A DNA stretch of 64,000 bases, from contig PSQN01000002.1 of NCBI GenBank assembly GCA_002989075.1, forward strand, positions 1,070,097 through 1,134,096. The letters are read 5' to 3'. This DNA is from Arthonia radiata (taxonomy: Eukaryota > Ascomycota > Arthoniomycetes > Arthoniales > Arthoniaceae). Shown here piece after piece: positions 1-64,000 of this stretch. A model generated the notes under the pieces. It did not search any database. It was not told the origin of the DNA and saw only the letters and a program-made list of their open reading frames with translations. The position numbers and the translations under genes were made by a program. The first letter of the stretch is position 1, and the number at the start of each line of letters is the position of its first letter.

Positions 1-240
1 CTTTACTTAAACTAGCAATTTTAGGCACAAAATCTTGCCAAATAGGCCTTTTTATTAGTTTAAGACAAGAAGACTTAGTTTCTCTAACACTGTAGCTCGA
101 ATAGTAGGAGAATACTAGAGAGTTATAATACGTATAGCTTGTTGTACTACTCTCTCTGGCCTTAGCCCTTGTAATGCTAAATAATAGCGTTGCAAAGGTA
201 CAGCTTTCTTATATCTTACCTCTAGAATAGGTACTTTAAT
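1..240 (-). other. AT-rich relic sequence at left edge
   Basis: This stretch is clearly more AT-rich than the rest of the window. Read on the minus strand it has a partly open frame (240 to about 120) that is then broken by TAG and TAA stops. That is how a mutated repeat or transposon relic looks. I cannot assign it to an element class. The rest up to about 690 holds no gene I can support. Confidence 0.3.
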
Positions 241-687
241 GGTGATGCAAAATGGAAAACAAAAAAGCACAGACCGTTTCAACCGATTAACTCACACCCC
301 AATACCACCAAGCCTTTTGCCAGCCATCCCATTTTTCAACAGCTCACGCTTCGCTGATTTGTGTGTGAGCGAGATCAAAGGTCAGCGGCGCGTGTGGGCC
401 TCCGACCTCGAACCCCTTTGGATAGTCTGATAATCCGATTTCTTGCTTGTTGGTGTTGCCTAATCACATGAAACCTCACCCCGAACGACCTGCACGCTCA
501 CAGCCTCGCTCGCATAGGATTGCCATGTGCTACTTGCATTGAGATGTCGAAAAGCTCTATTTCAGCATGCGCGCGATGCCACTTGCGCCATCCTTCCTGG
601 TATTTGCCCTCACCTTGAGCCCACGGAGACTCGTCGACGACGATGTCAGGAGATGATGCGAGCTCAACTTGAGCCTAGACAGACTCG

Positions 688-2264
688 TTGAAGACAAGAT
701 CCGGAGGTCACGCAAGCTCATCGTTGCCACCGCCCGCCCTACAGAACACTCCTGGGGCACAGGACAGCATCAACCACACAGCGGAGCCCAAACCTTCGTT
801 GGACGTTTCTTCATCTCGGAGAACGATTGATGGTGAAATGACTGAGGAAGAAGCGAGGAAGCTACCCGAAGCACCTAGGACGCTAAAGCCGTGGCACCTC
901 AACGCGCTGATCCTGGGGTAAAATTGAAAACAGACAGGGAGCTGGCGCTGCCCTGGATATATCTGACGGTTACCCAGTTTATGCGTCAGCCTCCTCCTCT
1001 CGACGCTAGAGACCACCATCGTCAGTACGGCGCTAGTTACAATCACTAATGAGCTCAATGGCTTCTCTCAGGGAGATTGGATCGTCACTTCCTATCTCCT
1101 TACCTACACGGGTAGGTACCCACAACCTCATACCACGCCAACAACCCTACAGACAGCTAGATGAGTGCAAAGGCATCCTCACCGCATTCGCTAAGTTTAG
1201 CGACATCTTCGGTCAGAAGGTTCTCATGCTCCTCGCTGTTTCGATTTTCATGCTTTTCTCCATCCTCTACGGTGTCAGCAACTCGATCACAAGCCTATAT
1301 AACCGGCTGCAATACAATCTTTGCTGATCTGCGCTGACTTTAATGGACACAGCATCATCCTACGTGCCTTCCAAAGCTTGAGTGGATCGGGAATATACTC
1401 CATGTTCATGGTAATCATCTCTAAAGTGGTACCACGTCCAGGACTCGGCAAGTTCATGGCCATAGTGCCCTCCGTATTTGCTCTTGCCAGTGTTTTGGGG
1501 CCAGTTCTGGGTGGTATCATCACCTCATCCTGCCTTCTTACCGCTAGCGGCAAGCTTCTTGTTGGTGTTTGTGCTGGAAGAAACCGGAGCAGAAAGGTAC
1601 TCGTGGAAAAGCGCAGGTATCATTGTCAGCCTGGTTTGCACTGTACTATGCTGGATCATACTACCATTCTGGGAGCATTATGTCGACACCAAGCTGTCCA
1701 CTCAGGAGCCAATATTTCCAGTGCGACTGCTCAAAGATCGTCTATATTCGGGCGCGATGCTCGTCAGCTTCTTCACTGGCTTCCCATCCATGGTCGTTGT
1801 GGTAAACCTGCCTCAACGTTTCCAAGCGGTCAACGACAAGTCACCGTTGCTGGCCGGTGTCTACCTACGGCCTCTTCTACTAGGCTCACTTTTTGCGAGC
1901 GGGGCCAGTGGATATCTCTGCTCAAAGCTAAACATCCCACCGCTCTACCTCATTCTCCTTGGTTCTGTCTTTCAGCTGGTCGGCGTTTGTCTTAATGGGC
2001 TTGTTCCCCACCAGGCCTTTCGTCCTCGAAAGACAGCAATTCGGCTAAGAGGTAATCATGGGCTTGGGATTTGGTAGCGTCTTGAGTACGCTCCTGCTAC
2101 TGACACCGGCACTGGTCAAGGACGACGAAAACCCCGTGACGATGGGCGCACTGACCCAGGTACGCGTCCAGGGGGGAACCCTGGGCCTCGCGATTAGTCC
2201 CGCGATGTTGAACAAGATTCTTCGCTCACGGCTGAAGGGTCAGATGAGTCTAGCCATCGTCTAG
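688..2264 (+). pseudogene. MFS drug-efflux-like transporter, broken
   Basis: This is a relic of a 14-TM major facilitator superfamily (MFS) transporter of the fungal drug/toxin exporter type. Recognisable pieces in order: LKPWHLNALILG near 887-921, STLETTIVSTALVTI (TM1 region, about 1000-1045), TAFAKFSDIFG (1180-1215), LGPVLGGIIT (about 1495-1525), VNLPQRFQAVNDKSPLLAGVY (about 1803-1865), and MGALTQVRVQGGTLGLAIS (about 2140-2200). Three lesions are visible. The segment normally between GGIIT and the ASFLLVF helix (TM6 and loop) is missing. The frame changes near 2010. An in-frame TAA (2046-2048) sits where the family has a Tyr before EVIMGLGFG. No in-frame ATG opens the first piece before 838. 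The 5' pieces could still be joined by introns, but the 3' frameshift plus stop cannot. Confidence 0.75.
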
Positions 2265-3320
2265 AGTCTGCATCGAACATCCAGTCTCTGTCGTAAGCGC
2301 AGCAGAGTGTTGTTCGGACCGCGTCCGCGGAGAGCTATACGCCACGTGACGCTACAAATGCGCGTTGCTGCTGGGTTTAGTGGCCTGGTACTTCTTACGG
2401 CACTTCATCTTCTAGAGAAACAGCCCCGCAAGCCTTTATAGTGTTGTTAAATGAAATCCCTTCTGAACAGTCTTATTCTGTACTATACAGACTTAAAATA
2501 GATTTAGGTGCAGATCACTAGATTTGCTGTAATGAAATACGCTGGCACTGATAATAAACATCCTTGGAATTTGACTACAAATGAAGCTGGGACTGGACTA
2601 TATGTGCGTGCCAAGACCTGTGCCTGTAGCAGGAAGACCGTCCCAAGATTCGAAAACTAGTGCATGCTCGCTGGGACTGGCATATTCTGACATGGCTTTT
2701 CTTAGACGTAACTGTGCTCGTTTGGATGTCGTGTCAAAGGAAGATGCACGTCTTGGCATTGTGATTGAGTTTAACCGAGTATTAACCGTGTCTCACCTCG
2801 TTGGCACTCAGCAATATCTGACCACCAACTGTGACGCACCCGACAGCCACTTTGATCCATTTGACCTTCCTCTAACACCTGGAATCATAGACCACGAAGG
2901 TACAGTCACACTCTGAGAGCCTAGGTTAGGGTCAATATGATTCCATCTACACAATTTATAGGGGTCGTACCTCCATTTTCCCCTCAGAGTCTTATCAAAC
3001 ATAGCTATACATTGGCATAGCAGTAGGAATTGCCATCAGATTGTATATCAATGAGTGGTGCGATGTTCATACAAGAGCATCAGCGTTTAATTTGAGTACC
3101 GTATTCACGGCCCCTGCAGGAAGCGTTTCACCTGTACACTGCTACATATATCCGTGGAGTCAAGCAATTCGCATCGTGTCCATACTGCGCTCACCTACAC
3201 ATACACACAGCGAAGCTGCCCTGTTCTCTTGAACCAAAACACGAAACAGTGCCCATCTCCTTTTGTCACCAGTATACCCTAATCCAACGTATCCACCCAC
3301 CACCCCTTGCGCGCACGAAC
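2265..3320. other. intergenic, no supported gene
   Basis: About 1 kb between the broken transporter and the small gene at 3321. The longest plus-strand open frame (2581-2916) has no recognisable domain and no splice context, so I do not call it. Confidence 0.4.
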
Positions 3321-3686
3321 ATGCTCCGCTTCTTCAGCTACCTCCACTCCCGCTTATGCAGGGGCAAGAAAGCTACTACACCGCTAGCACCTCAACAACC
3401 CAACCAACCCGATGCCTCCCAGCCCCACGGCCCTCCTCGCTCGGACACAAACAAAGACTCCGATAAGTTCTGGCGCAACAAGGACGTGGTTAAACAGCGC
3501 GACTTCTACAACAACGGCCGCTACGATGCGGGCCACTGCACCACCGATGAAGTTCTCGCGTATCACAAATACCGCGAGGACCACCCTGATCACGGGTTTC
3601 ATGAAGACCATAGGACCGGCTTGCGCCAATACTTTGAGAAGGTGGACCCGAAGAAGGCGAGGAGGGGGTGGGACCCCAAGGCATAG
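3321..3686 (+). CDS. small basic/His-rich protein, copy 1 of a pair
   Basis: Single-exon gene of 121 residues from the ATG at 3321. I do not recognise the family. The N-terminus (MLRFFSYLHSRLCRGKK) is short, aromatic and basic, compatible with a mitochondrial presequence, followed by a Pro/Gln-rich linker and a charged C-terminal module (residues about 50-115). That module reads QRDFYNNGRYDAGHCTTDE, then YHKYREDHPDH and GLRQYFEK. The same pattern, Q-R-x-x-Y-N-x-x-R ... T-x-E-x-V-x-x-Y-H-x-x-R-x-x-H-P ... G-x-x-x-Y-F, recurs in the frame at 4428-4751, so this is a tandem paralogue pair. No transmembrane segment is evident. Conservation between the copies is the main evidence that it codes for protein. 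Confidence 0.6.
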   Translation: MLRFFSYLHSRLCRGKKATTPLAPQQPNQPDASQPHGPPRSDTNKDSDKFWRNKDVVKQRDFYNNGRYDAGHCTTDEVLAYHKYREDHPDHGFHEDHRTGLRQYFEKVDPKKARRGWDPKA

Positions 3687-4398
3687 AGTAGGAGCCGACA
3701 GGTGTACAACACTGGGGTGATCAAAAACGTTAAAGTCTGTATCTGGTCAAATTCCTGACGCGTACTTCTCCTTGTCGTTGGAGTACCCAAGAAAGAGCAA
3801 GATATCTCCCATCTCGCCTCTCGTTTGGGCTCATCACCTCGAGTCTTGCCACTGATCCGCATTCGCTTCACCATGAAGCCGAAGAAGTGGTCGGCAGGAA
3901 CGCCGGCTTTCTCAACCATGTACCGGCTCTCGACAGACAGCCCATTACGCTGCGTGCTGGCAGCCCAAACTCACATGCGTAGTGTAACCTCCGCCAGCAT
4001 CAACGCTGTGAAGCAGCTCGCCAGAATACCCAGGACTCGTCTGCACCTCTAAGTGAAGCACATCGCAAGACGATCTCCCGGCCAGCGTGGAGGCCAGTCT
4101 CGGGCAAACGTGGCCGTACGGCCAGCCAGCTAATTTCGGGCCCCGTGAGAAACTTCTTTCTCCGGTTTCTTTGCTGGAGGATGGAGGGAGCGCACACAGC
4201 GGTTTCACCTCCACCCATCTCCACGGAGCTAAGCCAGACGCGTCGTATCATTCTGCGAGTACGCATTGATTACAGCCCCATTGCTCCGCTAGCTTTCTCT
4301 TCTGCTCGCCTTTGTACAGAGTAACCTTCTCACCGGTGGTCAACACCATCACTTCACCAGTGCAGCCACATCCACATCCACCTCACAAACTCATCCCC

Positions 4399-4751
4399 AT
4401 GCGCACTCTCAAGAGCCTTCTCTCGCGCGTAACAAACTCCTCAAGCCCTCCAAACCTGCCCCAGTAGCTCCCACAGTCGCAGCGACCACAGCTGCCGAAC
4501 CCAAAGAACACGCACTCTCGGATATCGAGCAACGCAACCTCTACAACGACAGCCGCTGGTCCTACAGTTACATCACAGAGGAGCATGTGCGGCAGTACCA
4601 CGCTGACCGCGCGAAACACCCAGGCGAGTACAAGAACAAGGACTTTCTGGCCGGCATGAAGTACTTCGTGAATGAGAAACATGAGGATCGGGACAATTTT
4701 AGGAATCATATGGAATTTGACAAGGCGACGGGGAGGGTTGTTCATAGTTGA
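4399..4751 (+). pseudogene. paralogue of the 3321 gene, frameshifted
   Basis: From 4428 to the TGA at 4749-4751 an open frame encodes the same module as the gene at 3321: IEQRNLYNDSRWSYSYITEE, VRQYHADRAKHPGEY, DFLAGMKYFVNEKHED. That frame is open further upstream but has no ATG. The likely start is the ATG at 4399-4401 (MRTLKSLLSR, like the start of copy 1), which lies in another frame. A one-base shift is needed near 4421-4430, a CGCGCG dinucleotide run. Either this is a recent pseudogene or the run is misread; a conventional intron did not fix the phase. The stretch 3687-4398 between the copies holds no other gene I can support. Confidence 0.55.
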
Positions 4752-5282
4752 GTGCGCTGAAGTGATGGGTTGGGCTGGTTGTGATGGATGGTTTGAGGGA
4801 GTTGGGCATAGGGGTATCTGTGGGCCTATGAGTTTTCCTGGTGTTGAGAGGGTGTAGGTATGGGTTGGAACAAAGTTGTTTTTCACGCTTGCTCTTGCTC
4901 TGATTCTTAGTGTCCCTCTTCTCTCTCTTTCGCTATGCCGTGGCACCCCACCACCCGGACCACATCGTCTTTGACGCGCCTTCCACACGCAAGCTCTTTC
5001 TGTTGTTCTTCTTGGCACGTATCTGAGATGCACACCCTCTCCCACGAGTTCTGTCACCCATTAGCTTCGGTACCGGCTGCTTCCTTTACGGACACTTGAG
5101 CAAAGTATCACAGTCCCCGCCACTACTGCAACGTCCACCGCCTAGACATCAAATATGACGGCGGCACCGCCTCAGAGAGTGAACTCGGGCACCGGCGAGC
5201 TGCAGTGTCTCTGGAGGAAGCATCGCGCGCCTGGGCCGTACTCGTCACGTGCGGACGGACATGAAGTACGTCCGTGATGTTC

Positions 5283-5304
5283 GGGGGAGGGGGGGGGGGG
5301 GGAA

Positions 5305-5342
<38 letters not shown>
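5283..5342 (+). repeat. long G homopolymer tract
   Basis: GGGGG, A, then 14 G (5289-5302), AA, then 38 G (5305-5342). It lies in the 3' flank of the convergent glycosyltransferase gene. It could fold as G-quadruplex DNA, or it could be a sequencing or assembly artefact. The rest of 4752-5515 shows no gene. Confidence 0.9.
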
Positions 5343-5343
<1 letters not shown>

Positions 5344-5515
5344 ATCGCGGCGATGAAGGGGCGTGCTGAAGCTAATGCTGTGCTGTGCCAAGCATGAGTG
5401 GATGCTAGAGGTTTGAGTTGCGCGAGAAACGTACATGTGTGACCATTCGGGGAGAATGTAAACGTGCATGCTCGTGGCAACACGGCCATCAGGCGCTCGA
5501 ATCCGACACGCAATT

Positions 5516-6901
5516 TCAACCGTCCTCCGTCACCGCCGGCTGCAACCCACACACTTCCTCGCGCCTCCGCACGAAGTCTTCGTGCACCCATTTCCAGGCC
5601 TCGCGGTCGTCGCAGGTCTTCCCCCTCCCCTTTTCGTCATTCGTTTCCTTGGATTTGCCCTTCTTCGCCACGGCTCTCTTCACCGCGCTACCATCCTCAC
5701 TGTCCACGTTGTCCCTACGCCCCGTAGCGACGTCTTCACACCCCGGCATCATCTCCTCCCACACGCTCCGCTCCGGCCGTATCCAAGGCTTCGGCATCGG
5801 CCAATCGCTGAAATGCACGAACTTTGCTTCCTTCAACATCGCATTAGCATCCCACGCCTCCAGGTGATCCCGCCCACCCGCCCCCTCACCACCACCCAGG
5901 TAACCTCTATGCTGCTGCTCGTCGGCCCGAAACTCACTACTCAACAGATCATACCCCCGATGCGGCAGCACCAGCGCCTCGTTCCCATACAGCGCATTCA
6001 CAATATCCATATCATACACCTGCGGTCCCGCCTCCGCGATCGCCTTGTCTACCCTTGCAAACTCCACCGCCGACGGCTGGATCAGCATGACCTGGCTCGA
6101 GAACGGGCGTTGCTGTTCCCCGTTCCTATTGGGCTGCGAAGGCATCCAATAAGCCCTCGGCATCGCCACCACCCCCTCATGCACCAGGAACAGCTCATCC
6201 ATTTCCCTCAACACCGTGCTGTCAGAGTCCAGATTCAACACCCGTTTGTAGTCTGTCTGATTAAACGCCAGTAGCTTCGTGTAGCTTTCGCTCCAGGTGC
6301 TGTCGCCGCCGTCTCGCTTCAGGACGTGCACGGGTTTCAGCTTGACGTTGTATCCAGTCTCTGCCTCGGCCAATACCGCTTCGATGGCCAGGGCTGTCGT
6401 CTCTTCTTCGGGGGTGGCATATTGCACGGGGTAGGCGTGGTGGTATTCTTCGGGGTAGAGGAGGACGCGGTCGGGCCGGGAGCCGAGCGCGTGGAGGGAG
6501 GCGAAGAGCATGAGGCTGTTGCAGAGGTAATGCGGGGTTGTGGCGTATTGGGTGTAGGCGTATTGGGACCAGTTGATGGATGGGGGGACGGGCGGAGGAG
6601 GTAAGGGAGTGCCGTTTGTGGTATAGACTGTGGGCGGGGGGTCAAGGGATGTGAGGGGTGTAGTTGAGGTGTGGACGGCAGAGGTGGGGTTGGTGGGCGA
6701 GGTGGGCGGTGGAAAGAGCGCCGGGTGGAAGTAGCAGAGGAGGGATGCGGTGATGGCGAGTGTGATGAGGACGTTGCGTCTGCTAAGATGGCGGTGGATG
6801 AAGCGGGAGTACCAGCGCGTGTGAGCGCGATAGTGACGGTCGGTCCTATGATCGGGGCCGTAGGCTTTTGAGAGCACAGGGACGCCGTGGAGCGCTGCCA
6901 T
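5516..6901 (-). CDS. GT8-like Golgi glycosyltransferase (GlcNAc transferase type)
   Basis: Single-exon protein of 461 residues. It has a short cytosolic N-terminus rich in Arg/His, one membrane anchor (about residues 44-62, VLITLAITASLLCYFHPALF) and a Pro/Thr-rich stem: type II Golgi topology. The catalytic region has YAYTQYATTPHYLCNSL and LLYPEEYHHAYP, followed by YKRVLNLDSDSTVLREMDEL. The D-S-D in the latter is the DxD-type nucleotide-sugar/metal site (about residues 223-228). Further conserved pieces are AMPRAYWMP, FSSQVMLIQPS, DMDIVNALYG and FVHFSDWPMPKPW. This layout matches fungal glycosyltransferase family 8 members related to yeast Gnt1. The C-terminal tail is Lys/Glu-rich and ends in a small Cys-containing segment. 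Donor and acceptor sugars are inferred from the family only. Confidence 0.8.
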   Translation of the reverse strand: MAALHGVPVLSKAYGPDHRTDRHYRAHTRWYSRFIHRHLSRRNVLITLAITASLLCYFHPALFPPPTSPTNPTSAVHTSTTPLTSLDPPPTVYTTNGTPLPPPPVPPSINWSQYAYTQYATTPHYLCNSLMLFASLHALGSRPDRVLLYPEEYHHAYPVQYATPEEETTALAIEAVLAEAETGYNVKLKPVHVLKRDGGDSTWSESYTKLLAFNQTDYKRVLNLDSDSTVLREMDELFLVHEGVVAMPRAYWMPSQPNRNGEQQRPFSSQVMLIQPSAVEFARVDKAIAEAGPQVYDMDIVNALYGNEALVLPHRGYDLLSSEFRADEQQHRGYLGGGEGAGGRDHLEAWDANAMLKEAKFVHFSDWPMPKPWIRPERSVWEEMMPGCEDVATGRRDNVDSEDGSAVKRAVAKKGKSKETNDEKGRGKTCDDREAWKWVHEDFVRRREEVCGLQPAVTEDG

Positions 6902-7435
6902 TGCGGCTGTGGGAGCACCCGACGGAAAGTGAAGCGGGCAAGGAGTGTATTCAAGAGGAAACAGACGCTCAGCCGCTGATGTTTGGCCTCTTCATATATT
7001 ACTAGGGCGAGTTGTTACGATGTCAAAGCATCGGACGTCCATCTTGACGGACGTGGATGTGTGCGCACTCGCGGCACTGCGTGGCGTGAGCCGGCGATCT
7101 GGCGTTAGAATGTCAATTTTCGCGGAAGTCGAAATGAAAAGGACCGCAAATATGGTTTCAACAGTCATGGTGATGGTGGTTGAGACGACGTGAAGTGCTT
7201 GGTATTGCGCTCTCGGAAAGGAGGATCCACCCCTTTACGTTGTCCCCATACATTGGATATCGATTCCAAATTGCATTGATACGTTGCGAAAGGAAGCCTC
7301 AGTGCTTGATATGAATGTTTATGCACACTGACCCGTGCCATCTACTAATACATTTCATCCTGAAGTCTGAGATTAGAAGATAGTACAAGCCGTATCTCAT
7401 CGCAGCTCAATATGTACGCCATTCATGCCCAACAA
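6902..7435. other. intergenic between two minus-strand genes
   Basis: About 530 bases: upstream region of the glycosyltransferase and downstream region of SLP1. No additional gene or repeat seen. Confidence 0.4.
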
Positions 7436-10400
7436 TCATCGATCAACGCCAATCCCCAGGCCCATACTGGGGCTGCGTCTCCCGCCGGTGCCAGCGCCTT
7501 CAGTAGATGTAGGAGGACCAGCCTCCGCAGATTTGTCTCGATCTTCGAGAAGGGGCGAGCTCTCGATTTGCGGCGTCGTAGGCGCTGACTTTGCAGCCCT
7601 GAAAGAGGAGACTCTGCGGCCTAGTGGCATCCTACCCGCCACGCCTAGCCTGCCTTGACTTCGCGGAAGCGGCTCACTCTCCAATGGACTGTCGGTCTCA
7701 TTGCCATCATTGACATGATGTCGAATCATCGTTGTGTCCACCGAAGGAGACGCATTCGTGTAATCGCTGTCTCCCGTCTCTGAGTCCTCCCTCCGGAGTT
7801 CGGGCCTCGGCGCTGGTGGCAGCGGTTTCTGCTTCAAGTACTGCGTTTCGCCTTCTTTGCTACGCATCTTCTTGCGCGGGCGGACATTCTCGTCGACGAA
7901 TGCCAGTAAATCATCCCAGGCGCCTTCTTGCGTCTCATCCATGCCGTGACTCGTTACCGGACGTGTAGGCGGAGGACTTCGCAGGGGGCTCTCCCAGCCC
8001 CAACGGCTACGTGCCTGCGCAGGACTTATGTTGTCGTCGCCAGAAGCGGGGGTTGGAGGGCGGGTGGAGCGCTTTGCGGAGCGACCGCGTGCAACAAGCG
8101 CTTGCATACCTTGCAATATGCGAATATCGCCCATGCCAAGGTTTGCGGCGGCATCGCTTGCTTGTGAAGGTGCAGCTTTGGTGAAGAGGAAAAGAGCGAG
8201 GATGACGAGGACAACTGTGACTTGCACAGCCATGAGACGTCGTTGGCCGACCACCTCCTCAGCGAGCAGCCGCACTTGCTCGTTCAATAATTCCCTCTCT
8301 CGTTTGCCCTCTTCGCGCTGATTTGCAAGTTCAAGGACCGTTGATTGCCACAGCTGATCATAGTCGGTCCTCGCTGATGCAAGCTCCTTGAGCACCGTTT
8401 CGTTGAGCGTGGTCAAGAACGATGCTGTCTTCGCAATTTGGCGCTTCTCGACTGCCGTGAATGCGTCACGAAGCAGCATCGACTGTGACTCAATATACTG
8501 GAGCGACAATGTTGCATTGGCTTCCAGGAGCGATACACGCTTCGAGAGGGTCTTGAAGAACGACTCTTGTGTAGCTGGCTGTGTTGCCGCTGGTGGGACT
8601 GGTGCAACCTGCTGCGTGGATGCTGTAGAATTGGTGGCCGGCGCTATCGGCTTGGTTTGACCAGATTGCGGTACGGATTTGGCAGATTCGGCGGCGCTTT
8701 GCTCCCGAGCTGATGCACTAGATTCTTTCGAGTTTTGCGCAGTTGAAAAGTTGCCTCGAGCATGCGAGTTCGACACTGTGACTGTGCTCGCATTTGTTAC
8801 AGGGTCGATAGATGTGGCTGACGATGTCGCGGTAGTGGCATTTGCTGGTACAGAGCTTGATGCAGCCTCAATGGAAGAGTTCGCGCCTGCGCCTGCGCTC
8901 ACTGTCGCGTTTGCAGCGGGCAAGGGTGAAGCCGAAGAGCTCGAAGGGGTCGTATCTGTGAAGATGGACTCGCTCGAGCTTGATGACGGAGAAGAGCAGG
9001 AGATTTGGTCTTGCATGCTCGCAATGGCAGCGTCCATTAGATTCACATCGCGTTCATGAAGTGGTACGCCAGATGCAGCCACAGACGTAGCCGGAGACTC
9101 GGTGGATGAACTTGATGACTGTGAAACTTCTGTTGGACTGGCTGGTGAAGCTGATTCTTCCGGCTGCATTCCTGCGATCGGCTCAGGTGGCTGAACGCTC
9201 TTCGCTTCATATGGGCTCACAGGTGTGATGATAGCTTCTGGTGGGCCAATGTTACTGCTTGCAGCAGGGACCGCGACGACCTCATTCGTAAGCTCGATCT
9301 CATCGTCTGAGGTGTCCACCTCGCCGCGTGCGAGCTCCTCTTGGTGGCGGTAGTCTTCCATCATCGTCGTACCATGCACTCTGAGAAGACTCAGTGGGCA
9401 ATAATATTCGTTGCCGTAATGGGTTAAGAACTCGATACGAATGTACTTCGCCCAGATAAGCGGATTCTCCACAAGAAATGCTTGGATCTCACGGGTATTG
9501 CGAGCCTCATAGGTTCCTAAATCCCGCCATTTATCAATCTTGACTGGATATCGATCGGACACGCTCACCCGGAAAGTTCTAAACATAGAGCTGAAGAACT
9601 CGAAGTTGGACAGAACGACGGTGTCGATCTGAATGTACTCACACAACTCGACGATCAAGAATTTGTTGTCCATCGAGCACTCGTTCAGCATATAGCTGTC
9701 CTTATTTTCTACAAGGACCGATGACGAGCTCTTGCATCGCGGATTTGTCTTCAGTACGTTTGCGGCGCAGTCAAATGAAGCGTAATTGAAGCGCTCTTTG
9801 CAGGTTCTGCCTGCATCTTTGCTGCGTGCACCAGAAGGCCCAGACGGCGACGAAGCAGTTGCATCTGAGCCTGCTGAGCGCTCGCCAGGGGCATTAGAGG
9901 GCCTCGAGTGCGAGCCTCCGCCAAAGCCAGAGAAGTCGATATCAATCTCGGAATCTTCGCCCAGAGTGTCGAGAGCTGCGCCGGGCCTGTGGCGCTCGCC
10001 TGCTTCTCCTGTACTCCTTGCTCTTGCTAAGGCCTCTGCTGACTGACCGGCATCACCGAGCTTCTGCTGCTTCCACTCTTCGAAAGAGAGGAAGTTGGCG
10101 CTTTGGAGAGCAGAGTCTGCTTCTGTCTCGGCTATGGATGCTTCACTTTGTGTCTGTGACGGTTCCTCGCTCTTCCCCTGATCCTCGACGGATTGAGTTT
10201 CCGCATCTTGGTCTGAGGCAGTAGGTATGCTTTCAGATTGTGTCGCATTGTGCGCAACCGCAGGTGGCTGCCCCTCGGAGGCGAGAGTGACATTCAAAGC
10301 GCTCTGTGATACCGATTTAGTTGGTACATTGGACACTGTAGAGCCTTTGCTGGTAGTTGAAGTGTTCTGCGGTGCCCATGCGGTCCGAAGACACTGTTGC

Positions 10401-10561
10401 GGTAGCGTATGCGTGATCCAGTTCACGGAACCTGTTGCGCACGTGGACTGCTCATTTGTAGTGGAGGATGCGGAACTCAAGGCCGCGTTCGCAGCGACGA
10501 GCGAATTGTCATAATGATACAGTGCTATCAAAGCCAGGCCGCGCCAAATTCTCATCGGCAT
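7436..10561 (-). CDS. SLP1: SUN-domain ER protein SLP1
   Basis: Single-exon gene; the ATG at 10561 gives 1041 residues and opens with a signal-peptide-like segment (MPMRIWRGLALIALYHYDNS). A Ser/Ala-rich stretch follows, then the SLP1-type SUN domain at about residues 255-390: NYASFDCAANVL, SSSVLVENKDSYMLNEC, FLIVELCEYIQIDTVVLSNF, FRTFRVSVSDRYP, IRIEFLTHYGNEYYCPLSLL. A long low-complexity Ser/Thr/Ala region leads to a predicted coiled coil and one membrane segment (about residue 785, VTVVLVILALFLFTKAA), then a disordered tail. In yeast Slp1 acts with Emp65 in the ER membrane and protects newly made luminal proteins from ERAD. The domain order here fits that family. It is transcribed away from the NACHT gene, whose start is about 420 bases off. 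Confidence 0.85.
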   Translation of the reverse strand: MPMRIWRGLALIALYHYDNSLVAANAALSSASSTTNEQSTCATGSVNWITHTLPQQCLRTAWAPQNTSTTSKGSTVSNVPTKSVSQSALNVTLASEGQPPAVAHNATQSESIPTASDQDAETQSVEDQGKSEEPSQTQSEASIAETEADSALQSANFLSFEEWKQQKLGDAGQSAEALARARSTGEAGERHRPGAALDTLGEDSEIDIDFSGFGGGSHSRPSNAPGERSAGSDATASSPSGPSGARSKDAGRTCKERFNYASFDCAANVLKTNPRCKSSSSVLVENKDSYMLNECSMDNKFLIVELCEYIQIDTVVLSNFEFFSSMFRTFRVSVSDRYPVKIDKWRDLGTYEARNTREIQAFLVENPLIWAKYIRIEFLTHYGNEYYCPLSLLRVHGTTMMEDYRHQEELARGEVDTSDDEIELTNEVVAVPAASSNIGPPEAIITPVSPYEAKSVQPPEPIAGMQPEESASPASPTEVSQSSSSSTESPATSVAASGVPLHERDVNLMDAAIASMQDQISCSSPSSSSSESIFTDTTPSSSSASPLPAANATVSAGAGANSSIEAASSSVPANATTATSSATSIDPVTNASTVTVSNSHARGNFSTAQNSKESSASAREQSAAESAKSVPQSGQTKPIAPATNSTASTQQVAPVPPAATQPATQESFFKTLSKRVSLLEANATLSLQYIESQSMLLRDAFTAVEKRQIAKTASFLTTLNETVLKELASARTDYDQLWQSTVLELANQREEGKRERELLNEQVRLLAEEVVGQRRLMAVQVTVVLVILALFLFTKAAPSQASDAAANLGMGDIRILQGMQALVARGRSAKRSTRPPTPASGDDNISPAQARSRWGWESPLRSPPPTRPVTSHGMDETQEGAWDDLLAFVDENVRPRKKMRSKEGETQYLKQKPLPPAPRPELRREDSETGDSDYTNASPSVDTTMIRHHVNDGNETDSPLESEPLPRSQGRLGVAGRMPLGRRVSSFRAAKSAPTTPQIESSPLLEDRDKSAEAGPPTSTEGAGTGGRRSPSMGLGIGVDR

Positions 10562-10977
10562 CGCCCATGGTGTGGTAGGAAAAGAGTCCGTCTTCGAGCA
10601 GGACAAAAGGAAGTCTAGGTCTACAGAATTACCTCTTTGGGAAGCTTGTATACAAATCTGTGCTCAGATAACGCTCGAGCATATCTTCTTTCATCGGTCA
10701 AGTCTTTCCTTCAAATTATCTTACACCCGAACAGAAGAAAGCATACAGCGCGTCAGCACCGCGATGCAGACGTGCGCCAGAGCAAATTTCATGAGTCTAT
10801 CATTTAATGATTGCTCCAATCCAAACACCCCAAGCATCAGTCAGATTGCACTAATGTGAAATACAGAGTAACATGAGTACGTGCAGGATCAGCTCCATCT
10901 GCCTTGCATGTGGAAGCTGACATTCATGACTTTTCTTCATCCTCCTCATTCTTTTCTTACTCACTTTGACTTGCCCC
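10562..10977. promoter_or_regulatory. divergent intergenic region (SLP1 / NACHT gene)
   Basis: About 415 bases between two divergently transcribed starts, so it should contain both promoters. I see no clear TATA box or named regulatory element. A CT-rich run (about 10920-10965) lies just before the NACHT start, a common fungal promoter feature. Confidence 0.35.
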
Positions 10978-13900
10978 ATGGACCCCGCGACTGCCGTCCA
11001 ACTCATAAGTGCCATCGTCGATCTCGCCTTTACGATATATGCCTACGGATCAGCCGTCAAACAAGCATCCGCCGACATACGCCAACTTCAAAGTGAACTG
11101 TTTGGCCTCAAGGCTGCCTTCGAGCATATTGCCTGGCTTGTAGATGGCCGTACTCTCGCCTTTACAAACGGTCATTCCAAGATTGAACTGCGCGACGCCC
11201 TCTCAAAGCAGGACGCCTATGTCGATGTCGCACCATCCCTGTTAGAATGTGATGAGACTGTCAGAGCTCTCGTGGAAGCACAAGCGCTCCTTGAGCAACT
11301 CCATAAACTTGTGGGAAAGCCACGGGATTCCCGAGGTGCGCGTATCTTCCAACGAGCGTCATGGCCCTTGAGGCGAAGTAAGTCGATCGAGTCTCAATAC
11401 ATTCGGTTCTGCAGTGGCTTGCCAGCATTGCGTGATTGACAGCCCACTTTTCGTTCCTACGAAGCCATCACGTGTGAGAGATTTTCACCAGCTGGGCATA
11501 CCGTTGACATTTTGCTCCCAGGCGAGACCCTTAAGTATACTCAGCAGCTTGAGAGGCTCAAGACGTATTTCATACTCGCCACAACATCAGACAATGTCTA
11601 CAGCTGCCAGCAGATCCTCTCGGAGGTCCGAGCCTTGCGCACTGATTTTGTTCAACAGCAAGCTGTTGCTGACGATAGGGCCTTGCGCCTAGCAACGCGG
11701 AAATGGCTATCTCCTTGCAAACCTCAAGTGACGCTGAAGTCTGCGCTCACGGACCATCAGACTGGAACCGGAAGATGGTTCCTTGACGGATCTTTGAAGC
11801 AATAGTACTCCGGGGAGACGCAAGAGCCAGCTCTGTGGCTCAAAGGAAAGCCGGGCTGTGGGAAAACTGTGCTCTTTTCAACCGCCGTTGACGTGCTCAC
11901 ACGTGAAGAGTATTCAGTTTCGGTAGCCTACTTCTTCTGCTCTATCAATGATCCAGCTACACAGGAAACGAAAAACATGCTTGGAAGGTAGGCTTCTCCA
12001 TCTTGACCCTGCATAATGTTTCCAAATGTGTACTCCACATCGCTGAGGCGACCACTTTCCGTGGTCGTCTACCCACATTTTTAGATTTGGTGTCGGAGAA
12101 TGAACGACGATCCTTCCGGCCTGTCCTCATTCCGACATGGTTTCTCACTTCCTTGTCAAACCAGCTGAAGCTATATCAATTGAAGCACGTTTGGTGTACA
12201 CGAATGACTGATGTATTCGATTGCAGCTTCGTCACTCAGCTTCTCGACCAGCGTCCATCTCTTTGGCAAATGGCCGAGGATTGCTACAGTAATGTTGGGG
12301 GCAAAGATGGCGAGATACCCAAGCCAGCATCTATTGATGAGCTTCTAGTCATGCTGGAAATAATCTGCGAGTCACTAGAGCCCGTGTGTTTGTTTTTGGA
12401 TGGTCCGAACGAAAGTTTCAACGGCAGTACGCTGGCTGAGGTGTTACTAGATGCTGCCTCATCGACTGGGTTGTTCCGCCTCCTGATATCTAGTACCGAC
12501 GATCTTCAGCTGAGCACGATGGATAAGTCTCTGCATCAACTCCTGGTGGTCGACATGAGCCTTGATCATGTCCATGACGACATTGGCATCTTCATTGATG
12601 CATGGATCGAACACGACAAACGGTTGAGTACTCTTCCGCTCGACAACCAGATACTGATCAGAGAAAGTCTTCAGAGCAAGGCAGAAGGCTCGTGAGTCAC
12701 CCACTCTTCTCTGTCCTTTCCAAGCTTGAGGTACAGTGATGTCACGTCTTTCAATCGTACAGCAGTGTCTACTATTTGGGTCCCTTTCAACGGGCAAACA
12801 ATAAGACCGAAGGCTCGAACGAATTATCGCACATGCTTGCTGACTTATCAACAGCTTTCGCTGGATCGCATGCCAGCTTGAGACGCTTTCGAAATGTCGG
12901 TCGCTTCGCGGTATTCGTCTTTCCATCGAACGCGTCCCCCTATCGCTGTCTGATACCTACATTGCCATTCTCACCTCGATCCGCGATGTCGATCGGCCAA
13001 TCGTACGTCGAATGCTCTGCTGGACCACGTTTGCCCTTCGCAGTCTGTCTTTGAGCGAAATAGCCGAAGCCGCCATCTTTAACGCATCGACACAAGACTT
13101 TGACGTCGAGGCACGCCTCCTGGAACCTCTGGACGTCGTACGCTGTGCCAGGAGCCTCTTCAGATACGAGGCAGAGACCAAAACCGTTGCTCTTGCGCAC
13201 GCGTCCGTGCGCGATTTTCTCACATCGGAAACCATTCGCTCGAGCGCCGCGAGCTTCTTCCATCTCAACGGTCCCGCAGCTATGACCGACTTGACGTGCG
13301 CGTGTGTCAACTACCTCTGTCTACCTGCATTCGCTTCCGGCTACCAACTCGATCACGGTACCTCCAGAGCACGCCGTCAAGCTTGGCCGCTACTAGACTA
13401 CGCCGCCAACTACTGGAGCAGGCACGTCCGCAAAGTCCTCAGCTCCGCCAGCAACGCAGATTCAAGCATACCAGCAGCGCTCCAAGCGAGCCTTGACAAG
13501 TTTCTCAAAAGCTCCGACGACCCGTACGGCGGCTGCTTCGGCGCATGGTACTCTTTCGTCTTTCCGCACGGCTCTCCCAAGATCTGGCAAACGAAGCCGT
13601 TATATTTCGCCGCGCGCGAGGGGTTCGGCCCGCTTGTGCGTGCGATACTCGCGTCCCCCAGCGGTAGACGGCAGCTTGAGGATCGAGGGGGCCGGCAATT
13701 CTCGTCGCCGCTGCATGTTGCGTCTACATACGGGCATCTGGAGACTGTCAAATTACTTCTGGACGCAGGAAGTAAGGCTGGCCTAACCTTCCTATTGTTC
13801 TACTTCACGCTGTGTTTCAAGCATGCTTACGTTGTTGTGTCGCAGGCGACCCGCGCGAGGAGAACGTCCGCGGCCAGTCAGGTATCCAGTGGGCACGCTA

Positions 13901-14182
13901 CGATCGGCATGAGGACGTGGTGTCTCTGCTCCTTAAAGCCGGCGCTGATCCCAGCCGCATCGACACCGGATCTCCAAAATGGGAAACGTTCGTCGAAGAG
14001 GCCGACCATTTAGTCGCCGTTATAAAGCAAGAAAGGGAGCCTGGTCCTCAAGTAAGTCTGCTAGTTCGAGTCGGCGGGATGCTGGGATGAGGTGTCGACG
14101 TTGGCTGTGGACCCAAAGCTTCAAGATGAGTTCTTCTGCGGTCCTTTTTCAGCAAGCGGCTGCGCTGGTTGCAGGGCACTGA
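10978..14182 (+). pseudogene. NACHT-ankyrin NLR with one in-frame TAG
   Basis: Exon model: 10978-11377, 11492-11987, 12227-12691, 12855-13771, 13846-14051, 14153-14182 (838 codons, all phases consistent). The N-terminal domain (MDPATAVQLISAIVDLAFTI...) is of the fungal STAND N-terminal type. Next come GTGRWFLDG, a P-loop GKPGCGKT (about residue 253) and a Walker-B-like LFLDGPNE (about 353; the family usually has LDGLDE). The NACHT-associated helices FRWIACQLETLSKC and RPIVRRMLCWTTFALRSLSL follow. Ankyrin repeats are at the end (PLHVASTYGHLETVKLLLDAG, HEDVVSLLLKAGADPS). The only break is TAG at 11803-11805 (codon 238), where relatives usually have an aromatic residue just before the NACHT domain. 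A 78-nt in-frame intron (11728-11805) could remove it, but would also delete GTGRWFLDG. STAND NLRs act in fungal nonself recognition and programmed cell death. Confidence 0.7.
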
Positions 14183-14448
14183 AGCCCGCCTGAAGGGACA
14201 GTCCACCAGGACGCAGAAAGCAACATCAAAAGTAAAAGGCATGCAACGCCCCTTTATATATCACTTAGATTATATTGTCTAGTATGCATCGCGTGCATCA
14301 GTGCCGTTGACAGAAGCCATCACGGCGGGTATCATCTAATATGCTTGCTCAAACGCCTGCCATGTCGCCGTCTCCCTTCTTGAGTCGCTGCTTGAAGACA
14401 ACATCCTCGACAATAATGCCACAGCCAAAGTCTCGGAGAGAAAGCTCC

Positions 14449-16725
14449 TCACATCACCGAGCACTCTCTGTCCGGCAGTCTTCCCAGCGGCACACTTGAT
14501 CTCCGGCTCTTGCTCTTTGTCTTAGACTTCTTGTCTTTCTCCTTCGTCTTGCTCTTGCCGGCCGTGGCCTGTGGATCTTGTGCGCCCTCCGCCTGCTTTT
14601 GTGCTTCTTTGGCACCGACATCTTCTGAGGAGTCATCTGCGACAGCGATGACCGCCTCCTGAACATTGACCTTCTCCCTGCTTCCACCGCCCCCGAGCCT
14701 CGACACAAACTCGCCCATCTTCCTCCCTACATCGTTCGACGGCCTTGCTGATCGTGTTTTGACGCGCCTCGGCTCTGTCGGTGTGACTTGCTTGAGGTCA
14801 TCGCGTGGTGTCGTGGGTCGTGTCCGTTGGGACATGCTTGCCGAATCCGTGTTACCATTACTGTCTTGTCGTAGGAAGCTCAGCGGTCTAGTGTCGGCGG
14901 CGTTGGTCTGCGTCGGTAGTACAGTATTGCTCGTCTGGCTTCGAAGCTCGTCCGAGATGGCTAAACTGGGTCTTCGCGAATCGTCAATTGTTGGATCCAT
15001 TGACGGTCGGCCGGGTGACTGGAGTCCCGCAAGCTTCTCTCCGATGGTCATACCGAGCGAGCTGTCAGACTCTTGATAGGGTGGAGGCTCTTCTGAGAAG
15101 CTGTCTTCGTCAACGGGCAACACTTGGTAGAAGAGTAAATACGGCGACTCGGCTTTCAGTGCTTGTTTGATGTCCACGATCGTTACTCGGCTGTTAATCG
15201 AGAGGTCGTCGTGCCGTAGCCAAACATCTCGGTTGTAGTCAGGTCCGGACCCCGCTGTAACGTCCGGAAAACTTCCGTGAGAGTCACAAGGGGGTGACGT
15301 TCTCACAAGAGAGATGTAATGGCCAGAGTTGACATGCTGTCCACGATGGCAGACCACAGATTGAAGCACGAGCTTCAAATTTGGGTTTGCGCTTTCGTCA
15401 GCTTGGTTGCGATCCTCGACCGCAAAATGAGGAGGCGCCATCTCGAGCGGTATGTCGATTTGTGTACCAAGCCTCGACGCTGTGCCGTTGCTTGAGACCT
15501 TGTACCTTTTCAAACAAATGCCAAGCATCGGCCTTCTAGACGCGAAGTGGGCTTTGACCTGTGTGTCAGCTTCGCTGGAATTATCAGCATACCACGGTAT
15601 GAGATTCAAAAACTGCCATGCTGGCATCGCTACTTCCCTCCGCACTGAACCTTTCCGTACGTTTGCAGATTGATCCGACAGGGTTGCGTCTGCAGTTCGA
15701 TCTTTGTCTGCTGTGACGCCATCAATTGTCGATACTCGCCGTTCACTGAATATGCTCGTCGTTCGATCGTTTGGAGATAGGGGGCGTGGTGGAGCCGGCC
15801 AAGCCGGCCGATCAGTCGGTCGTGGGGTCTCTGCTCTTGATTCGACCTCCGCTGATTCGATATGGCTTGCGTTCTCCTTCTCATCCTCACTCCTGGCTGT
15901 GTCACCCTGAGCTTGTTGTGAAAGAGTATTCCGTCGCTGAATCTCCCTCTTGACCTCAACTTTGTTATTGAAATAGTCCTCCAGAAGCTTCTCGAGCGGC
16001 ACTGCGACGTTCGCAGGGGTGTCCTCAGGTATGCCCACATCTAATAACCGTTCCGTGATAAATTTGTGATCATCCTTGTCGTGCTTGCCCTGATGGAAGA
16101 GATCCGTCTTCAGTGTCAGAAGAGGGAGTTCAAGCTTGTCGGTAAGAAAGCCAAAAGCTTCCGACGCGTCCTGCTGGCGTACTCGTGCAGCTTCCTCCCA
16201 ACCACATTCTGCCAATGATTCCTGTAGCTTCCGTGTAATATCGATTGTGATGAGTTGTCCGGTCCGCAACATATTGATCCACACTCTGAGCAACGTAACT
16301 AGCTTGCGGCGTGGCTCGTCATCAAAATGGTGATAAGTCGTGGCTTCGAAGACGGACGGCTTCGCGAACATGGCGAACAACGTTGCGTCCAGATAGCAGG
16401 TGACCTTTTCTCGATTCACCGCGCCGACCATCTTGATGCGCGGATCGTATGGCCTAATTATCCCACTGAGACTGTCTTGAAAAAGGCTAATGAGTTCCAT
16501 GGCTTTTGCGGTGTCTCCTCCAACCCCCGGTGCACGCAAGGCGTATGCTATTCGAGATTCGGGGATCTGGTCCAGGCCAATGCTTGAGAAGTGTGATTGG
16601 ATATCTTCAATCTGCGGCGATGTGTCAATGGATTTACAGGAGCAATCAGAATTGGTGTGGACGCACTTTTCTATCTTCATCTTTGGAAAGTCGTTTTGCG
16701 TCGTCACCGAATGTGAACAGTCCAT
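14449..16725 (-). CDS. ubiquitin carboxyl-terminal hydrolase (USP), CYLD-like Cys box
   Basis: From the ATG at 16725 the protein has 758 residues. The Cys box is EKVTCYLDATLFAMF (about residue 105). It resembles the CYLD form CYLDSTLF more than the usual NTCYMNS. The QQDASEAFGFL motif (about 185) and the His box GQHVNSGHYISLVR (about 467) complete the USP fold, and LRHDDLSINSRVTIVDI closes it. The N-terminal 100 residues include a small Cys-containing segment; the C-terminal 250 are disordered, Ser-rich, with a Lys-rich tail. Predicted role: cysteine protease that removes ubiquitin from proteins; substrate unknown. The start is uncertain. An upstream mini-exon ATG GAC AGC GAC GCG (about 16818-16832, minus) followed by a GTAAGG donor could splice to an acceptor near 16735 in frame. 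Confidence 0.8.
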   Translation of the reverse strand: MDCSHSVTTQNDFPKMKIEKCVHTNSDCSCKSIDTSPQIEDIQSHFSSIGLDQIPESRIAYALRAPGVGGDTAKAMELISLFQDSLSGIIRPYDPRIKMVGAVNREKVTCYLDATLFAMFAKPSVFEATTYHHFDDEPRRKLVTLLRVWINMLRTGQLITIDITRKLQESLAECGWEEAARVRQQDASEAFGFLTDKLELPLLTLKTDLFHQGKHDKDDHKFITERLLDVGIPEDTPANVAVPLEKLLEDYFNNKVEVKREIQRRNTLSQQAQGDTARSEDEKENASHIESAEVESRAETPRPTDRPAWPAPPRPLSPNDRTTSIFSERRVSTIDGVTADKDRTADATLSDQSANVRKGSVRREVAMPAWQFLNLIPWYADNSSEADTQVKAHFASRRPMLGICLKRYKVSSNGTASRLGTQIDIPLEMAPPHFAVEDRNQADESANPNLKLVLQSVVCHRGQHVNSGHYISLVRTSPPCDSHGSFPDVTAGSGPDYNRDVWLRHDDLSINSRVTIVDIKQALKAESPYLLFYQVLPVDEDSFSEEPPPYQESDSSLGMTIGEKLAGLQSPGRPSMDPTIDDSRRPSLAISDELRSQTSNTVLPTQTNAADTRPLSFLRQDSNGNTDSASMSQRTRPTTPRDDLKQVTPTEPRRVKTRSARPSNDVGRKMGEFVSRLGGGGSREKVNVQEAVIAVADDSSEDVGAKEAQKQAEGAQDPQATAGKSKTKEKDKKSKTKSKSRRSSVPLGRLPDRECSVM

Positions 16726-17778
16726 AAGGATCGGTGTGCTCCGCTTCGATTGTCTAAACCGCGGAGAGTCAGTGAAGTGCCCAGATGAAGCGCCCAATGG
16801 GCAAAGCGGGGATCCTTACCGCGTCGCTGTCCATGAAAGTCTCGAAGATCTAGAGCTTCGTCAGCCAAGGCGCATCGGAGACGGAGATTGCCAATTCATA
16901 CGCGACTGCGAGGCCGGCCCTTCTTGTCTCGAAGACTGAAGGCTCTGGCGAATTTGGTGCCAGAGCTTGTCATCTTGGCGGTCGCGGTTGTGGTCATTAC
17001 GTGCTGTCAGAGCGTGTAGGGAAGGTTGTTGGACGGAGACGCGCTGCGCATCTACAACAGCGCCATCTGAAGACGCAACGGCTGGTATTGAATGGTCCGT
17101 TTGAGAACGCGGGGAGGTGGGGTGGATATGGCTCTGAAGGACCGAAGCGGGTTTCGGGAGGGCGGGAGCAACGAAAACAGTCGTCACATAGCGCGGGAGC
17201 TGGAGTCAGGGTTGTGGCGTCAGGAATCAGCAAGTGAGAGAAGAAAAGTCAAGCGTGTGAAGGGAGCGGATGGAGGGGGCGGAAGGGTTGCGGAAGCGGT
17301 GCGGGAGGCAGCCGAGATTGGTAGATTGCTGGGCGAAGAGTTTGGAGGAAAGTCAGATTTGGTGGCCGGTGCATGGAATGATAACGAGACGAAGTGCGTG
17401 TGTAGCATGTCCATGGCGATCTGATGGGACAGCTGCATGGCACTACTGCCAGGAAACGAACGCGAGGCAGCAACACTTGTCGAAAGTGTGAGGTCAGCCG
17501 GGACTCCTCTAGGTTTCTCCCCACACACCACCCTTGTACGACCGCCAATGACAGCTGCTGGTGCTTCTTTATTCGGCAGTAGCTGATTGGTGCTAAACCG
17601 AATCCAGAGCCTTATACAACACCTTTCAAGACTGACCTCAACGCACCGACGCTTCAAGCGGTACTCGAGTAGTTGCTGACGCCCCAGAACTGCAGACAGA
17701 GAGCTGGATTATAAATACATGCATCAAGACCCAACGCCGGTAGCTATGCATACGCAAATGCGTCCATCGTCGATGCCT
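16726..17778. other. intergenic, promoter side of the USP gene
   Basis: About 1 kb with several overlapping open frames on both strands, none with a recognisable motif. It may contain a 5' UTR exon of the deubiquitinase. No RNA gene seen. Confidence 0.35.
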
Positions 17779-19376
17779 TCATAATCTCACTCGTCCTTCT
17801 TCCCTCACGCTAGGACCAGAGCTTTCGCTGCCCTCTTCGTTCAGCCCATTCGCACTCTGTCCTCTCCTCGCATTCATTTTCTCATCTCTCTCTTCTTGAC
17901 TGTCGTCGTCCTCGTCCCCGCTGATCAGCGCATCCAGCTCGAATTCCTGTGCGTCCCGCATGTGCTGCCGTTCATTGTGTGATCCAAGGATACTCGTGCC
18001 TCTTGACACATGGCCGTTGGGATGCGCGGACCCGTTCGGCCAGGAGGCTTCTTCTTCATCATCAGGCGTCGGACCGTGTTGGTTTTGTGCGGTCTTGTGC
18101 GAGCCTGCGGGGAAGTTGTGCGAGGCGTAGATGTGTATCAGTACGTTGACAAATAAGAAAAGGATGAAGGCGATGCTATAGAGGATTAGTATGTAAGAGA
18201 CATGCGTGACATTCGACCGGCTTAGTAAAGCCATCTGCTCTTCTGTTGCGCCCGCGAACATGAAGCCGGATGCGTACAGCAAGAACACAGGAATGTACTG
18301 GAAGCTGTTCGGATCGTTGCCGTCGGGGCTGAGAGTCGCGCGGTCTTTCAGGACGAAGGAGACTTCAATGATTCTTGTCAAGCCGGCCAGCATAAGTGTG
18401 TAGCCGAAAAATGAGTGCACCATCGTGCTCAAGTGCAGCTCTTGGGGATGTCCGCTCATCCCATACCCGGTGAGCATGATGACCATTCCAGGAATGACGT
18501 TCCGCTTCGGGCGCCCGTCGCGAGTCTTGCTGAGCCAGATACCAACAAGACCGGCGGCCCACCAGATGATGCCCATGCTTGTATGCTGCAGGTCGTTCCT
18601 GACCCAAGCATGACCCCACCTGTGTTCCGTGAACGTGTTGACACAACCCCAAGCCGCGATCATGGTGGAGTCGAAGAATTCTTGAGAGCGGCCAGTGCGC
18701 TTAATCCAGAGCTGGCCAACGAGTAGCATGATTGTCAGTACGATGCCGTACGCAATGAATGCGGAGCCCATGATGAAGTGCGCGAGACACTGTCCAAGAT
18801 GGTCGCCACGGCAGAAGCCAAGCGCTGCGATGCCTCCGAAGACGAATTGTACCCATGTCGCGATCGGTAACGCTTTTCCAACGACTCCGTGCGTAACGAC
18901 CAGGCCTTTGCGTATCGTTCCGAGGAAGCCGCGCTCAATGTGGAGCTTAAGGTAGATGCCAAGAACGATCTGGATGAAGAGTGTGAAACCCAAGAGCGGA
19001 GCGAAAGCGGCGTGAGCGGTATGCTCAAATTGTCTGCCCTTGTGCTTGTGGCCGAGAATGTATCCCAGGACCGCAAGGCATGTCCCGAAGACTTGCAACG
19101 GGACGTGCCATCTCGAGCGGACTATGCCCAGGACCATGCCGGTTGGGAAGACGAGACCCCATGTCACAATCTGACATACGATGTGCGTCCATAGTATTGC
19201 ATCCTATATCATCGTCAGCTACTGCCCAAGGCCACGGGTGCAGCATTCGGCCGTACAATCGGGTCTGGAGAGACGCCTTCGCCTTCAGGTATGTTGTCTG
19301 TGTGGTGTTCATGGGCGGTGGCTAGCCTCACGAGTGCAACAAGTGCCCACGCGACGGTCGGAATAGGTCTGGCCAT
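17779..19376 (-). CDS. YTP1: YTP1-family multi-pass membrane protein
   Basis: Two exons: 19257-19376 and 17779-19203, with a 53-nt intron (19204-19256); 514 residues. Exon 1 encodes a signal peptide (MARPIPTVAWALVALVRLAT) and a His-rich patch (AHEHHTDN), ending at EGVSPDPI; exon 2 resumes DAILWTHIVCQIVTWGLVFP. That junction restores the family's typical sequence. The body has about ten hydrophobic helices, including the cytochrome-b561-like N-terminal half (LQVFGTCLAVLGYILGHKHK, HAAFAPLLGFTLFIQIVLGI) and the Ytp1 C-terminal half (HRWGHAWVRNDLQHTSMGII, LSTMVHSFFGYTLMLAGLTR). The cytosolic tail is acidic and disordered. Conserved His residues in membrane helices suggest haem binding as in b561 proteins, but the family's biochemical role is not established. 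Confidence 0.85.
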
Positions 19377-20112
19377 AGCGGCAGGATAACACTAGTGCAG
19401 AGAAGCTGGAGAGGACACTGATTGTCAATTTGAAGAGGGGAGAATTGTCAGCGGAAGAAGGAAGGGAGAGCCCAGTTCAGCCCTACACGCCTCACTAGTG
19501 ATCTCTTTCGCCTCCGCGCTAATGTGCTAGTGCTCGAGCATTCCATTCCCATCTTCCTCGCTTTGCTCGTGCTCGCTTCAGGGAACATCGCCCAACACTT
19601 TTTAACAGCAGAACAGATAAAAGCATACACGCTTCCGAAACTAACCCAACGGCGGTATGGACTTGATATGAATACGCTACCAATCCAGACACGACGCTAA
19701 CGCACGACCGAGTCGGTCACGACGCGGCCTTCTTCAGTCATGAGCTATCACAATTGAGCGTGTATACAGATCAAGACGGACACTTCACAGTGGCATGCAA
19801 GAGTTAAAAAAAACCCAAGGCCATCAGAATCAAGTACGAAGACGACATGAGATCTGAGGATGTGTTGAGCTGCAAGGTTCCTGCCGTGAACCAGCCCCGC
19901 CTCGTGCCAGCATTTATCAATGCTCTATCCACCATTTACTTGGCCGCATCTCGACGGTCATGATCGCTTAACATCTCAATTCACATACATCTTACCCATC
20001 CTACACCTATCTTTTCATCGAACCCTACTCTTCAACTCTTTCTCTTCTCCAAAATCCTCTCTTAGCTCCACAACCCCCACCCAATGATCCCACCCACCAC
20101 CACGAGAACGTA
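19377..20112. promoter_or_regulatory. divergent intergenic region (YTP1 / DUF3431 gene)
   Basis: About 735 bases between divergent starts. A CT-rich block precedes the DUF3431 ATG (about 19980-20100). No further gene or named element seen. Confidence 0.35.
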
Positions 20113-21174
20113 ATGCGCCACCCCCTCCGCCTTCTCCTCCTCACCCTCCTAACCCTCCTCCTCTTCGCCGTCCTCTCCCTCACCTCCACGCGCTCCCGCG
20201 TCCGCGCCCACCTAGCAGATACGACGCAATATCGCCTGCACTTCCAATGGCCCTCCCGCACGCCCACGCTCTTCCAAAACGCCCTCAAACCGCCTCCCTC
20301 CACAACACCGATCCAACCCCTCCCAGACGACGGCAAACCCCGCCCGCCCAATAACTACACCCTCCACCCCACCGCCCCTCCCCGCGCCCTCGTCATGGCC
20401 GCCCTCTCCGCCGAAGAAACAACATGGACTTCCGAACTGCCCGCCTGGAGTCCCTACATCTACACCGTCGACGCCCCCTCTGTACCCTTACATACACCCC
20501 GCAACAAAGGCCGCGAAGCAATGGCATACCTCACGTACATCATCGAGCAGTACCACAACCTCGCCGACACGGTCGCGTTCATCCATAGCCACAAGGATGG
20601 CTGGCCGCGGGCGTGGCACACGGATGACGAGGCGTACAGTAACGTCAATAGTTTGAATGAGCTGAGGACAAGCCATGTGCAGACAGTGGGATACGTGAAT
20701 ATGCGGTGCGTGACGGACGTGGGGTGTCCAGCGGAGATATTGCCGTATCGGTGGAATAGCACCAATAACACTCCTGACGGGAAGAGCAAGCAGGCTAAGA
20801 AGGGTGAGAAGGGTGAGAAGGGCAAGACGAAGAAAAAGCAGGTCGATCACAAAAAAGAAGCGGTTGAGCGAGCGTTCCTAGAGGCGTGGCCGATCTTCTT
20901 CCCAGAGCTGGACGAAGTGCCAGAGGTGATCGCGAGCGCATGTTGCGCGCAATTTGCCGTTTCCTCAGAGCAAATCAGGAAGCGGCCGCTGAAAGACTAT
21001 AAAAGAATACGGAAGTGGCTGTTGGAAACGGAGCTGAGTGATGATGCGGCCGGCAGGGTGATGGAGTATAGTTGGCACGTCATGTTCGGGCGGGAGGCGG
21101 TGTTTTGTCCGGAGATGGCGGAGTGTTGGTGTAGTGTTTATGGGGCGTGTTTTGAGGGGATGGAGCTGGGGTGA
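20113..21174 (+). CDS. DUF3431 family protein, membrane-anchored
   Basis: Single-exon protein of 353 residues. An N-terminal hydrophobic anchor (residues about 4-23, Leu-rich) is followed by a Pro-rich stem and the DUF3431 region. Family motifs: LVMAALSAEETTWTSEL, WSPYIYTVDA, NKGREAMAYLTYIIEQYHNL, VAFIHSHKDGWPRAWHTDD, LNELRTSHVQTVGYVNMRC, PEVIASACCAQFAVSSEQIR, and MEYSWHVMFGREAVFCPE with a Cys-rich C-terminus (CWCSVYGACF). A Lys-rich insert (KKGEKGEKGKTKKK, about residues 222-245) sits in the middle. Many relatives are type II, probably Golgi or ER, and look like glycosyltransferase-fold proteins. The function is unknown and I add none. Confidence 0.8.
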   Translation: MRHPLRLLLLTLLTLLLFAVLSLTSTRSRVRAHLADTTQYRLHFQWPSRTPTLFQNALKPPPSTTPIQPLPDDGKPRPPNNYTLHPTAPPRALVMAALSAEETTWTSELPAWSPYIYTVDAPSVPLHTPRNKGREAMAYLTYIIEQYHNLADTVAFIHSHKDGWPRAWHTDDEAYSNVNSLNELRTSHVQTVGYVNMRCVTDVGCPAEILPYRWNSTNNTPDGKSKQAKKGEKGEKGKTKKKQVDHKKEAVERAFLEAWPIFFPELDEVPEVIASACCAQFAVSSEQIRKRPLKDYKRIRKWLLETELSDDAAGRVMEYSWHVMFGREAVFCPEMAECWCSVYGACFEGMELG

Positions 21175-21682
21175 GCGGCGGGGGCCGTGGAGGTGGGAAT
21201 AGGTGATGGGTAATGGAGGTGCTGATGAAGCATGAGGGCGAATGATGATGACGAGTGAATAGTGACGTTGGATATAGACGTACATAGGCATAGCGTGGAC
21301 CTTGCATATACTGGACAAAGATTGAACCATAGAATAGACAGGCAATAAACGTCATAAAGTGATGGTAAGGGATACTTCCATTGTCTTTGCGTCTCGTAAT
21401 CGGGACTCGTACAACATAACAGCATGTACATCAAAGGGTACTGACAGCTTTCAATATCCTTCCGGGCCATGCAATCCAGGCAAAATGCAAACGTGGTATC
21501 ATCGGAGAAAACAAAACCGCCTCCTAACTCCCTGCCTGGGTATTCAAACAAATAGTGTGTCGTGGACATGTCGAAGTCAGACAATGAATCCGGAACGTTG
21601 TCGCACGTCAGCAAGGTGCATCCAGTGTGGTCTCTTTCCGTTCGAATCTCCATGCCCCTTTCAACTCCGCCTCTTCCAGCTT
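21175..21682. other. convergent 3' region
   Basis: About 500 bases between the convergent DUF3431 and RFX genes. Both 3' UTRs must lie here; nothing else recognised. Confidence 0.4.
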
Positions 21683-24396
21683 CTAGCCAGCGGACCTTGC
21701 CTGTCCGGCGAAGTCCGTTCCATTGACATTACCCATCTTCAGCGGACTGAAGCTGAAGTTCTGCTCGTTTTCGAGCAGACTCATGCCGATGCCGCTGTCT
21801 TCGAAATCCTCCCCACGAGCCATGGCCTGCTTGTGCTTCGCTCGAGTCCGCGGCGTGACCGTATACTTGACTAAGTTCTCTGCGTCAGCCATAAGCCTCT
21901 CTCCATCACTGCAAAATGCACGTTCGCTGGGATGAAGAAACTCACAATTGGCCATCGGCGCTGCCGGCGGACCACTGCTGTGCCGCTGCTCGATTCTTGG
22001 ACTGAAGCTTGGCCAGCCTCCAGAATCGAGGTTTGGATGAGCGGAGTTCGGCCGAGGAAGATCGCTGACGGTTGGTGGGCGACTTTGGTCTCCTACGTCA
22101 TGAAGGCTATTCTGCAACACAGCTTCGAGGTTGTCGCCATAGATCTGTTGGGTGGTGGGTGAGGGCTCGGGTGAGCCAGCATCTAGAAACCCGCCCATCT
22201 CGGCAAGCCACAGCATCATCTCGTCCATCCAGACTTTGGTGGTCCACCAGGCGCCGAAGGACTGCGCGACATTCACAGTGATGTCTCGCAGCGCAGCACA
22301 GGAAACGGACTCTAGACAATGCAAAAGCGTACGAGTCGGTACGTCTGGGAAGCGGGCTGGCAGCTTCTTCAAAAATGCAGACCATCGCTCCATGATGGTG
22401 TCAGCATTCGAGAGGTCTTGATACTCGACTGCATTGTAGTCAATGGTGCTCGCAGCTGCAGCAAACTCGACTGGCTCTTCCATAGGGTCGGCGTTCGGCA
22501 GCGGGGCTAGCAACAGTCGCATATCAGCTGTCATGATGCTATAGGCCTCTTCGTGGCCACAACGAGCCAAGGATGACTCGACGCAGCGCTTTGGTCGAAC
22601 ACAATTCACCCAGTCGTGCCACATGATTTCCCGCATCTCGTCTTTCATAAGGAGGTTGGCGGCAGCGTGTGCGGTCTCGTTCACGCGAAGTAGGCGCTGG
22701 AGGAGGCTGGAGAAGATGGTCGCCATTTCGAGCTTCGCTTGCATGACATGCTCAGGATAGTGGTAAAAGTGCTTCTTAATGTGCTCTGTGAGCTCGGTGC
22801 CGATGTTGCGCAGCATCATGAACACTGGTTGCGGCAAGACCTGTAGGACAAGCTGTGACACAAACTTGATGATCTGTTGGTACATGACACGGTCGCACTC
22901 CTTGATCCAGTCTGCGATCGGACTTTGTTGGAAGAGCTTGGCGACCGGTACAGTCATCGTGCCGTTGAATGAACCGATAAACTTGAAGAATTGTTTCTCT
23001 TTGACGTAGCGAACGGCATCGACGAGAGATGTGCAATGCGCGACATACAGCTCGAACAAGCCTTGTGACTGCTCCCCATCGAAGCCATTGGGAAGGTACT
23101 TTGCGATAGCAGGGACTTGAAATCGTAGAGCCTCGTCTGATGATGGCCGATCATTGAGGTGTGAGAAGCATAGCTTTTGCTTGTACATGGGACGAGTGGT
23201 AGTTGTTGAGCCGTACGAGGCGTAGGTTGATTCTGCGAAAAGTTGCCCTTGAGAAGCAGGATTAGCGGACGTCTGAATGTGTGGTTGCTGAAAAGATTGT
23301 TCAGGTTGCGAGAAAGTAGCGCTGTCCGCTGGGATGCGCGCGGAATTACTTGGATGTTGTCAGCTTATTGCCAATCTGGCAGGTGCGTGTCAAGTGGACA
23401 TACCGAAAGGAAGCATCAGGCTCCACGGGGATTTCGCGGTCCGAGGCCGCAGACATGCGACTTGGAGGCCGTCCTATTCCGGGCTGGGGATCCTCAACAA
23501 GAGTGAGGTGGACATAGTGGTACTTCGACTCGCCGCGCACACCGAGACGCCGCGTTTGAATACCAGGGAAGATGATTCTTACCAGCTTGCCAAATGAAGC
23601 TGGGTTCAAAGTGTCCACGCGGTCGTTGCCACACCTCTGAGCATAATAGGTGTACACACGAGCACGTGGCACGGATTCATTAGCTCGGCGACAGTATTGC
23701 TTGAGCCTTGAAGTGGTGTTAGCCCTGATCAGATTGAAGTAATGATGCTGCAGCTTACCATCGCATTGCAAACAATTGCTTCGCCTTCTCAGCTTTCTGT
23801 GTGCGCTCTGCGTTTCTTACGTCTCGTGCAATAGACTCGAGCGAGCGATGGTCATTACCGTCGATGAGCTCGCGCAGCTCCTTCTCATTGGCAGCGTTGT
23901 TATTAGCAATCTTTCTGCCTTTCTTCTCGTCATCAGTGCCAGTCCCTGCAGCGCCGTCCGCTTGGGTAATGGACATCGTCCGTTGCAGCGACCGGGCTGG
24001 TGGGTTTGGCGGTGCGTATGTGTATGGGCCGTGTTGTCCGTTTTGCGAATGTTCCAGATGTTGACCTTGCTGGTATTGCGCAGGTCCTATATGGGTCCCA
24101 TTGGTCATTGGATGCTGAGAATGATCGATATGCTGACCGTAAGAGCTGTTGAACTGGCGTATTTGTGCTAGTTGCGCATGCTCACTTGAGATTTGCTCTG
24201 CAGGTGCGACCATGGTGGCTTGGCCTGCTTGTGGTTGGTATGAGTGGTTGTCGATCGGCGCATACTGGGGAGCTGCTGGTTCTATGGGTGAATTGGCGGC
24301 AGTGGTGTCGCGGCTTGTCGTGGATATCGAGCGACGCTTGTTGCGTGGTGGGTTTTCAGCCAATGCGGCAGGCCTTTTTTTCCCGATTGCGGCCAT
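21683..24396 (-). CDS. RFX-family transcription factor
   Basis: Three exons: 23759-24396, 23404-23706, 21683-23348, with introns of 52 and 55 nt; 868 residues. The N-terminus is Gln/His-rich and disordered. The RFX winged-helix DNA-binding domain spans the first intron: FAMRW/LKQYCRRANESVPRARVY, CGNDRVDTLNPASFGKLVRI, FPGIQTRRLGVRGESKYHY (about residues 205-285). After a Ser/Gln linker the large C-terminal half carries the conserved RFX extension, e.g. VAHCTSLVDAVRYVKEKQFF, RVMYQQIIKFVSQLVLQVLP and LARCGHEEAYSIMTADMRLL. Yeast Crt1/Rfx1 represses DNA-damage genes such as ribonucleotide reductase by binding X-box sites. A related role in cell cycle or DNA-damage control is likely here but inferred. 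It is transcribed divergently from YOP1. Confidence 0.88.
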
Positions 24397-24906
24397 GCTG
24401 GCGGTGCCGGTATGTATATTCTTCTGCCTGTATCCAAAGTGGTGACCGGCGATGCGAGATGATCGAATTTGATATCGTAGTGGTATTTGCGTCCTAATTA
24501 TACTACAGTGACTCCGGGTGAATGTTTATACCGAGTCAAAGCGACGACAGCGGCGCACAGATTCTGAACAGGGCGATCGCACAACGGGAGGCTATCAATA
24601 CCTGGTCAAAGCATTGCCGCCGTTGTTGCTGCCGTCGGATGGCGAGGACGTCGGGTAGAAAAGCTGGTGGTGGGGCTTGAGTGTGGTGAATGCCCGTGTA
24701 AACAAACGAAGAGGCTGGAGTAGCAACAAGGCTTTTAGGGTTAGGGCGGTAACCCAGGCTTGGCATGGTCCACGGAAAAGCGACGTACCTCTCCCGATAA
24801 CCTCCATCTGATCACCCATCAAAACATCACACGACCTCCTCACCAACCTTCAACATACTCACAGACTGTCAGTCTCTTTGGAAAAGAAACAGAACACTCA
24901 GCCAAG
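24397..24906. promoter_or_regulatory. divergent intergenic region (RFX / YOP1)
   Basis: About 510 bases holding both promoters. An AGGGTTAGGG stretch (about 24738-24747), a telomere-like motif common in fungal promoters of growth genes, is visible. No gene seen. Confidence 0.35.
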
Positions 24907-25705
24907 ATGTCTATGCAGGAGAGAGCCCAGCATCAAATGTCGCAGCTCGACAAAGAGGTACGTGCCGCCCTATCAACCCTGTGCCAACTCTCAACAGACT
25001 CTCCTCGCGCACGCAAAACCCGCGAGCATCATGATCTTGCGATCACAGTCAATAGTAATCTCAATCGCGTTCATAACTGACATGTCTTCCAGCTGTCCCG
25101 ATACCCCGCCCTCAACAACTTCGAGCAGCAAACCTCCGTCCCCAAGGTCTACATGATCCTTGGCCTCGGCGCCCTCTACTTCTTCCTCATCTTCTTCAAC
25201 ATCGCCGGCGAGTTCCTCGTCAACTTTGCCGGCTTCCTGATCCCAGGCTACTACTCTCTTGAAGCGCTCTTCAGCACCAGCAAGAGCGATGACACCCAAT
25301 GGTTGACCTACTGGGTCACGTTTGCTTTCTTGACGTAAGTCCCGCTCCGTTTCAGCCAGTTCGCAGTCGTGTCGTGGCTTGTCTTTTCCTATGTCTGTAT
25401 CAATTCTTATACTGCCGTCCCTATATATGGGAGCGTTCCCCACGTAATACACATCACACACGTCCAAAAAGCTAACACCCCACCCCAGCGTCTTCGAATC
25501 CATGGTCTCGGCCGTCTACTGGTTCCCCTTCTACTACACCTTCAAATTCGTGCTCGTCCTCTGGATGGCGCTCCCCCAGACCGGCGGCGCGCAGATCATC
25601 TTCCGCTCCTTCATCCAGCCCGTCTTCGCCAAGTACTTCCAGGGCCGCGAGTCCGCCACCGCCAACCTCCGCAACTCCGCCCAGAACGCCACCAAGAACA
25701 TGTAG
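24907..25705 (+). CDS. YOP1: ER-shaping protein YOP1 (REEP/DP1/TB2)
   Basis: Three exons: 24907-24957, 25093-25334, 25489-25705; 169 residues, standard length for the family. Core: LSRYPALNNFEQQTSVPKVY, then hydrophobic hairpins LGALYFFLIFFNIAGEFLVN and FAGFLIPGYYSLEALFST, the DDTQWLTYWVTFAFLT/VFE junction across intron 2, and VSAVYWFPFYYTFKFVLVLW. These form the wedge-shaped hairpins that curve tubular ER. A C-terminal amphipathic segment follows (FAKYFQGRESATANLRNSAQ). Yeast Yop1 works with reticulons to form ER tubules and binds Rab GTPases. The neighbour VPS45 is also a membrane-traffic gene but is transcribed separately on the other strand. Confidence 0.93.
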
Positions 25706-26267
25706 AGCGGTCCTGCGCGGCCGGGGCGTGGATGGCGTGGAAGCGGTGAGAAGGTGGGGAAGGAGAAGGTGCAGTGTTTTGTGGGTAAGAGGACTTGTTA
25801 GCGGAGGCGATCATGACAATGGAAATCAATATACAGAATCATGATGTTATGAGCTGATGGTACGTTTTATGCGGACTTGAGGCTCGGTTGGGAGCTATGA
25901 GGGAGATGTAGCGTTACGTTTGTGATGTGGTGCTGCGACGGGTTGGCCGGGCTTGTGGAGGCCATCTCCTTGCTGTAGAGGAACGATGATCTCTCTTCAT
26001 ACTTGGTACTGCTTTACTCTTCCGCTTTATCGCGTGTTGGTATGCTTCAATTCCTAACGCTGGATCTCGGTTATCAACCGATCCCCATGGAATATTGATG
26101 TTGAGGATCTACCCTGGCTTCGTACAGTCCGTCGAATATAGCCACGAACAGACGCAAGGTTTTGCGTTTCGCAATTACGCATATGGGCCTTGTCAGTTGA
26201 GATAGGTCAACTTCGTAGGTCGCGAACATAACGCGTAACGGGTCATACTCCGGTCGCACAATCTCGT
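25706..26267. other. convergent 3' region YOP1/VPS45
   Basis: About 560 bases between convergent genes; probable 3' UTRs only. Confidence 0.4.
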
Positions 26268-28255
26268 CTACCGCTTCCCCACCTCCCTCTCCAACCGTCC
26301 ACCAACACCCTCCTCACTCCTCAACACACCCCTATACACGCCCTCCCAACCCTCCACAGCCCCTCTCACATTCTCCATAAACATCCCACTCCTCAACACG
26401 CTCGTCCCGCCCAGCACGACCCTCACACCAGGCATCCCAGCATTAATCTGCGCGACCGTCCTCGCCTCCTCGAACGTCGTCCCTCCAACCATGAACACGA
26501 TGACGTCCTGTGGCTTCTCCCGGCTCGCTGAACCGACGTTTTGGCCGTCGAGGAAGGGGTGGGTTTGCTGACTCAGGCGGCCCTTGAGTAGGGATTCGAG
26601 GGTGCTGAGGAGGAGGGGTGAGTGCTGTGTGTACACGTTCTCTACGCCTTTGAGGCCTTTCTGGATACGGCTGCGCGCACCCGTGAGTAAGGCCGTGGGT
26701 TGGGAAAAGAGATCTGGGAGAGGTCCTTGGTTTGCGCTTGCGTTGCTGGCGGATGCGGTGAGTGAACGCGCGTAGGCAAGAAGGTAGGGTATTAGGATTG
26801 TATCCGCTTGACTTAGACTCGTGGACGCTTTCAGTAGATCGCGTAGCATCGGCAACTGATTCGAGCTATTGTTTCCGTATCTCAACGCGTAGATCGCCAC
26901 AAGCCGCAGCCTGTTCTGATCAGGCACGCCCGGGTTCGCGAGGAGCTGTTGGAGCGAGCGAAGATCGGCATTGTGGTTGTCTGAACACGCGAGGGACTGC
27001 TCGAGCTCAGAGCAATCGAGCAACTTATCCGTCTCCACACGCCGAGAGAGCTCGCCGACGAGCGTGACGTGCTTGGACACGTTGCCGGAAAGCTTACGAA
27101 ACTCAGGGTACTCTTCCACGAAGCGCTTCATATCCGCCACGCTGTCTAGACTCTGTGACGAATTGCTCTTTGAAGCAAACTGCGCAACGTAGTCTTTCGC
27201 GTTCTGGCCGAGGTCGCCGAAGTTCGCGTACATGTTCTTCGCGAAGAAGGGGTCTTGGTCTTGCGACAGGACGATTTCCCGGAGTTCAGGGCGAATGTCC
27301 GGGACGTCTTTTAGGGAGACGCGACCGTGCGTGATGCCGAGGAGCTCGTGCACCATAGCTTGATAGGTCCACTGCGTGAGGAGCGGGGTCAAAGGGTCTT
27401 CGCGACGATCGAGGAGGAGGAGGATTGGGGGCGTGTCGACGCGGCGGAAGTCGAACAGGGACTCTTCCTGCGTCATGTGGTAGCGGACTTCCGTGGCGAG
27501 CTTTTTGCAGAGGAGGCTGTCTTTGGCGTAGCGGATGAGAGGTTTCTTCTTGAGGGTGAGGAGGAGCGCGGAGAGGCCGTCAGTAGTGCGCGTGAGAGAG
27601 TCTGGGTGCCAGAGTTCGGGAGAGGTGCCGTAAATGCGGTACATGGGGGAGGTGAGAGAAAGGGACATGAGGTCAGCGTTGACGACGGAGAAGTCGGCGA
27701 AGTATTCGCGGACGGTTTGGACGGTCTCGTGGTCGTCTGATTCCGCGAGGCGCTCGAGGGTGGATTTCTTGACAGTGTTGCTGAAGTCTGGCATTCTGTG
27801 AGCAAGACGTGTGGAGCTTAAGAGGGTGACATTAAACGCACATAGATGGTATTCGCCATACTTGGGCTCTCTGAGCTCGTCGATCAAGAATTGTATGGAC
27901 TCTGGCGAGGGTCGGACAAAGCAGAGACATCGTAGATGGCGCATCTTCTCTCTGTTGGGATTATCGAGTCGACTGGGACAAAGTCAGTCGGCACATGCTT
28001 CTTGACATTCTGTTGGTATTGGACGCACTCTGTGAGATAGACATCATGGCTGAGGAGCGAGGATTGAGTGGTTGCGGTTGAGATGATCGAGACCTGAATG
28101 GTCAGTCAGCGTCGCAAGAAGCAGAAGCGCGTGGCTCGCACAGTCTCACTGTCAAGGAGCAGTATCTTCATCTTTGCATTGGCGGCCGTACTTGAATCAT
28201 CGCCAGAAGAGACCATCTTGGAGACATAGCCTCCGACGGCCTGCACGACGTCCAT
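26268..28255 (-). CDS. VPS45: Sec1/Munc18 protein VPS45
   Basis: Three exons: 28142-28255, 28029-28093, 26268-27972 (introns 48 and 56 nt); 627 residues. Exon 1 gives MDVVQAVGGYVSKMVSSG and MKILLLDSET; exon 2 resumes VSIISTATTQSSLLSHDVYL; exon 3 continues with RLDNPNREKMRHLRCLCFVR. These junctions recreate the conserved SM-protein N-terminus. Later motifs: PPILLLLDRREDPLTPLLTQ, WTYQAMVHELLGI, SKHVTLVGELSRRVETDKLL and DVIVFMVGGTTFEEARTVAQ. Vps45 binds the syntaxin-type SNARE Tlg2 and promotes SNARE assembly for Golgi/endosome-to-vacuole traffic. The C-terminal tail (EGWEGVYRGVLRSEEGV...) is slightly unusual in ending with a basic Gly/Glu-rich stretch. The gene looks intact. Confidence 0.92.
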
Positions 28256-30525
28256 GGCAGAGGGTGCTCTTCAAGCACCGTATGCGTGCGCTCACCGATG
28301 TCGTCGACCCGTGAAAGCTCCGCAGAAGCACAGTGATTGCACTTTAGAGCTTAACGCCACCGCGATTTGGGTGCAAGATCTACCTGGAAAGCAGTGTTGA
28401 GTTGATTCAAGCGTTCCTAGCTCAGGTTTCGGTACATACCATATCAGGCAATTTGATCGGGGTGAAGGTGAAACAGCAATCGAAGGATATGTTTGACGCT
28501 ATCACCTTCGCGACGACTACCGCAATTTTGGGTTGGGCAAGGAGACGAAAAGCAGAGGTGGTCTGCCTACTGCAATCTTTTATGAAGCTTTAAGCTTATA
28601 TCAATTGAGTGTGAGAGTACATTTAACACTAGGCTCGGTTTTCTGGTCTTTTCTTTGCTTGGCAAATTCGGTCCCTTCTCAACCCTCAACCCTGCGGGTC
28701 CAAGCCCGGGGCACAGAAGTCGTGGCAGACTGCCAGCAAAATTACATCCTCGCTATACGATAGAGACCTTGACTGCAAGCTCTAAAAGCACGCGACGAGG
28801 TAGTCGGAGGTGTTACTCCATAGTCTTAACGTTGGCCTCGCGCTGGGAAATCTGGGTCGTGTGCTGGCGATCGTGCAGCATCAACCCTGCGTACGCAACG
28901 CTAGCTATTGCTATACCACGAACTATAGTAACGAGGTCAAATGGTTATTATAGCAGATCTAAATACAAGGCTTACCGAGCGTTAACCCGATGTGAGGAAC
29001 CGGTCTGAGAAAAGGTCTCTTGGACATATTTGGCACGCAATTTGACCTTATCGGGCAGGCGAGTGTCCGTGGAGTGGTGCGTAGGGGTTTCGAGGCTTTC
29101 TCTTGGGTCTGTGAGCCGTTGGAGTTGAACATATAGGTCGGGACGATGAGCGGCATTATTGATTTAGCGGAGAAAGATGGAAGATTGATGGGGATTTTTT
29201 CTTTTCTCAAGTCAAGGAAGGAAGCTGCGGTGTGCTGAAGATTGGTTTGATGGAAAGAGCCCTTGTGCAGTGTCGCTGCCAAGATGTTTCGCCTTTTAAG
29301 ACTTTCCATCGTTCATTCGCTCATATGCACGTCAGGACAGGTTGCTAGGCCGGGAGGTCTTCTCCGTCCGAGGTCCCTCCGGTCAAACTTGTGCTCTTCT
29401 CGAGCCGAAAGACTTTGGGAGCGAGAAGGCCTTGAATGATCAGCAAGCTATACTGATATGCGCAGTAGGTTGCCTACCGCAAGGGCGCGCTTCTCTGCAC
29501 CCATATATCTGAATGAAGATCTTACGATATGCCGACGTCGGGATCGTCGAGCCTATGCGCAGGAGTAATTCTGGTTTCGAGATACGCGTGTCGACAACAC
29601 AGAGCTGGCGTAGCAGGTATTATGGGAAGGTAATAGCAATAGCTGTTACTGGTGAAGGCTCTGTTGATGTTGAATCGTGCGGTCAGGACCCTGCTAATCT
29701 AACCTGACACGAACAATATATGCGAGAATCCCGCAGCGTAGATCAGCTAGCAATCATGGTAAAGACGTTCTCTTCACAGTCTGTGAGCAGCGCAATCTGC
29801 TGCGAGCAAAGGATAGCACTGAAAGGCAAAGTATGCATTGTGTTTCGGCACCGTTGGTAAATCTATTACTAATGCGGTGGTTTTTTAGACCGGTGAGGAT
29901 GCAGCTTATCAGCATATGGCGATGGGTCTGGTCCACCACAGCGGCTTTCTTTCTCAGGCGATGTCGTACAAAGCACCACACTGCTACTCCATAACCGCGC
30001 ACTTGGCACTTCGGACTTGTGCCCTAGTAAAGGTTTTCTGCTGGGAGGACTCCACAATCCTTCGGCGTGCTGAGATCTTCGAGGAACAGGGCCGAACAGA
30101 TTACCCAGCTTCGTCATCGCCAACGACTTACATCCCCGTGAGTTCGCGGGTCAACACACACGAATGAGACGCCAACGTATGCACCTGGCTCCTTGAACGC
30201 GTTGGAATAGAACTCGGGGGACTTTTCTCTGTTGCCACGAGAGCAGGGATGTGAGACGCATATGCCCATTTGCCTTTTGGCTCGAAGGTGGATCTTGACA
30301 CTTAAGGGGCTTATCTTGGTTCTTCTCTTCATATTCTCGACTTTTCCCCACCCAATCATTTTAGCGCTCGATTGGTACGCTGCACTTTCCACTTGCACCA
30401 TCTGCAGGTAAACACTCATATGTCGGATTCCCTCGCGCTACAAACCACCAATCTTCTAAAAAACCACTCATCAGACATCTGCCAATTTATCGACCTTCTC
30501 AACAACTCCTCATAAGACAATCGCT
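28256..30525. other. gene-poor region with repeat
   Basis: Over 2.2 kb upstream of VPS45 with no open frame that shows a recognisable domain. It contains the left copy of a diverged direct repeat (about 28408-28600). Composition is ordinary. It may hold relics too decayed to name. Confidence 0.35.
28408..28600 (+). repeat. diverged direct repeat, copy 1
   Basis: Begins at CAAGCGTTCCTAGCTCAGG and includes AGGCAATTTGA, ATGTTTGACGCTATC and a final TGAAGCTTTAAGCTT-like block. The same order of blocks is found at about 33843-34060 in the same orientation, with many transition differences and a few indels. It looks like two old copies of one mobile or duplicated sequence, possibly altered by RIP. 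Confidence 0.5.
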
Positions 30526-31083
30526 ATGGCGTCTCGAGCGCTCAGTAGAGTCAAAAGCACGACTTTTGTCAGCTCTACCATCCACAGCTTGATGAACGGT
30601 AGACTCGCGTCGCCCTACTCGGCTTTCGTAGCGCACACTCCACCAATTGGCCGTGGGCTGAAGACTTGTGGAACTCGACGTATCTACGTCCCAACGGAAG
30701 CGCCTCGTGTCCTTGCGCCCCGTCATGAGCATGACGATCCTGACCCTATCAACCATGATTATCTCATCTCTTACTCTACGGGTCATCCATTCTCAACGGG
30801 AGAGTTTGAACGCTTCGTCGAATCGTGTAGAGAGATCCTACAAAACCGGGTTGGGGGACAGGATGTCATCGATCGGACTCAACCACTGCCGCCAGGCTCA
30901 GCAACCAAGAAACTCCGGCACCCGGACTCTGCTCAGATCCCCAGACTCGGTCAAGAAACTGTGGGTAAACCCCGTCTCATGAACGATTGTTATTACGCTG
31001 ACTGGCGACTCGCGATAGCTCGCCCCCGCCACAGACCCCGACACGGGTTACTTGTGCGTACACGGTCTGCGAGCTCAAGATGA
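30526..31083 (+). CDS. orphan hypothetical protein
   Basis: An ATG-initiated open frame of 185 residues (MASRALSRVKSTTFVSST...). I recognise no domain. The N-terminus is rich in Ser, Arg and Thr, loosely presequence-like. The middle is polar (EFERFVESCREILQNR) and the C-terminus strongly basic (IARPRHRPRHGLLVRTRS). It lies in the gene-poor segment between the two direct repeats. A minus-strand open frame (30977-31423) overlaps its 3' end. It may be a lineage-specific gene or chance open frame. Confidence 0.25.
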   Translation: MASRALSRVKSTTFVSSTIHSLMNGRLASPYSAFVAHTPPIGRGLKTCGTRRIYVPTEAPRVLAPRHEHDDPDPINHDYLISYSTGHPFSTGEFERFVESCREILQNRVGGQDVIDRTQPLPPGSATKKLRHPDSAQIPRLGQETVGKPRLMNDCYYADWRLAIARPRHRPRHGLLVRTRSASSR

Positions 31084-32346
31084 ACAGCACTGGCGGTGCT
31101 TGGAGGAAATCAGCCAAATCGGAGGCGTGTACTCCATCGATCAGCGAACGAATATACTCTACCGGTGTTAGTTCCCGGAAAACGTAAACACTTTCTCTCA
31201 AGGGAGGGCAGACATCACCATCATCGCTACTCATGAATGCTGAATCAGGGCAAACGAATTGCAACTGTACCTTTCGTTTGTATCTAAACCAATTCTGTGG
31301 ACCAGGTAACGAGCCCTCAAGGAAATGATCCAGTGGAGGCGCACACAGTCTGTTTCGCGTGTTCCAGATGTCGTCGAGCCCATAGATAAGATTTGATCGC
31401 GTGCCGGCGATCGGGCAGCACATTCACTATGCGAGAAAAACCGGCATGTAAACGTCAATGGCTCTGCGGATGGCCACGTTGTTCGTCAAGCTCTATTCTT
31501 GGTTCATTTACACCGCTTATCTCTACTCATGCACTCATACTCATTACCACTCTTTTCTCTCGGCCGTCGTTCATGCTGGCATTCGCACTCACCATCATAG
31601 TCACGTGTTATGGAAGCTTTCAATCTGTGTTTCATGGTTTCCTACGCACGCGCAAGCTGCTGCTAGTTCTCCAGCTGCGCCGTCGCTCAGGTTATTCCGA
31701 AGGTCGCAAATGCGCAGTTGTATATTTGCGAATTCCCCCGGATGTCTTCTGCATGCTGATGCTCGTGCCTCTGTTTACGAGGGTGATCCTCTCATGCTTA
31801 CGCGCATGCGCATGCACGTGTTCATGCTTATGCTCATGCTTGTGCTTCATGGTTCGCTCTTGCCATTTTTGTTGGACGTTCCTGTTCGGGGCCGAAGCCG
31901 CAATCACATGGCAAGAGGCAAACTGAAATACCGTCCGCGCGTCTCTCATCTCCCTCGTCCATCACCAACTTCCAACGTCGCGCCGTTCTCTGAATCGTGA
32001 GTAATATGCAAGCAAAATTAGACCGCATGTGATTACTTTCGAGCTCTGATTCTCTGCCGGCCTCTTCCGTTCCGTCCTTGCACAAGTGGCCTAACACAAG
32101 GTAGAAGTGTTCAAGTCGCCTTTTTCGGGGCTGCTGCTTTCACCAAAGTAGCACCAAAGTGATTCGCACCTTCATCAGAACGCCTGTTCATTCACGAGCC
32201 CCACTAACACACAATCTTGCTCATACGCCTTTCCACCCATACTGATCGCCGAGCTGTCAGATTCTTGGTCTTGCGTCTGGGCCCATGCTACTGAAGCTTC
32301 GTCTGGCATTAGCAAGACAGCTAACGAGCAACAATCCCTCGAAAGC
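31084..32346. other. gene-poor region with simple repeat
   Basis: No supported gene. At about 31790-31850 there is a degenerate ATGC-type simple repeat (CATGCTTACGCG, CATGCGCATGCACGTG, then ATGCTTATGCTCATGC). It is alternating purine-pyrimidine and could adopt unusual DNA structure. Confidence 0.4.
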
Positions 32347-33345
32347 ATGTCCAACATCGGCGTCGAAGGCGTTGCTCAGATAATTCACTACACAGTTGTC
32401 GAGACTATCTCCAACCTACGTCAAGGGCTTGTTCCACTATCAAAATACGATCTCGAAACAGGATTAGAATCCCCCGTTACCCCTAGCGATGATCCATGGT
32501 TCGAGGATAGGGCTTTGGTCTGTACGGTCATCGAACCAGCCGGTAAACCACTCAGCAGCTGTAAAAGTATGTCGACGCTTCTCACAGCCCTGATGGATGC
32601 GGTCTGCGCCCATAAATCTCTTCTTGAAGAAGCGCAAATCTTGCACCGCGACATTTCTGACAAGAATATCATTATCGTCAAAGAAGAGAGTACCGGTAAA
32701 AGCAAGGGTACGCTCATGGGTTTCGACTTTGCAGCCGATGCAAACGGGGACTGGACTGTAAGAGAAACTGGTCTTCCGCGCAGAACAGGATCCATTGCTT
32801 TCATGTCTATGAATATGCTCTGCCCGGAAGGACCGCGGATACATTCGTATCTTGATGACCTTGAGTCATTCTTCTACGTTCTCTGCTGGGCGGCAGTCTC
32901 GTACAACAGAGATACAGAGTTTGCGAGAGAAAAGCACCCCCTCAACTTATGGTGCAAGGGCTCCGATCAGGATCTATATCTGCGCAAGGTGTGTGCAATG
33001 GACCCGGCTTTCGACACCGCTCTCGAGGAATGCGTTCTGAGCAACCTCAGCCCTTTCTGCAACAATAAGACCTTCCGCAATATGCTGTTGGAATTCAGAG
33101 CCATTGTGGTCAGAAAGCGCTTGGATGCGCCGTTAGGGTCACTTCATGATCAGATCATCAGCCTTCTGGGATACTTGCGATGTGGTGGACTGCAGACTAG
33201 GTATCTTTGGTTTTTGGAGTTGGCAGATCACCGTTTAATCCACAGGCATAACCTTACTGTCTGTGGTGGCATGCTGTCGACTCTGGTTGGGGTTACATTT
33301 CAACAGCGTTCTGCGTGGTCAAATTACATTTTGAAAAGTCTTTAA
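32347..33345 (+). CDS. FunK1-type kinase-like protein, N-terminally truncated
   Basis: From the ATG at 32347 the protein has 332 residues; the frame stays open further upstream (to about 32155, including a SDSWSCVW stretch resembling the FunK1 K-D-S-W motif) but has no ATG there. Kinase features: VEGVAQIIHYTVVETISN, LVCTVIEPAGKPLSS (the hinge-like R-x-x-x-x-P-x-G-x-x-L region of FunK1), the catalytic-loop HRDISDKNIII, FDFAADANG in place of the DFG region, and GSIAFMSMNML plus SYLDDLESFFYVLCW, which are typical of FunK1. FunK1 proteins are usually about twice as long, so the N-terminal domain is missing or lost. The Asp that should open the DFG-equivalent (L-I-D-F-D) is Gly here (LMGFDFA), so catalysis is doubtful. 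Likely a pseudokinase or decaying gene. Confidence 0.65.
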   Translation: MSNIGVEGVAQIIHYTVVETISNLRQGLVPLSKYDLETGLESPVTPSDDPWFEDRALVCTVIEPAGKPLSSCKSMSTLLTALMDAVCAHKSLLEEAQILHRDISDKNIIIVKEESTGKSKGTLMGFDFAADANGDWTVRETGLPRRTGSIAFMSMNMLCPEGPRIHSYLDDLESFFYVLCWAAVSYNRDTEFAREKHPLNLWCKGSDQDLYLRKVCAMDPAFDTALEECVLSNLSPFCNNKTFRNMLLEFRAIVVRKRLDAPLGSLHDQIISLLGYLRCGGLQTRYLWFLELADHRLIHRHNLTVCGGMLSTLVGVTFQQRSAWSNYILKSL

Positions 33346-33534
33346 GGGCTTTCTTGCTCGGGACGATCCAAGATGATCAGGGATTGAGGCAGCGCATTCA
33401 ACGCAGTCAACTCCTCATGGACAGCAGATCAACAGTATGTCTCCTCGGCCGACAAGTCCTCAGAGGTGGTCGAGGTCGAATTCCAACCTTAGAAAGGTCC
33501 AGGCTCGGGACCCAGCCTATCTTTGGGGACGTGC

Positions 33535-33605
33535 ACGGTCATGTGACCGGCCCGGTCACGTGAGGCACGTGACTTCTCCCCATGGATACCGAAGTCACGT
33601 GTTTA
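33535..33605. promoter_or_regulatory. cluster of CACGTG E-box palindromes
   Basis: CACGTG occurs at 33557-33562, 33566-33571 and 33596-33601, with a near match (CATGTG) at 33539-33544; the first two lie in an inverted GGTCAYGTGA arrangement around GGCCCGG. CACGTG is the core site of bHLH factors. Three sites in 45 bases is a dense cluster. Its target gene, if any, is unclear: the ABC start is 1.1 kb downstream. Confidence 0.45.
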
Positions 33606-33842
33606 TATCCCGAACTTCCCGAAGGGGTAAGCTCCTGCAGCAGGCTGAGGTGCAGTCGCCTCCAACGCGTGGACGCCACCCTGTTAGAAATCACACCACG
33701 ACGCTGCCCCTCTCTCAAGGACCCACGAAAGTTCATGCATATCTCAAAAATCAAGCCAAACTCTACCGATCATACAATGTTTCTCCCGAACTGTATCCCT
33801 GAGTGAAATGTGAAAGTTACCTGGTCCTGAAGGCCGAGGGCG

Positions 33843-34060
33843 CAAGGGTTCCTGGCTCAGGCTCTTGGTATACACCACGTTAGGCAATTTGACTGCAGGT
33901 GACACAACAGGGATGTGTTTGGCGCTATCGCACTATGCTCTGGGTCAGATTCACGTTTATTTTCCGACAAGTCCACAAACATGTCGCAGCAGCGAAATGG
34001 AGAGCAGTACTCCGCAGAGGGTGTCTGCGCACTACATTTTATTTCTGAAGTCTTGAGCTC
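33843..34060 (+). repeat. diverged direct repeat, copy 2
   Basis: Second copy of the repeat at 28408-28600, same orientation, beginning CAAGGGTTCCTGGCTCAGG and carrying AGGCAATTTGA, ATGTGTTTGGCGCTATC and TGAAGTCTTGAGCTC at matching positions. Differences are largely transitions. Confidence 0.5.
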
Positions 34061-34692
34061 GGACGACTTGTGAAAGGAAGAACGATTGGATGGTAGGATT
34101 CGTTTTCGGATCTGTTCGGTGCGTGGAAGATCCGGTCCGTGCGTCGGGTTAGCGTGTGCGAGGGTGTGTGATCTACGGCGACGCAAGTTTGAAGCAGACC
34201 AGCATATCCTGGACAACGAGAAATGCCAAAACTTCCTCTTCACTGTCTCGACTTCATCTCCTCTCAAAGATTCTTGCTCTCTTTTCGCGACTTCTCACAG
34301 CATCCAGCAGCCTCAAGATCATATCACCGAACGAGGAGAGAACCATTGGACCAATCCGGCACTAACCGCATTCGTGAAACCATCCCACCTAGATCGGATG
34401 AATCCAGTGGAAGTCAGAAAAATCCGAGGAAGAGCAAGAGGCAACAGCAATTGACCGCCAATAACAATCTCAGCTTACTGACCGAGAGTCACGATTGCTG
34501 ATGCCTGGTGTAGTCAGAATGGATGCAGAAATCTGACTCGGGGTTCGTGGGCGCAGAGTAACCACTCACACCGCCGCCAGATATTGTCCGAGACATGCAG
34601 TCGCATTGAAAGTCGGCAGCGCGTCATGTCACTGTAGCTGCTCGGAATCTGAACCTGCCGCCAAAGGATCTGCCTCCGTGTCCGCCTTCCCG

Positions 34693-37600
34693 ATGGCTCA
34701 TTATGTCCTCACTCCCTCCACTACTAAAGATCTTTCGGAGCGGCCAATAAGTGACAGCACTTATGGCGATTCCGACCCTTTCTCTTTCACCTCGCCCATA
34801 GAAAAGCCAGTGCCCCTCCATCTCCAACGGAAGCCAAGAAACTCTCGCTACCAACGCTATCTCGACTCCAAGGAGCTTCCGCCATTGCCACCCGATAGGG
34901 AAAGCGTCAACTTCTTCGCTTCGGGCCACATGGACAGTCCAGAGCGAGGCACATCGAGCTCGTCGTCGCACGAGTTCGATGAGAAGCCAGCACGCCAACC
35001 AAGTCGGAAGAAGTCCAAGAAAGATGCGAAGAAGAAGGAAGGTGGCGAGCCTGGCTACGACCCTTTGGACCGTCTTCCCGATCATGAGCGCGCCGTCCTC
35101 AAGCGACAGCTCGACATTCCCGAAACGAAAGTCACGTTTTTTACGCTTTTTCGATATGCCACGAGAAACGATATACTAATAATGATAATAAGCGCAATCT
35201 GCGCGATTGCAGCAGGCGCCGTATTGCCTTTAATGACCATCATCTTCGGCCAGCTGGCCCATACTTTTCAGAACTTCTTCCTGGGTACGTTGGATAGCTC
35301 GGCGTTCACACGGGACCTCAACCACTTCACCATCTATTACGTCTACTTAGCGATCGGAGAGTTTGTGACAGTGTACATCGCTACGGTGGGCTTCATATAT
35401 GTAGGAGAGCATGTGACGCAGAAAATCCGCGAGCAGTACTTAGCTGCCATTCTCCGTCAGAACGTGGGCTTCTTCGACAAGCTGGGCGCTGGTGAGATCA
35501 CAACTAGGATCACAGCAGACATGAACTCTGTTCAGGACGGCATCTCCGAAAAGATCGGACTCACCTTGACAGCCATGGCTACTTTCGTGACCGCCTTCGT
35601 CATCGGTTACATACAGTATTGGTTGCTGGCACTCATCCTCTCTTCGACAGTTGTGGCGATAGTCGTGATCATGGGCAGTGGCGGCGGTTCAATCAAGAAG
35701 TGGACTCAGCGATCCATCGAGTCCTACGCTCTGGGAGGCACGGTCGCTGAGGAGGTACTCTCGTCAATCCGGAATGCTGTCGCATTCGGCACCGAGGACA
35801 AGCTCGCAAGTCAGTACGATGCTTACCTGGAGGCAGCAATGTACTGGGGCAAAAGGCACAAGTCGCTACTTGGTGTCATGATTGGCGCCATGATGGGTGT
35901 CATCAACCTCAACTACGGCCTCGCCTTCTGGCAAGGTAGCCGTTTCTTGGTCTCCGGTCAAGGTGGCGTCAATCTGCAGAAGCTTTTGACAACACTGTTG
36001 TCGATCATGATTGGGGCCTTTTCGTTGGGAAACGTTGCACCCAACATCTCCGCGTTTCACGGTGCGCTGGCGGCAGCGAAGAAGATATACGTGACCATTG
36101 ATCGCAAGTCACCAATTGATCCGAGCAGTGATGAGGGCAAGAAACTCGCTCACGTTGAAGGATCTCTTTCGCTCCGCAACGTCAAGCATATTTACCCATC
36201 AAGACCTGAGGTCACTGTGATGGAGGACTGCAGTCTTGATGTCCCTGCAGGGAAGACAACTGCGCTTGTTGGAGCTTCGGGAAGCGGTAAAAGCACCATC
36301 GTGGGCCTCGCGCTACGTCTGTACGATCCAGTGGGTGGTCAGGTCTTTCTAGACGACACCAATGTTCAAGACCTAAACGTTAAGTTCCTTCGTCAGCAGA
36401 TATCCTTGGTCAGCCAAGAGCCCACTCTCTTCAGCACGACCATCTTCAACAATATCGCCCATGGCCTAATAGGCACCAGTTTTGAGAACGATGATTCCGT
36501 CAAGAAGACAATCCGGGTTACCGAAGCTGCGAAGATGGCCAACGCGCACGACTTCATCAATGAGCTGCCCGAAGGATACGAGACCAATGTTGGTGAGCGT
36601 GGCTTCCTCATGTCCGGCGGACAGAAGCAAAGAATAGCAATCGCCAGAGCCATTGTCTCAGATCCCAAGATTCTGCTGCTGGATGAAGCTACGAGCGCCC
36701 TGGACACCAAGTCAGAAGGCGTGGTACAGGCCGCTCTGGACAAAGCATCGGTTGGCCGAACCACCATCGTCGTCGCTCACCGTCTCAGCACCATTCGTGA
36801 TGCTGACAATATCGTCGTCATGTCGCAGGGCCGTATCGTGGAACAAGGGACCCACAACGAGCTCTTGGAACTCAACGGCCCGTACGGTTCGTTAGTTGAG
36901 GCTCAGTTGATCAACGCCGCCCGCCAGAAGGAGACAGAGACCAGCGGATGGAGCGATGACTCCGAAGAAGATGAGAAAGACGAGGGATTCATGAAGATCA
37001 AGACCACACAGAGCCGGAGATCTGAGGTGCGCATGACACGCACCCAAAGCATGGCATCTGTGAGTCCATCAGCGCTGGAGGCTTGCAAGAGCGACGTCGA
37101 CAAGAAATACGGTCTGTGGACGCTGATAAAGTCGGTCGGAAATCTCAACAGACAGGAGTGGCACTTGATGCTGCTCGGCCTCTTCGCGTCCATCATCGCC
37201 GGTGGTGGCCAGCCCGTGCAGAGCGTCTTCTTCGCCAAAGCCATCGTCGCCCTCTCCCGATCACCAACACAATACGCCGACCTTCGCTCCGACATCGACT
37301 TCTGGTGCCTGATGTACCTTATGCTCGGCATCGTCATGTTCATCGCCTTCTCCGTCTCCGGCGTCGCCTTCGCCTACTGCTCCGAAAAGCTCGTCTACCG
37401 CGCCCGCGACCGCGCATTCCGGTCCATGCTTCGTCAGGACATCGCCTTCTACGACAAAGACGAGAACACCGCAGGCTCACTCACCAGCTTCCTCAGCACC
37501 GAAACGACAAGTCTCGCCGGTCTCAGCGGCACCACGCTCGGCACCATCCTCAACGTCCTCACCACGCTCATCGCCGCCTTCACCCTCTCCATCATCATCG

Positions 37601-38889
37601 CCTGGAAACTCGCCCTCGTCACCATCGCCACCGTCCCCGTCCTCATCGGCTGCGGCTTCTTCCGCTTCTGGGTCCTCAACCGCTTCGCCGAGCGCTCCAA
37701 GAAATCCTACTCCAAATCCGCCTCCTACGCCTGCGAAGCCACCTCCGCCATCCGCACCGTCGCCTCCCTCACCCGCGAACAGGACGTCTGGAACGTCTAC
37801 CACGCCCAGCTCGAAGCGCAGGGCCGCCGCTCGTTGCGGTCTGTCGCCAAATCCTCCACCCTCTACGCCGCCTCCCAGTCCCTCATGTTCTGCTGCATCG
37901 CCCTCGGCTTCTGGTACGGCGGGAAACTCATCGGCTCCGGCGAATACGGCCTCTTCCAGTTCTTCGTCTGTTTCTCCGCTGTCATCTTCGGCGCCCAGTC
38001 CGCGGGCACCATCTTCTCCTTCGCGCCGGACATGTCGAAAGCCAAGGGCGCCGCCGAAGCCCTCAAGAAGCTGTTCGACCGCCAGCCTTCCATCGATACC
38101 TGGTCCGCCGACGGCGCGAAGCTCCCGCACGCGCGCGGCGAGATCGAGTTCAAAGACGTGCACTTCCGCTACCCCACACGCCCCGAAGTCCGCGTCCTCC
38201 GCGGCGTCGACCTCACGGTCAAACCCGGGGAGTACGTCGCCCTGGTCGGCGCGTCCGGCTGCGGGAAATCCACGTCCATAGGCCTCATCGAGCGCTTCTA
38301 CGATCCGCATGCCGGCGCCGTGCTGCTGGATGGCCACGATATCAGTACCCTGAACATCAACGACTACAGAAAGCACATCGCGCTCGTCTCCCAGGAACCC
38401 ACGCTCTACCAAGGCACGATTAAAGATAACATCCTGCTTGGCTCTGCCACGGACCCAAAGAACGTGTCGGACGCGCAAATCGAGACGGCGTGCCGGAACG
38501 CGAATATTTGGACTTTCATCAATTCTTTACCTGATGGGTTGAGTACGCAATTAGGCAACAAGGGTGTGATGTTGAGTGGAGGGCAGAAACAAAGAGTAGC
38601 GATCGCGCGGGCGTTATTGCGGAATCCGAAGGTATTACTGCTCGACGAAGCGACATCTGCGTTAGACAGCGAGAGCGAGAAGATCGTGCAGGCGGCGCTG
38701 GATGAGGCTGCGAAGGGTAGGACCACGATTGCGGTGGCGCATCGGTTGAGTACGATTCAGCGGGCGGATCGGATTTATGTGTTTGAGGGGGGACGGATCG
38801 TGGAGAGTGGAAGGCATCAGCAGCTTTTGGCGAGGAAGGGGAGGTATTTTGAACTGGTGCAGATGCAGAGTTTGGGGCGGAATGGGTGA
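34693..38889 (+). CDS. full-size ABCB (MDR/P-glycoprotein-type) transporter
   Basis: Single exon from the ATG at 34693 (MAHYVLTPSTTKDL), 1398 residues, standard for fungal ABCB pumps. Order: disordered Ser/Lys-rich N-terminus, TMD1 (from about residue 160), NBD1, linker, TMD2, NBD2. NBD1 has Walker A GASGSGKST (about 530), signature MSGGQKQRIAIARA (about 640) and Walker B ILLLDEATSALD. NBD2 has GASGCGKST (about 1187), LSGGQKQRVAIARALL (about 1293) and VLLLDEATSALD. Both H-loops (VAHRLSTI) are present, so both ATP sites look competent. The protein should export hydrophobic compounds from the plasma membrane; substrate cannot be told from sequence. Codon use shifts within the gene: the second half (37200-38400) is much richer in C-ending codons. 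Confidence 0.93.
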   Translation: MAHYVLTPSTTKDLSERPISDSTYGDSDPFSFTSPIEKPVPLHLQRKPRNSRYQRYLDSKELPPLPPDRESVNFFASGHMDSPERGTSSSSSHEFDEKPARQPSRKKSKKDAKKKEGGEPGYDPLDRLPDHERAVLKRQLDIPETKVTFFTLFRYATRNDILIMIISAICAIAAGAVLPLMTIIFGQLAHTFQNFFLGTLDSSAFTRDLNHFTIYYVYLAIGEFVTVYIATVGFIYVGEHVTQKIREQYLAAILRQNVGFFDKLGAGEITTRITADMNSVQDGISEKIGLTLTAMATFVTAFVIGYIQYWLLALILSSTVVAIVVIMGSGGGSIKKWTQRSIESYALGGTVAEEVLSSIRNAVAFGTEDKLASQYDAYLEAAMYWGKRHKSLLGVMIGAMMGVINLNYGLAFWQGSRFLVSGQGGVNLQKLLTTLLSIMIGAFSLGNVAPNISAFHGALAAAKKIYVTIDRKSPIDPSSDEGKKLAHVEGSLSLRNVKHIYPSRPEVTVMEDCSLDVPAGKTTALVGASGSGKSTIVGLALRLYDPVGGQVFLDDTNVQDLNVKFLRQQISLVSQEPTLFSTTIFNNIAHGLIGTSFENDDSVKKTIRVTEAAKMANAHDFINELPEGYETNVGERGFLMSGGQKQRIAIARAIVSDPKILLLDEATSALDTKSEGVVQAALDKASVGRTTIVVAHRLSTIRDADNIVVMSQGRIVEQGTHNELLELNGPYGSLVEAQLINAARQKETETSGWSDDSEEDEKDEGFMKIKTTQSRRSEVRMTRTQSMASVSPSALEACKSDVDKKYGLWTLIKSVGNLNRQEWHLMLLGLFASIIAGGGQPVQSVFFAKAIVALSRSPTQYADLRSDIDFWCLMYLMLGIVMFIAFSVSGVAFAYCSEKLVYRARDRAFRSMLRQDIAFYDKDENTAGSLTSFLSTETTSLAGLSGTTLGTILNVLTTLIAAFTLSIIIAWKLALVTIATVPVLIGCGFFRFWVLNRFAERSKKSYSKSASYACEATSAIRTVASLTREQDVWNVYHAQLEAQGRRSLRSVAKSSTLYAASQSLMFCCIALGFWYGGKLIGSGEYGLFQFFVCFSAVIFGAQSAGTIFSFAPDMSKAKGAAEALKKLFDRQPSIDTWSADGAKLPHARGEIEFKDVHFRYPTRPEVRVLRGVDLTVKPGEYVALVGASGCGKSTSIGLIERFYDPHAGAVLLDGHDISTLNINDYRKHIALVSQEPTLYQGTIKDNILLGSATDPKNVSDAQIETACRNANIWTFINSLPDGLSTQLGNKGVMLSGGQKQRVAIARALLRNPKVLLLDEATSALDSESEKIVQAALDEAAKGRTTIAVAHRLSTIQRADRIYVFEGGRIVESGRHQQLLARKGRYFELVQMQSLGRNG

Positions 38890-39270
38890 TGTGGTTTGGG
38901 AAGGGGAGGGGATGGGACAGGGAGGGGAGGTAAGCAAGGGGTGGTGTGGGTGTGTCTTCGCGTTGATTAGGGAGGGTATGACGGTATGGTATGATGCATT
39001 TTTGTACGGCGTTTGGAGGTCGGGAATGGGTGTATATTTGTAGAGTTGTCGATGCAGCTATAGTGCATAGCTTGACATAATGGTTTGATGGAATACATCC
39101 ACACTACACCCGTCTTTCCTCACTCCTTTGCCTCCTCTCCCCGTCTTCCCCCGTCTTCCCCCTCTCACCCTCTCACCACTCGACAGCCGCTCCACTCCAC
39201 TCAAATTTAATCCACATCCATCTCACTCACCACTCACACCACTCCACCACTCCATCCACTGCTTCAAACA
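38890..39270. other. convergent 3' region ABC/SWI5
   Basis: About 380 bases; includes a CT-rich tract (39110-39290). No gene seen. Confidence 0.4.
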
Positions 39271-39846
39271 TCACTCCCCCCTCCCCTCAACCCCCATATC
39301 CTCCATCACATCCACCAACCTCACGCCCCGCCGATCCGCCAAAATCCCCATGAGTCCCTGCGCCACGTCTTTGACGGCGTTGTAGTCGTGCAGGAGCTTG
39401 ATGTGTTTGTGGATCACTGTGTTTGCTTCGTGGAGGGTTGGCGCGGCTTGGGCGTCGAGAGACGGTGAGGCTTGCGCGCTGTGGGCTGATGGAGCCTGTG
39501 CATTGAGATCTGGTGGGATTGTCGTGGTGGCGTGTCGTAGGGATGTATCAACGCCGTGATCTTGATGGTGGAAAGAAGAAGTGAGCGGGCGGCTGTGCGC
39601 TACGACGGATGCGAGCAAGAGCGATGGACCGGCGGGCGGGGCTGCTGGGCTGGAGGTTGTGGCGTTGTTTAGATCGGAGGATCGTGCGTGCTTCGCTGTT
39701 TCCTCAAAAACAGTCGCATCCGAACCAGGGTCGGAGGAATGCGCAGAAGGGAACGCAGCGACGAGCTCAGCGCGGCGAGCCTCCAGATCGTGGACTTTGC
39801 TCTCGAGCTCGGCGATTTGGGTGGGGATGTCGGGGTTGGGCGGCAT
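39271..39846 (-). CDS. SWI5: DNA recombination-repair protein SWI5
   Basis: Single exon from the ATG at 39846, 191 residues. The N-terminal 30 residues form a short coiled coil (QIAELESKVHDLEARRAELV). A long Ala/Ser/His-rich disordered stretch follows, and the diagnostic Swi5 motif closes the protein (residues about 145-187): HIKLLHDYNAVKDVAQGLMG, then ILADRRGVRLVDVMEDMGV. Swi5 pairs with Sfr1 to stabilise Rad51/Dmc1 filaments in homologous recombination; the complex acts in the nucleus. Only the C-terminal motif is conserved in the family; the middle is expected to vary. Confidence 0.88.
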   Translation of the reverse strand: MPPNPDIPTQIAELESKVHDLEARRAELVAAFPSAHSSDPGSDATVFEETAKHARSSDLNNATTSSPAAPPAGPSLLLASVVAHSRPLTSSFHHQDHGVDTSLRHATTTIPPDLNAQAPSAHSAQASPSLDAQAAPTLHEANTVIHKHIKLLHDYNAVKDVAQGLMGILADRRGVRLVDVMEDMGVEGRGE

Positions 39847-40418
39847 GGTGGTGGTGGAGAAACCCAAAAGAGGATGAGACGGCTTCAAGCGTATGAATGG
39901 TGAGAGAAAGGTAGGATGCGTTCGTTAGGCGTCTGAGAGTTTGGAAGGATAGCGCTGAGGGGGGAGCCGGTGTCTGCCGAGGAGTAGCGGTGAGCGTGCC
40001 ATTTGGCGGTTTGAGCCTTTTTGGGCACCTGCGATGCTAAGGTTTTCTTGAAAGTGCTGCTGTTTAGAAGCGAGCGCGGATGTGTTTAGGTCTTCTTTGG
40101 TTGCCTCAAGGGATGGTCGGACGGAGAGAGATTATGAGGACGATGATATCTAGAATGAGTACCTTCTTGTGCCCGAAATAGCCCCTTGGTCACCGCACAA
40201 CAAGTCGATCGGAGGCACATCTACACATTTCGACTGGCGTGCCTAGCGTCATCGAATATGTCGAGCGCAAGCTTTTGCTACCCTGACTGTGGAGGAGTTT
40301 TCGCTTTACGCTCTATCGCCTCCTTGTCAGCTCATAAAATAGTCAACTGGACGCGCGAAAGGTCGGTAGACAGCGCGGGTCATCAGCAGCGCCAATGTAC
40401 CCTGGTGTAATGTTCTCA
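39847..40418. other. intergenic between SWI5 and the NLR
   Basis: About 570 bases: the SWI5 promoter side and NLR 3' side. No gene or repeat identified. Confidence 0.4.
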
Positions 40419-43400
40419 TCAAGGCGCTCGAAAACTGTGATCCGTCAAGGAGGAGTGGCGTTCCGGGCGTCCCGCGAGCGCTCGGAGGAGAGAGCCTGGC
40501 CCAGGACCGGGCTCACGACTAGGCATCTGAGACCTTGCGCCGGCATCTAAAAGGATCTTGACTAATTCCTTGTCGCGGCGCTTTTCAGCTTGGAAGAGTG
40601 CGCTCCCATACGTCTTACTGTGTGCGTTGACGTCAGCCCCAGAATCGATGAGCAACAGTACAACCTCCAGTCGACCTACACTGGAGGCGATTTCGACGGC
40701 GCTTCCGAAATAACTGTGATATCTGCCCTTGAAGTTGGGATCGGCGCCAGCTGCGAGAAGCAGTCGAACGGTTTCTACGTGAGCCCCGTAGGCGGCAGCG
40801 TTGAGGGCACACCCAAAAGTTAGTGCGACCTCGATATGAACGTTGGCGCCCCGCTCTAGTAGCACGCGCACTTGATCCTCATTGCCATAGTACGACGCGA
40901 GTTGCAATGGAGCTTCAAAGAAAAGCTCATTGTGCATGTTGACGTCCGAGCGAAGAAGCAGTTTTCGAAAAGCGGATGGGATCTGTGCCCTTGTAGCAAA
41001 GTACAGCGGAGATGGACAGTCGCCTGTGAGTCCCAACCATAAGAATGAGCCGTGGTAGAAAAGGCCACGCCAGACGAAGAAAGAAGGGTGTCTGAGGAAG
41101 GCGAGCACAAGATGGGCGATGGGGCCATCGCCGTCATCAGCGTCCCCTGCGAACCGGAGCCAGTGTTTCGCGACGTGCTTTGCCCAGGGCCTCTCCTTCA
41201 GCATCAAATCCGTGTAGTCTCTGTAGCTCCATAGACTCATCAAATAGGATAAGCACGTCCGTACCACGGCTCTTTTCACAGACAAAACTGAGAAATCTGG
41301 AGCGATGTCGACATGAACCCTCGTGGATTGTAGGTATTCTTTCACGGAAGCGTGCGAAAGGCGGACTATCCATTGAGTATCCTCAACGCTATCCGCCTCC
41401 AAGAAATTGTTTCGAGGATTTTCGTCGGCTTTGACATGGTGAAGGGTGATGAGGCCAGGGCAGAGCCGGCCGACATCTGTGAGGCGCCGCATACGACGTT
41501 CGGATTTGAAACTGATGGCCACGGAGTCGGTAGCTAGCGCGTCAACTGCCTTTTCAACGGTTAGCGGCCGGTCTGACAACAAGAGCAACTGCAGGAGGAG
41601 AAAGGCCTCCCGTTTGTATCTGTCGTTGATGTTCTGGACCATTCGATGGTAGGTCTTATCGAGCGAATAGGGCAATCTGGAAAGATTTTTCTTGAGTTCA
41701 TGGACATCCAAGCATTCCTTCAATTCATCGAGCAGACATGCTGCCCATCTGAACCTGCGCCGCATTTCAGCTTTGACCGCATAGTACATTCAATTCAAGA
41801 GGTACACTTGCATTGACCCACCATTACTTGTCAGCTTTGCTTCAATCATACACACAATGGGCTTGTCGTTGCGCCAACGGTCGAAGTCCATACTCTCGTA
41901 CAGTCGCGCATGCACGTAGTGGCAAAAGTCAAGTTCCTGCAATTCTGATCCCAAGAAATCGTGCTCTCGAGTCACGCTACTGCGACTCAAAGCTACTCGA
42001 ATACTTTCATCGTTCCGACTCAACAGGATGAGTCGAAAGAGCGGCGGACGTCTTCGCAATAGCTTCTCATCAAGCCACTGGAGACTATGGAAGTGCTCGA
42101 CACTTTCGTCCAGGCCATCGATGACGAGCCAAGTTTCTGAGAAGTGAGCAAGACCCCTTGCAATGATATCTTTGAGGGCTCTGTCAGACGGCTGTCTTCC
42201 TCCGTCTCCATGTGCTTTGTATGTTTCAAGCAAGGAATGCCACATTGTCGTATCTTGGCAGCAGAATTGAAATGCTAGCGATCGTAACATACCGGAGTGA
42301 GTCCTCTTCCTGTGGTCTTGAAAGTCGAAGTAGAAGTACAGAAGCGCGACATGTCTCCCGACTACCATGTCCTCTAAATGTTCGATGATTGACGCACTCA
42401 AGATTGTCTTGCCGCATCCTGCATGTCCGTGAATCCAGAGAAAGGAGCTCTCAATCTGGCTTATCCATGTCTTGAAGGCGTCGCACGACAGGAAGTCAAG
42501 CCCAGTGCCTTTCAAGCGCTGTCTCAGGGCTTCATTGTAATTTGTTGATGGGTCCGGCGCGGATAACCACGCAGTGATCGCACTTCTTTTGAACATATTA
42601 GTCACGCTGTTGACCTGAGATCTTACGGTCTGGACATCTGTATTCGGAGCCGTAAGTCAATTGTGTCCCTGATCTGCTGCGAGCGACCTAACCTGTCTTC
42701 ATCGCTTCGAACGCTGGCGGCATAGCGTACATCGAAGATGGGTGGATGGTCTCGAGAAGCTCTCTTGCCCATGCGGCTGCTGAAGCTGCTGCGTAACGCT
42801 GCCAGTCGTCATTCTCGTGGAAGTCACAGTAATCGCAGATGCCGCGGATTACGACTACAGCGAAGGATTAGCAACGCGTTGACAGATGTAGACTCAGGAA
42901 ATATGTGCAAGCAGCAACTGATCACTAAGCTTTCGTACACGATCGCATGGCTGAGAGGTGCGGAACGGCGATGGAGCACCACAGGCAGGTTGCTGCGTGA
43001 ATATGCGCATCAATGGCAATATTACCTTTTTCATGAGACTTACTGCAGGGAAACTCGTTCATTAACCCAGCCGCCTCCATTTCGAAACACAGCATTCGAT
43101 GCTGTGACCATAAGGCATTGCGCACGGTGCCAGACTTGACCACAGTATTTCCGGAAGCAATGACACCATAGTGAGCCATGGGCTCAAGACCACTGCGCTG
43201 CTCTCGGGAAATGACCATGTTGCTATTGCATTGAAGACAATCTTTGGCGTGGCTGATGTGCACATAGTCGGCTTCAAACAGCTTGTCTGATGAAGTGGGC
43301 CGCCTGAACGTAGTCGGTAAATTGGTCAGAAAGCTCAGCCATTTGGCTTTTCTAAGTTCATGGTTGGACTTCAATTTCGAGACGGCCGTCAGCAGCCTGG

Positions 43401-44171
43401 TCGGAGGTCGGTTCAAAGAGCCTACACGCTCGAATTGCTCTGCTGTCTGCCTCCCGAGATCATATTGAACCACACCACCTGACGATCGTTAGCTGCTATC
43501 GAGATCCATCTGGCGAAAGTACCTTCTATGCCTGCTGGTCCACTGACCACTACGTCTCCCTGATTTCATACAGTCAGCTAAAGCGTTCAAGAACCTACCG
43601 GCTGCGTTGGACGTGGGCACGTCAGAGCTCTCCGTACGAAGCGCGAACCGAAAACAGCAGACCTACAAGACGAATATCGAGTTGTTGCGAAGGCATCCCA
43701 CCTCTAATCCCGACGAGCAATTGAAAACGTATGTCAGGAAAGCTTGCGATCAGGTTCGCTGTGACCGTGGCGGCTGAGGTCGTTCCGTAGGATGCAGAAG
43801 GAAGACAGGCAACAACAATGAAATGCCCTGCTATTCTTCCGAAGCAGTATGCGTTGCTATCGGTATCTGGTCTGGCCTGCAAATGAAAAGTCATCCGAAC
43901 GAGCTTCGTGCGTTTCCATGCTTATATGGCGGCTGGTTGTGACTACTGAGGCATGCGAGCAAACAAGGTGTGGGTCGGTGTCCTCAACATACAAGATCTT
44001 CATACTCCTCTTCCAGCATCAAGCGACAAGCGGAGAGCTCTTGCGGCAAGGCACATATCCAGCCGACAGTGTACCGGTCTCGGTTCGGCTGTGCGTCACA
44101 TATTCCGGGCCGTAGTCAGACCCAAACTTCACGTTGTCGCTGGGGCCAGCAAAGATGGTCGACCGCCACAT
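40419..44171 (-). CDS. NLR: PNP_UDP - NACHT - ankyrin
   Basis: Eight exons (minus): 44133-44171, 43993-44088, 43667-43876, 43523-43559, 43044-43478, 42693-42854, 41806-42637, 40419-41754; 1048 residues with no stop and all phases consistent. Each splice restores a family motif, e.g. DIRL/GDVVVS, NEFPC/IVIRGICDY, MKT/DVQTV, GGSMQ/VFRWAACLLDEL. Domains: nucleoside-phosphorylase-like (about 15-330; YTVGWICALPQEL, YGTTSAATV, HYGVIASGN, FEMEAAGLMN), NACHT (P-loop GHAGCGKT about 397, Walker B WLVIDGLDE about 497), then ankyrin repeats (about 850-1030; ALNAAAYGAHVETVRLLLAA and others). Two introns are only 44 nt. PNP-NACHT-ANK proteins are a common fungal NLR architecture linked to nonself recognition and cell death; the ankyrin part is thought to sense and the PNP-like part to act. 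The gene appears functional. Confidence 0.88.
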
Positions 44172-45569
44172 CTTCGAGATATGGATGTACACTAGCCACA
44201 CACAAGTGGAAGGGTGCGGGGTAAGGCAACCATCCACCTGTGTAGTGGCTTTGCATTGAGATACGCACCTGGCAGCTACCTGTCCCATGCAGTGACGGGG
44301 GCATCAGGAGGGGTTGCTGACAGCGGGTTTGAACACTCATATTAGTAGATTCTCCATCAAAAGGAGGCTTAGTTTGTGAAAAACGGCGACGTTGCCGTGA
44401 ACAGCCAGCAATGCTCGAGGTTCGCATTGGTTGCTCTCAGGTTCGTTATGATGAAATCTTAGACGCCACTTGGGATTCAGCACCGCACCTGGCGGATAAT
44501 TATTCATGTTCTGAGCATTGCGGTCAGGACCGCCAAGTGTCGATCAACTCGTTTCTGGAGACGGGCTCGAGCGATCGCACAACGCGGTAACTTGCGAGCA
44601 CCAATGAGCCTTTTGGCACGCTCAAAGCTCCGGAACCTTCGGAGAATTGACGCAGAGTGATGGTCAGAACTCTGCCCAGGACATTCTGGAACTGCCACAC
44701 TTCCGCAGGGAAGCGTATCAGCTTTTAGAGAAGTTTAAAAAAAACGGTCGACTGTCTGATCACTGTATGGTTTGCTCAGTCTGGAGCTTGATTATCTGAA
44801 AGATTACTTGGCGGCGAACGGCCTGCAGAAGGAACCCGAACAGAGCAAATTTAATCGGTTGCTCGCTGTACCTGTAACGTTATGTTGACAATCAGCTGTT
44901 TGCGAATTCACTGAGTGGTCAACTGGTGGGCCACAACAAACGGCAAAGCGCGTGATGAGACGGCATCAGGGCCGTGGAAAAAGCAGGTTGGCAGTCGAAG
45001 AGTCGAGGTAAGAGTGAGACAAAAATGTAAAATTGAACAGTAGCAACGCGGCGATTTAGGAGCGCTCACGGATTGCCTATAACGGCTAAGCTTGGCATGT
45101 CTAAGAGTAAGGTTTGATGACTCGGCGAGCTCGGGTGCTCGGACCCCGTTGGCACCATTTCCTCCCTCGCTGCTTCAATGGTGGATGGTTGTAAGGCAGC
45201 ATGGGAATGGGTAATGGTGTTCATCATACAGACGCAACTCCATCACAAAGCGCGAAGTGAACGACCAAATACCGTCAGAGCAAAGGTGAGAATCGAAAAA
45301 TGCCTCTGCGCTAGCTCGCGCTCAGACCCCGAAAATTGGGCCGGCGCCCGTGCTCTGATTGGCGGGACCCAGCTCCCCGCGCGTCACAACAAATAGCGAG
45401 CTCCCTCCTCCCTTCTCTCTCTCGCTCGCCAGTCGCACCACCATCCATCGACAACTCCATCCATCGGCCTTCAACCTTTCCAAAGCATCTGCATCACCCT
45501 CAGGCTTCTCGTCAAATCCAAATAGAGCCTCGCAGATCACATCCGCCGTCTCCGCGACTCCAATCGAAG
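44172..45569. promoter_or_regulatory. divergent intergenic region (NLR / secreted protein)
   Basis: About 1.4 kb with no supported gene. The last 200 bases before 45570 are CT-rich (CTCCCTCCTCCCTTCTCTCT near 45402-45421), typical of a fungal promoter and leader. No repeats noted. Confidence 0.4.
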
Positions 45570-45934
45570 ATGGTCAACTTCACCAAGCTGGCGACCCTCG
45601 CCTTTGTCGGCGCCGTGGCTGCGAGCCCGATCGACCGTCTGGATGCGATGCTGGAGAAGCGCCAGTTGAAGTCGTGGGATAACGATGGGTATGCCAATCT
45701 TATCGCGAAGTTGACGCGCATGGATGATTGCTGATTCCAATGATTAGATCCACCCGCTGGCCCTCCGTCCAAACCTGCTACGACGCCCTCTGCCGCGGCG
45801 GCGAAAAGCAATACGTCTCCCGCTGCCACTCCATCACCCAATGCGGCAAGGGCACAGGCGGGTGTGCGGAGTGGTACTGCGCTCGCATTGAGACGACCAA
45901 ATATGTCAATCAGACTCTTCCGGTTGTGCCGTAG
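45570..45934 (+). CDS. small secreted cysteine-rich protein
   Basis: Two exons: 45570-45688 and 45748-45934 (59-nt intron GTATGC..TTAG); 101 residues. A clear signal peptide opens it (MVNFTKLATLAFVGAVAAS, cleavage near residue 19). A short propeptide ends in a Kex2-type KR (LDAMLEKR). The mature part of about 70 residues has six Cys in C-x4-C ... C-x5-C ... C-x4-C spacing (TCYDALC, RCHSITQC, GCAEWYC), consistent with three disulphides. I recognise no family. Size, signal peptide, Kex2 site and even Cys number are typical of fungal secreted effectors or antimicrobial-like proteins, but that is inference. It lies between the intact NLR (divergent) and the tandem gene array. Confidence 0.75.
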
Positions 45935-46483
45935 ATGGATTCAGCGCAGGATGCAATGGCCGGTGTGCCTAGATGAAGGAGTGAAGAGGCTGGTGTAGAT
46001 TTGGGGGTGGCTCATATCAATTGTTGGAAAGACTCCGGTGCGACATTCTACACGTGCTGAGGACATCCGGGCGGGCTTATTTCAAGATTCTCTGTGTATT
46101 TCCAGATACCATGGAGCTCGCTGAGGGCCTTTTCTTACTATTGCTGCTTTTTTCGTAGTGGCGAGTTGAGCTGCGTCTTCTAGGATTTGTTGCGCTCCAT
46201 TCTCTGCTTATCTTTTTCATACTGCCGACACTGCTCCAGAGGACGTCAAAAGAATCAACCATCGAGGTCAACTACAGACTGCCATACAAAAGGCTTGTTA
46301 CGGCAAGTACACAGAAGATCAACAGAAGTCAGCAGTTTCTGAGCTGTGTGTCCACATGGCCACAAGCCTGGTCTACGTCCATGCCCGTTGACAATAGAGT
46401 GCGACCCGAACGATCACATCCATTTCCACCATCCTCGCGTAAGTGCCAGCCGCCGACAGTTCGCCGTGCCTCAGCCTACTCTG
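45935..46483. other. intergenic before the tandem array
   Basis: About 550 bases between the secreted-protein gene and array copy A. Nothing recognised. Confidence 0.4.
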
Positions 46484-46860
46484 TCAATCTGCGCGCTTTC
46501 CTTCTGTAGACGAGTCAGGTTTCTGTGAACGCGCTGAGTGAGACAAAAACAACTTCTCTGGCCATATTGTGGATGATCGCATCACTTACCGCGAACATCA
46601 AATGGTGCTGGTGTTCTAGCCCAGGGTATCTCGCCTCTTGCTTCTTTGCAATACTCTGGGTCGCCACCGAGCCAGAGCCATTCCGTGGACCATTGTAACA
46701 ACTTCTGAGAATGCCAGTTAAGATGCTTCCGATGAAACTCCTGTTTCGCATCGTCACCCTTCTCAATGGCCGCTTTCTCCTCGCCAAGGTGGTAATTATG
46801 CTTCTTGCTATAGTGGCTTCGCTGGTCCCATGCCTTTTTCTTCCAGGGACCCTCAGACAC
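46484..46860 (-). pseudogene. tandem small-gene family, copy A (broken)
   Basis: Relic of the two-exon family. Homologous exon 1 is 46590-46860 and exon 2 46484-46522 (KPDSSTEGKRAD), with a GTAAGT..ACAG intron. Family sequence: SEGPWKKKAWDQRSHYSKKH ... LLQWSTEWLWLGGDPEY, then in the next frame AKKQEARYPGLEHQHHLMFA. Two lesions: the start codon is GTG (46858-46860) where copy B has ATG, with no in-frame ATG upstream; and one extra T near 46650 breaks the frame inside the conserved D-P-x-Y-A motif. Beyond the break the frame still ends in the family's QHHLMF and a good donor. Confidence 0.65.
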
Positions 46861-47309
46861 ATTTGATAAGCAACAATGCCGATGTGGTTTTCAGTGTTCG
46901 TAAGACAATAGCAAAAGTTTATCGACTCGGCATGAAGCACATTGCTTGTAGGCTACGATAAATACGCTAATCGAAGTATTGCACGCAACACGCTGTCCTC
47001 CTTTGCATCCGAACCATCCGAGCATCTCGCAACATGAGACTGCATCCGCCAAAGCTGGTCAGCACCACAAGCTGGGAGTCTCACGCGGACGCGCACCGAG
47101 TAGAGTGCCGACCCGCCTGGCTCTGCGCCCATGCCCAAACCATCCCGTACAAGCCTGACTCACACTTGTTCCAACTTCTTTGACGAAAACAGGAAGTGTC
47201 GAAACCCCGGCAGCCGAGGGGTGTGCAACCTGGTTATCTTTCTAGAAACGTCCAGCTGGTTGCGCGTCGGTACTCGACTCTACTCCTAGTATAGAGCTGT
47301 CGTCGTATA

Positions 47310-47679
47310 GCTCTTGCGTAGCAACGGGGTTGATAGCGCCACACCCGAACATTACTAGGACCACACCCACACGTGACTGTCAATACACAAGTTCTGTCAG
47401 TAGTTTGAGTGCTACTAAGAACAAACGCAATCTTTGCCAGTAAGTACTTTACGTTGCCCCTTCCCCTAGAGGGCAAGTATGTCTTATAAAACGTGGGTCG
47501 AGCGCGAACCTAGGCGGGGCCCGCAAGAAGGTCCTTCTATAGCGTAGCGAAGGAAAGGGTACGTGCAGGAGGACCTAGCTGACCGTAAGGGCCGGGTGGT
47601 ACGGAGCATCTTGCAGTGCCAAAAAGGGTGTGGCCCCAGTAACTTGGGCGTGTAGCACTATCAACTCCAGCGTAGAAGC
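47310..47679. repeat. imperfect inverted repeat, possible small foldback element
   Basis: The minus strand of 47310-47381 and the plus strand of 47611-47679 match over about 70 bases: GGTGTGGTCCTAGTAAT / GGTGTGGCCCCAGTAAC, then GGCGCTATCAACCCC / TAGCACTATCAACTCC. Differences are mostly transitions. The arms enclose about 230 bases. This could be a MITE-like or foldback element, or two inverted copies of a relic. The surrounding stretch 46861-47951 holds no gene. Confidence 0.45.
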
Positions 47680-47951
47680 AATGTGATTTGTTTTCCATAT
47701 TGGGTCTAGCGTTATTTACATACTGATTTGCGCGTTCTTTCTTCTGGATATCAGCTTGTGAGGGTTCGGCTGTCATCCGCTGGCCTACACAGAATCAATG
47801 CTTTATTCAGATAAGGTTTCGTGCCATTTTAATAATGTCACTTGCACACTAGATTGCAGCGCCCAGACCACCGCACGAACACGAACAGCGGACAGACCAC
47901 ATCCCTCTGCCGACTTCACCTGGTCTCCGCTTCCTCCGCCATGATCTATTC

Positions 47952-48352
47952 CTCATCCCCCTCCGGATCCATAAACTGAAACGACCTCTTCTTCATAGGG
48001 GGGTGCGGTCTCTACACCTCCTCGCCAGCCAACATACCCGACCGATTCCACGGAAACTTCCGCTACTTACTGGAAACATCAAATGCTGCTGGCTATTAGT
48101 GCTATAATATCTTGCCTCCTCCCTAGCCGCGTGTCCATCGTGATCTGACCTAAGGGCCACGCGCACTCTGCCCCAAAACTGCATCTCCTCAAAATGGTAA
48201 TCACCCTTCTCGTCGTACCACCCTTTCTTCGCTTTCTTCGCTTCGTCGACCCCCTCATGAGCCGCTTCCCACTTGCCAAGGTAGCAGTCGTGCTCTCTCC
48301 TATGGTAATTGAATAATTCCGTCACCTTTTTTGCCCAGGGGCCTCCAGACAT
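47952..48352 (-). CDS. tandem small-gene family, copy B (intact)
   Basis: Exon 1 48071-48352 (94 codons from ATG), intron 48012-48070 (GTAAGT..GTAG, 59 nt), exon 2 47952-48011; 113 residues. Exon 1 runs MSGGPWAKKVTELFNYHRRE ... FEEMQFWGRV ... REEARYYSTNSQQHLMFP; exon 2 starts RPHPP, as in copies C-E. The protein is rich in Lys, Glu, His, Tyr and Trp and predicted mostly helical, with no signal peptide or membrane segment. I do not recognise the family. In a second frame exon 2 reads TPPMKKRSFQFMDPEGDEE before a stop, so the exact 3' splice phase is not certain. It has a start, no internal stop and good splice sites, so I call it intact. Confidence 0.65.
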
Positions 48353-48625
48353 GGCTAGGTTCGTAGATCGTTGCTGTAACGTCGAGGTATGTTAGTTGAT
48401 AAATTGTCCGATGACGTGGAGTGGCAACTGCAATGTAATTGGTAAAACAGCTCTACATATCAGATGTGCTGAAGAAAACCAGCTGTCCCCCCCAACCGCG
48501 CAATGTGGCGCTCCAAAAATAGCTCGCAGAATGTGCTGAATGCACTTCGAGAATATGGATGTAATTTCTTTGGCACATTTCGCGATAGGGGACGGGCCCT
48601 TGGGCTGGCTGCAGACAGTAGGCTA

Positions 48626-49061
48626 TAGGTCTCTACCTACATTAATCGGGTTTCTTTGCTTCCTGTCTCACCTTCCTAGGCGGATGCGGTCGCTACAACC
48701 TCCCTGTCAGCTGGAAACACGCGACCATGCAGGAAACCCTACTCACGGGGAACATCAAATGGTGCTGATGCTTATAGCTGCAATATCTTTCTTCCTCCCT
48801 AGCCGCATATTCTGGGTCCCGGAAGAGTTCGTCGGACTCTACAGACCAATGCATCATCTCGTCTCCGTGATAGTGGCACTGCTTCTTATGGAGGTCCTTT
48901 TTGGCCTCGCCTTATACGCCCTGCTTATCGGCTGCTTGCCATTTTCTGAAGTAGTGATGCATCTCACCCTTGTGGTAGCCGGTTAGTTCCTCTACCTTGG
49001 TCGCCCAGATGCCGCCCGGTTTGGACCCCGCTGGAGCGCGCATTTGCATTGGTTGTGACAT
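48626..49061 (-). pseudogene. tandem small-gene family, copy E (nonsense)
   Basis: Exon 1 48747-49061 from an ATG: GGIWATKVEELTGYHKGEMH, FRKWQAADKQGV, stop, GEAKKDLHKKQ, HYHGDEMMHWSVESDELFRD, PEYAAREEERY, HQHHLMFP. It is followed by a GTGAGT donor and, after GTAG at 48693-48694, exon 2 starting RPHPPRKVRQEQ and closing at a TAG near 48626. The only lesion is TAA at 48912-48914 (codon 50). Everything after the stop is still strongly conserved, so the loss is recent or the stop is a polymorphism. The plus-strand open frame over the same interval is an antisense shadow. Confidence 0.7.
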
Positions 49062-49782
49062 GCTGATTGCTGACGACAATGAGCGATTCGATGAGATGTG
49101 CTTGAACGGATTTTCCGTGAGGCAAGAACGAGAAGCATATTGGAATTGCTGGGGAAGACACGTTTCCCTCTTTTTCAGCTCTCAACACTGACAGCCGAAA
49201 TGGCTCGCGGAATGCTCTGTATGTAATCTGGGAAACGGAATCGAATGTTTGGGCGAATTCTCCGATAGGGAGACGGTTACGCTTGGAGCGCCTTGCTGTC
49301 ATGCGTGCTGCAAGAATTTGTTGTCGTTGGATCAGTTCAATTCATGTGCAATTAGATGCTTTGCAAATGTGTCGCCACAAGGGCCTTGGACTTTCTGCTG
49401 CCTCTTTGACTTGCGCTACCAGTAACCCTCGGAACTCATATCGACGGCAGCTCAAAGGAAACGCTTGAGGAACGAAGTCTTCCCGGTGTACAGATATTTT
49501 TATTAGGCGTGCTGCATAGTATTCGGCGAACAAGGGAGCCTTCATGCCAGAGATCTTGCTTGCGCTCGACCCTTGCAAGCAACATTCCGGCTCTTCGCTG
49601 ATCGCCTAGTCAACGGCCTCTTGTTCTTTATGCTAGCGAGAATCCCCTGCCTCTGCGACTCTCACCGCGATGGAGCCTGGAAATTAATCCATAGGTAACA
49701 TGAGGCATGGTGGCTCTGTTGATCGTCAGGTATCAGCATCTCTAATAACGACGCAAGCCAGATTACCTGATTACTGGGAGCC

Positions 49783-50189
49783 TCAACGGATCTCGGCATT
49801 CGCATCATTCCTACCAGCTTTGGGGGGCCGCTCCGGCCTCTACGAATTCGTTGTAAGTTAAGTCTCTTACGTCAGTGAGGCGTGTCTGTATCACTACTTA
49901 CTTTGAACATCTTTTCATGCTGGTAACCTTCATTGTGGTATTTCGCTTCTTGTGTATACGCATACCCCCGATCTTTCTGAAGCTCGTCGGTCTGTCTTGC
50001 CCAAAACACTAGCTCGCCTGCGTGGTGATCCTCCACTTTTCTATGTTCGTCACTTCTCGCCTTCTCGCCCCGTTCTTGGGCTAGTTTGGCTTTCCCATGG
50101 TACTTCAGCATCTTTCGCTGGTGTAGTTTCAGCAAGTCCTTCACTTTCGCCACCCATGGGCCCGAAAGGTGAGGCGCGCTTGAACCCAT
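49783..50189 (-). CDS. tandem small-gene family, copy C (intact)
   Basis: Exon 1 49902-50189, intron 49840-49901 (GTAAGT..GTAG, 62 nt), exon 2 49783-49839; 114 residues. Exon 1: MGSSAPHLSGPWVAKVKDLL, KLHQRKMLKYHGKAKLAQER, VEDHHAGELVFWARQTDELQ, YAYTQEAKYHNEGYQHEKMF; exon 2: RPERPPKAGRNDANAEIR. It is the cleanest family member: ATG, no stop, consensus splice sites. Highly charged, helical, no signal or membrane segment. About 130 bases upstream starts the conserved block also found before copies D, F and G. Function unknown. Confidence 0.7.
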
Positions 50190-50320
50190 TCTGAAGCTCA
50201 GAGCTTTTGTCAAATGAAAGCGTGAGCTGATCTTCAATATTGCAGATGTCTCGTATAGCGAGACCAGGACGTCTCTCAACAAGTTATCTTTGCTCCTTCC
50301 TTAAGTCTAGCTATACCAAC

Positions 50321-50480
50321 GCACATAGGTGACACGTTGACGTTTCCTGTAATGTCTGATTTGGGGCATATTATCGAGCCTTCTCAGGCCAGCAACACAG
50401 CACCTAGCCTAATACAGACCTGTCTGCGTCGTGTAATGGCGCTCTTTTGTTATTCTTAGCAGCATTAGATAAGTTTCAAA
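50321..50480 (-). promoter_or_regulatory. conserved upstream block of copy C
   Basis: A roughly 130-160 base block, upstream of copy C on its coding strand, that recurs before copies D, F and G. On the plus strand it contains GGTGACACGTTGACGTTTCC, ATTATCGAGCCTTCTC, ATACAGACCTGTCTGCG and TGGCGCTCTTTTG. Conservation upstream of four genes points to a duplicated promoter. Confidence 0.5.
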
Positions 50481-50800
50481 TCGCTGCAGCATTTTGACGC
50501 ACGCCGACTTGAGTTAGTCATTTGTAATACTGCCCTGCACACCGAGGGATGTTGTTGTTGTTCACATTCTTGTTATTTTTTAGTTGCTGTGTCTTGGATC
50601 GTCTCTGAAGATAAGGTAAATTCTCAGAGGTCACACTTCAGCCTATAATGCTCTATAACACAGTTTGCATGGCCAATTCTCAGCGTCTCTGTTTACGATG
50701 CGGCCGCACGACTAGATCTCTACGGATCTCGACGCGTCTTTGCATTCACATCGTCATTTGATGGGTTTGGGTGGTGGGTCTGGTCTCTGTAAGTATTTTG

Positions 50801-51122
50801 TTAGCCAGTTTTACTACTTAAGTCTCTCGTATCCGCAACCTTTATAGTAGACATCTCCTCATAGCGGTATTTCTTCTCGTGGAACTTTTCCTTTTGCCGA
50901 TATGCGTATGCTGGATCCTTCGAGAGCTTGTCGGTCTCTCTCGCCCAATGCATCATCTCGTCTCCATGGTGATCAACATGTTTTTCATATTCATCTCTTG
51001 ATGCCAAGTCGCCTCCGTCCTCGGCTGCTCCGTATCGTTTACCGTATTTTTTTCATCTTCCGAGTATGGAGGTCCAATAGGTCTCTGACCTTTGCCACCC
51101 AAGGGCCTGAAAGGTGATGCAT
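50801..51122 (-). pseudogene. tandem small-gene family, copy D (homopolymer frameshift)
   Basis: Starts at ATG 51120-51122: MHHLSGPWVAKVRDLLDLHT, RKMKK, then the frame shifts. From the next frame: YGKRYGAAEDGGDLASRDEY, EKHVDHHGDEMMHWARETDK, LSKDPAYAYRQKEKFHEKKY. The break falls in a run of seven A on the coding strand (plus-strand T 51047-51053); six would keep the frame. It may be a real mutation or a homopolymer error. The usual donor after the M-F motif is altered here (MSTIK then GTTGCG), but an acceptor TTACAG and an RPDPPPKP-like exon 2 are still visible near 50780-50790. Confidence 0.65.
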
Positions 51123-51276
51123 GGTTGTGTTCAAGATATCAGTTGATCTCTCAGAGACTGCTAGCCAAAGAAAGCTGATCCCCTTCAGAGTGGTGTGGAA
51201 GATGTGTCGGGTAGGGAGCCTCATGCCTCTTTCAAGATATTGTCCAAGGAATGTGTTTTCAAGTGCGACGGAAGCT

Positions 51277-51425
51277 ACGTACAGAGGTGACACGCTGGCA
51301 TTTCCTACTGTGTTTGATTTGAGGCCTATGATCGAGCCTTTCCAGAACAACAACACGGCACTTTGCCTAATCCAAACCTTTCTGCGATGATCTGGTTTTG
51401 TCATTGCTTGCAGCGCTAAACAAAA
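51277..51425 (-). promoter_or_regulatory. conserved upstream block of copy D
   Basis: Second copy of the upstream block: GGTGACACGCTGGCATTTCC, ATGATCGAGCCTTTCC, CCAAACCTTTCTGCGATGA on the plus strand, ending near CTTGCAGCGCTAAA. Confidence 0.5.
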
Positions 51426-51990
51426 TTGGGCTTGCGCGCCAGCCCGACGGGGAATGTTTATTCCCTTGCGTACTCGACGTACGAGGCACGTCATGATCAC
51501 TGCGAACGAATCTCTGCACTTGCTTCAGCACTCGTCGGATCTGAAAGCTGTTTCTAGTCTCTAAATTGCATCGATTAGGTCGCAAGCCTAGTTCGTGGTC
51601 ATCTTCGTTGACGTAGTCGCGAGTCCCAGTGACAAAGATTCATAAAGCCCTTGCCTGTTGAACCAGAGTTCGTTTTATCAAGCCACGCCCATGCCCAAAT
51701 GGCCTGCTGTCAATCAGTTATAATAATTTTTTGTGAGTCAGTCCCGATGAGTTGTGGAACATTGCACAAACTAATGCAAGGTGTGAATGTAATTAGGCAG
51801 ACTTAGCAAGAAATTTGTAGTGCAATAATACTCATTGTTGACCGACTAATGCTGTCTTCGTATCGTTATAATGGTGCCTGGACATAGTACAGAGATCGTC
51901 GAGAGTTGATGCAGCTTTTTGAGTTAGACTGGCCTGCATTGATATCAGACAGGCCAGTCCGGCGATGACTGCTACAATATAAGCCAATCT

Positions 51991-52488
51991 TCAATCAAGT
52001 CTTTGGGGTTTGGTTCGGCTTAGGTGAATCCCCGTGATGGACCGCCACTGAGCGTCCTCTTCAGGCAGCAGAGATTGCCCGCATTGGGAACAAAATTTGG
52101 TGAGCACGACGTTTGCGGGTTCTGGTGGAGGCTCGTCCTCGGTGGACAATTCGTATGTGAAGTCTTCAGCTCACTTCCGGTACAGCCCATCACTCACGTT
52201 CCACATCCGATAATGATGGTACCCCGCCTCTTTGTACCTTCCCTCTTCTTGTTTCCGAGTATTCGGGTGTTCCAAGGGATGTTGGTGCTCTCACTTCTAC
52301 CAGCGCCAGTCTCTTGCGTGATGCTCAGCTAGGGCGCGATACTGGCTACTTGTCGTCGTGTCGCTCTTCTCCTCAGCTGTCTCCTTTTTCTCGAGAATCT
52401 CCAATGCCTTAGATTTCTCTTGCTGCATTGACCCTTTTTTTTTTGCCACCCATAGGCCCGAGTAGGGGTCGTCGGGTGAACAGTCCAT
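51991..52488 (-). pseudogene. tandem small-gene family, copy F (three stops)
   Basis: One continuous frame of 166 codons from ATG 52486-52488 to TGA 51991-51993, interrupted by TAG (52297-52299), TGA (52291-52293) and TGA (52171-52173). It begins SGLWVAKKKGSMQQEKS, continues RALAEHHARDWRW, then EEGRYKEAGYHHYRMWN, matching the family frame. After the last stop it encodes EDFTYELSTEDEPPPEPANV and KFCSQCGQSLLPEEDAQW. The C-x-x-C there looks like half of a zinc ribbon; no second pair is seen. A GTAGAA donor at the first TAG could remove some stops by splicing, but I could not find a phase-consistent alternative. Confidence 0.55.
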
Positions 52489-52621
52489 TGTCGGGTCTCG
52501 AGCTTTCTATCAGCGACGAATGGCTAGTCTTGAGCATTACCGGAACATCGCATGCTCATGACACGACTTACATGTCTATTGAGATCTTACGTGGCAACAC
52601 GTGCCCCTACTTACCTACTTC

Positions 52622-52752
52622 GGCACATAGATGACACGTTAACAGTTCCTAACAAGTCCGCTTTCAGGCCCATTATCGAGCCTTCTTGGCCCGATACAAA
52701 CCTTTATGCGACGACTCGATTGTGCTCTTGTTAGCAGCATGATTCATTAAAT
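52622..52752 (-). promoter_or_regulatory. conserved upstream block of copy F
   Basis: Third copy of the upstream block: GATGACACGTTAACAGTTCC, ATTATCGAGCCTTCTTGG, ATACAAACCTTTATGCGACG, TTGTTAGCAGCATGATTCAT on the plus strand. Confidence 0.5.
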
Positions 52753-52780
52753 AATCAAGTTCCACTCGCGTGGAGGCCAA

Positions 52781-53333
52781 TTAAAGGCCGTCTGCTGCGC
52801 TGCTTCTCCATCCACAGCAGTCCGGCTGGGACACATATTTCACATCCGCCGTGTGCCTCTCGTACGTCTCGTCCGGGCGCTCCCTCAACTCGCGCAGTAT
52901 TTCCGCGCTCTCTTCTCGGTGTACCCTCGAATTCTTCTATACAATCATGTGATCAGCTGAGTAGCCAAAGCCCAGGTCTGAAGACCCAAGCACTTACGAA
53001 AGGCATCTGGGTATGATCTCGTTCGTGCATCTCATACCGCTTCTCGCGCTCTTCCGCATACGCTCGCTTCTTCATTAACTCTCGTTCCCGGTTGAGATCT
53101 GCCAGCCTAGCTACATGATGATTCCACAGCGCAGAGTAGAAGACGACGCTCGTATCGTGACGGTTTGTTGGGGGCTGTGGGTGCTGTTCCCATCCATGGT
53201 CGCGGTTGCGCTCGTTATACTCGTTATACTCGTGCAGCTCATTGATGGCCTTTGAGTGTTGTTGCCACGCATGCTTGTGGTTGCGTTCGTGATGCTCGTG
53301 CAGCTCTTCGAGCTTTTTGGCCCAGGTGGTCAA
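52781..53333 (-). pseudogene. tandem small-gene family, divergent copy G (no ATG)
   Basis: Exon 1 52998 to about 53333, intron 52937-52997 (GTAAGT..ATAG, 61 nt), exon 2 52781-52936 (51 residues). Exon 1: TTWAKKLEELHEHHERNHKH, then repeats of LHEYNEYNERNRDHGWEQH type, LWNHHVARLADLNRERELMK and HERDHTQMPF; exon 2: HREESAEILRELRERPDETY and a C-terminal PDCCGW. The intron position and phase match the rest of the family. The frame is open but its first codons are TGA, CCA, TCA, AGC, TTG: no ATG is available, and the sequence aligned with the ATG of copy D is ATC. It could be a pseudogene, or start in an upstream exon I did not find. Confidence 0.5.
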
Positions 53334-54013
53334 GCTTGATGGTCAATATGAGGGTGTGCTAGGATGTTTCGAGAGCAAATGGCGCTCTACAATCGTGTGT
53401 TGGACTTGATCTGTGTGTCAATAGACGACACGTTGGCGCTTCCGCAGCGTGTCCATCCTAAGAAACATCATCGAGCGTCCTCCCGGCCTGCCAACTGGTT
53501 ACGGGCCCAATACAGACCTGTTTGCGATGACACTATTGTGCTTTTTCGTCATGGCTCAACAGATGACTTGATCATCGCACAAACAGATCTCGTACAGACC
53601 AGCTCGAAGAGATGCTTCCTGCTGGAGCAACAATACGGGGGTAGAGATTCTACCAAGAAAAGCCGTACGGCGATACTAGATGGTACACCAGGGGCATCAT
53701 CCTACCCCAGACATAGTACATCATAGACACACCGTCTCACCTGGACGAAAGACGAAGACATTCAGGCAACATCGACTTCGTCCTAGGCGCTTACCGGTCG
53801 CCTGAGGGACACTTGGTCCCACAACGCGTCGTCATCACTGACGAGCGAGCGTGGTAATGCATCGTAAGCAGGTCACTGATAAGCCTAGCTCTTTAAAATT
53901 GTTGATACTGAAAGAGAATTGTTGTGCATATCCAAGTGAAAACGCTTGCGAGGATGTTAGGGTAAGTAACCCTCAAGCACCCAAACTTTTGCAGCGCGTA
54001 ATTACACGTCTCG
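53334..54013. other. intergenic after the array, includes fourth upstream block
   Basis: Plus-strand 53418-53560 is the fourth, most divergent copy of the upstream block (GACGACACGTTGGCGCTTCC, CATCGAGCGTCCTCCC, ATACAGACCTGTTTGCGATG). The rest, up to the POS5 start at 54014, has no gene I can support. Confidence 0.45.
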
Positions 54014-55406
54014 ATGGCTAGTCTTTACAAGCAGAGACCCATGTTGGCGCTGCGACATGGCTTTGCTCGAAACTCGGGTCAGCCAGTTCGGCATTTGTCT
54101 ACATCAGTAGTCCGTAGAGAGCTCCGCGACATCGGCGACTTGCCGACGCGCATCAAGCCAAAATATGAAGGTAGACAAGTCCAGCAGGCTGCGCAGTATG
54201 ATATCTGACGAGAACACAGAGACCAAACGGCAGGACTTGCTGTCGCTGAGGTGGCCATCACCTCCTCGCAATGTGCTCCTTCTCAAAAAGAAGCATGCGC
54301 CAGCCGTTGATGAAGCTTTCGTCGAGTTCCTGAAACATACGCAATTATCCTACCCTTCGACCTCGGTCATACTCGAGAATGATGTCGCTCATGAGCTTCA
54401 CGAGCGGCTGGACGCACCAGTCTATACTCAAGTGCATGAAGGCTGCCGACCAGCATATGAGGAAAAGGTCGACCTGATTTCGACGCTTGGCGGAGATGGT
54501 ACGATCTTGCACGCAGCGTCGCTGTTTTCACACACTCCTTCGGTCCCGCCGATATTGTCTTTCAGTATGGGCACGCTTGGATTTCTGGGCGAATGGAAGT
54601 TCACCGAGCACAAGCGGGCCTTGCGAGAAGTGTTCGTGTCTGGCGCGGATACTACCAATGCAGCATTGGGTCAAGAGGCACAACAAGCTGGCATCATGAG
54701 AAGCGATGGGGAGGAGTCCGAAAGCACAGCGCAAGATCTACAAGCCTCAAGCTGGGCGACTGTCCGGGGCAAGTCCATGGGCCATGGCCGAAGCGCCCGC
54801 GTACTGCTGAGGAACCGCTTGAAGGTCGCGGTATCGTCGCCAGGCGTGAACCAGTCTGTATCGGACTGCATGGATGCAAAGGCGGACAGATTCGCCATGA
54901 ACGAAGTCATCATCCATCGCGGTTCTGATCCGCATCTGGCCATCCTCGAAGTATTCGTTGGCGGCCGCTTTCTCACAGAAGCCGTAGCGGACGGCATGAT
55001 TATCTCCACGCCCACGGGCAGCACGGCCTATAGCCTTTCTAGTGGTGGCAGCATCATCCATCCACTCGTCCCTTCGCTACTTCTCACACCAATCTGTCCT
55101 CGAAGTCTCAGCTTCCGACCTTTGGTGCTTCCAGCCAACACGCCTATCACGCTACGCCTGAGCGAGAAGAATCGTGGCCGCTCAGTTGACGTCAGCATCG
55201 ACGGCGTGAAGCTCAGCGAAGGGTTCCGCGTTGGCATGGAGATCAAAGTCCGAGCGGAAGATGTCAAGGACGAGCGTGGCAATTGGACTGGAGGTGTTCC
55301 GTCAATTGTGAGAGCTCATCCAGGCGCCGATGCAGGGAGTGAGGACAGTTGGGTTGGCGGCTTAAATGGGCTGCTCAAATTCAACTATCCTATGGGTGAA
55401 GGATGA
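54014..55406 (+). CDS. POS5: mitochondrial NADH kinase (POS5-like)
   Basis: Two exons: 54014-54106 and 54171-55406 (64-nt intron), 442 residues. Exon 1 is almost exactly a mitochondrial presequence (MASLYKQRPMLALRHGFARN, RHLSTS). Exon 2 carries the NAD-kinase fold: VDLISTLGGDGTILHAASLF (GGDGT about residue 137), SFSMGTLGFLGEW, MNEVIIHRGSDPHLAILEVF, DGMIISTPTGSTAYSLSSGG, and a beta-rich C-terminal part (LVLPANTPITLRLSEK, VDVSIDGVKLSEG). It phosphorylates NADH/NAD+ to make NADP(H) in the matrix, needed for Fe-S cluster upkeep and oxidative-stress defence in yeast. An insert of about 55 residues (ALGQEAQQAGIMRSDGEESE...) lies after REVFVSGADTT. The intron was set by phase; the donor is GTAGTC, a weak match. 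Confidence 0.88.
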
Positions 55407-55613
55407 GAGCTGGCAAGACGAGATGGAGGTATTCCGAGCATCCAACCCAGCTCTCGTCGGTACTGCGGTACTGTACCTTGCATTGGGCTCGGAAGCGGTT
55501 GCGGCACACCTTCCTTGCCGGATCTTCGCCCCACCGAAGCCCGAGGATGCATTTGCAGATGCTCGACTTTTTTTCTGGGGCAGCCAACTTCGAAATCAAT
55601 GATCGCAGTCGAC

Positions 55614-57135
55614 ATGAATTTAGATCCGCAAGTACGTAAGTGAGCTTGCAGCGTCCACTGACGAAGCTGGTGGCCGACACTGACACTTACTTCCAGCACC
55701 GTATACTACTGCGGACAAAAATTCCTTTGCTAGCGTTTCTGCAGAGGAGCGATGGCCCAAGATCATCACAGGCGCAATAGATGATGTTCACCGTACCGTC
55801 GGCTCCACGAAAGACGAGGCTGCCGTCGCTGAAGGCAAGAGCATAGTGGAAGCGCTCGCCAAGCTCAAGTATGAGCTTCAACACAATCGTCAGATCACAA
55901 CATTGGAGGATGATGGTGAAGCAGACATCGCACTTTACAATGAGGAGCTCAGACAGCGTACTTACCCTGAATGGCACGACGTCTCCTGGCTGTACTCCGA
56001 GTGCTATCTCTACCGACGTATGAACACCCTCTTCACCCGGTCAAAGCATTGGAAAGGATACGATATCTTCGCGCGCCAAAAACTAGACACATTCAAATCC
56101 TCTCAGCGAGCGGTGCTGGAGTTGGCGTCACGCTATGAGCAGCTCATCGAGCAGGTCAGAGGCGGCAAGCCAGAGTCGATGTCTGCGGACGAAGCTCTCA
56201 AGGCTGAGTCACTCTTGTTCAATGAGATGGCTGAAGCTTGTCTTTGGGGTAATGCGACTGACTTGAGCTTGTTGACTACGCTCACGTATGAGGACCTTCA
56301 GAAGCTGCAAGATTCAAAGCTACGCAAAGCCGCAGAGAGTACCATACTTGTCAATGGCATACCAGACGCGTTCAAATCACTCAAAAAGGCGCAAAAGCAA
56401 GATTCCAAAGGTGGCCGTAGAGTCGACTTCGTCCTTGATAACGCTGGCTTCGAGCTCTACGCCGATCTCGTCTTTGCTGGCTATCTGCTCGCATCCGGCT
56501 TGGCTACCACTATCGTTCTCCGTCCCAAGGCCATTCCCTGGTTCGTCTCGGACGTCGTCCCTGCGGACTTTGCTGCGCTTCTAAACGCCCTCTCGAATCC
56601 GAAGCAGTTCTTCGAAACCTTGTCAGATGAAGAGAAAAGCATGGGCCGCAGCGTGACACCTCTGACCGATAAAGACGTGGCAAGCCTGAACTACGTCTTC
56701 AACGACTGGAGTCAGCTTCACGCGTCCGGTCAACTCGTCATACGTCCTGACCGCTTCTGGACCCACGCGGGTAGCTATTGGCGTATGCCAGTCACCGCTC
56801 CTGAGCTATACGCCGACCTTCGCAAGTCTGAACTTCTCATCCTCAAGGGCGATCTGAATGGCAGGAAGCTAACAGGAGACGTGATGTGGGATCCCACCAC
56901 GCCATTCAGCGAGGCCATTGGGCCGCTCGCGAAGAGAGGCGACGGCCTAAGGTTGTTGCAGCTCAGAACATGCAAGGCAGACACAGTAGTGGGACTGCAG
57001 CCGGGAGAGGACGAGCGTTTGAGGAAGACGGAGGGAGGAGGCGGTGATACTGGGGCCAGGAAGTGGGCCTGGAGTGGGAAGTGGGCGGTTGTACAGTTCA
57101 GCGACGCCCTGCACGAGGGGGCGGCGTGCCTGTGA
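55614..57135 (+). CDS. DUF89/ARMT1 damage-control phosphatase
   Basis: Two exons: 55614-55635 (only 22 nt: MNLDPQV plus one base) and 55697-57135; 486 residues. The N-terminal helical region (SAEERWPKIITGAIDDVHRT, ELRQRTYPEWHDVSWLYSEC) leads to the metal-binding core RVDFVLDNAGFELYADLVFA (about residues 250-270), with the Asp-Asn and Glu that coordinate the metal, followed by LRPKAIPWFVSDVVPADFAA and FWTHAGSYWRMP. KSELLILKGDLNGRKLTGD closes the active site. The yeast relative is Ymr027w/Hrt2; family members are metal-dependent phosphatases on damaged sugar phosphates such as fructose-1-phosphate. Substrate here is inferred. It lies head-to-tail about 200 bases after POS5. Confidence 0.88.
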
Positions 57136-57439
57136 GAGTGAGTTGTTGAATATAACGTGGTGAACGGAATAGATCAATGCTTTTTGCGAATCCAGACATT
57201 CCAGACAGTTCTACTTAATATCATTCATCTGGAGTCTGAGACGCAAACAAATAATATGACGTATCGCGACGTGAATCACGACTGCCTGGATACACCTTAG
57301 AGGAGCACCACGATTGTACAGGAAACGTGGCCGCTTGCGACCACGTCTTTCAGCGTTGTCTGATCCTCTCGTTACAGGTTGCAATTGCGTGCAGTGAATC
57401 AGATCTCACGAAACCTGAATGACTCCCTGGCAAGTCACA
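57136..57439. other. intergenic ARMT1/SEC12
   Basis: About 300 bases; ARMT1 3' end and SEC12 promoter. No other feature seen. Confidence 0.4.
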
Positions 57440-59762
57440 ATGTCGTCGCCCATAAGTTTCGCAAGCCACGAAGTTGGGTTTCCGCCATACGCTGCTGAAT
57501 TCGATCCGTACGGGACTAGCATATATACTATCGTGCTGAGAGATCTTGCTGATCCAGAACAGCTACGATAGAGGCTACTTGATAGTCGGCGGCGGAGGCG
57601 GAGAGAGTAGGACAGGCGTGAGTCTGCGCCAGAGCGCATTCCACGAGGACGCAATAGAACTGACATTCATGACAGGTCCCAAATCGCGTTGTGGGTACTG
57701 CACAAGCTGGAAGATATCATGCAAGACTAAGATAAAATAGACCGTCCTCGACACCTCCTCTCGCGCGACCATCGAAGAAGTCGGTTCAATCAGCCTCCCT
57801 ACGACCGACGACCTCGTCACATCTACGGCCTCCCTCACTACACCTACTGGTCTGAGAACGCTTGCCTGCGCATCTTCCGGTCGCAAAGCGCGACAACAGA
57901 GCCAAAATGATCACCTCATCGCACTCGACATCGCATATCCCTCAAAGACACAGGCGCAACAGGCGCGCCTCACCTCCAGCGAGAAGAAAACACTTCGAAC
58001 AAAGGCAGACGTCCAAAAAGCAGGGCAGACCCGACTGCTAAGCGCAAAGGCGGTAACCGGCAAATACGCAAACCAAGACCCTATGCGCCTCAGCCCTGTC
58101 AAGAGTAGAGGCGCAAGCACGAAGCGCATCGGCGCAGTTGCAAGCAAAGATGCAGACGTCAGCGAGATCGCCATCTTCGATGCCACGCAGCCTATTGTCG
58201 ACTCCAGCTCGGTCATTGATACTCTCGACCTGCAAGGCAAAGACGCAGAAGATCTCGACGTATGGGCACACAGCGAGGACGAGTTCGGGATCGCTTACTG
58301 CACGTCCACAGCCATCTATGTCCAGCGCTTTGGGTATGATTTCCGACCGGGCAGCTACGAGACGAAGGGACCGCATCAAGCGTACAAGGTGCCAAGTCAG
58401 CATCATCGGACGTTCAAACAGATTCGGTGGCTGAGTGAACACCATCTGTGCGTGCTGAGCGGTGTCACGCAGACCAAATCGAGCGAGGTACTGGTATTGA
58501 ACGTAGATGGCACCGTGGTGCAGCGGTACAGCTTGCCACGGAGTATGAAAGCTTGGTGAGCCTCTGGGATCGCCTATTTCATGCTGAAAATCACGACTAA
58601 CAGCCCACAGCGCGGCACTAGATGTTGCACGCCTAGACCCCGATCCTGGCTCAAACGTCTATCAGGTGTACGTCTTCCTCTTCTCAGCTTCTGATGGGAT
58701 AGCTACTGACACTACACTCACAGCGTCATCGCAGCCGGTGGATCCGACGGCTCAATCCGACTCCTCCGCTGCGACGCCGACCCCTCAAATAGCGACCACT
58801 CAAAACGCCTATCTAAGCTCCGCAAGTACACCCACCTAGCGACCGTTCACGACAACTCCGTCATCCAACTCGCCTTCTCTCCCTTCTACCCCCCGAAACA
58901 AGACCCGACGTCTCCAACCTCCGTCGCGACCGCGCACCCACAACTCCGGCTCGCCTCTCTTGGCATCCTCTCCAACAAGGTCGTCGTCGAGTCCATTACC
59001 CTGACCTCAATACCCACGCGGCCCCATCTCTCAAGCGACGTCAAGGATAAGCCCTCCACGCCCACCGTGCGATGGGTACTAAGCAGCAGCAGCACCGAAA
59101 GCATGTTCACCTGGCTCTCCTTAGTGCTCATCGCCTTCGTAGTCCTCGTGTCCGCCATCCTCCTTCAACGCTACCGCACCGTCGGCAACGGAGACGTCCT
59201 GGCGCCTCTTCGTCTCATGCCCTTCAAAGAGTTTGACGCGCCAGGCGCACTACCGCCGAAATTTCGAGGCAAGACGCGAGAAGGGCAGAAAGGCAGCGTA
59301 ATGGAAAAAGCACACGACATGGTGCGTGACGACGAACTCGAAGACGGAGGTGTAGCCAAAGTGCGCGAAGCAGTCCAGATGGCCGAACAAGCCGTGCCCT
59401 CCGACAGCGCCACCGCCGACGCCAAAGTCCGCAGTCTGCGCGAACTGGTCGAAGAGCACGGGACGGGCGAGCCTGGACCTGGCATAGACGAGCAGAGCGG
59501 GAGCGCAAAGTACATCCTCGTGGCCCCCCACGACGACGAAGACAGAGCGAGCGTCACGGTGCGGGAAGCCGGACACGCCGCGCTGAAGGGGTCGAAGAGG
59601 TTTGGGGAGTTAGCGGCGGAGGAGCAGCAGGTGTGGAAAGAGCGGTTGAAGAAGGCGGGGCATTGGTTGGAGGGGGAGGGTGTGGCGGTGTTGGAGGGTG
59701 TGTTTTTCAGTGAATTTGCGGCGGACGTGGGGGGCGCGATTAGGGATGCCGTGCTCAATTAG
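57440..59762 (+). CDS. SEC12: SEC12-type guanine nucleotide exchange factor
   Basis: Six exons: 57440-57507, 57563-57617, 57676-57690, 57741-58555, 58611-58667, 58724-59762; 682 residues. N-terminal WD40 propeller: PPYAAEFDP/YDRGYLIVGGGGGESRTG/VPNRV/TVLDTSSRATIEE (slashes are splice junctions). Exon 3 is a microexon of 15 nt. The GGGGG loop binds K+ in yeast Sec12 and is needed for activity. Further blades: VVIAAGGSDGSIRLLRC, VHDNSVIQLAFSPFYP, LRLASLGILSNKVVVES. One membrane anchor (about residue 455, MFTWLSLVLIAFVVLVSAIL) is followed by a long luminal part. Sec12 sits in the ER membrane and loads GTP on Sar1 to start COPII coats. It follows ARMT1 head-to-tail and is convergent with RPF1. Confidence 0.87.
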
Positions 59763-59988
59763 GGGTTGAGTTTCTGTCGAGCTATGAGTGCGGGGGCGGC
59801 GGAGGGGGAGATGGGGGAGATGGTCGATGATTGATAGGGGGTTCAGCTGCCATATGAAAGGGAGTTGGCCGGTGTGACGTTTTGTGCAGATGGCAGATAG
59901 GTTGATTCCTAGACTTCGCGGAGGCTCAACCACTGTTGAATGCCAGAAAACAGACCTAAATCCATTCACTACATCCCCCACAACCCAC
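59763..59988. other. convergent 3' region SEC12/RPF1
   Basis: 226 bases between two stops; must hold both 3' UTRs. Nothing else seen. Confidence 0.4.
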
Positions 59989-61515
59989 TCACAACTGAAA
60001 CCTCGTCCTCACCTTCTCCATCCGCGCCTTCCACGCCCACTCCAACCCACTCGCCCTCTGGATCCCGCGATCCACCCTCCTCAACTTCAGAGTAAATCGC
60101 GGTCCCAGCTCTTGCAACCCTGCCTTCACTTGCTCCACGCCCTTCACCGCCTTCCCCGTCTCCGGGTCCGTCACGCTCTTCTCCGTCCCCCGCTTATCGC
60201 GGAAAATATACCGATGCCGCCGCACGAAGATGTAGTCGCGCTGGTTATGCAACGTTACGACCTGCCTGCCCCCTAGCTCCGGCGAGGGCGGGAATAAGGA
60301 CTTGAGAAAGTGTGCGGTCAGCAGACCTAAGGGCGTGCGGAAATTATTCAGGATTAATTCCGGATTGTGCAGCGTAGGCCGGCCGTGCCCAGGCAGAGAT
60401 TTCCCGGGCACCCAGTTGTTGAGTGAGAAAGAGAAAGTAGGTCCGCTGGGTAAGTGGATAGCAGTGATACCAGACGGGCGCTTGTGGTCTTCATTCAGCA
60501 CCAAGAGCGTCGTGTACTCGCGGTTCCCGGCATACTTAGCGATCTCACGGAGGGAGTAGTGGTGCGAGCGGTAGCGGTGGCGTTGGCGTGGAATGTAGGT
60601 TGCGTTTGGGAAGAGGTCGACGAGGGTTGCGGCTTCGGTGTGGATTGTGCCGCCGAGGCATGTTGTGATGAGGATTTTTGGGTCGGCTTTCGGGGGGTTG
60701 AAGAGGGTGGGGAATTTGGAGGCGAGCGCGTCGGGGATTAGGGAGACGTAGGTTGAGGTTGTGGAGGGTGGGGCTGTTTTGGAGATCAGAGAGGCGTCGT
60801 CGGGGGGGTTAAGGGGTTCGTCTTGGTGGTTGGAGGCGTCGTCGTCTGACGCTTCTTGGATGATGCTTTCGAGGTCGTCGGCGTCGTCGGAATTGGAGAG
60901 GTTTTCGTCGTCATGGTTGTCTGGGGCATCTTTTTGGTCTTGATAGGCAAGCGCATCTCCATCGTCTCCATTCTCTAGGCGGTCCTTTTGGAGCTTGTGT
61001 TGTGCTGCGACGTCTTCGTCGTCGGACCCAAACTCCGAGAATTCGCTCTCGGAAGCTTGTTGCTCCTCTGGCATTGTGTCCTGCTTCGATTCCTCTTCAA
61101 CGCTGTTTTTTTGCTCTTCATCTCCAGCTTGCGCCTCCAGCTCGTCTTTCTCTTTCAGCTTGTCCTCCGTGAGACCTTCTTTCTCGATCTTCTCGCCTCG
61201 ACCTTCGGCGCTATCCAGCAGCTCATGATCAAGCCTTTGCCTCTTCAGCACTCCCACGTCCACCGCCAGCCCAATACCAGTGCCTTCTGCGTCTGCATCG
61301 TCGACCTCGTCCCATCTGCGCTTCTTGTCGATCGTCACCGGAACATTTTGCTCATGTCTCTTCGCTCGAAGCTTGGGGTTTTTGGCTTCCTCACGCTTAC
61401 GCCGGAGTCGGAAGTCTCGCTTTTCTGTTTCTTTTGCCCGTTTTACTCGTGAACGTTGAGCCTGGCGTCTGAGCTTGCTCTGCGGGCGCGAATCACCGAG
61501 TCTATTTTTTGGCAT
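59989..61515 (-). CDS. RPF1: ribosome biogenesis factor RPF1 (Brix domain)
   Basis: Single exon, 508 residues. The N-terminus is Arg/Lys-rich (MPKNRLGDSRPQSKLRRQAQ, RKREEAKNPKLRAKRHEQN), as in Rpf1. A long acidic Glu/Asp/Ser middle (about 100-250) is an expansion compared with yeast (295 residues). The Brix domain fills the C-terminal half: DPKILITTCLGGTIHTEAAT, LVDLFPNATYIPRQRHRYRS, LLVLNEDHKRPSGITAIHLP, GPTFSFSLNNWVPG, TLHNQRDYIFVRRHRYIF, and LGPRFTLKLRRVDRG with its closing helix. Rpf1 is a nucleolar factor for 60S subunit assembly. The minus-strand start lies about 225 bases from the GRS1 start, so a divergent promoter is likely. Confidence 0.92.
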   Translation of the reverse strand: MPKNRLGDSRPQSKLRRQAQRSRVKRAKETEKRDFRLRRKREEAKNPKLRAKRHEQNVPVTIDKKRRWDEVDDADAEGTGIGLAVDVGVLKRQRLDHELLDSAEGRGEKIEKEGLTEDKLKEKDELEAQAGDEEQKNSVEEESKQDTMPEEQQASESEFSEFGSDDEDVAAQHKLQKDRLENGDDGDALAYQDQKDAPDNHDDENLSNSDDADDLESIIQEASDDDASNHQDEPLNPPDDASLISKTAPPSTTSTYVSLIPDALASKFPTLFNPPKADPKILITTCLGGTIHTEAATLVDLFPNATYIPRQRHRYRSHHYSLREIAKYAGNREYTTLLVLNEDHKRPSGITAIHLPSGPTFSFSLNNWVPGKSLPGHGRPTLHNPELILNNFRTPLGLLTAHFLKSLFPPSPELGGRQVVTLHNQRDYIFVRRHRYIFRDKRGTEKSVTDPETGKAVKGVEQVKAGLQELGPRFTLKLRRVDRGIQRASGLEWAWKARMEKVRTRFQL

Positions 61516-61740
61516 ATTGCTTGGAATTCAAGGCCTACGCTAGCAGGGGACTTGTTGCAGAACGAGCGAACAGGATTTTGGACGAGTGAACGAGGTCAAT
61601 GCGATCTGAAAATGCCAAGATTTGCGGAGTTGATTCCGCCACTTTCATCCATGTGCATGTGAAACTGTGCACGGTTTCATGCCAGCATCTCGAGTGTGGA
61701 CAGTCATTCTGACATCCTTTCCTTCTGCCCATCTCCTTGT

Positions 61741-63882
61741 ATGCAGGAAGTCTGCTTGCGCGCCAGGCTTCACGCGCTCCCTCGACAGCTCATCAGCACC
61801 AGACTCACTCTTTCGCGCAGTTTCACCGCCTCTAAGCCCGTCAATCGTCACGTCGTCCAGCGTAAACAAATTGATCCGGAAAACATGGCGCAAGCTAAGA
61901 TCACCACGAAGACTGGAGAGGCTTTTGACAGAAGCTTGCTAGAATCTCTGATGAAGCGACGGCTATTCTATACACAGGCTTTCGAGATTTATCAGGGCTC
62001 AGAAGGCATCGAGACGAAGGGGTTGTTTGACTATGGACCCCCTGGTTGCGCATTACAGGCCAATCTCGTTGAGACATGGCGGAAACACTTCGTGCTAGAG
62101 GAGGATATGCTGGAGGTTGACTGCACGATGCTGACACCTCACGACGTGCTCAAAACCAGCGGGCACGTGGACAAGTTCGCGGACTGGATGTGCAAAGATC
62201 CGAAGAATGGCGAAATCCTGCGCGCGGACCACGTCGTTGAAGAGGTGCTTGAGTCGCGGCTCGAGGGTGACAAGGCTGCGCGTGGGCAGAAGGTGGAGGA
62301 CAAGGCTCAGGAAGAGGACGCAAAGAAGCGCAAGAAGAAGGTCAAGGACACCAAGGCCGTACAGCTCCCAGACGAGACCGTGAAGTATTACGAAGAGATC
62401 CTTGCGCAGATCGACAACTACGATGGTGAAGAGCTCGGGCAGATCATCGAGAAGCACAGCATCGTCAACCCAACAACCGGCAACAAGATGGAGCCGCCAG
62501 TGCAATTCAACCTCATGTTCCAAACACAGATCGGGCCACGTGGTGCAAGTAAGGGCTATTTGAGACCAGAGACGGCGCAAGGCCAATTTTTGAACTTCGC
62601 AAAACTGCTCGAGTACAACCAGCAATCCATGCCGTTCGCCTCAGCATCCATTGGCAAATCGTTCAGGAACGAGATCTCGCCTCGGACTGGTCTACTGCGC
62701 GTGAGGGAATTCTTGATGGCAGAGATTGAGCATTTCGTAGACCCTGAGTCTGGCAAGAAACACGATCGCTTCCACGAGGTGGCAGACATCGAGTTGAGCC
62801 TGCTTAGTCGGGAGACGCAGCTCGCCGGTAAAACTGCCCCCAAGACCGTGACCATCGATGAAGCCGTGAAGACTAAGCTGATTGACAACGAGACGCTTGG
62901 CTACTTTCTAGCACGAATACAACTCTTCTTGGACAAGATCGGCGTGGACAGGAGAAAGCTGCGGTTTCGACAGCATATGGCAAATGAGATGGCTCATTAT
63001 GCGGCTGACTGCTGGGATGCGGAGCTGCAAACTACATATGGCTGGATTGAGTGTGTCGGCTGTGCTGACCGCAGTGCTTATGACTTGACAGTACATGCTA
63101 AGCGTACAGGTGCACCTCTGGTTGTCCGAGAGGCGCGGAAAGAACCCCTGCAGATAGAAGACTACCAAGTTGAGATTGACAAGAAGAAGTTTGGCCCACG
63201 GTATAAGAAGGATGGCAAAGCTATCGAGGAAGCGATCAACAACCTCAGCCAGGACATGCGCGAGAAGTTGGCGGTCCCACTCAAGGACGAGGGCAAGGTC
63301 GATATTGAAGTGCCTGGCGTTGGAGATGGCAAGGTAACCGTCGAGAAGGAGCTGCTTACCATTGAGAAGCGAAAACGAACAGAGAACACTCGAGAATACA
63401 CGCCCAACGTCATTGAACCATCTTTTGGTATCGGCCGGATATTGTACTCACTAATTGAGCACGTCTTCTGGACAAGGCAGGGCGACGAGGCTCGTGGCGT
63501 ATTGTCGTTCCCACCACCGATTGCACCGACAAAGGTGCTCCTCGTACCACTATCAAATCATCCAGACTTCACACCTCTGGTCAGAAAGCTGACAACTACA
63601 CTGCGGCGGCAGGGCATCGCGAGCAGAGTAGACGACAGTGGCGCCAGCATCGGCAAGCGATACTCGAGGAATGACGAGCTAGGAACGCCGCTGGGCATCA
63701 CGGTCGATTTCCAAAGCCTGAAAGACAACACCTTCACGTTACGTGACCGAGACAGCACCAAGCAAGTCAGAGCGAAGGAGGAGGAGATTGTGCAAGCGAT
63801 TAAAAAGCTGGTGGATGGCTTCGAAGAATGGAAGGATGTGCAGTCGAGGTTGCCTGTATTCGAAGCGCAAGAGCTTGAGTAG
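61741..63882 (+). CDS. GRS1: glycyl-tRNA synthetase, cytosolic and mitochondrial
   Basis: One exon; from the first ATG (61741) 713 residues. Residues 1-48 look like a mitochondrial presequence (LRARLHALPRQLISTRLTLS, RSFTASKPVNRH). A second in-frame ATG at 61885 (MAQAKITTKTGEAFDRSLLE) gives the cytosolic form: yeast GRS1 also makes both forms from one gene. Class II core: motif region GLFDYGPPGCALQANLVETW, a Lys/Glu-rich insert (residues about 185-225), GYLRPETAQGQFLNFAKLLE (motif 2 region), SIGKSFRNEISPRTGLLRVR, EFLMAEIEHFVDPE, ELQTTYGWIECVGCADRSAY, and motif 3 in VIEPSFGIGRILYSLIEHVF. The anticodon-binding domain ends the protein (KVLLVPLSNHPDFTPLVRKL). It attaches glycine to tRNA-Gly. Confidence 0.94.
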   Translation: MQEVCLRARLHALPRQLISTRLTLSRSFTASKPVNRHVVQRKQIDPENMAQAKITTKTGEAFDRSLLESLMKRRLFYTQAFEIYQGSEGIETKGLFDYGPPGCALQANLVETWRKHFVLEEDMLEVDCTMLTPHDVLKTSGHVDKFADWMCKDPKNGEILRADHVVEEVLESRLEGDKAARGQKVEDKAQEEDAKKRKKKVKDTKAVQLPDETVKYYEEILAQIDNYDGEELGQIIEKHSIVNPTTGNKMEPPVQFNLMFQTQIGPRGASKGYLRPETAQGQFLNFAKLLEYNQQSMPFASASIGKSFRNEISPRTGLLRVREFLMAEIEHFVDPESGKKHDRFHEVADIELSLLSRETQLAGKTAPKTVTIDEAVKTKLIDNETLGYFLARIQLFLDKIGVDRRKLRFRQHMANEMAHYAADCWDAELQTTYGWIECVGCADRSAYDLTVHAKRTGAPLVVREARKEPLQIEDYQVEIDKKKFGPRYKKDGKAIEEAINNLSQDMREKLAVPLKDEGKVDIEVPGVGDGKVTVEKELLTIEKRKRTENTREYTPNVIEPSFGIGRILYSLIEHVFWTRQGDEARGVLSFPPPIAPTKVLLVPLSNHPDFTPLVRKLTTTLRRQGIASRVDDSGASIGKRYSRNDELGTPLGITVDFQSLKDNTFTLRDRDSTKQVRAKEEEIVQAIKKLVDGFEEWKDVQSRLPVFEAQELE

Positions 63883-64000
63883 ATAGAGCTCTAGGAAGGT
63901 TTGTACGATAGAAAAACCACGTAGCAAAAGGCCGTGCCGACGCTTATGTAATACTCGGCACTACCCAAGCATGCCAGTATGTTATCCTAGATTCTTCCGC

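Follow-up and report, generated by a model that had tools for sequence, protein, structure and literature searches.

On the minus strand of the window (the 64,000-nucleotide stretch that was analyzed from the genome of Arthonia radiata, a fungus in the lichen class Arthoniomycetes), positions 46484-53333 contain a head-to-tail row of seven related small genes. Do they form a genuine protein family, and what might its products do? A sequence-only reading had described a tandem array of seven copies (A to G). When we searched the whole genome with exon 1 of copy B, we found 8 places, which represent seven copies (A, B, C, D as two pieces, E, F, and a dispersed copy, H). The E-values of the 7 non-self places ranged from 2.9e-12 to 0.0045, which rules out chance similarity; for pieces of G, F, and A, chance was ruled out by shuffling. 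The search thus recovered copies A to F of the claimed array, and we are virtually certain that the tandem array and the gene family are real. The dispersed copy is as follows.

G000:C16:192885-193145, same contig, 0.9 Mb from the array: copy H, the eighth, found by the whole-genome search with B exon 1.

In 20 stretches of 10 kb close to the array or to H, we found no further copies (the weakest other match listed had E = 9.8). A potential ninth copy at G000:C1:2160717 (E = 0.049) was judged to be a chance match after reading the locus.

Copy G is only a probable member of the array. It was not recovered by the genome search with B exon 1, nor did it appear at E ≤ 10 with a profile built from B, C, E, D, and H. 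Because few of 1000 shuffles scored as high as the pieces of G (0 for the first 40 aa, 4 for the last 45 aa, and 1 for the whole exon), because G and F have 42 nt of a 5' block in common at 81% identity, and because G has a GTAAG donor at the expected place, its sequence is probably that of a diverged copy of the family.

Two copies, B and C, are intact.

49902..50189, minus strand: exon 1 of copy B, intact, with 96 codons from the ATG at 50189 and the donor GTAAGT at 49901.
49901-49840, minus strand: copy B intron, 62 nt, phase 0.
49783..49839, minus strand: copy B exon 2, 18 codons plus stop, starts R-P-E-R-P-P.
48071..48352, minus strand: exon 1 of copy C, intact, with 94 codons from the ATG at 48352 and the donor GTAAGT at 48070.
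48070-48012, minus strand: copy C intron, 59 nt, phase 0.
47946..48011, minus strand: copy C exon 2, 21 codons plus stop, starts R-P-H-P-P.

The sequence-only reading had also found B and C intact, but at 113-114 residues; B has 114 aa and C has 115 aa, not 113. Its phase-0 intron stands for B and C, and when C and E are aligned, the exon ends, donor, acceptor, and start of exon 2 are conserved while the intron interior is not; in D, however, the GT donor is lost. Only A, B, C, and D keep the proposed GPW motif exactly; it is replaced by GIW in E, GTW in H, GLW in F, and TTW in G.

The other array copies are broken or altered.

46590..46862, minus strand: copy A exon 1, ATG at 46862 in frame with the donor, open, 91 codons.
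46589-46523, minus strand: copy A intron, 67 nt.
46484..46522, minus strand: copy A exon 2, K-P-D-S-S-T..., 12 codons plus stop.
48747..49061, minus strand: copy E exon 1, interrupted by one in-frame TAA; its first in-frame ATG is at 49061 and its donor, GTGAGT, at 48746.
48746-48693, minus strand: copy E intron, 54 nt.
48642..48692, minus strand: copy E exon 2, R-P-H-P-P-R..., 16 codons plus stop.
50844..51122, minus strand: copy D exon 1, split between two reading frames by a frameshift at an A-run near 51050; GT donor lost.
50754..50786, minus strand: copy D exon-2-like stretch, R-P-D-P-P-P-K-P-I-K, stop.
52198..52488, minus strand: copy F exon 1, two in-frame stops (TAG, TGA), GTGAG donor at 52197.
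52998..53333, minus strand: exon 1 of copy G, the most diverged (a probable copy), without an in-frame ATG and with an internal direct repeat; GTAAG donor at 52997.
52781..52936, minus strand: copy G putative long exon 2, 51 codons plus stop.

Thus five of the seven array copies no longer count as intact members of the family: D, E, and F have a frameshift or stops, G has no in-frame ATG, and the body of A is frame shifted. H also lacks an in-frame ATG; read in the family frame, just B and C are whole among the eight copies. The frameshift in the A-run of D may be a sequencing error. Compared with its paralogues, copy A has about 70 residues shifted into the +1 frame. The ATG-initiated frame of A runs open through the donor into exon 2, and its family frame (GPW...), which begins at GTG, is likewise open. 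Repeat-induced point mutation (RIP) was rejected as the cause of decay, as each of the 32 two-kb pieces that make up the window had a negative composite RIP index; an assembly gap was rejected as well, as the window contains no N.

Were these genes under selection as proteins? Among 13 compared pairs, pN/pS was always below 1, and the upper 95% bound was below 1 for 12, although these values were computed on protein-guided alignments and are biased downward. The compared pieces share 17-70% protein identity, with pS of 0.61-0.94. In DNA-only alignments, codon phase was completely kept in 7 of 9 pairs, and the excess of third-position differences was significant in 3 pairs and non-significant in 6. 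By these sequence comparisons, the family is very likely coding and constrained. A published study (PMC5887037) describes an A. radiata transcriptome. Because we found no homologue in another species, the signal of constraint comes from paralogues alone. Overall, genome homology, pN/pS, and the lack of library matches (see below) support an unrecognized, once-constrained, tandemly duplicated protein family.

The two best-scoring pairs, D-B and E-C, adjoin within the array (B and D are 47% identical over 58 positions, and C and E are 47% identical over 89), but the best-scoring partner of A is H, not its array neighbor C. The suggestion that local amplification reflects selection for dosage did not hold up: silent sites are near saturation, which implies an old birth-and-death array instead of a recent amplification, and with five of seven copies not intact, copy number is not being maintained. 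Diversifying selection, also suggested, is possible, but the highest pN/pS was just 0.81 (95% range, 0.55-1.30). The comparisons show a fungal family, unmatched in the libraries that we searched, that has grown by tandem duplication and is shrinking by decay, a history that we would describe as birth and death.

Some upstream sequence seems to have been duplicated along with the genes.

50319..50428, minus strand: 5' block upstream of B, candidate promoter element, duplicated together with the genes.
51277-51386 (D), 52623-52738 (F, in two parts), and ~53504-53545 (G), minus strand: related 5' blocks, from sequence comparison.

The pattern AGGCTCGATNATNNGCC occurs exactly three times in the genome, always inside the array, but it was derived from those same three copies. 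With one mismatch allowed, it matched 10 further places, versus 4 for the reversed control. We rejected a transposon origin for the block, as exact matches to AGGCTCGATNATNNGCC are confined to the array. When the whole 110-nt block was the query, only the block itself was listed; because the D copy, which is 78% identical, was missed, this search was not sensitive.

What would B and C look like? AlphaFold2 predicted the same three helices, a long helical hairpin and a short third helix, from exon 1 of B (pLDDT 91.0, pTM 0.76) and of C (pLDDT 89.5, pTM 0.78), although the two models are not independent because their alignments overlap. The models make a hairpin fold likely. Within the first 40 aa, hydropathy over 9 residues peaked at 0.71 for B and -0.01 for C, versus 2.42 for a neighboring secreted-like ORF. 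There is strong reason to expect that B and C (about 115 aa) would be soluble, that exon 1 would fold as a long antiparallel helical hairpin with a short third helix, and that a short proline-containing tail, encoded by its own exon, would follow the hairpin.

As the sequence-only reading had suggested, the family matches no known family: nothing reached significance in Pfam, NCBIfam, or protein databases, and the viral fold library gave no matches at E ≤ 0.001. In the protein database, no candidate had three words in common with B, and none of 2283 candidates matched a 7-piece alignment at E ≤ 1. As a yardstick, the best match of a neighboring SUN-domain protein, among 120 listed of 2353, had just 63% identity across 98% of its length. 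The species itself therefore seems to be absent from the database, and the failure to find homologues is weak evidence. Literature searches on orphan or tandem families of lichen or filamentous fungi, and on the GPW motif, surfaced only Drosophila work.

For function, we propose that the conserved His, Glu, Trp, and Tyr might make the hairpin an intracellular histidine-rich protein that binds or buffers metal. Histidine makes up 8.9% of the 790 residues of 10 family pieces (range, 3.2-16.1%), versus 2.63% in 15 ORFs of the window; 9 of the 10 pieces have at least 7%, with one piece of F at 3.2%, and one histidine column is invariant in both alignments. However, 236 of 7027 background segments of 114 aa reach 8 histidines, so such segments are not rare, and among 6 aligned copies, only B has a glutamate three residues ahead of the invariant histidine (ExxH). 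The metal mechanism is a guess, and rather an unlikely one. B and C seem to have diverged in charge, and so perhaps, more speculatively, in partner or location. We give about even odds to the explanation as a whole, that is, a birth-and-death family of helical hairpins with a putative metal role.

The strongest alternative keeps the family and the fold but makes the protein a small coiled-coil adaptor that works without metal, as a homo- or heterodimer (perhaps B with C), so that the histidines are incidental. Such hairpins often serve as interaction modules, and the structural neighbors include Cdc37, a chemoreceptor, ESCRT-III, the arms of seryl-tRNA synthetase, and designed hairpins. The predicted charges also differ strongly (pI 9.7 for B versus 6.4 for C). 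This adaptor would not account for histidine enrichment across nearly the whole family or for the invariant column, yet we consider it a serious contender, if somewhat short of even odds.

Alternatively, the whole array might be a relic, with even B and C recently dead or unexpressed. That so few copies are whole fits this idea, but in contrast to D and E, which are their nearest relatives, B and C still have their ATG, frame, donor, acceptor, and stop, and we think it improbable. Equally doubtful is a compound proposal: that two cancelling frameshifts made copy A into a new protein, with about 70 residues in a frame where its paralogues carry stops, and that the family is an Arthoniomycete-restricted group of intracellular histidine-rich metal-handling hairpins that arose independently of the secreted DELD proteins (discussed below).

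A genetic-conflict element (a spore killer, incompatibility, or other driver family) would explain the turnover of paralogues and the many dead copies; our searches found no outside homologue, and the window does contain NACHT-ankyrin ORFs. But NACHT-ankyrin genes are common in filamentous fungi, the end of the nearest such ORF is about 4 kb away, we recognized no toxin-like feature, and we saw constraint instead of positive selection; this origin is very improbable.

Finally, the family might be an offshoot of FF domains (Prp40/TCERG1 type), with a role in transcription or splicing through its binding of phosphorylated tails. The family profile matched the TCERG1 FF domain 2doe (E = 0.0072, or 1.1e-4 without copy G) over about 50 positions that include the segment W-x6-[LV]-x2-D-P-x-Y, and copy G alone had sub-threshold Pfam matches to RhoGAP-FF1 (E = 0.067 and 0.053), in a different part of the protein. 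This match failed in follow-up, and FF-domain membership was rejected. PF01846 was listed for no scanned copy in Pfam at E ≤ 10, and a genome search with it gave 6 places, none in the array (only the best candidates were scored). There was no match in the reverse direction. Comparison by hhalign with four FF domains of the genome gave probabilities of 1.2% and 2.5% over 18-19 columns (P = 0.042 and 0.019). When copies were scored with an FF profile against 500 shuffles, four of five fell within the bulk (94 to 315 scored as high), and for H, 12 of 500 did. An FF fold has short helices and a loop before the conserved Trp; the AlphaFold2 models seem to have a different helix pattern, with a single continuous helix of at least 30 residues across the would-be loop. 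An FF origin is highly improbable.

The closest analogue of the array family that we saw is the secreted DELD family of the root symbiont Piriformospora (Serendipita) indica, which includes PIIN_05872 (PDB 5los), presumably the protein named Dld1. Both families combine histidine enrichment with a two-helix hairpin in about 100-135 aa. However, the array family is not a member: DELD proteins have a hydrophobic N-terminal signal peptide, which B and C lack by hydropathy, and a C-terminal RSIDELD, whereas B ends in ...NAEIR and C in ...EGDEE. The array family also differs from ferritin-like/rubrerythrin and encapsulated-ferritin hairpins, as the ExxH of their second helix is not conserved and the best Foldseek E-value was 1.2.

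As it stands, the array is a well-supported, functionally silent orphan family. Gene families with no known relatives make up a large, unexplained share of fungal genomes. Because this compact array brings together two intact members and several dead siblings, and because its fold is predicted with confidence, it is a convenient case for studying the birth, upkeep, and loss of a family. If the idea about histidine and metal is true, it would be an intracellular counterpart, in an unrelated fungus, of a family of symbiosis proteins.

The sequence-only reading was right that these genes form a tandem array. The copies are transcribed from the minus strand in the order G, F, D, B, E, C, A, with start-to-start spacings of 845, 1366, 933, 1125, 712, and 1490 bases (computed with 49064 as the start of E). 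Exon 1 of B matched eight places in the whole genome (33,499,693 bases in 16 contigs), which correspond to seven copies (A, B, C, D, E, F, and H) because D was found as two pieces. H is a dispersed copy, 0.92 Mb from the array on the same contig. G was not retrieved by this search, and it is graded as a probable copy because the case for it comes from shuffle tests, a 5' block in common with other copies, and a donor located where one would be expected. With C, G, H, and A as queries, no further acceptable copies came up, and none came from a profile run over the window plus 200 kb in the neighbourhoods of the array and of H. Since the genome searches score only the best candidates, eight copies is a lower bound. 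One weak match (E = 0.049), on contig C1, was put down to chance.

The window lies at G000:C16:1070097-1134096, on a contig of 1,973,310 bases; the published draft of Arthonia radiata is Illumina-based, with 33.5 Mb in 17 scaffolds (PMC5887037). Genes near the array or elsewhere in the window include:

7439-10606, minus strand: SUN-domain protein gene
about 45573-45934, plus strand: small secreted-like ORF, adjoining the array
54165-55403: NAD kinase gene, flanking the array on the other side

Among the 120 of 2353 matches listed for the SUN-domain protein, the three best with a name are all from Arthoniomycetes: Coniocarpon cinnabarinum (59% over 96%), Alyxoria varia (52% over 47%), and Chrysothrix (45% over 83%). 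The small ORF has a hydrophobic, secretion-like N-terminus, and its first 53 codons had no match in Pfam. A NACHT/NPHP3_N ORF and then an ankyrin ORF lie head to tail at 40419-42605 (minus strand), with a stop or an intron between them; a weaker pair resembling them is at 12003-14013 (plus strand).

The state of the copies varies:

B: whole (ATG, 96 codons, 62-nt intron, 18 codons, stop)
C: whole (ATG, 94 codons, 59-nt intron, 21 codons, stop)
E: one in-frame TAA
D: frameshift at an A-run; no GT donor
F: two stops
G: no in-frame ATG
H: no in-frame ATG
A: exon 1 in the ATG-initiated frame, 46862-46590, minus strand, open

G also contains a direct repeat within 53172-53299 (53 nt, 75%), and its second exon, at 51 codons, is longer than those of the other copies. 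Both A (46862) and H (L006:1496) start with ATGTG, so that in these two the family frame, the one used by the paralogues, begins at GTG; the common ATGTG could reflect shared ancestry or coincidence. In H, the ATG frame reaches a stop after seven codons. In A, it runs open through the donor over 91 codons, and an intron of 67 nt and a second exon of 12 codons follow: about 70 residues are in the +1 frame relative to the paralogues, and a second shift restores the frame ahead of the conserved Q-H-H-L-M-F. A is also open when read in the family frame. The +1 frame of A is unusual here in being open, with no stops versus 5 each in B and E, 4 in G, and 2 each in C and H, though this may be luck.

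Protein-guided codon alignments, which depress pN, gave pN/pS of 0.28 to 0.81 in 13 pairs, and the upper 95% bound was below 1 in all but one of them (the 5' piece of E with A, 0.81, 0.55-1.30). Because of this bias, we compared pairs again on DNA-only alignments. Codon phase was kept at all aligned bases in 7 of 9 pairs (0.94 and 0.72 in the other two), and the excess of differences at third positions was significant in three (B with the 5' piece of D, p = 0.0018; C-E, p = 0.0089; B-C, p = 0.032) and not in the other six. Between C and E, the exon ends, splice sites, and start of exon 2 are conserved, and the intron interior has drifted. Together, these comparisons support past constraint on the protein; present function is not proved, since broken copies entered the comparisons.

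The local amplification had also been read as a sign of selection for dosage or diversity, and the dosage reading is unsupported: pS is 0.61-0.94, near saturation. The array is an old one undergoing birth and death rather than a recent amplification for dosage. The two top-scoring pairs are array neighbours (B with the 3' piece of D, 47% over 58; C-E, 47% over 89), as would be expected from unequal crossing-over. A departs from this pattern, with its top score to H. There was no sign of RIP. An upstream block is common to B, D, F, and probably G:

50319-50428: 5' of B
51277-51386: 5' of D
52623-52738: 5' of F
about 53504-53545: 5' of G (probable)

Between B and D, identity is higher in this block (78% over 110 nt) than in the coding DNA (67% over 210 nt); the block may therefore be a promoter element under constraint.

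As for the family's role, we rank plain protein interaction, a real possibility that we hold tentatively, above metal handling, which is unlikely but a reasonable first test. Histidine makes up 8.9% of 790 residues in 10 pieces (3.2-16.1%), versus 2.63% in 15 window ORFs. The DELD proteins of Piriformospora indica, described in PMC3192844 as a family of histidine-rich hairpins presumed to be secreted, are similar in this respect. However, the array proteins are not DELD proteins, because both the hydrophobic N-terminus and the RSIDELD tail are missing. An offshoot of the FF domain is very improbable: a profile match to TCERG1 (E = 1.1e-4), the sole sequence lead, keeps this idea alive, but reverse tests do not bear it out and the modelled helices disagree.

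As the sequence-only reading claimed, no known family was recognised: Pfam gave none at its cut-off for the copies scanned (the best sub-threshold match was RhoGAP-FF1 to G, E = 0.053), NCBIfam gave none at E <= 1, and no homologue was found in the protein database. Lineage-restricted tandem families in birth and death are a well-known kind. None of the libraries searched recognises this family, which is real, and within the limits of those searches, the array appears to be a new instance.
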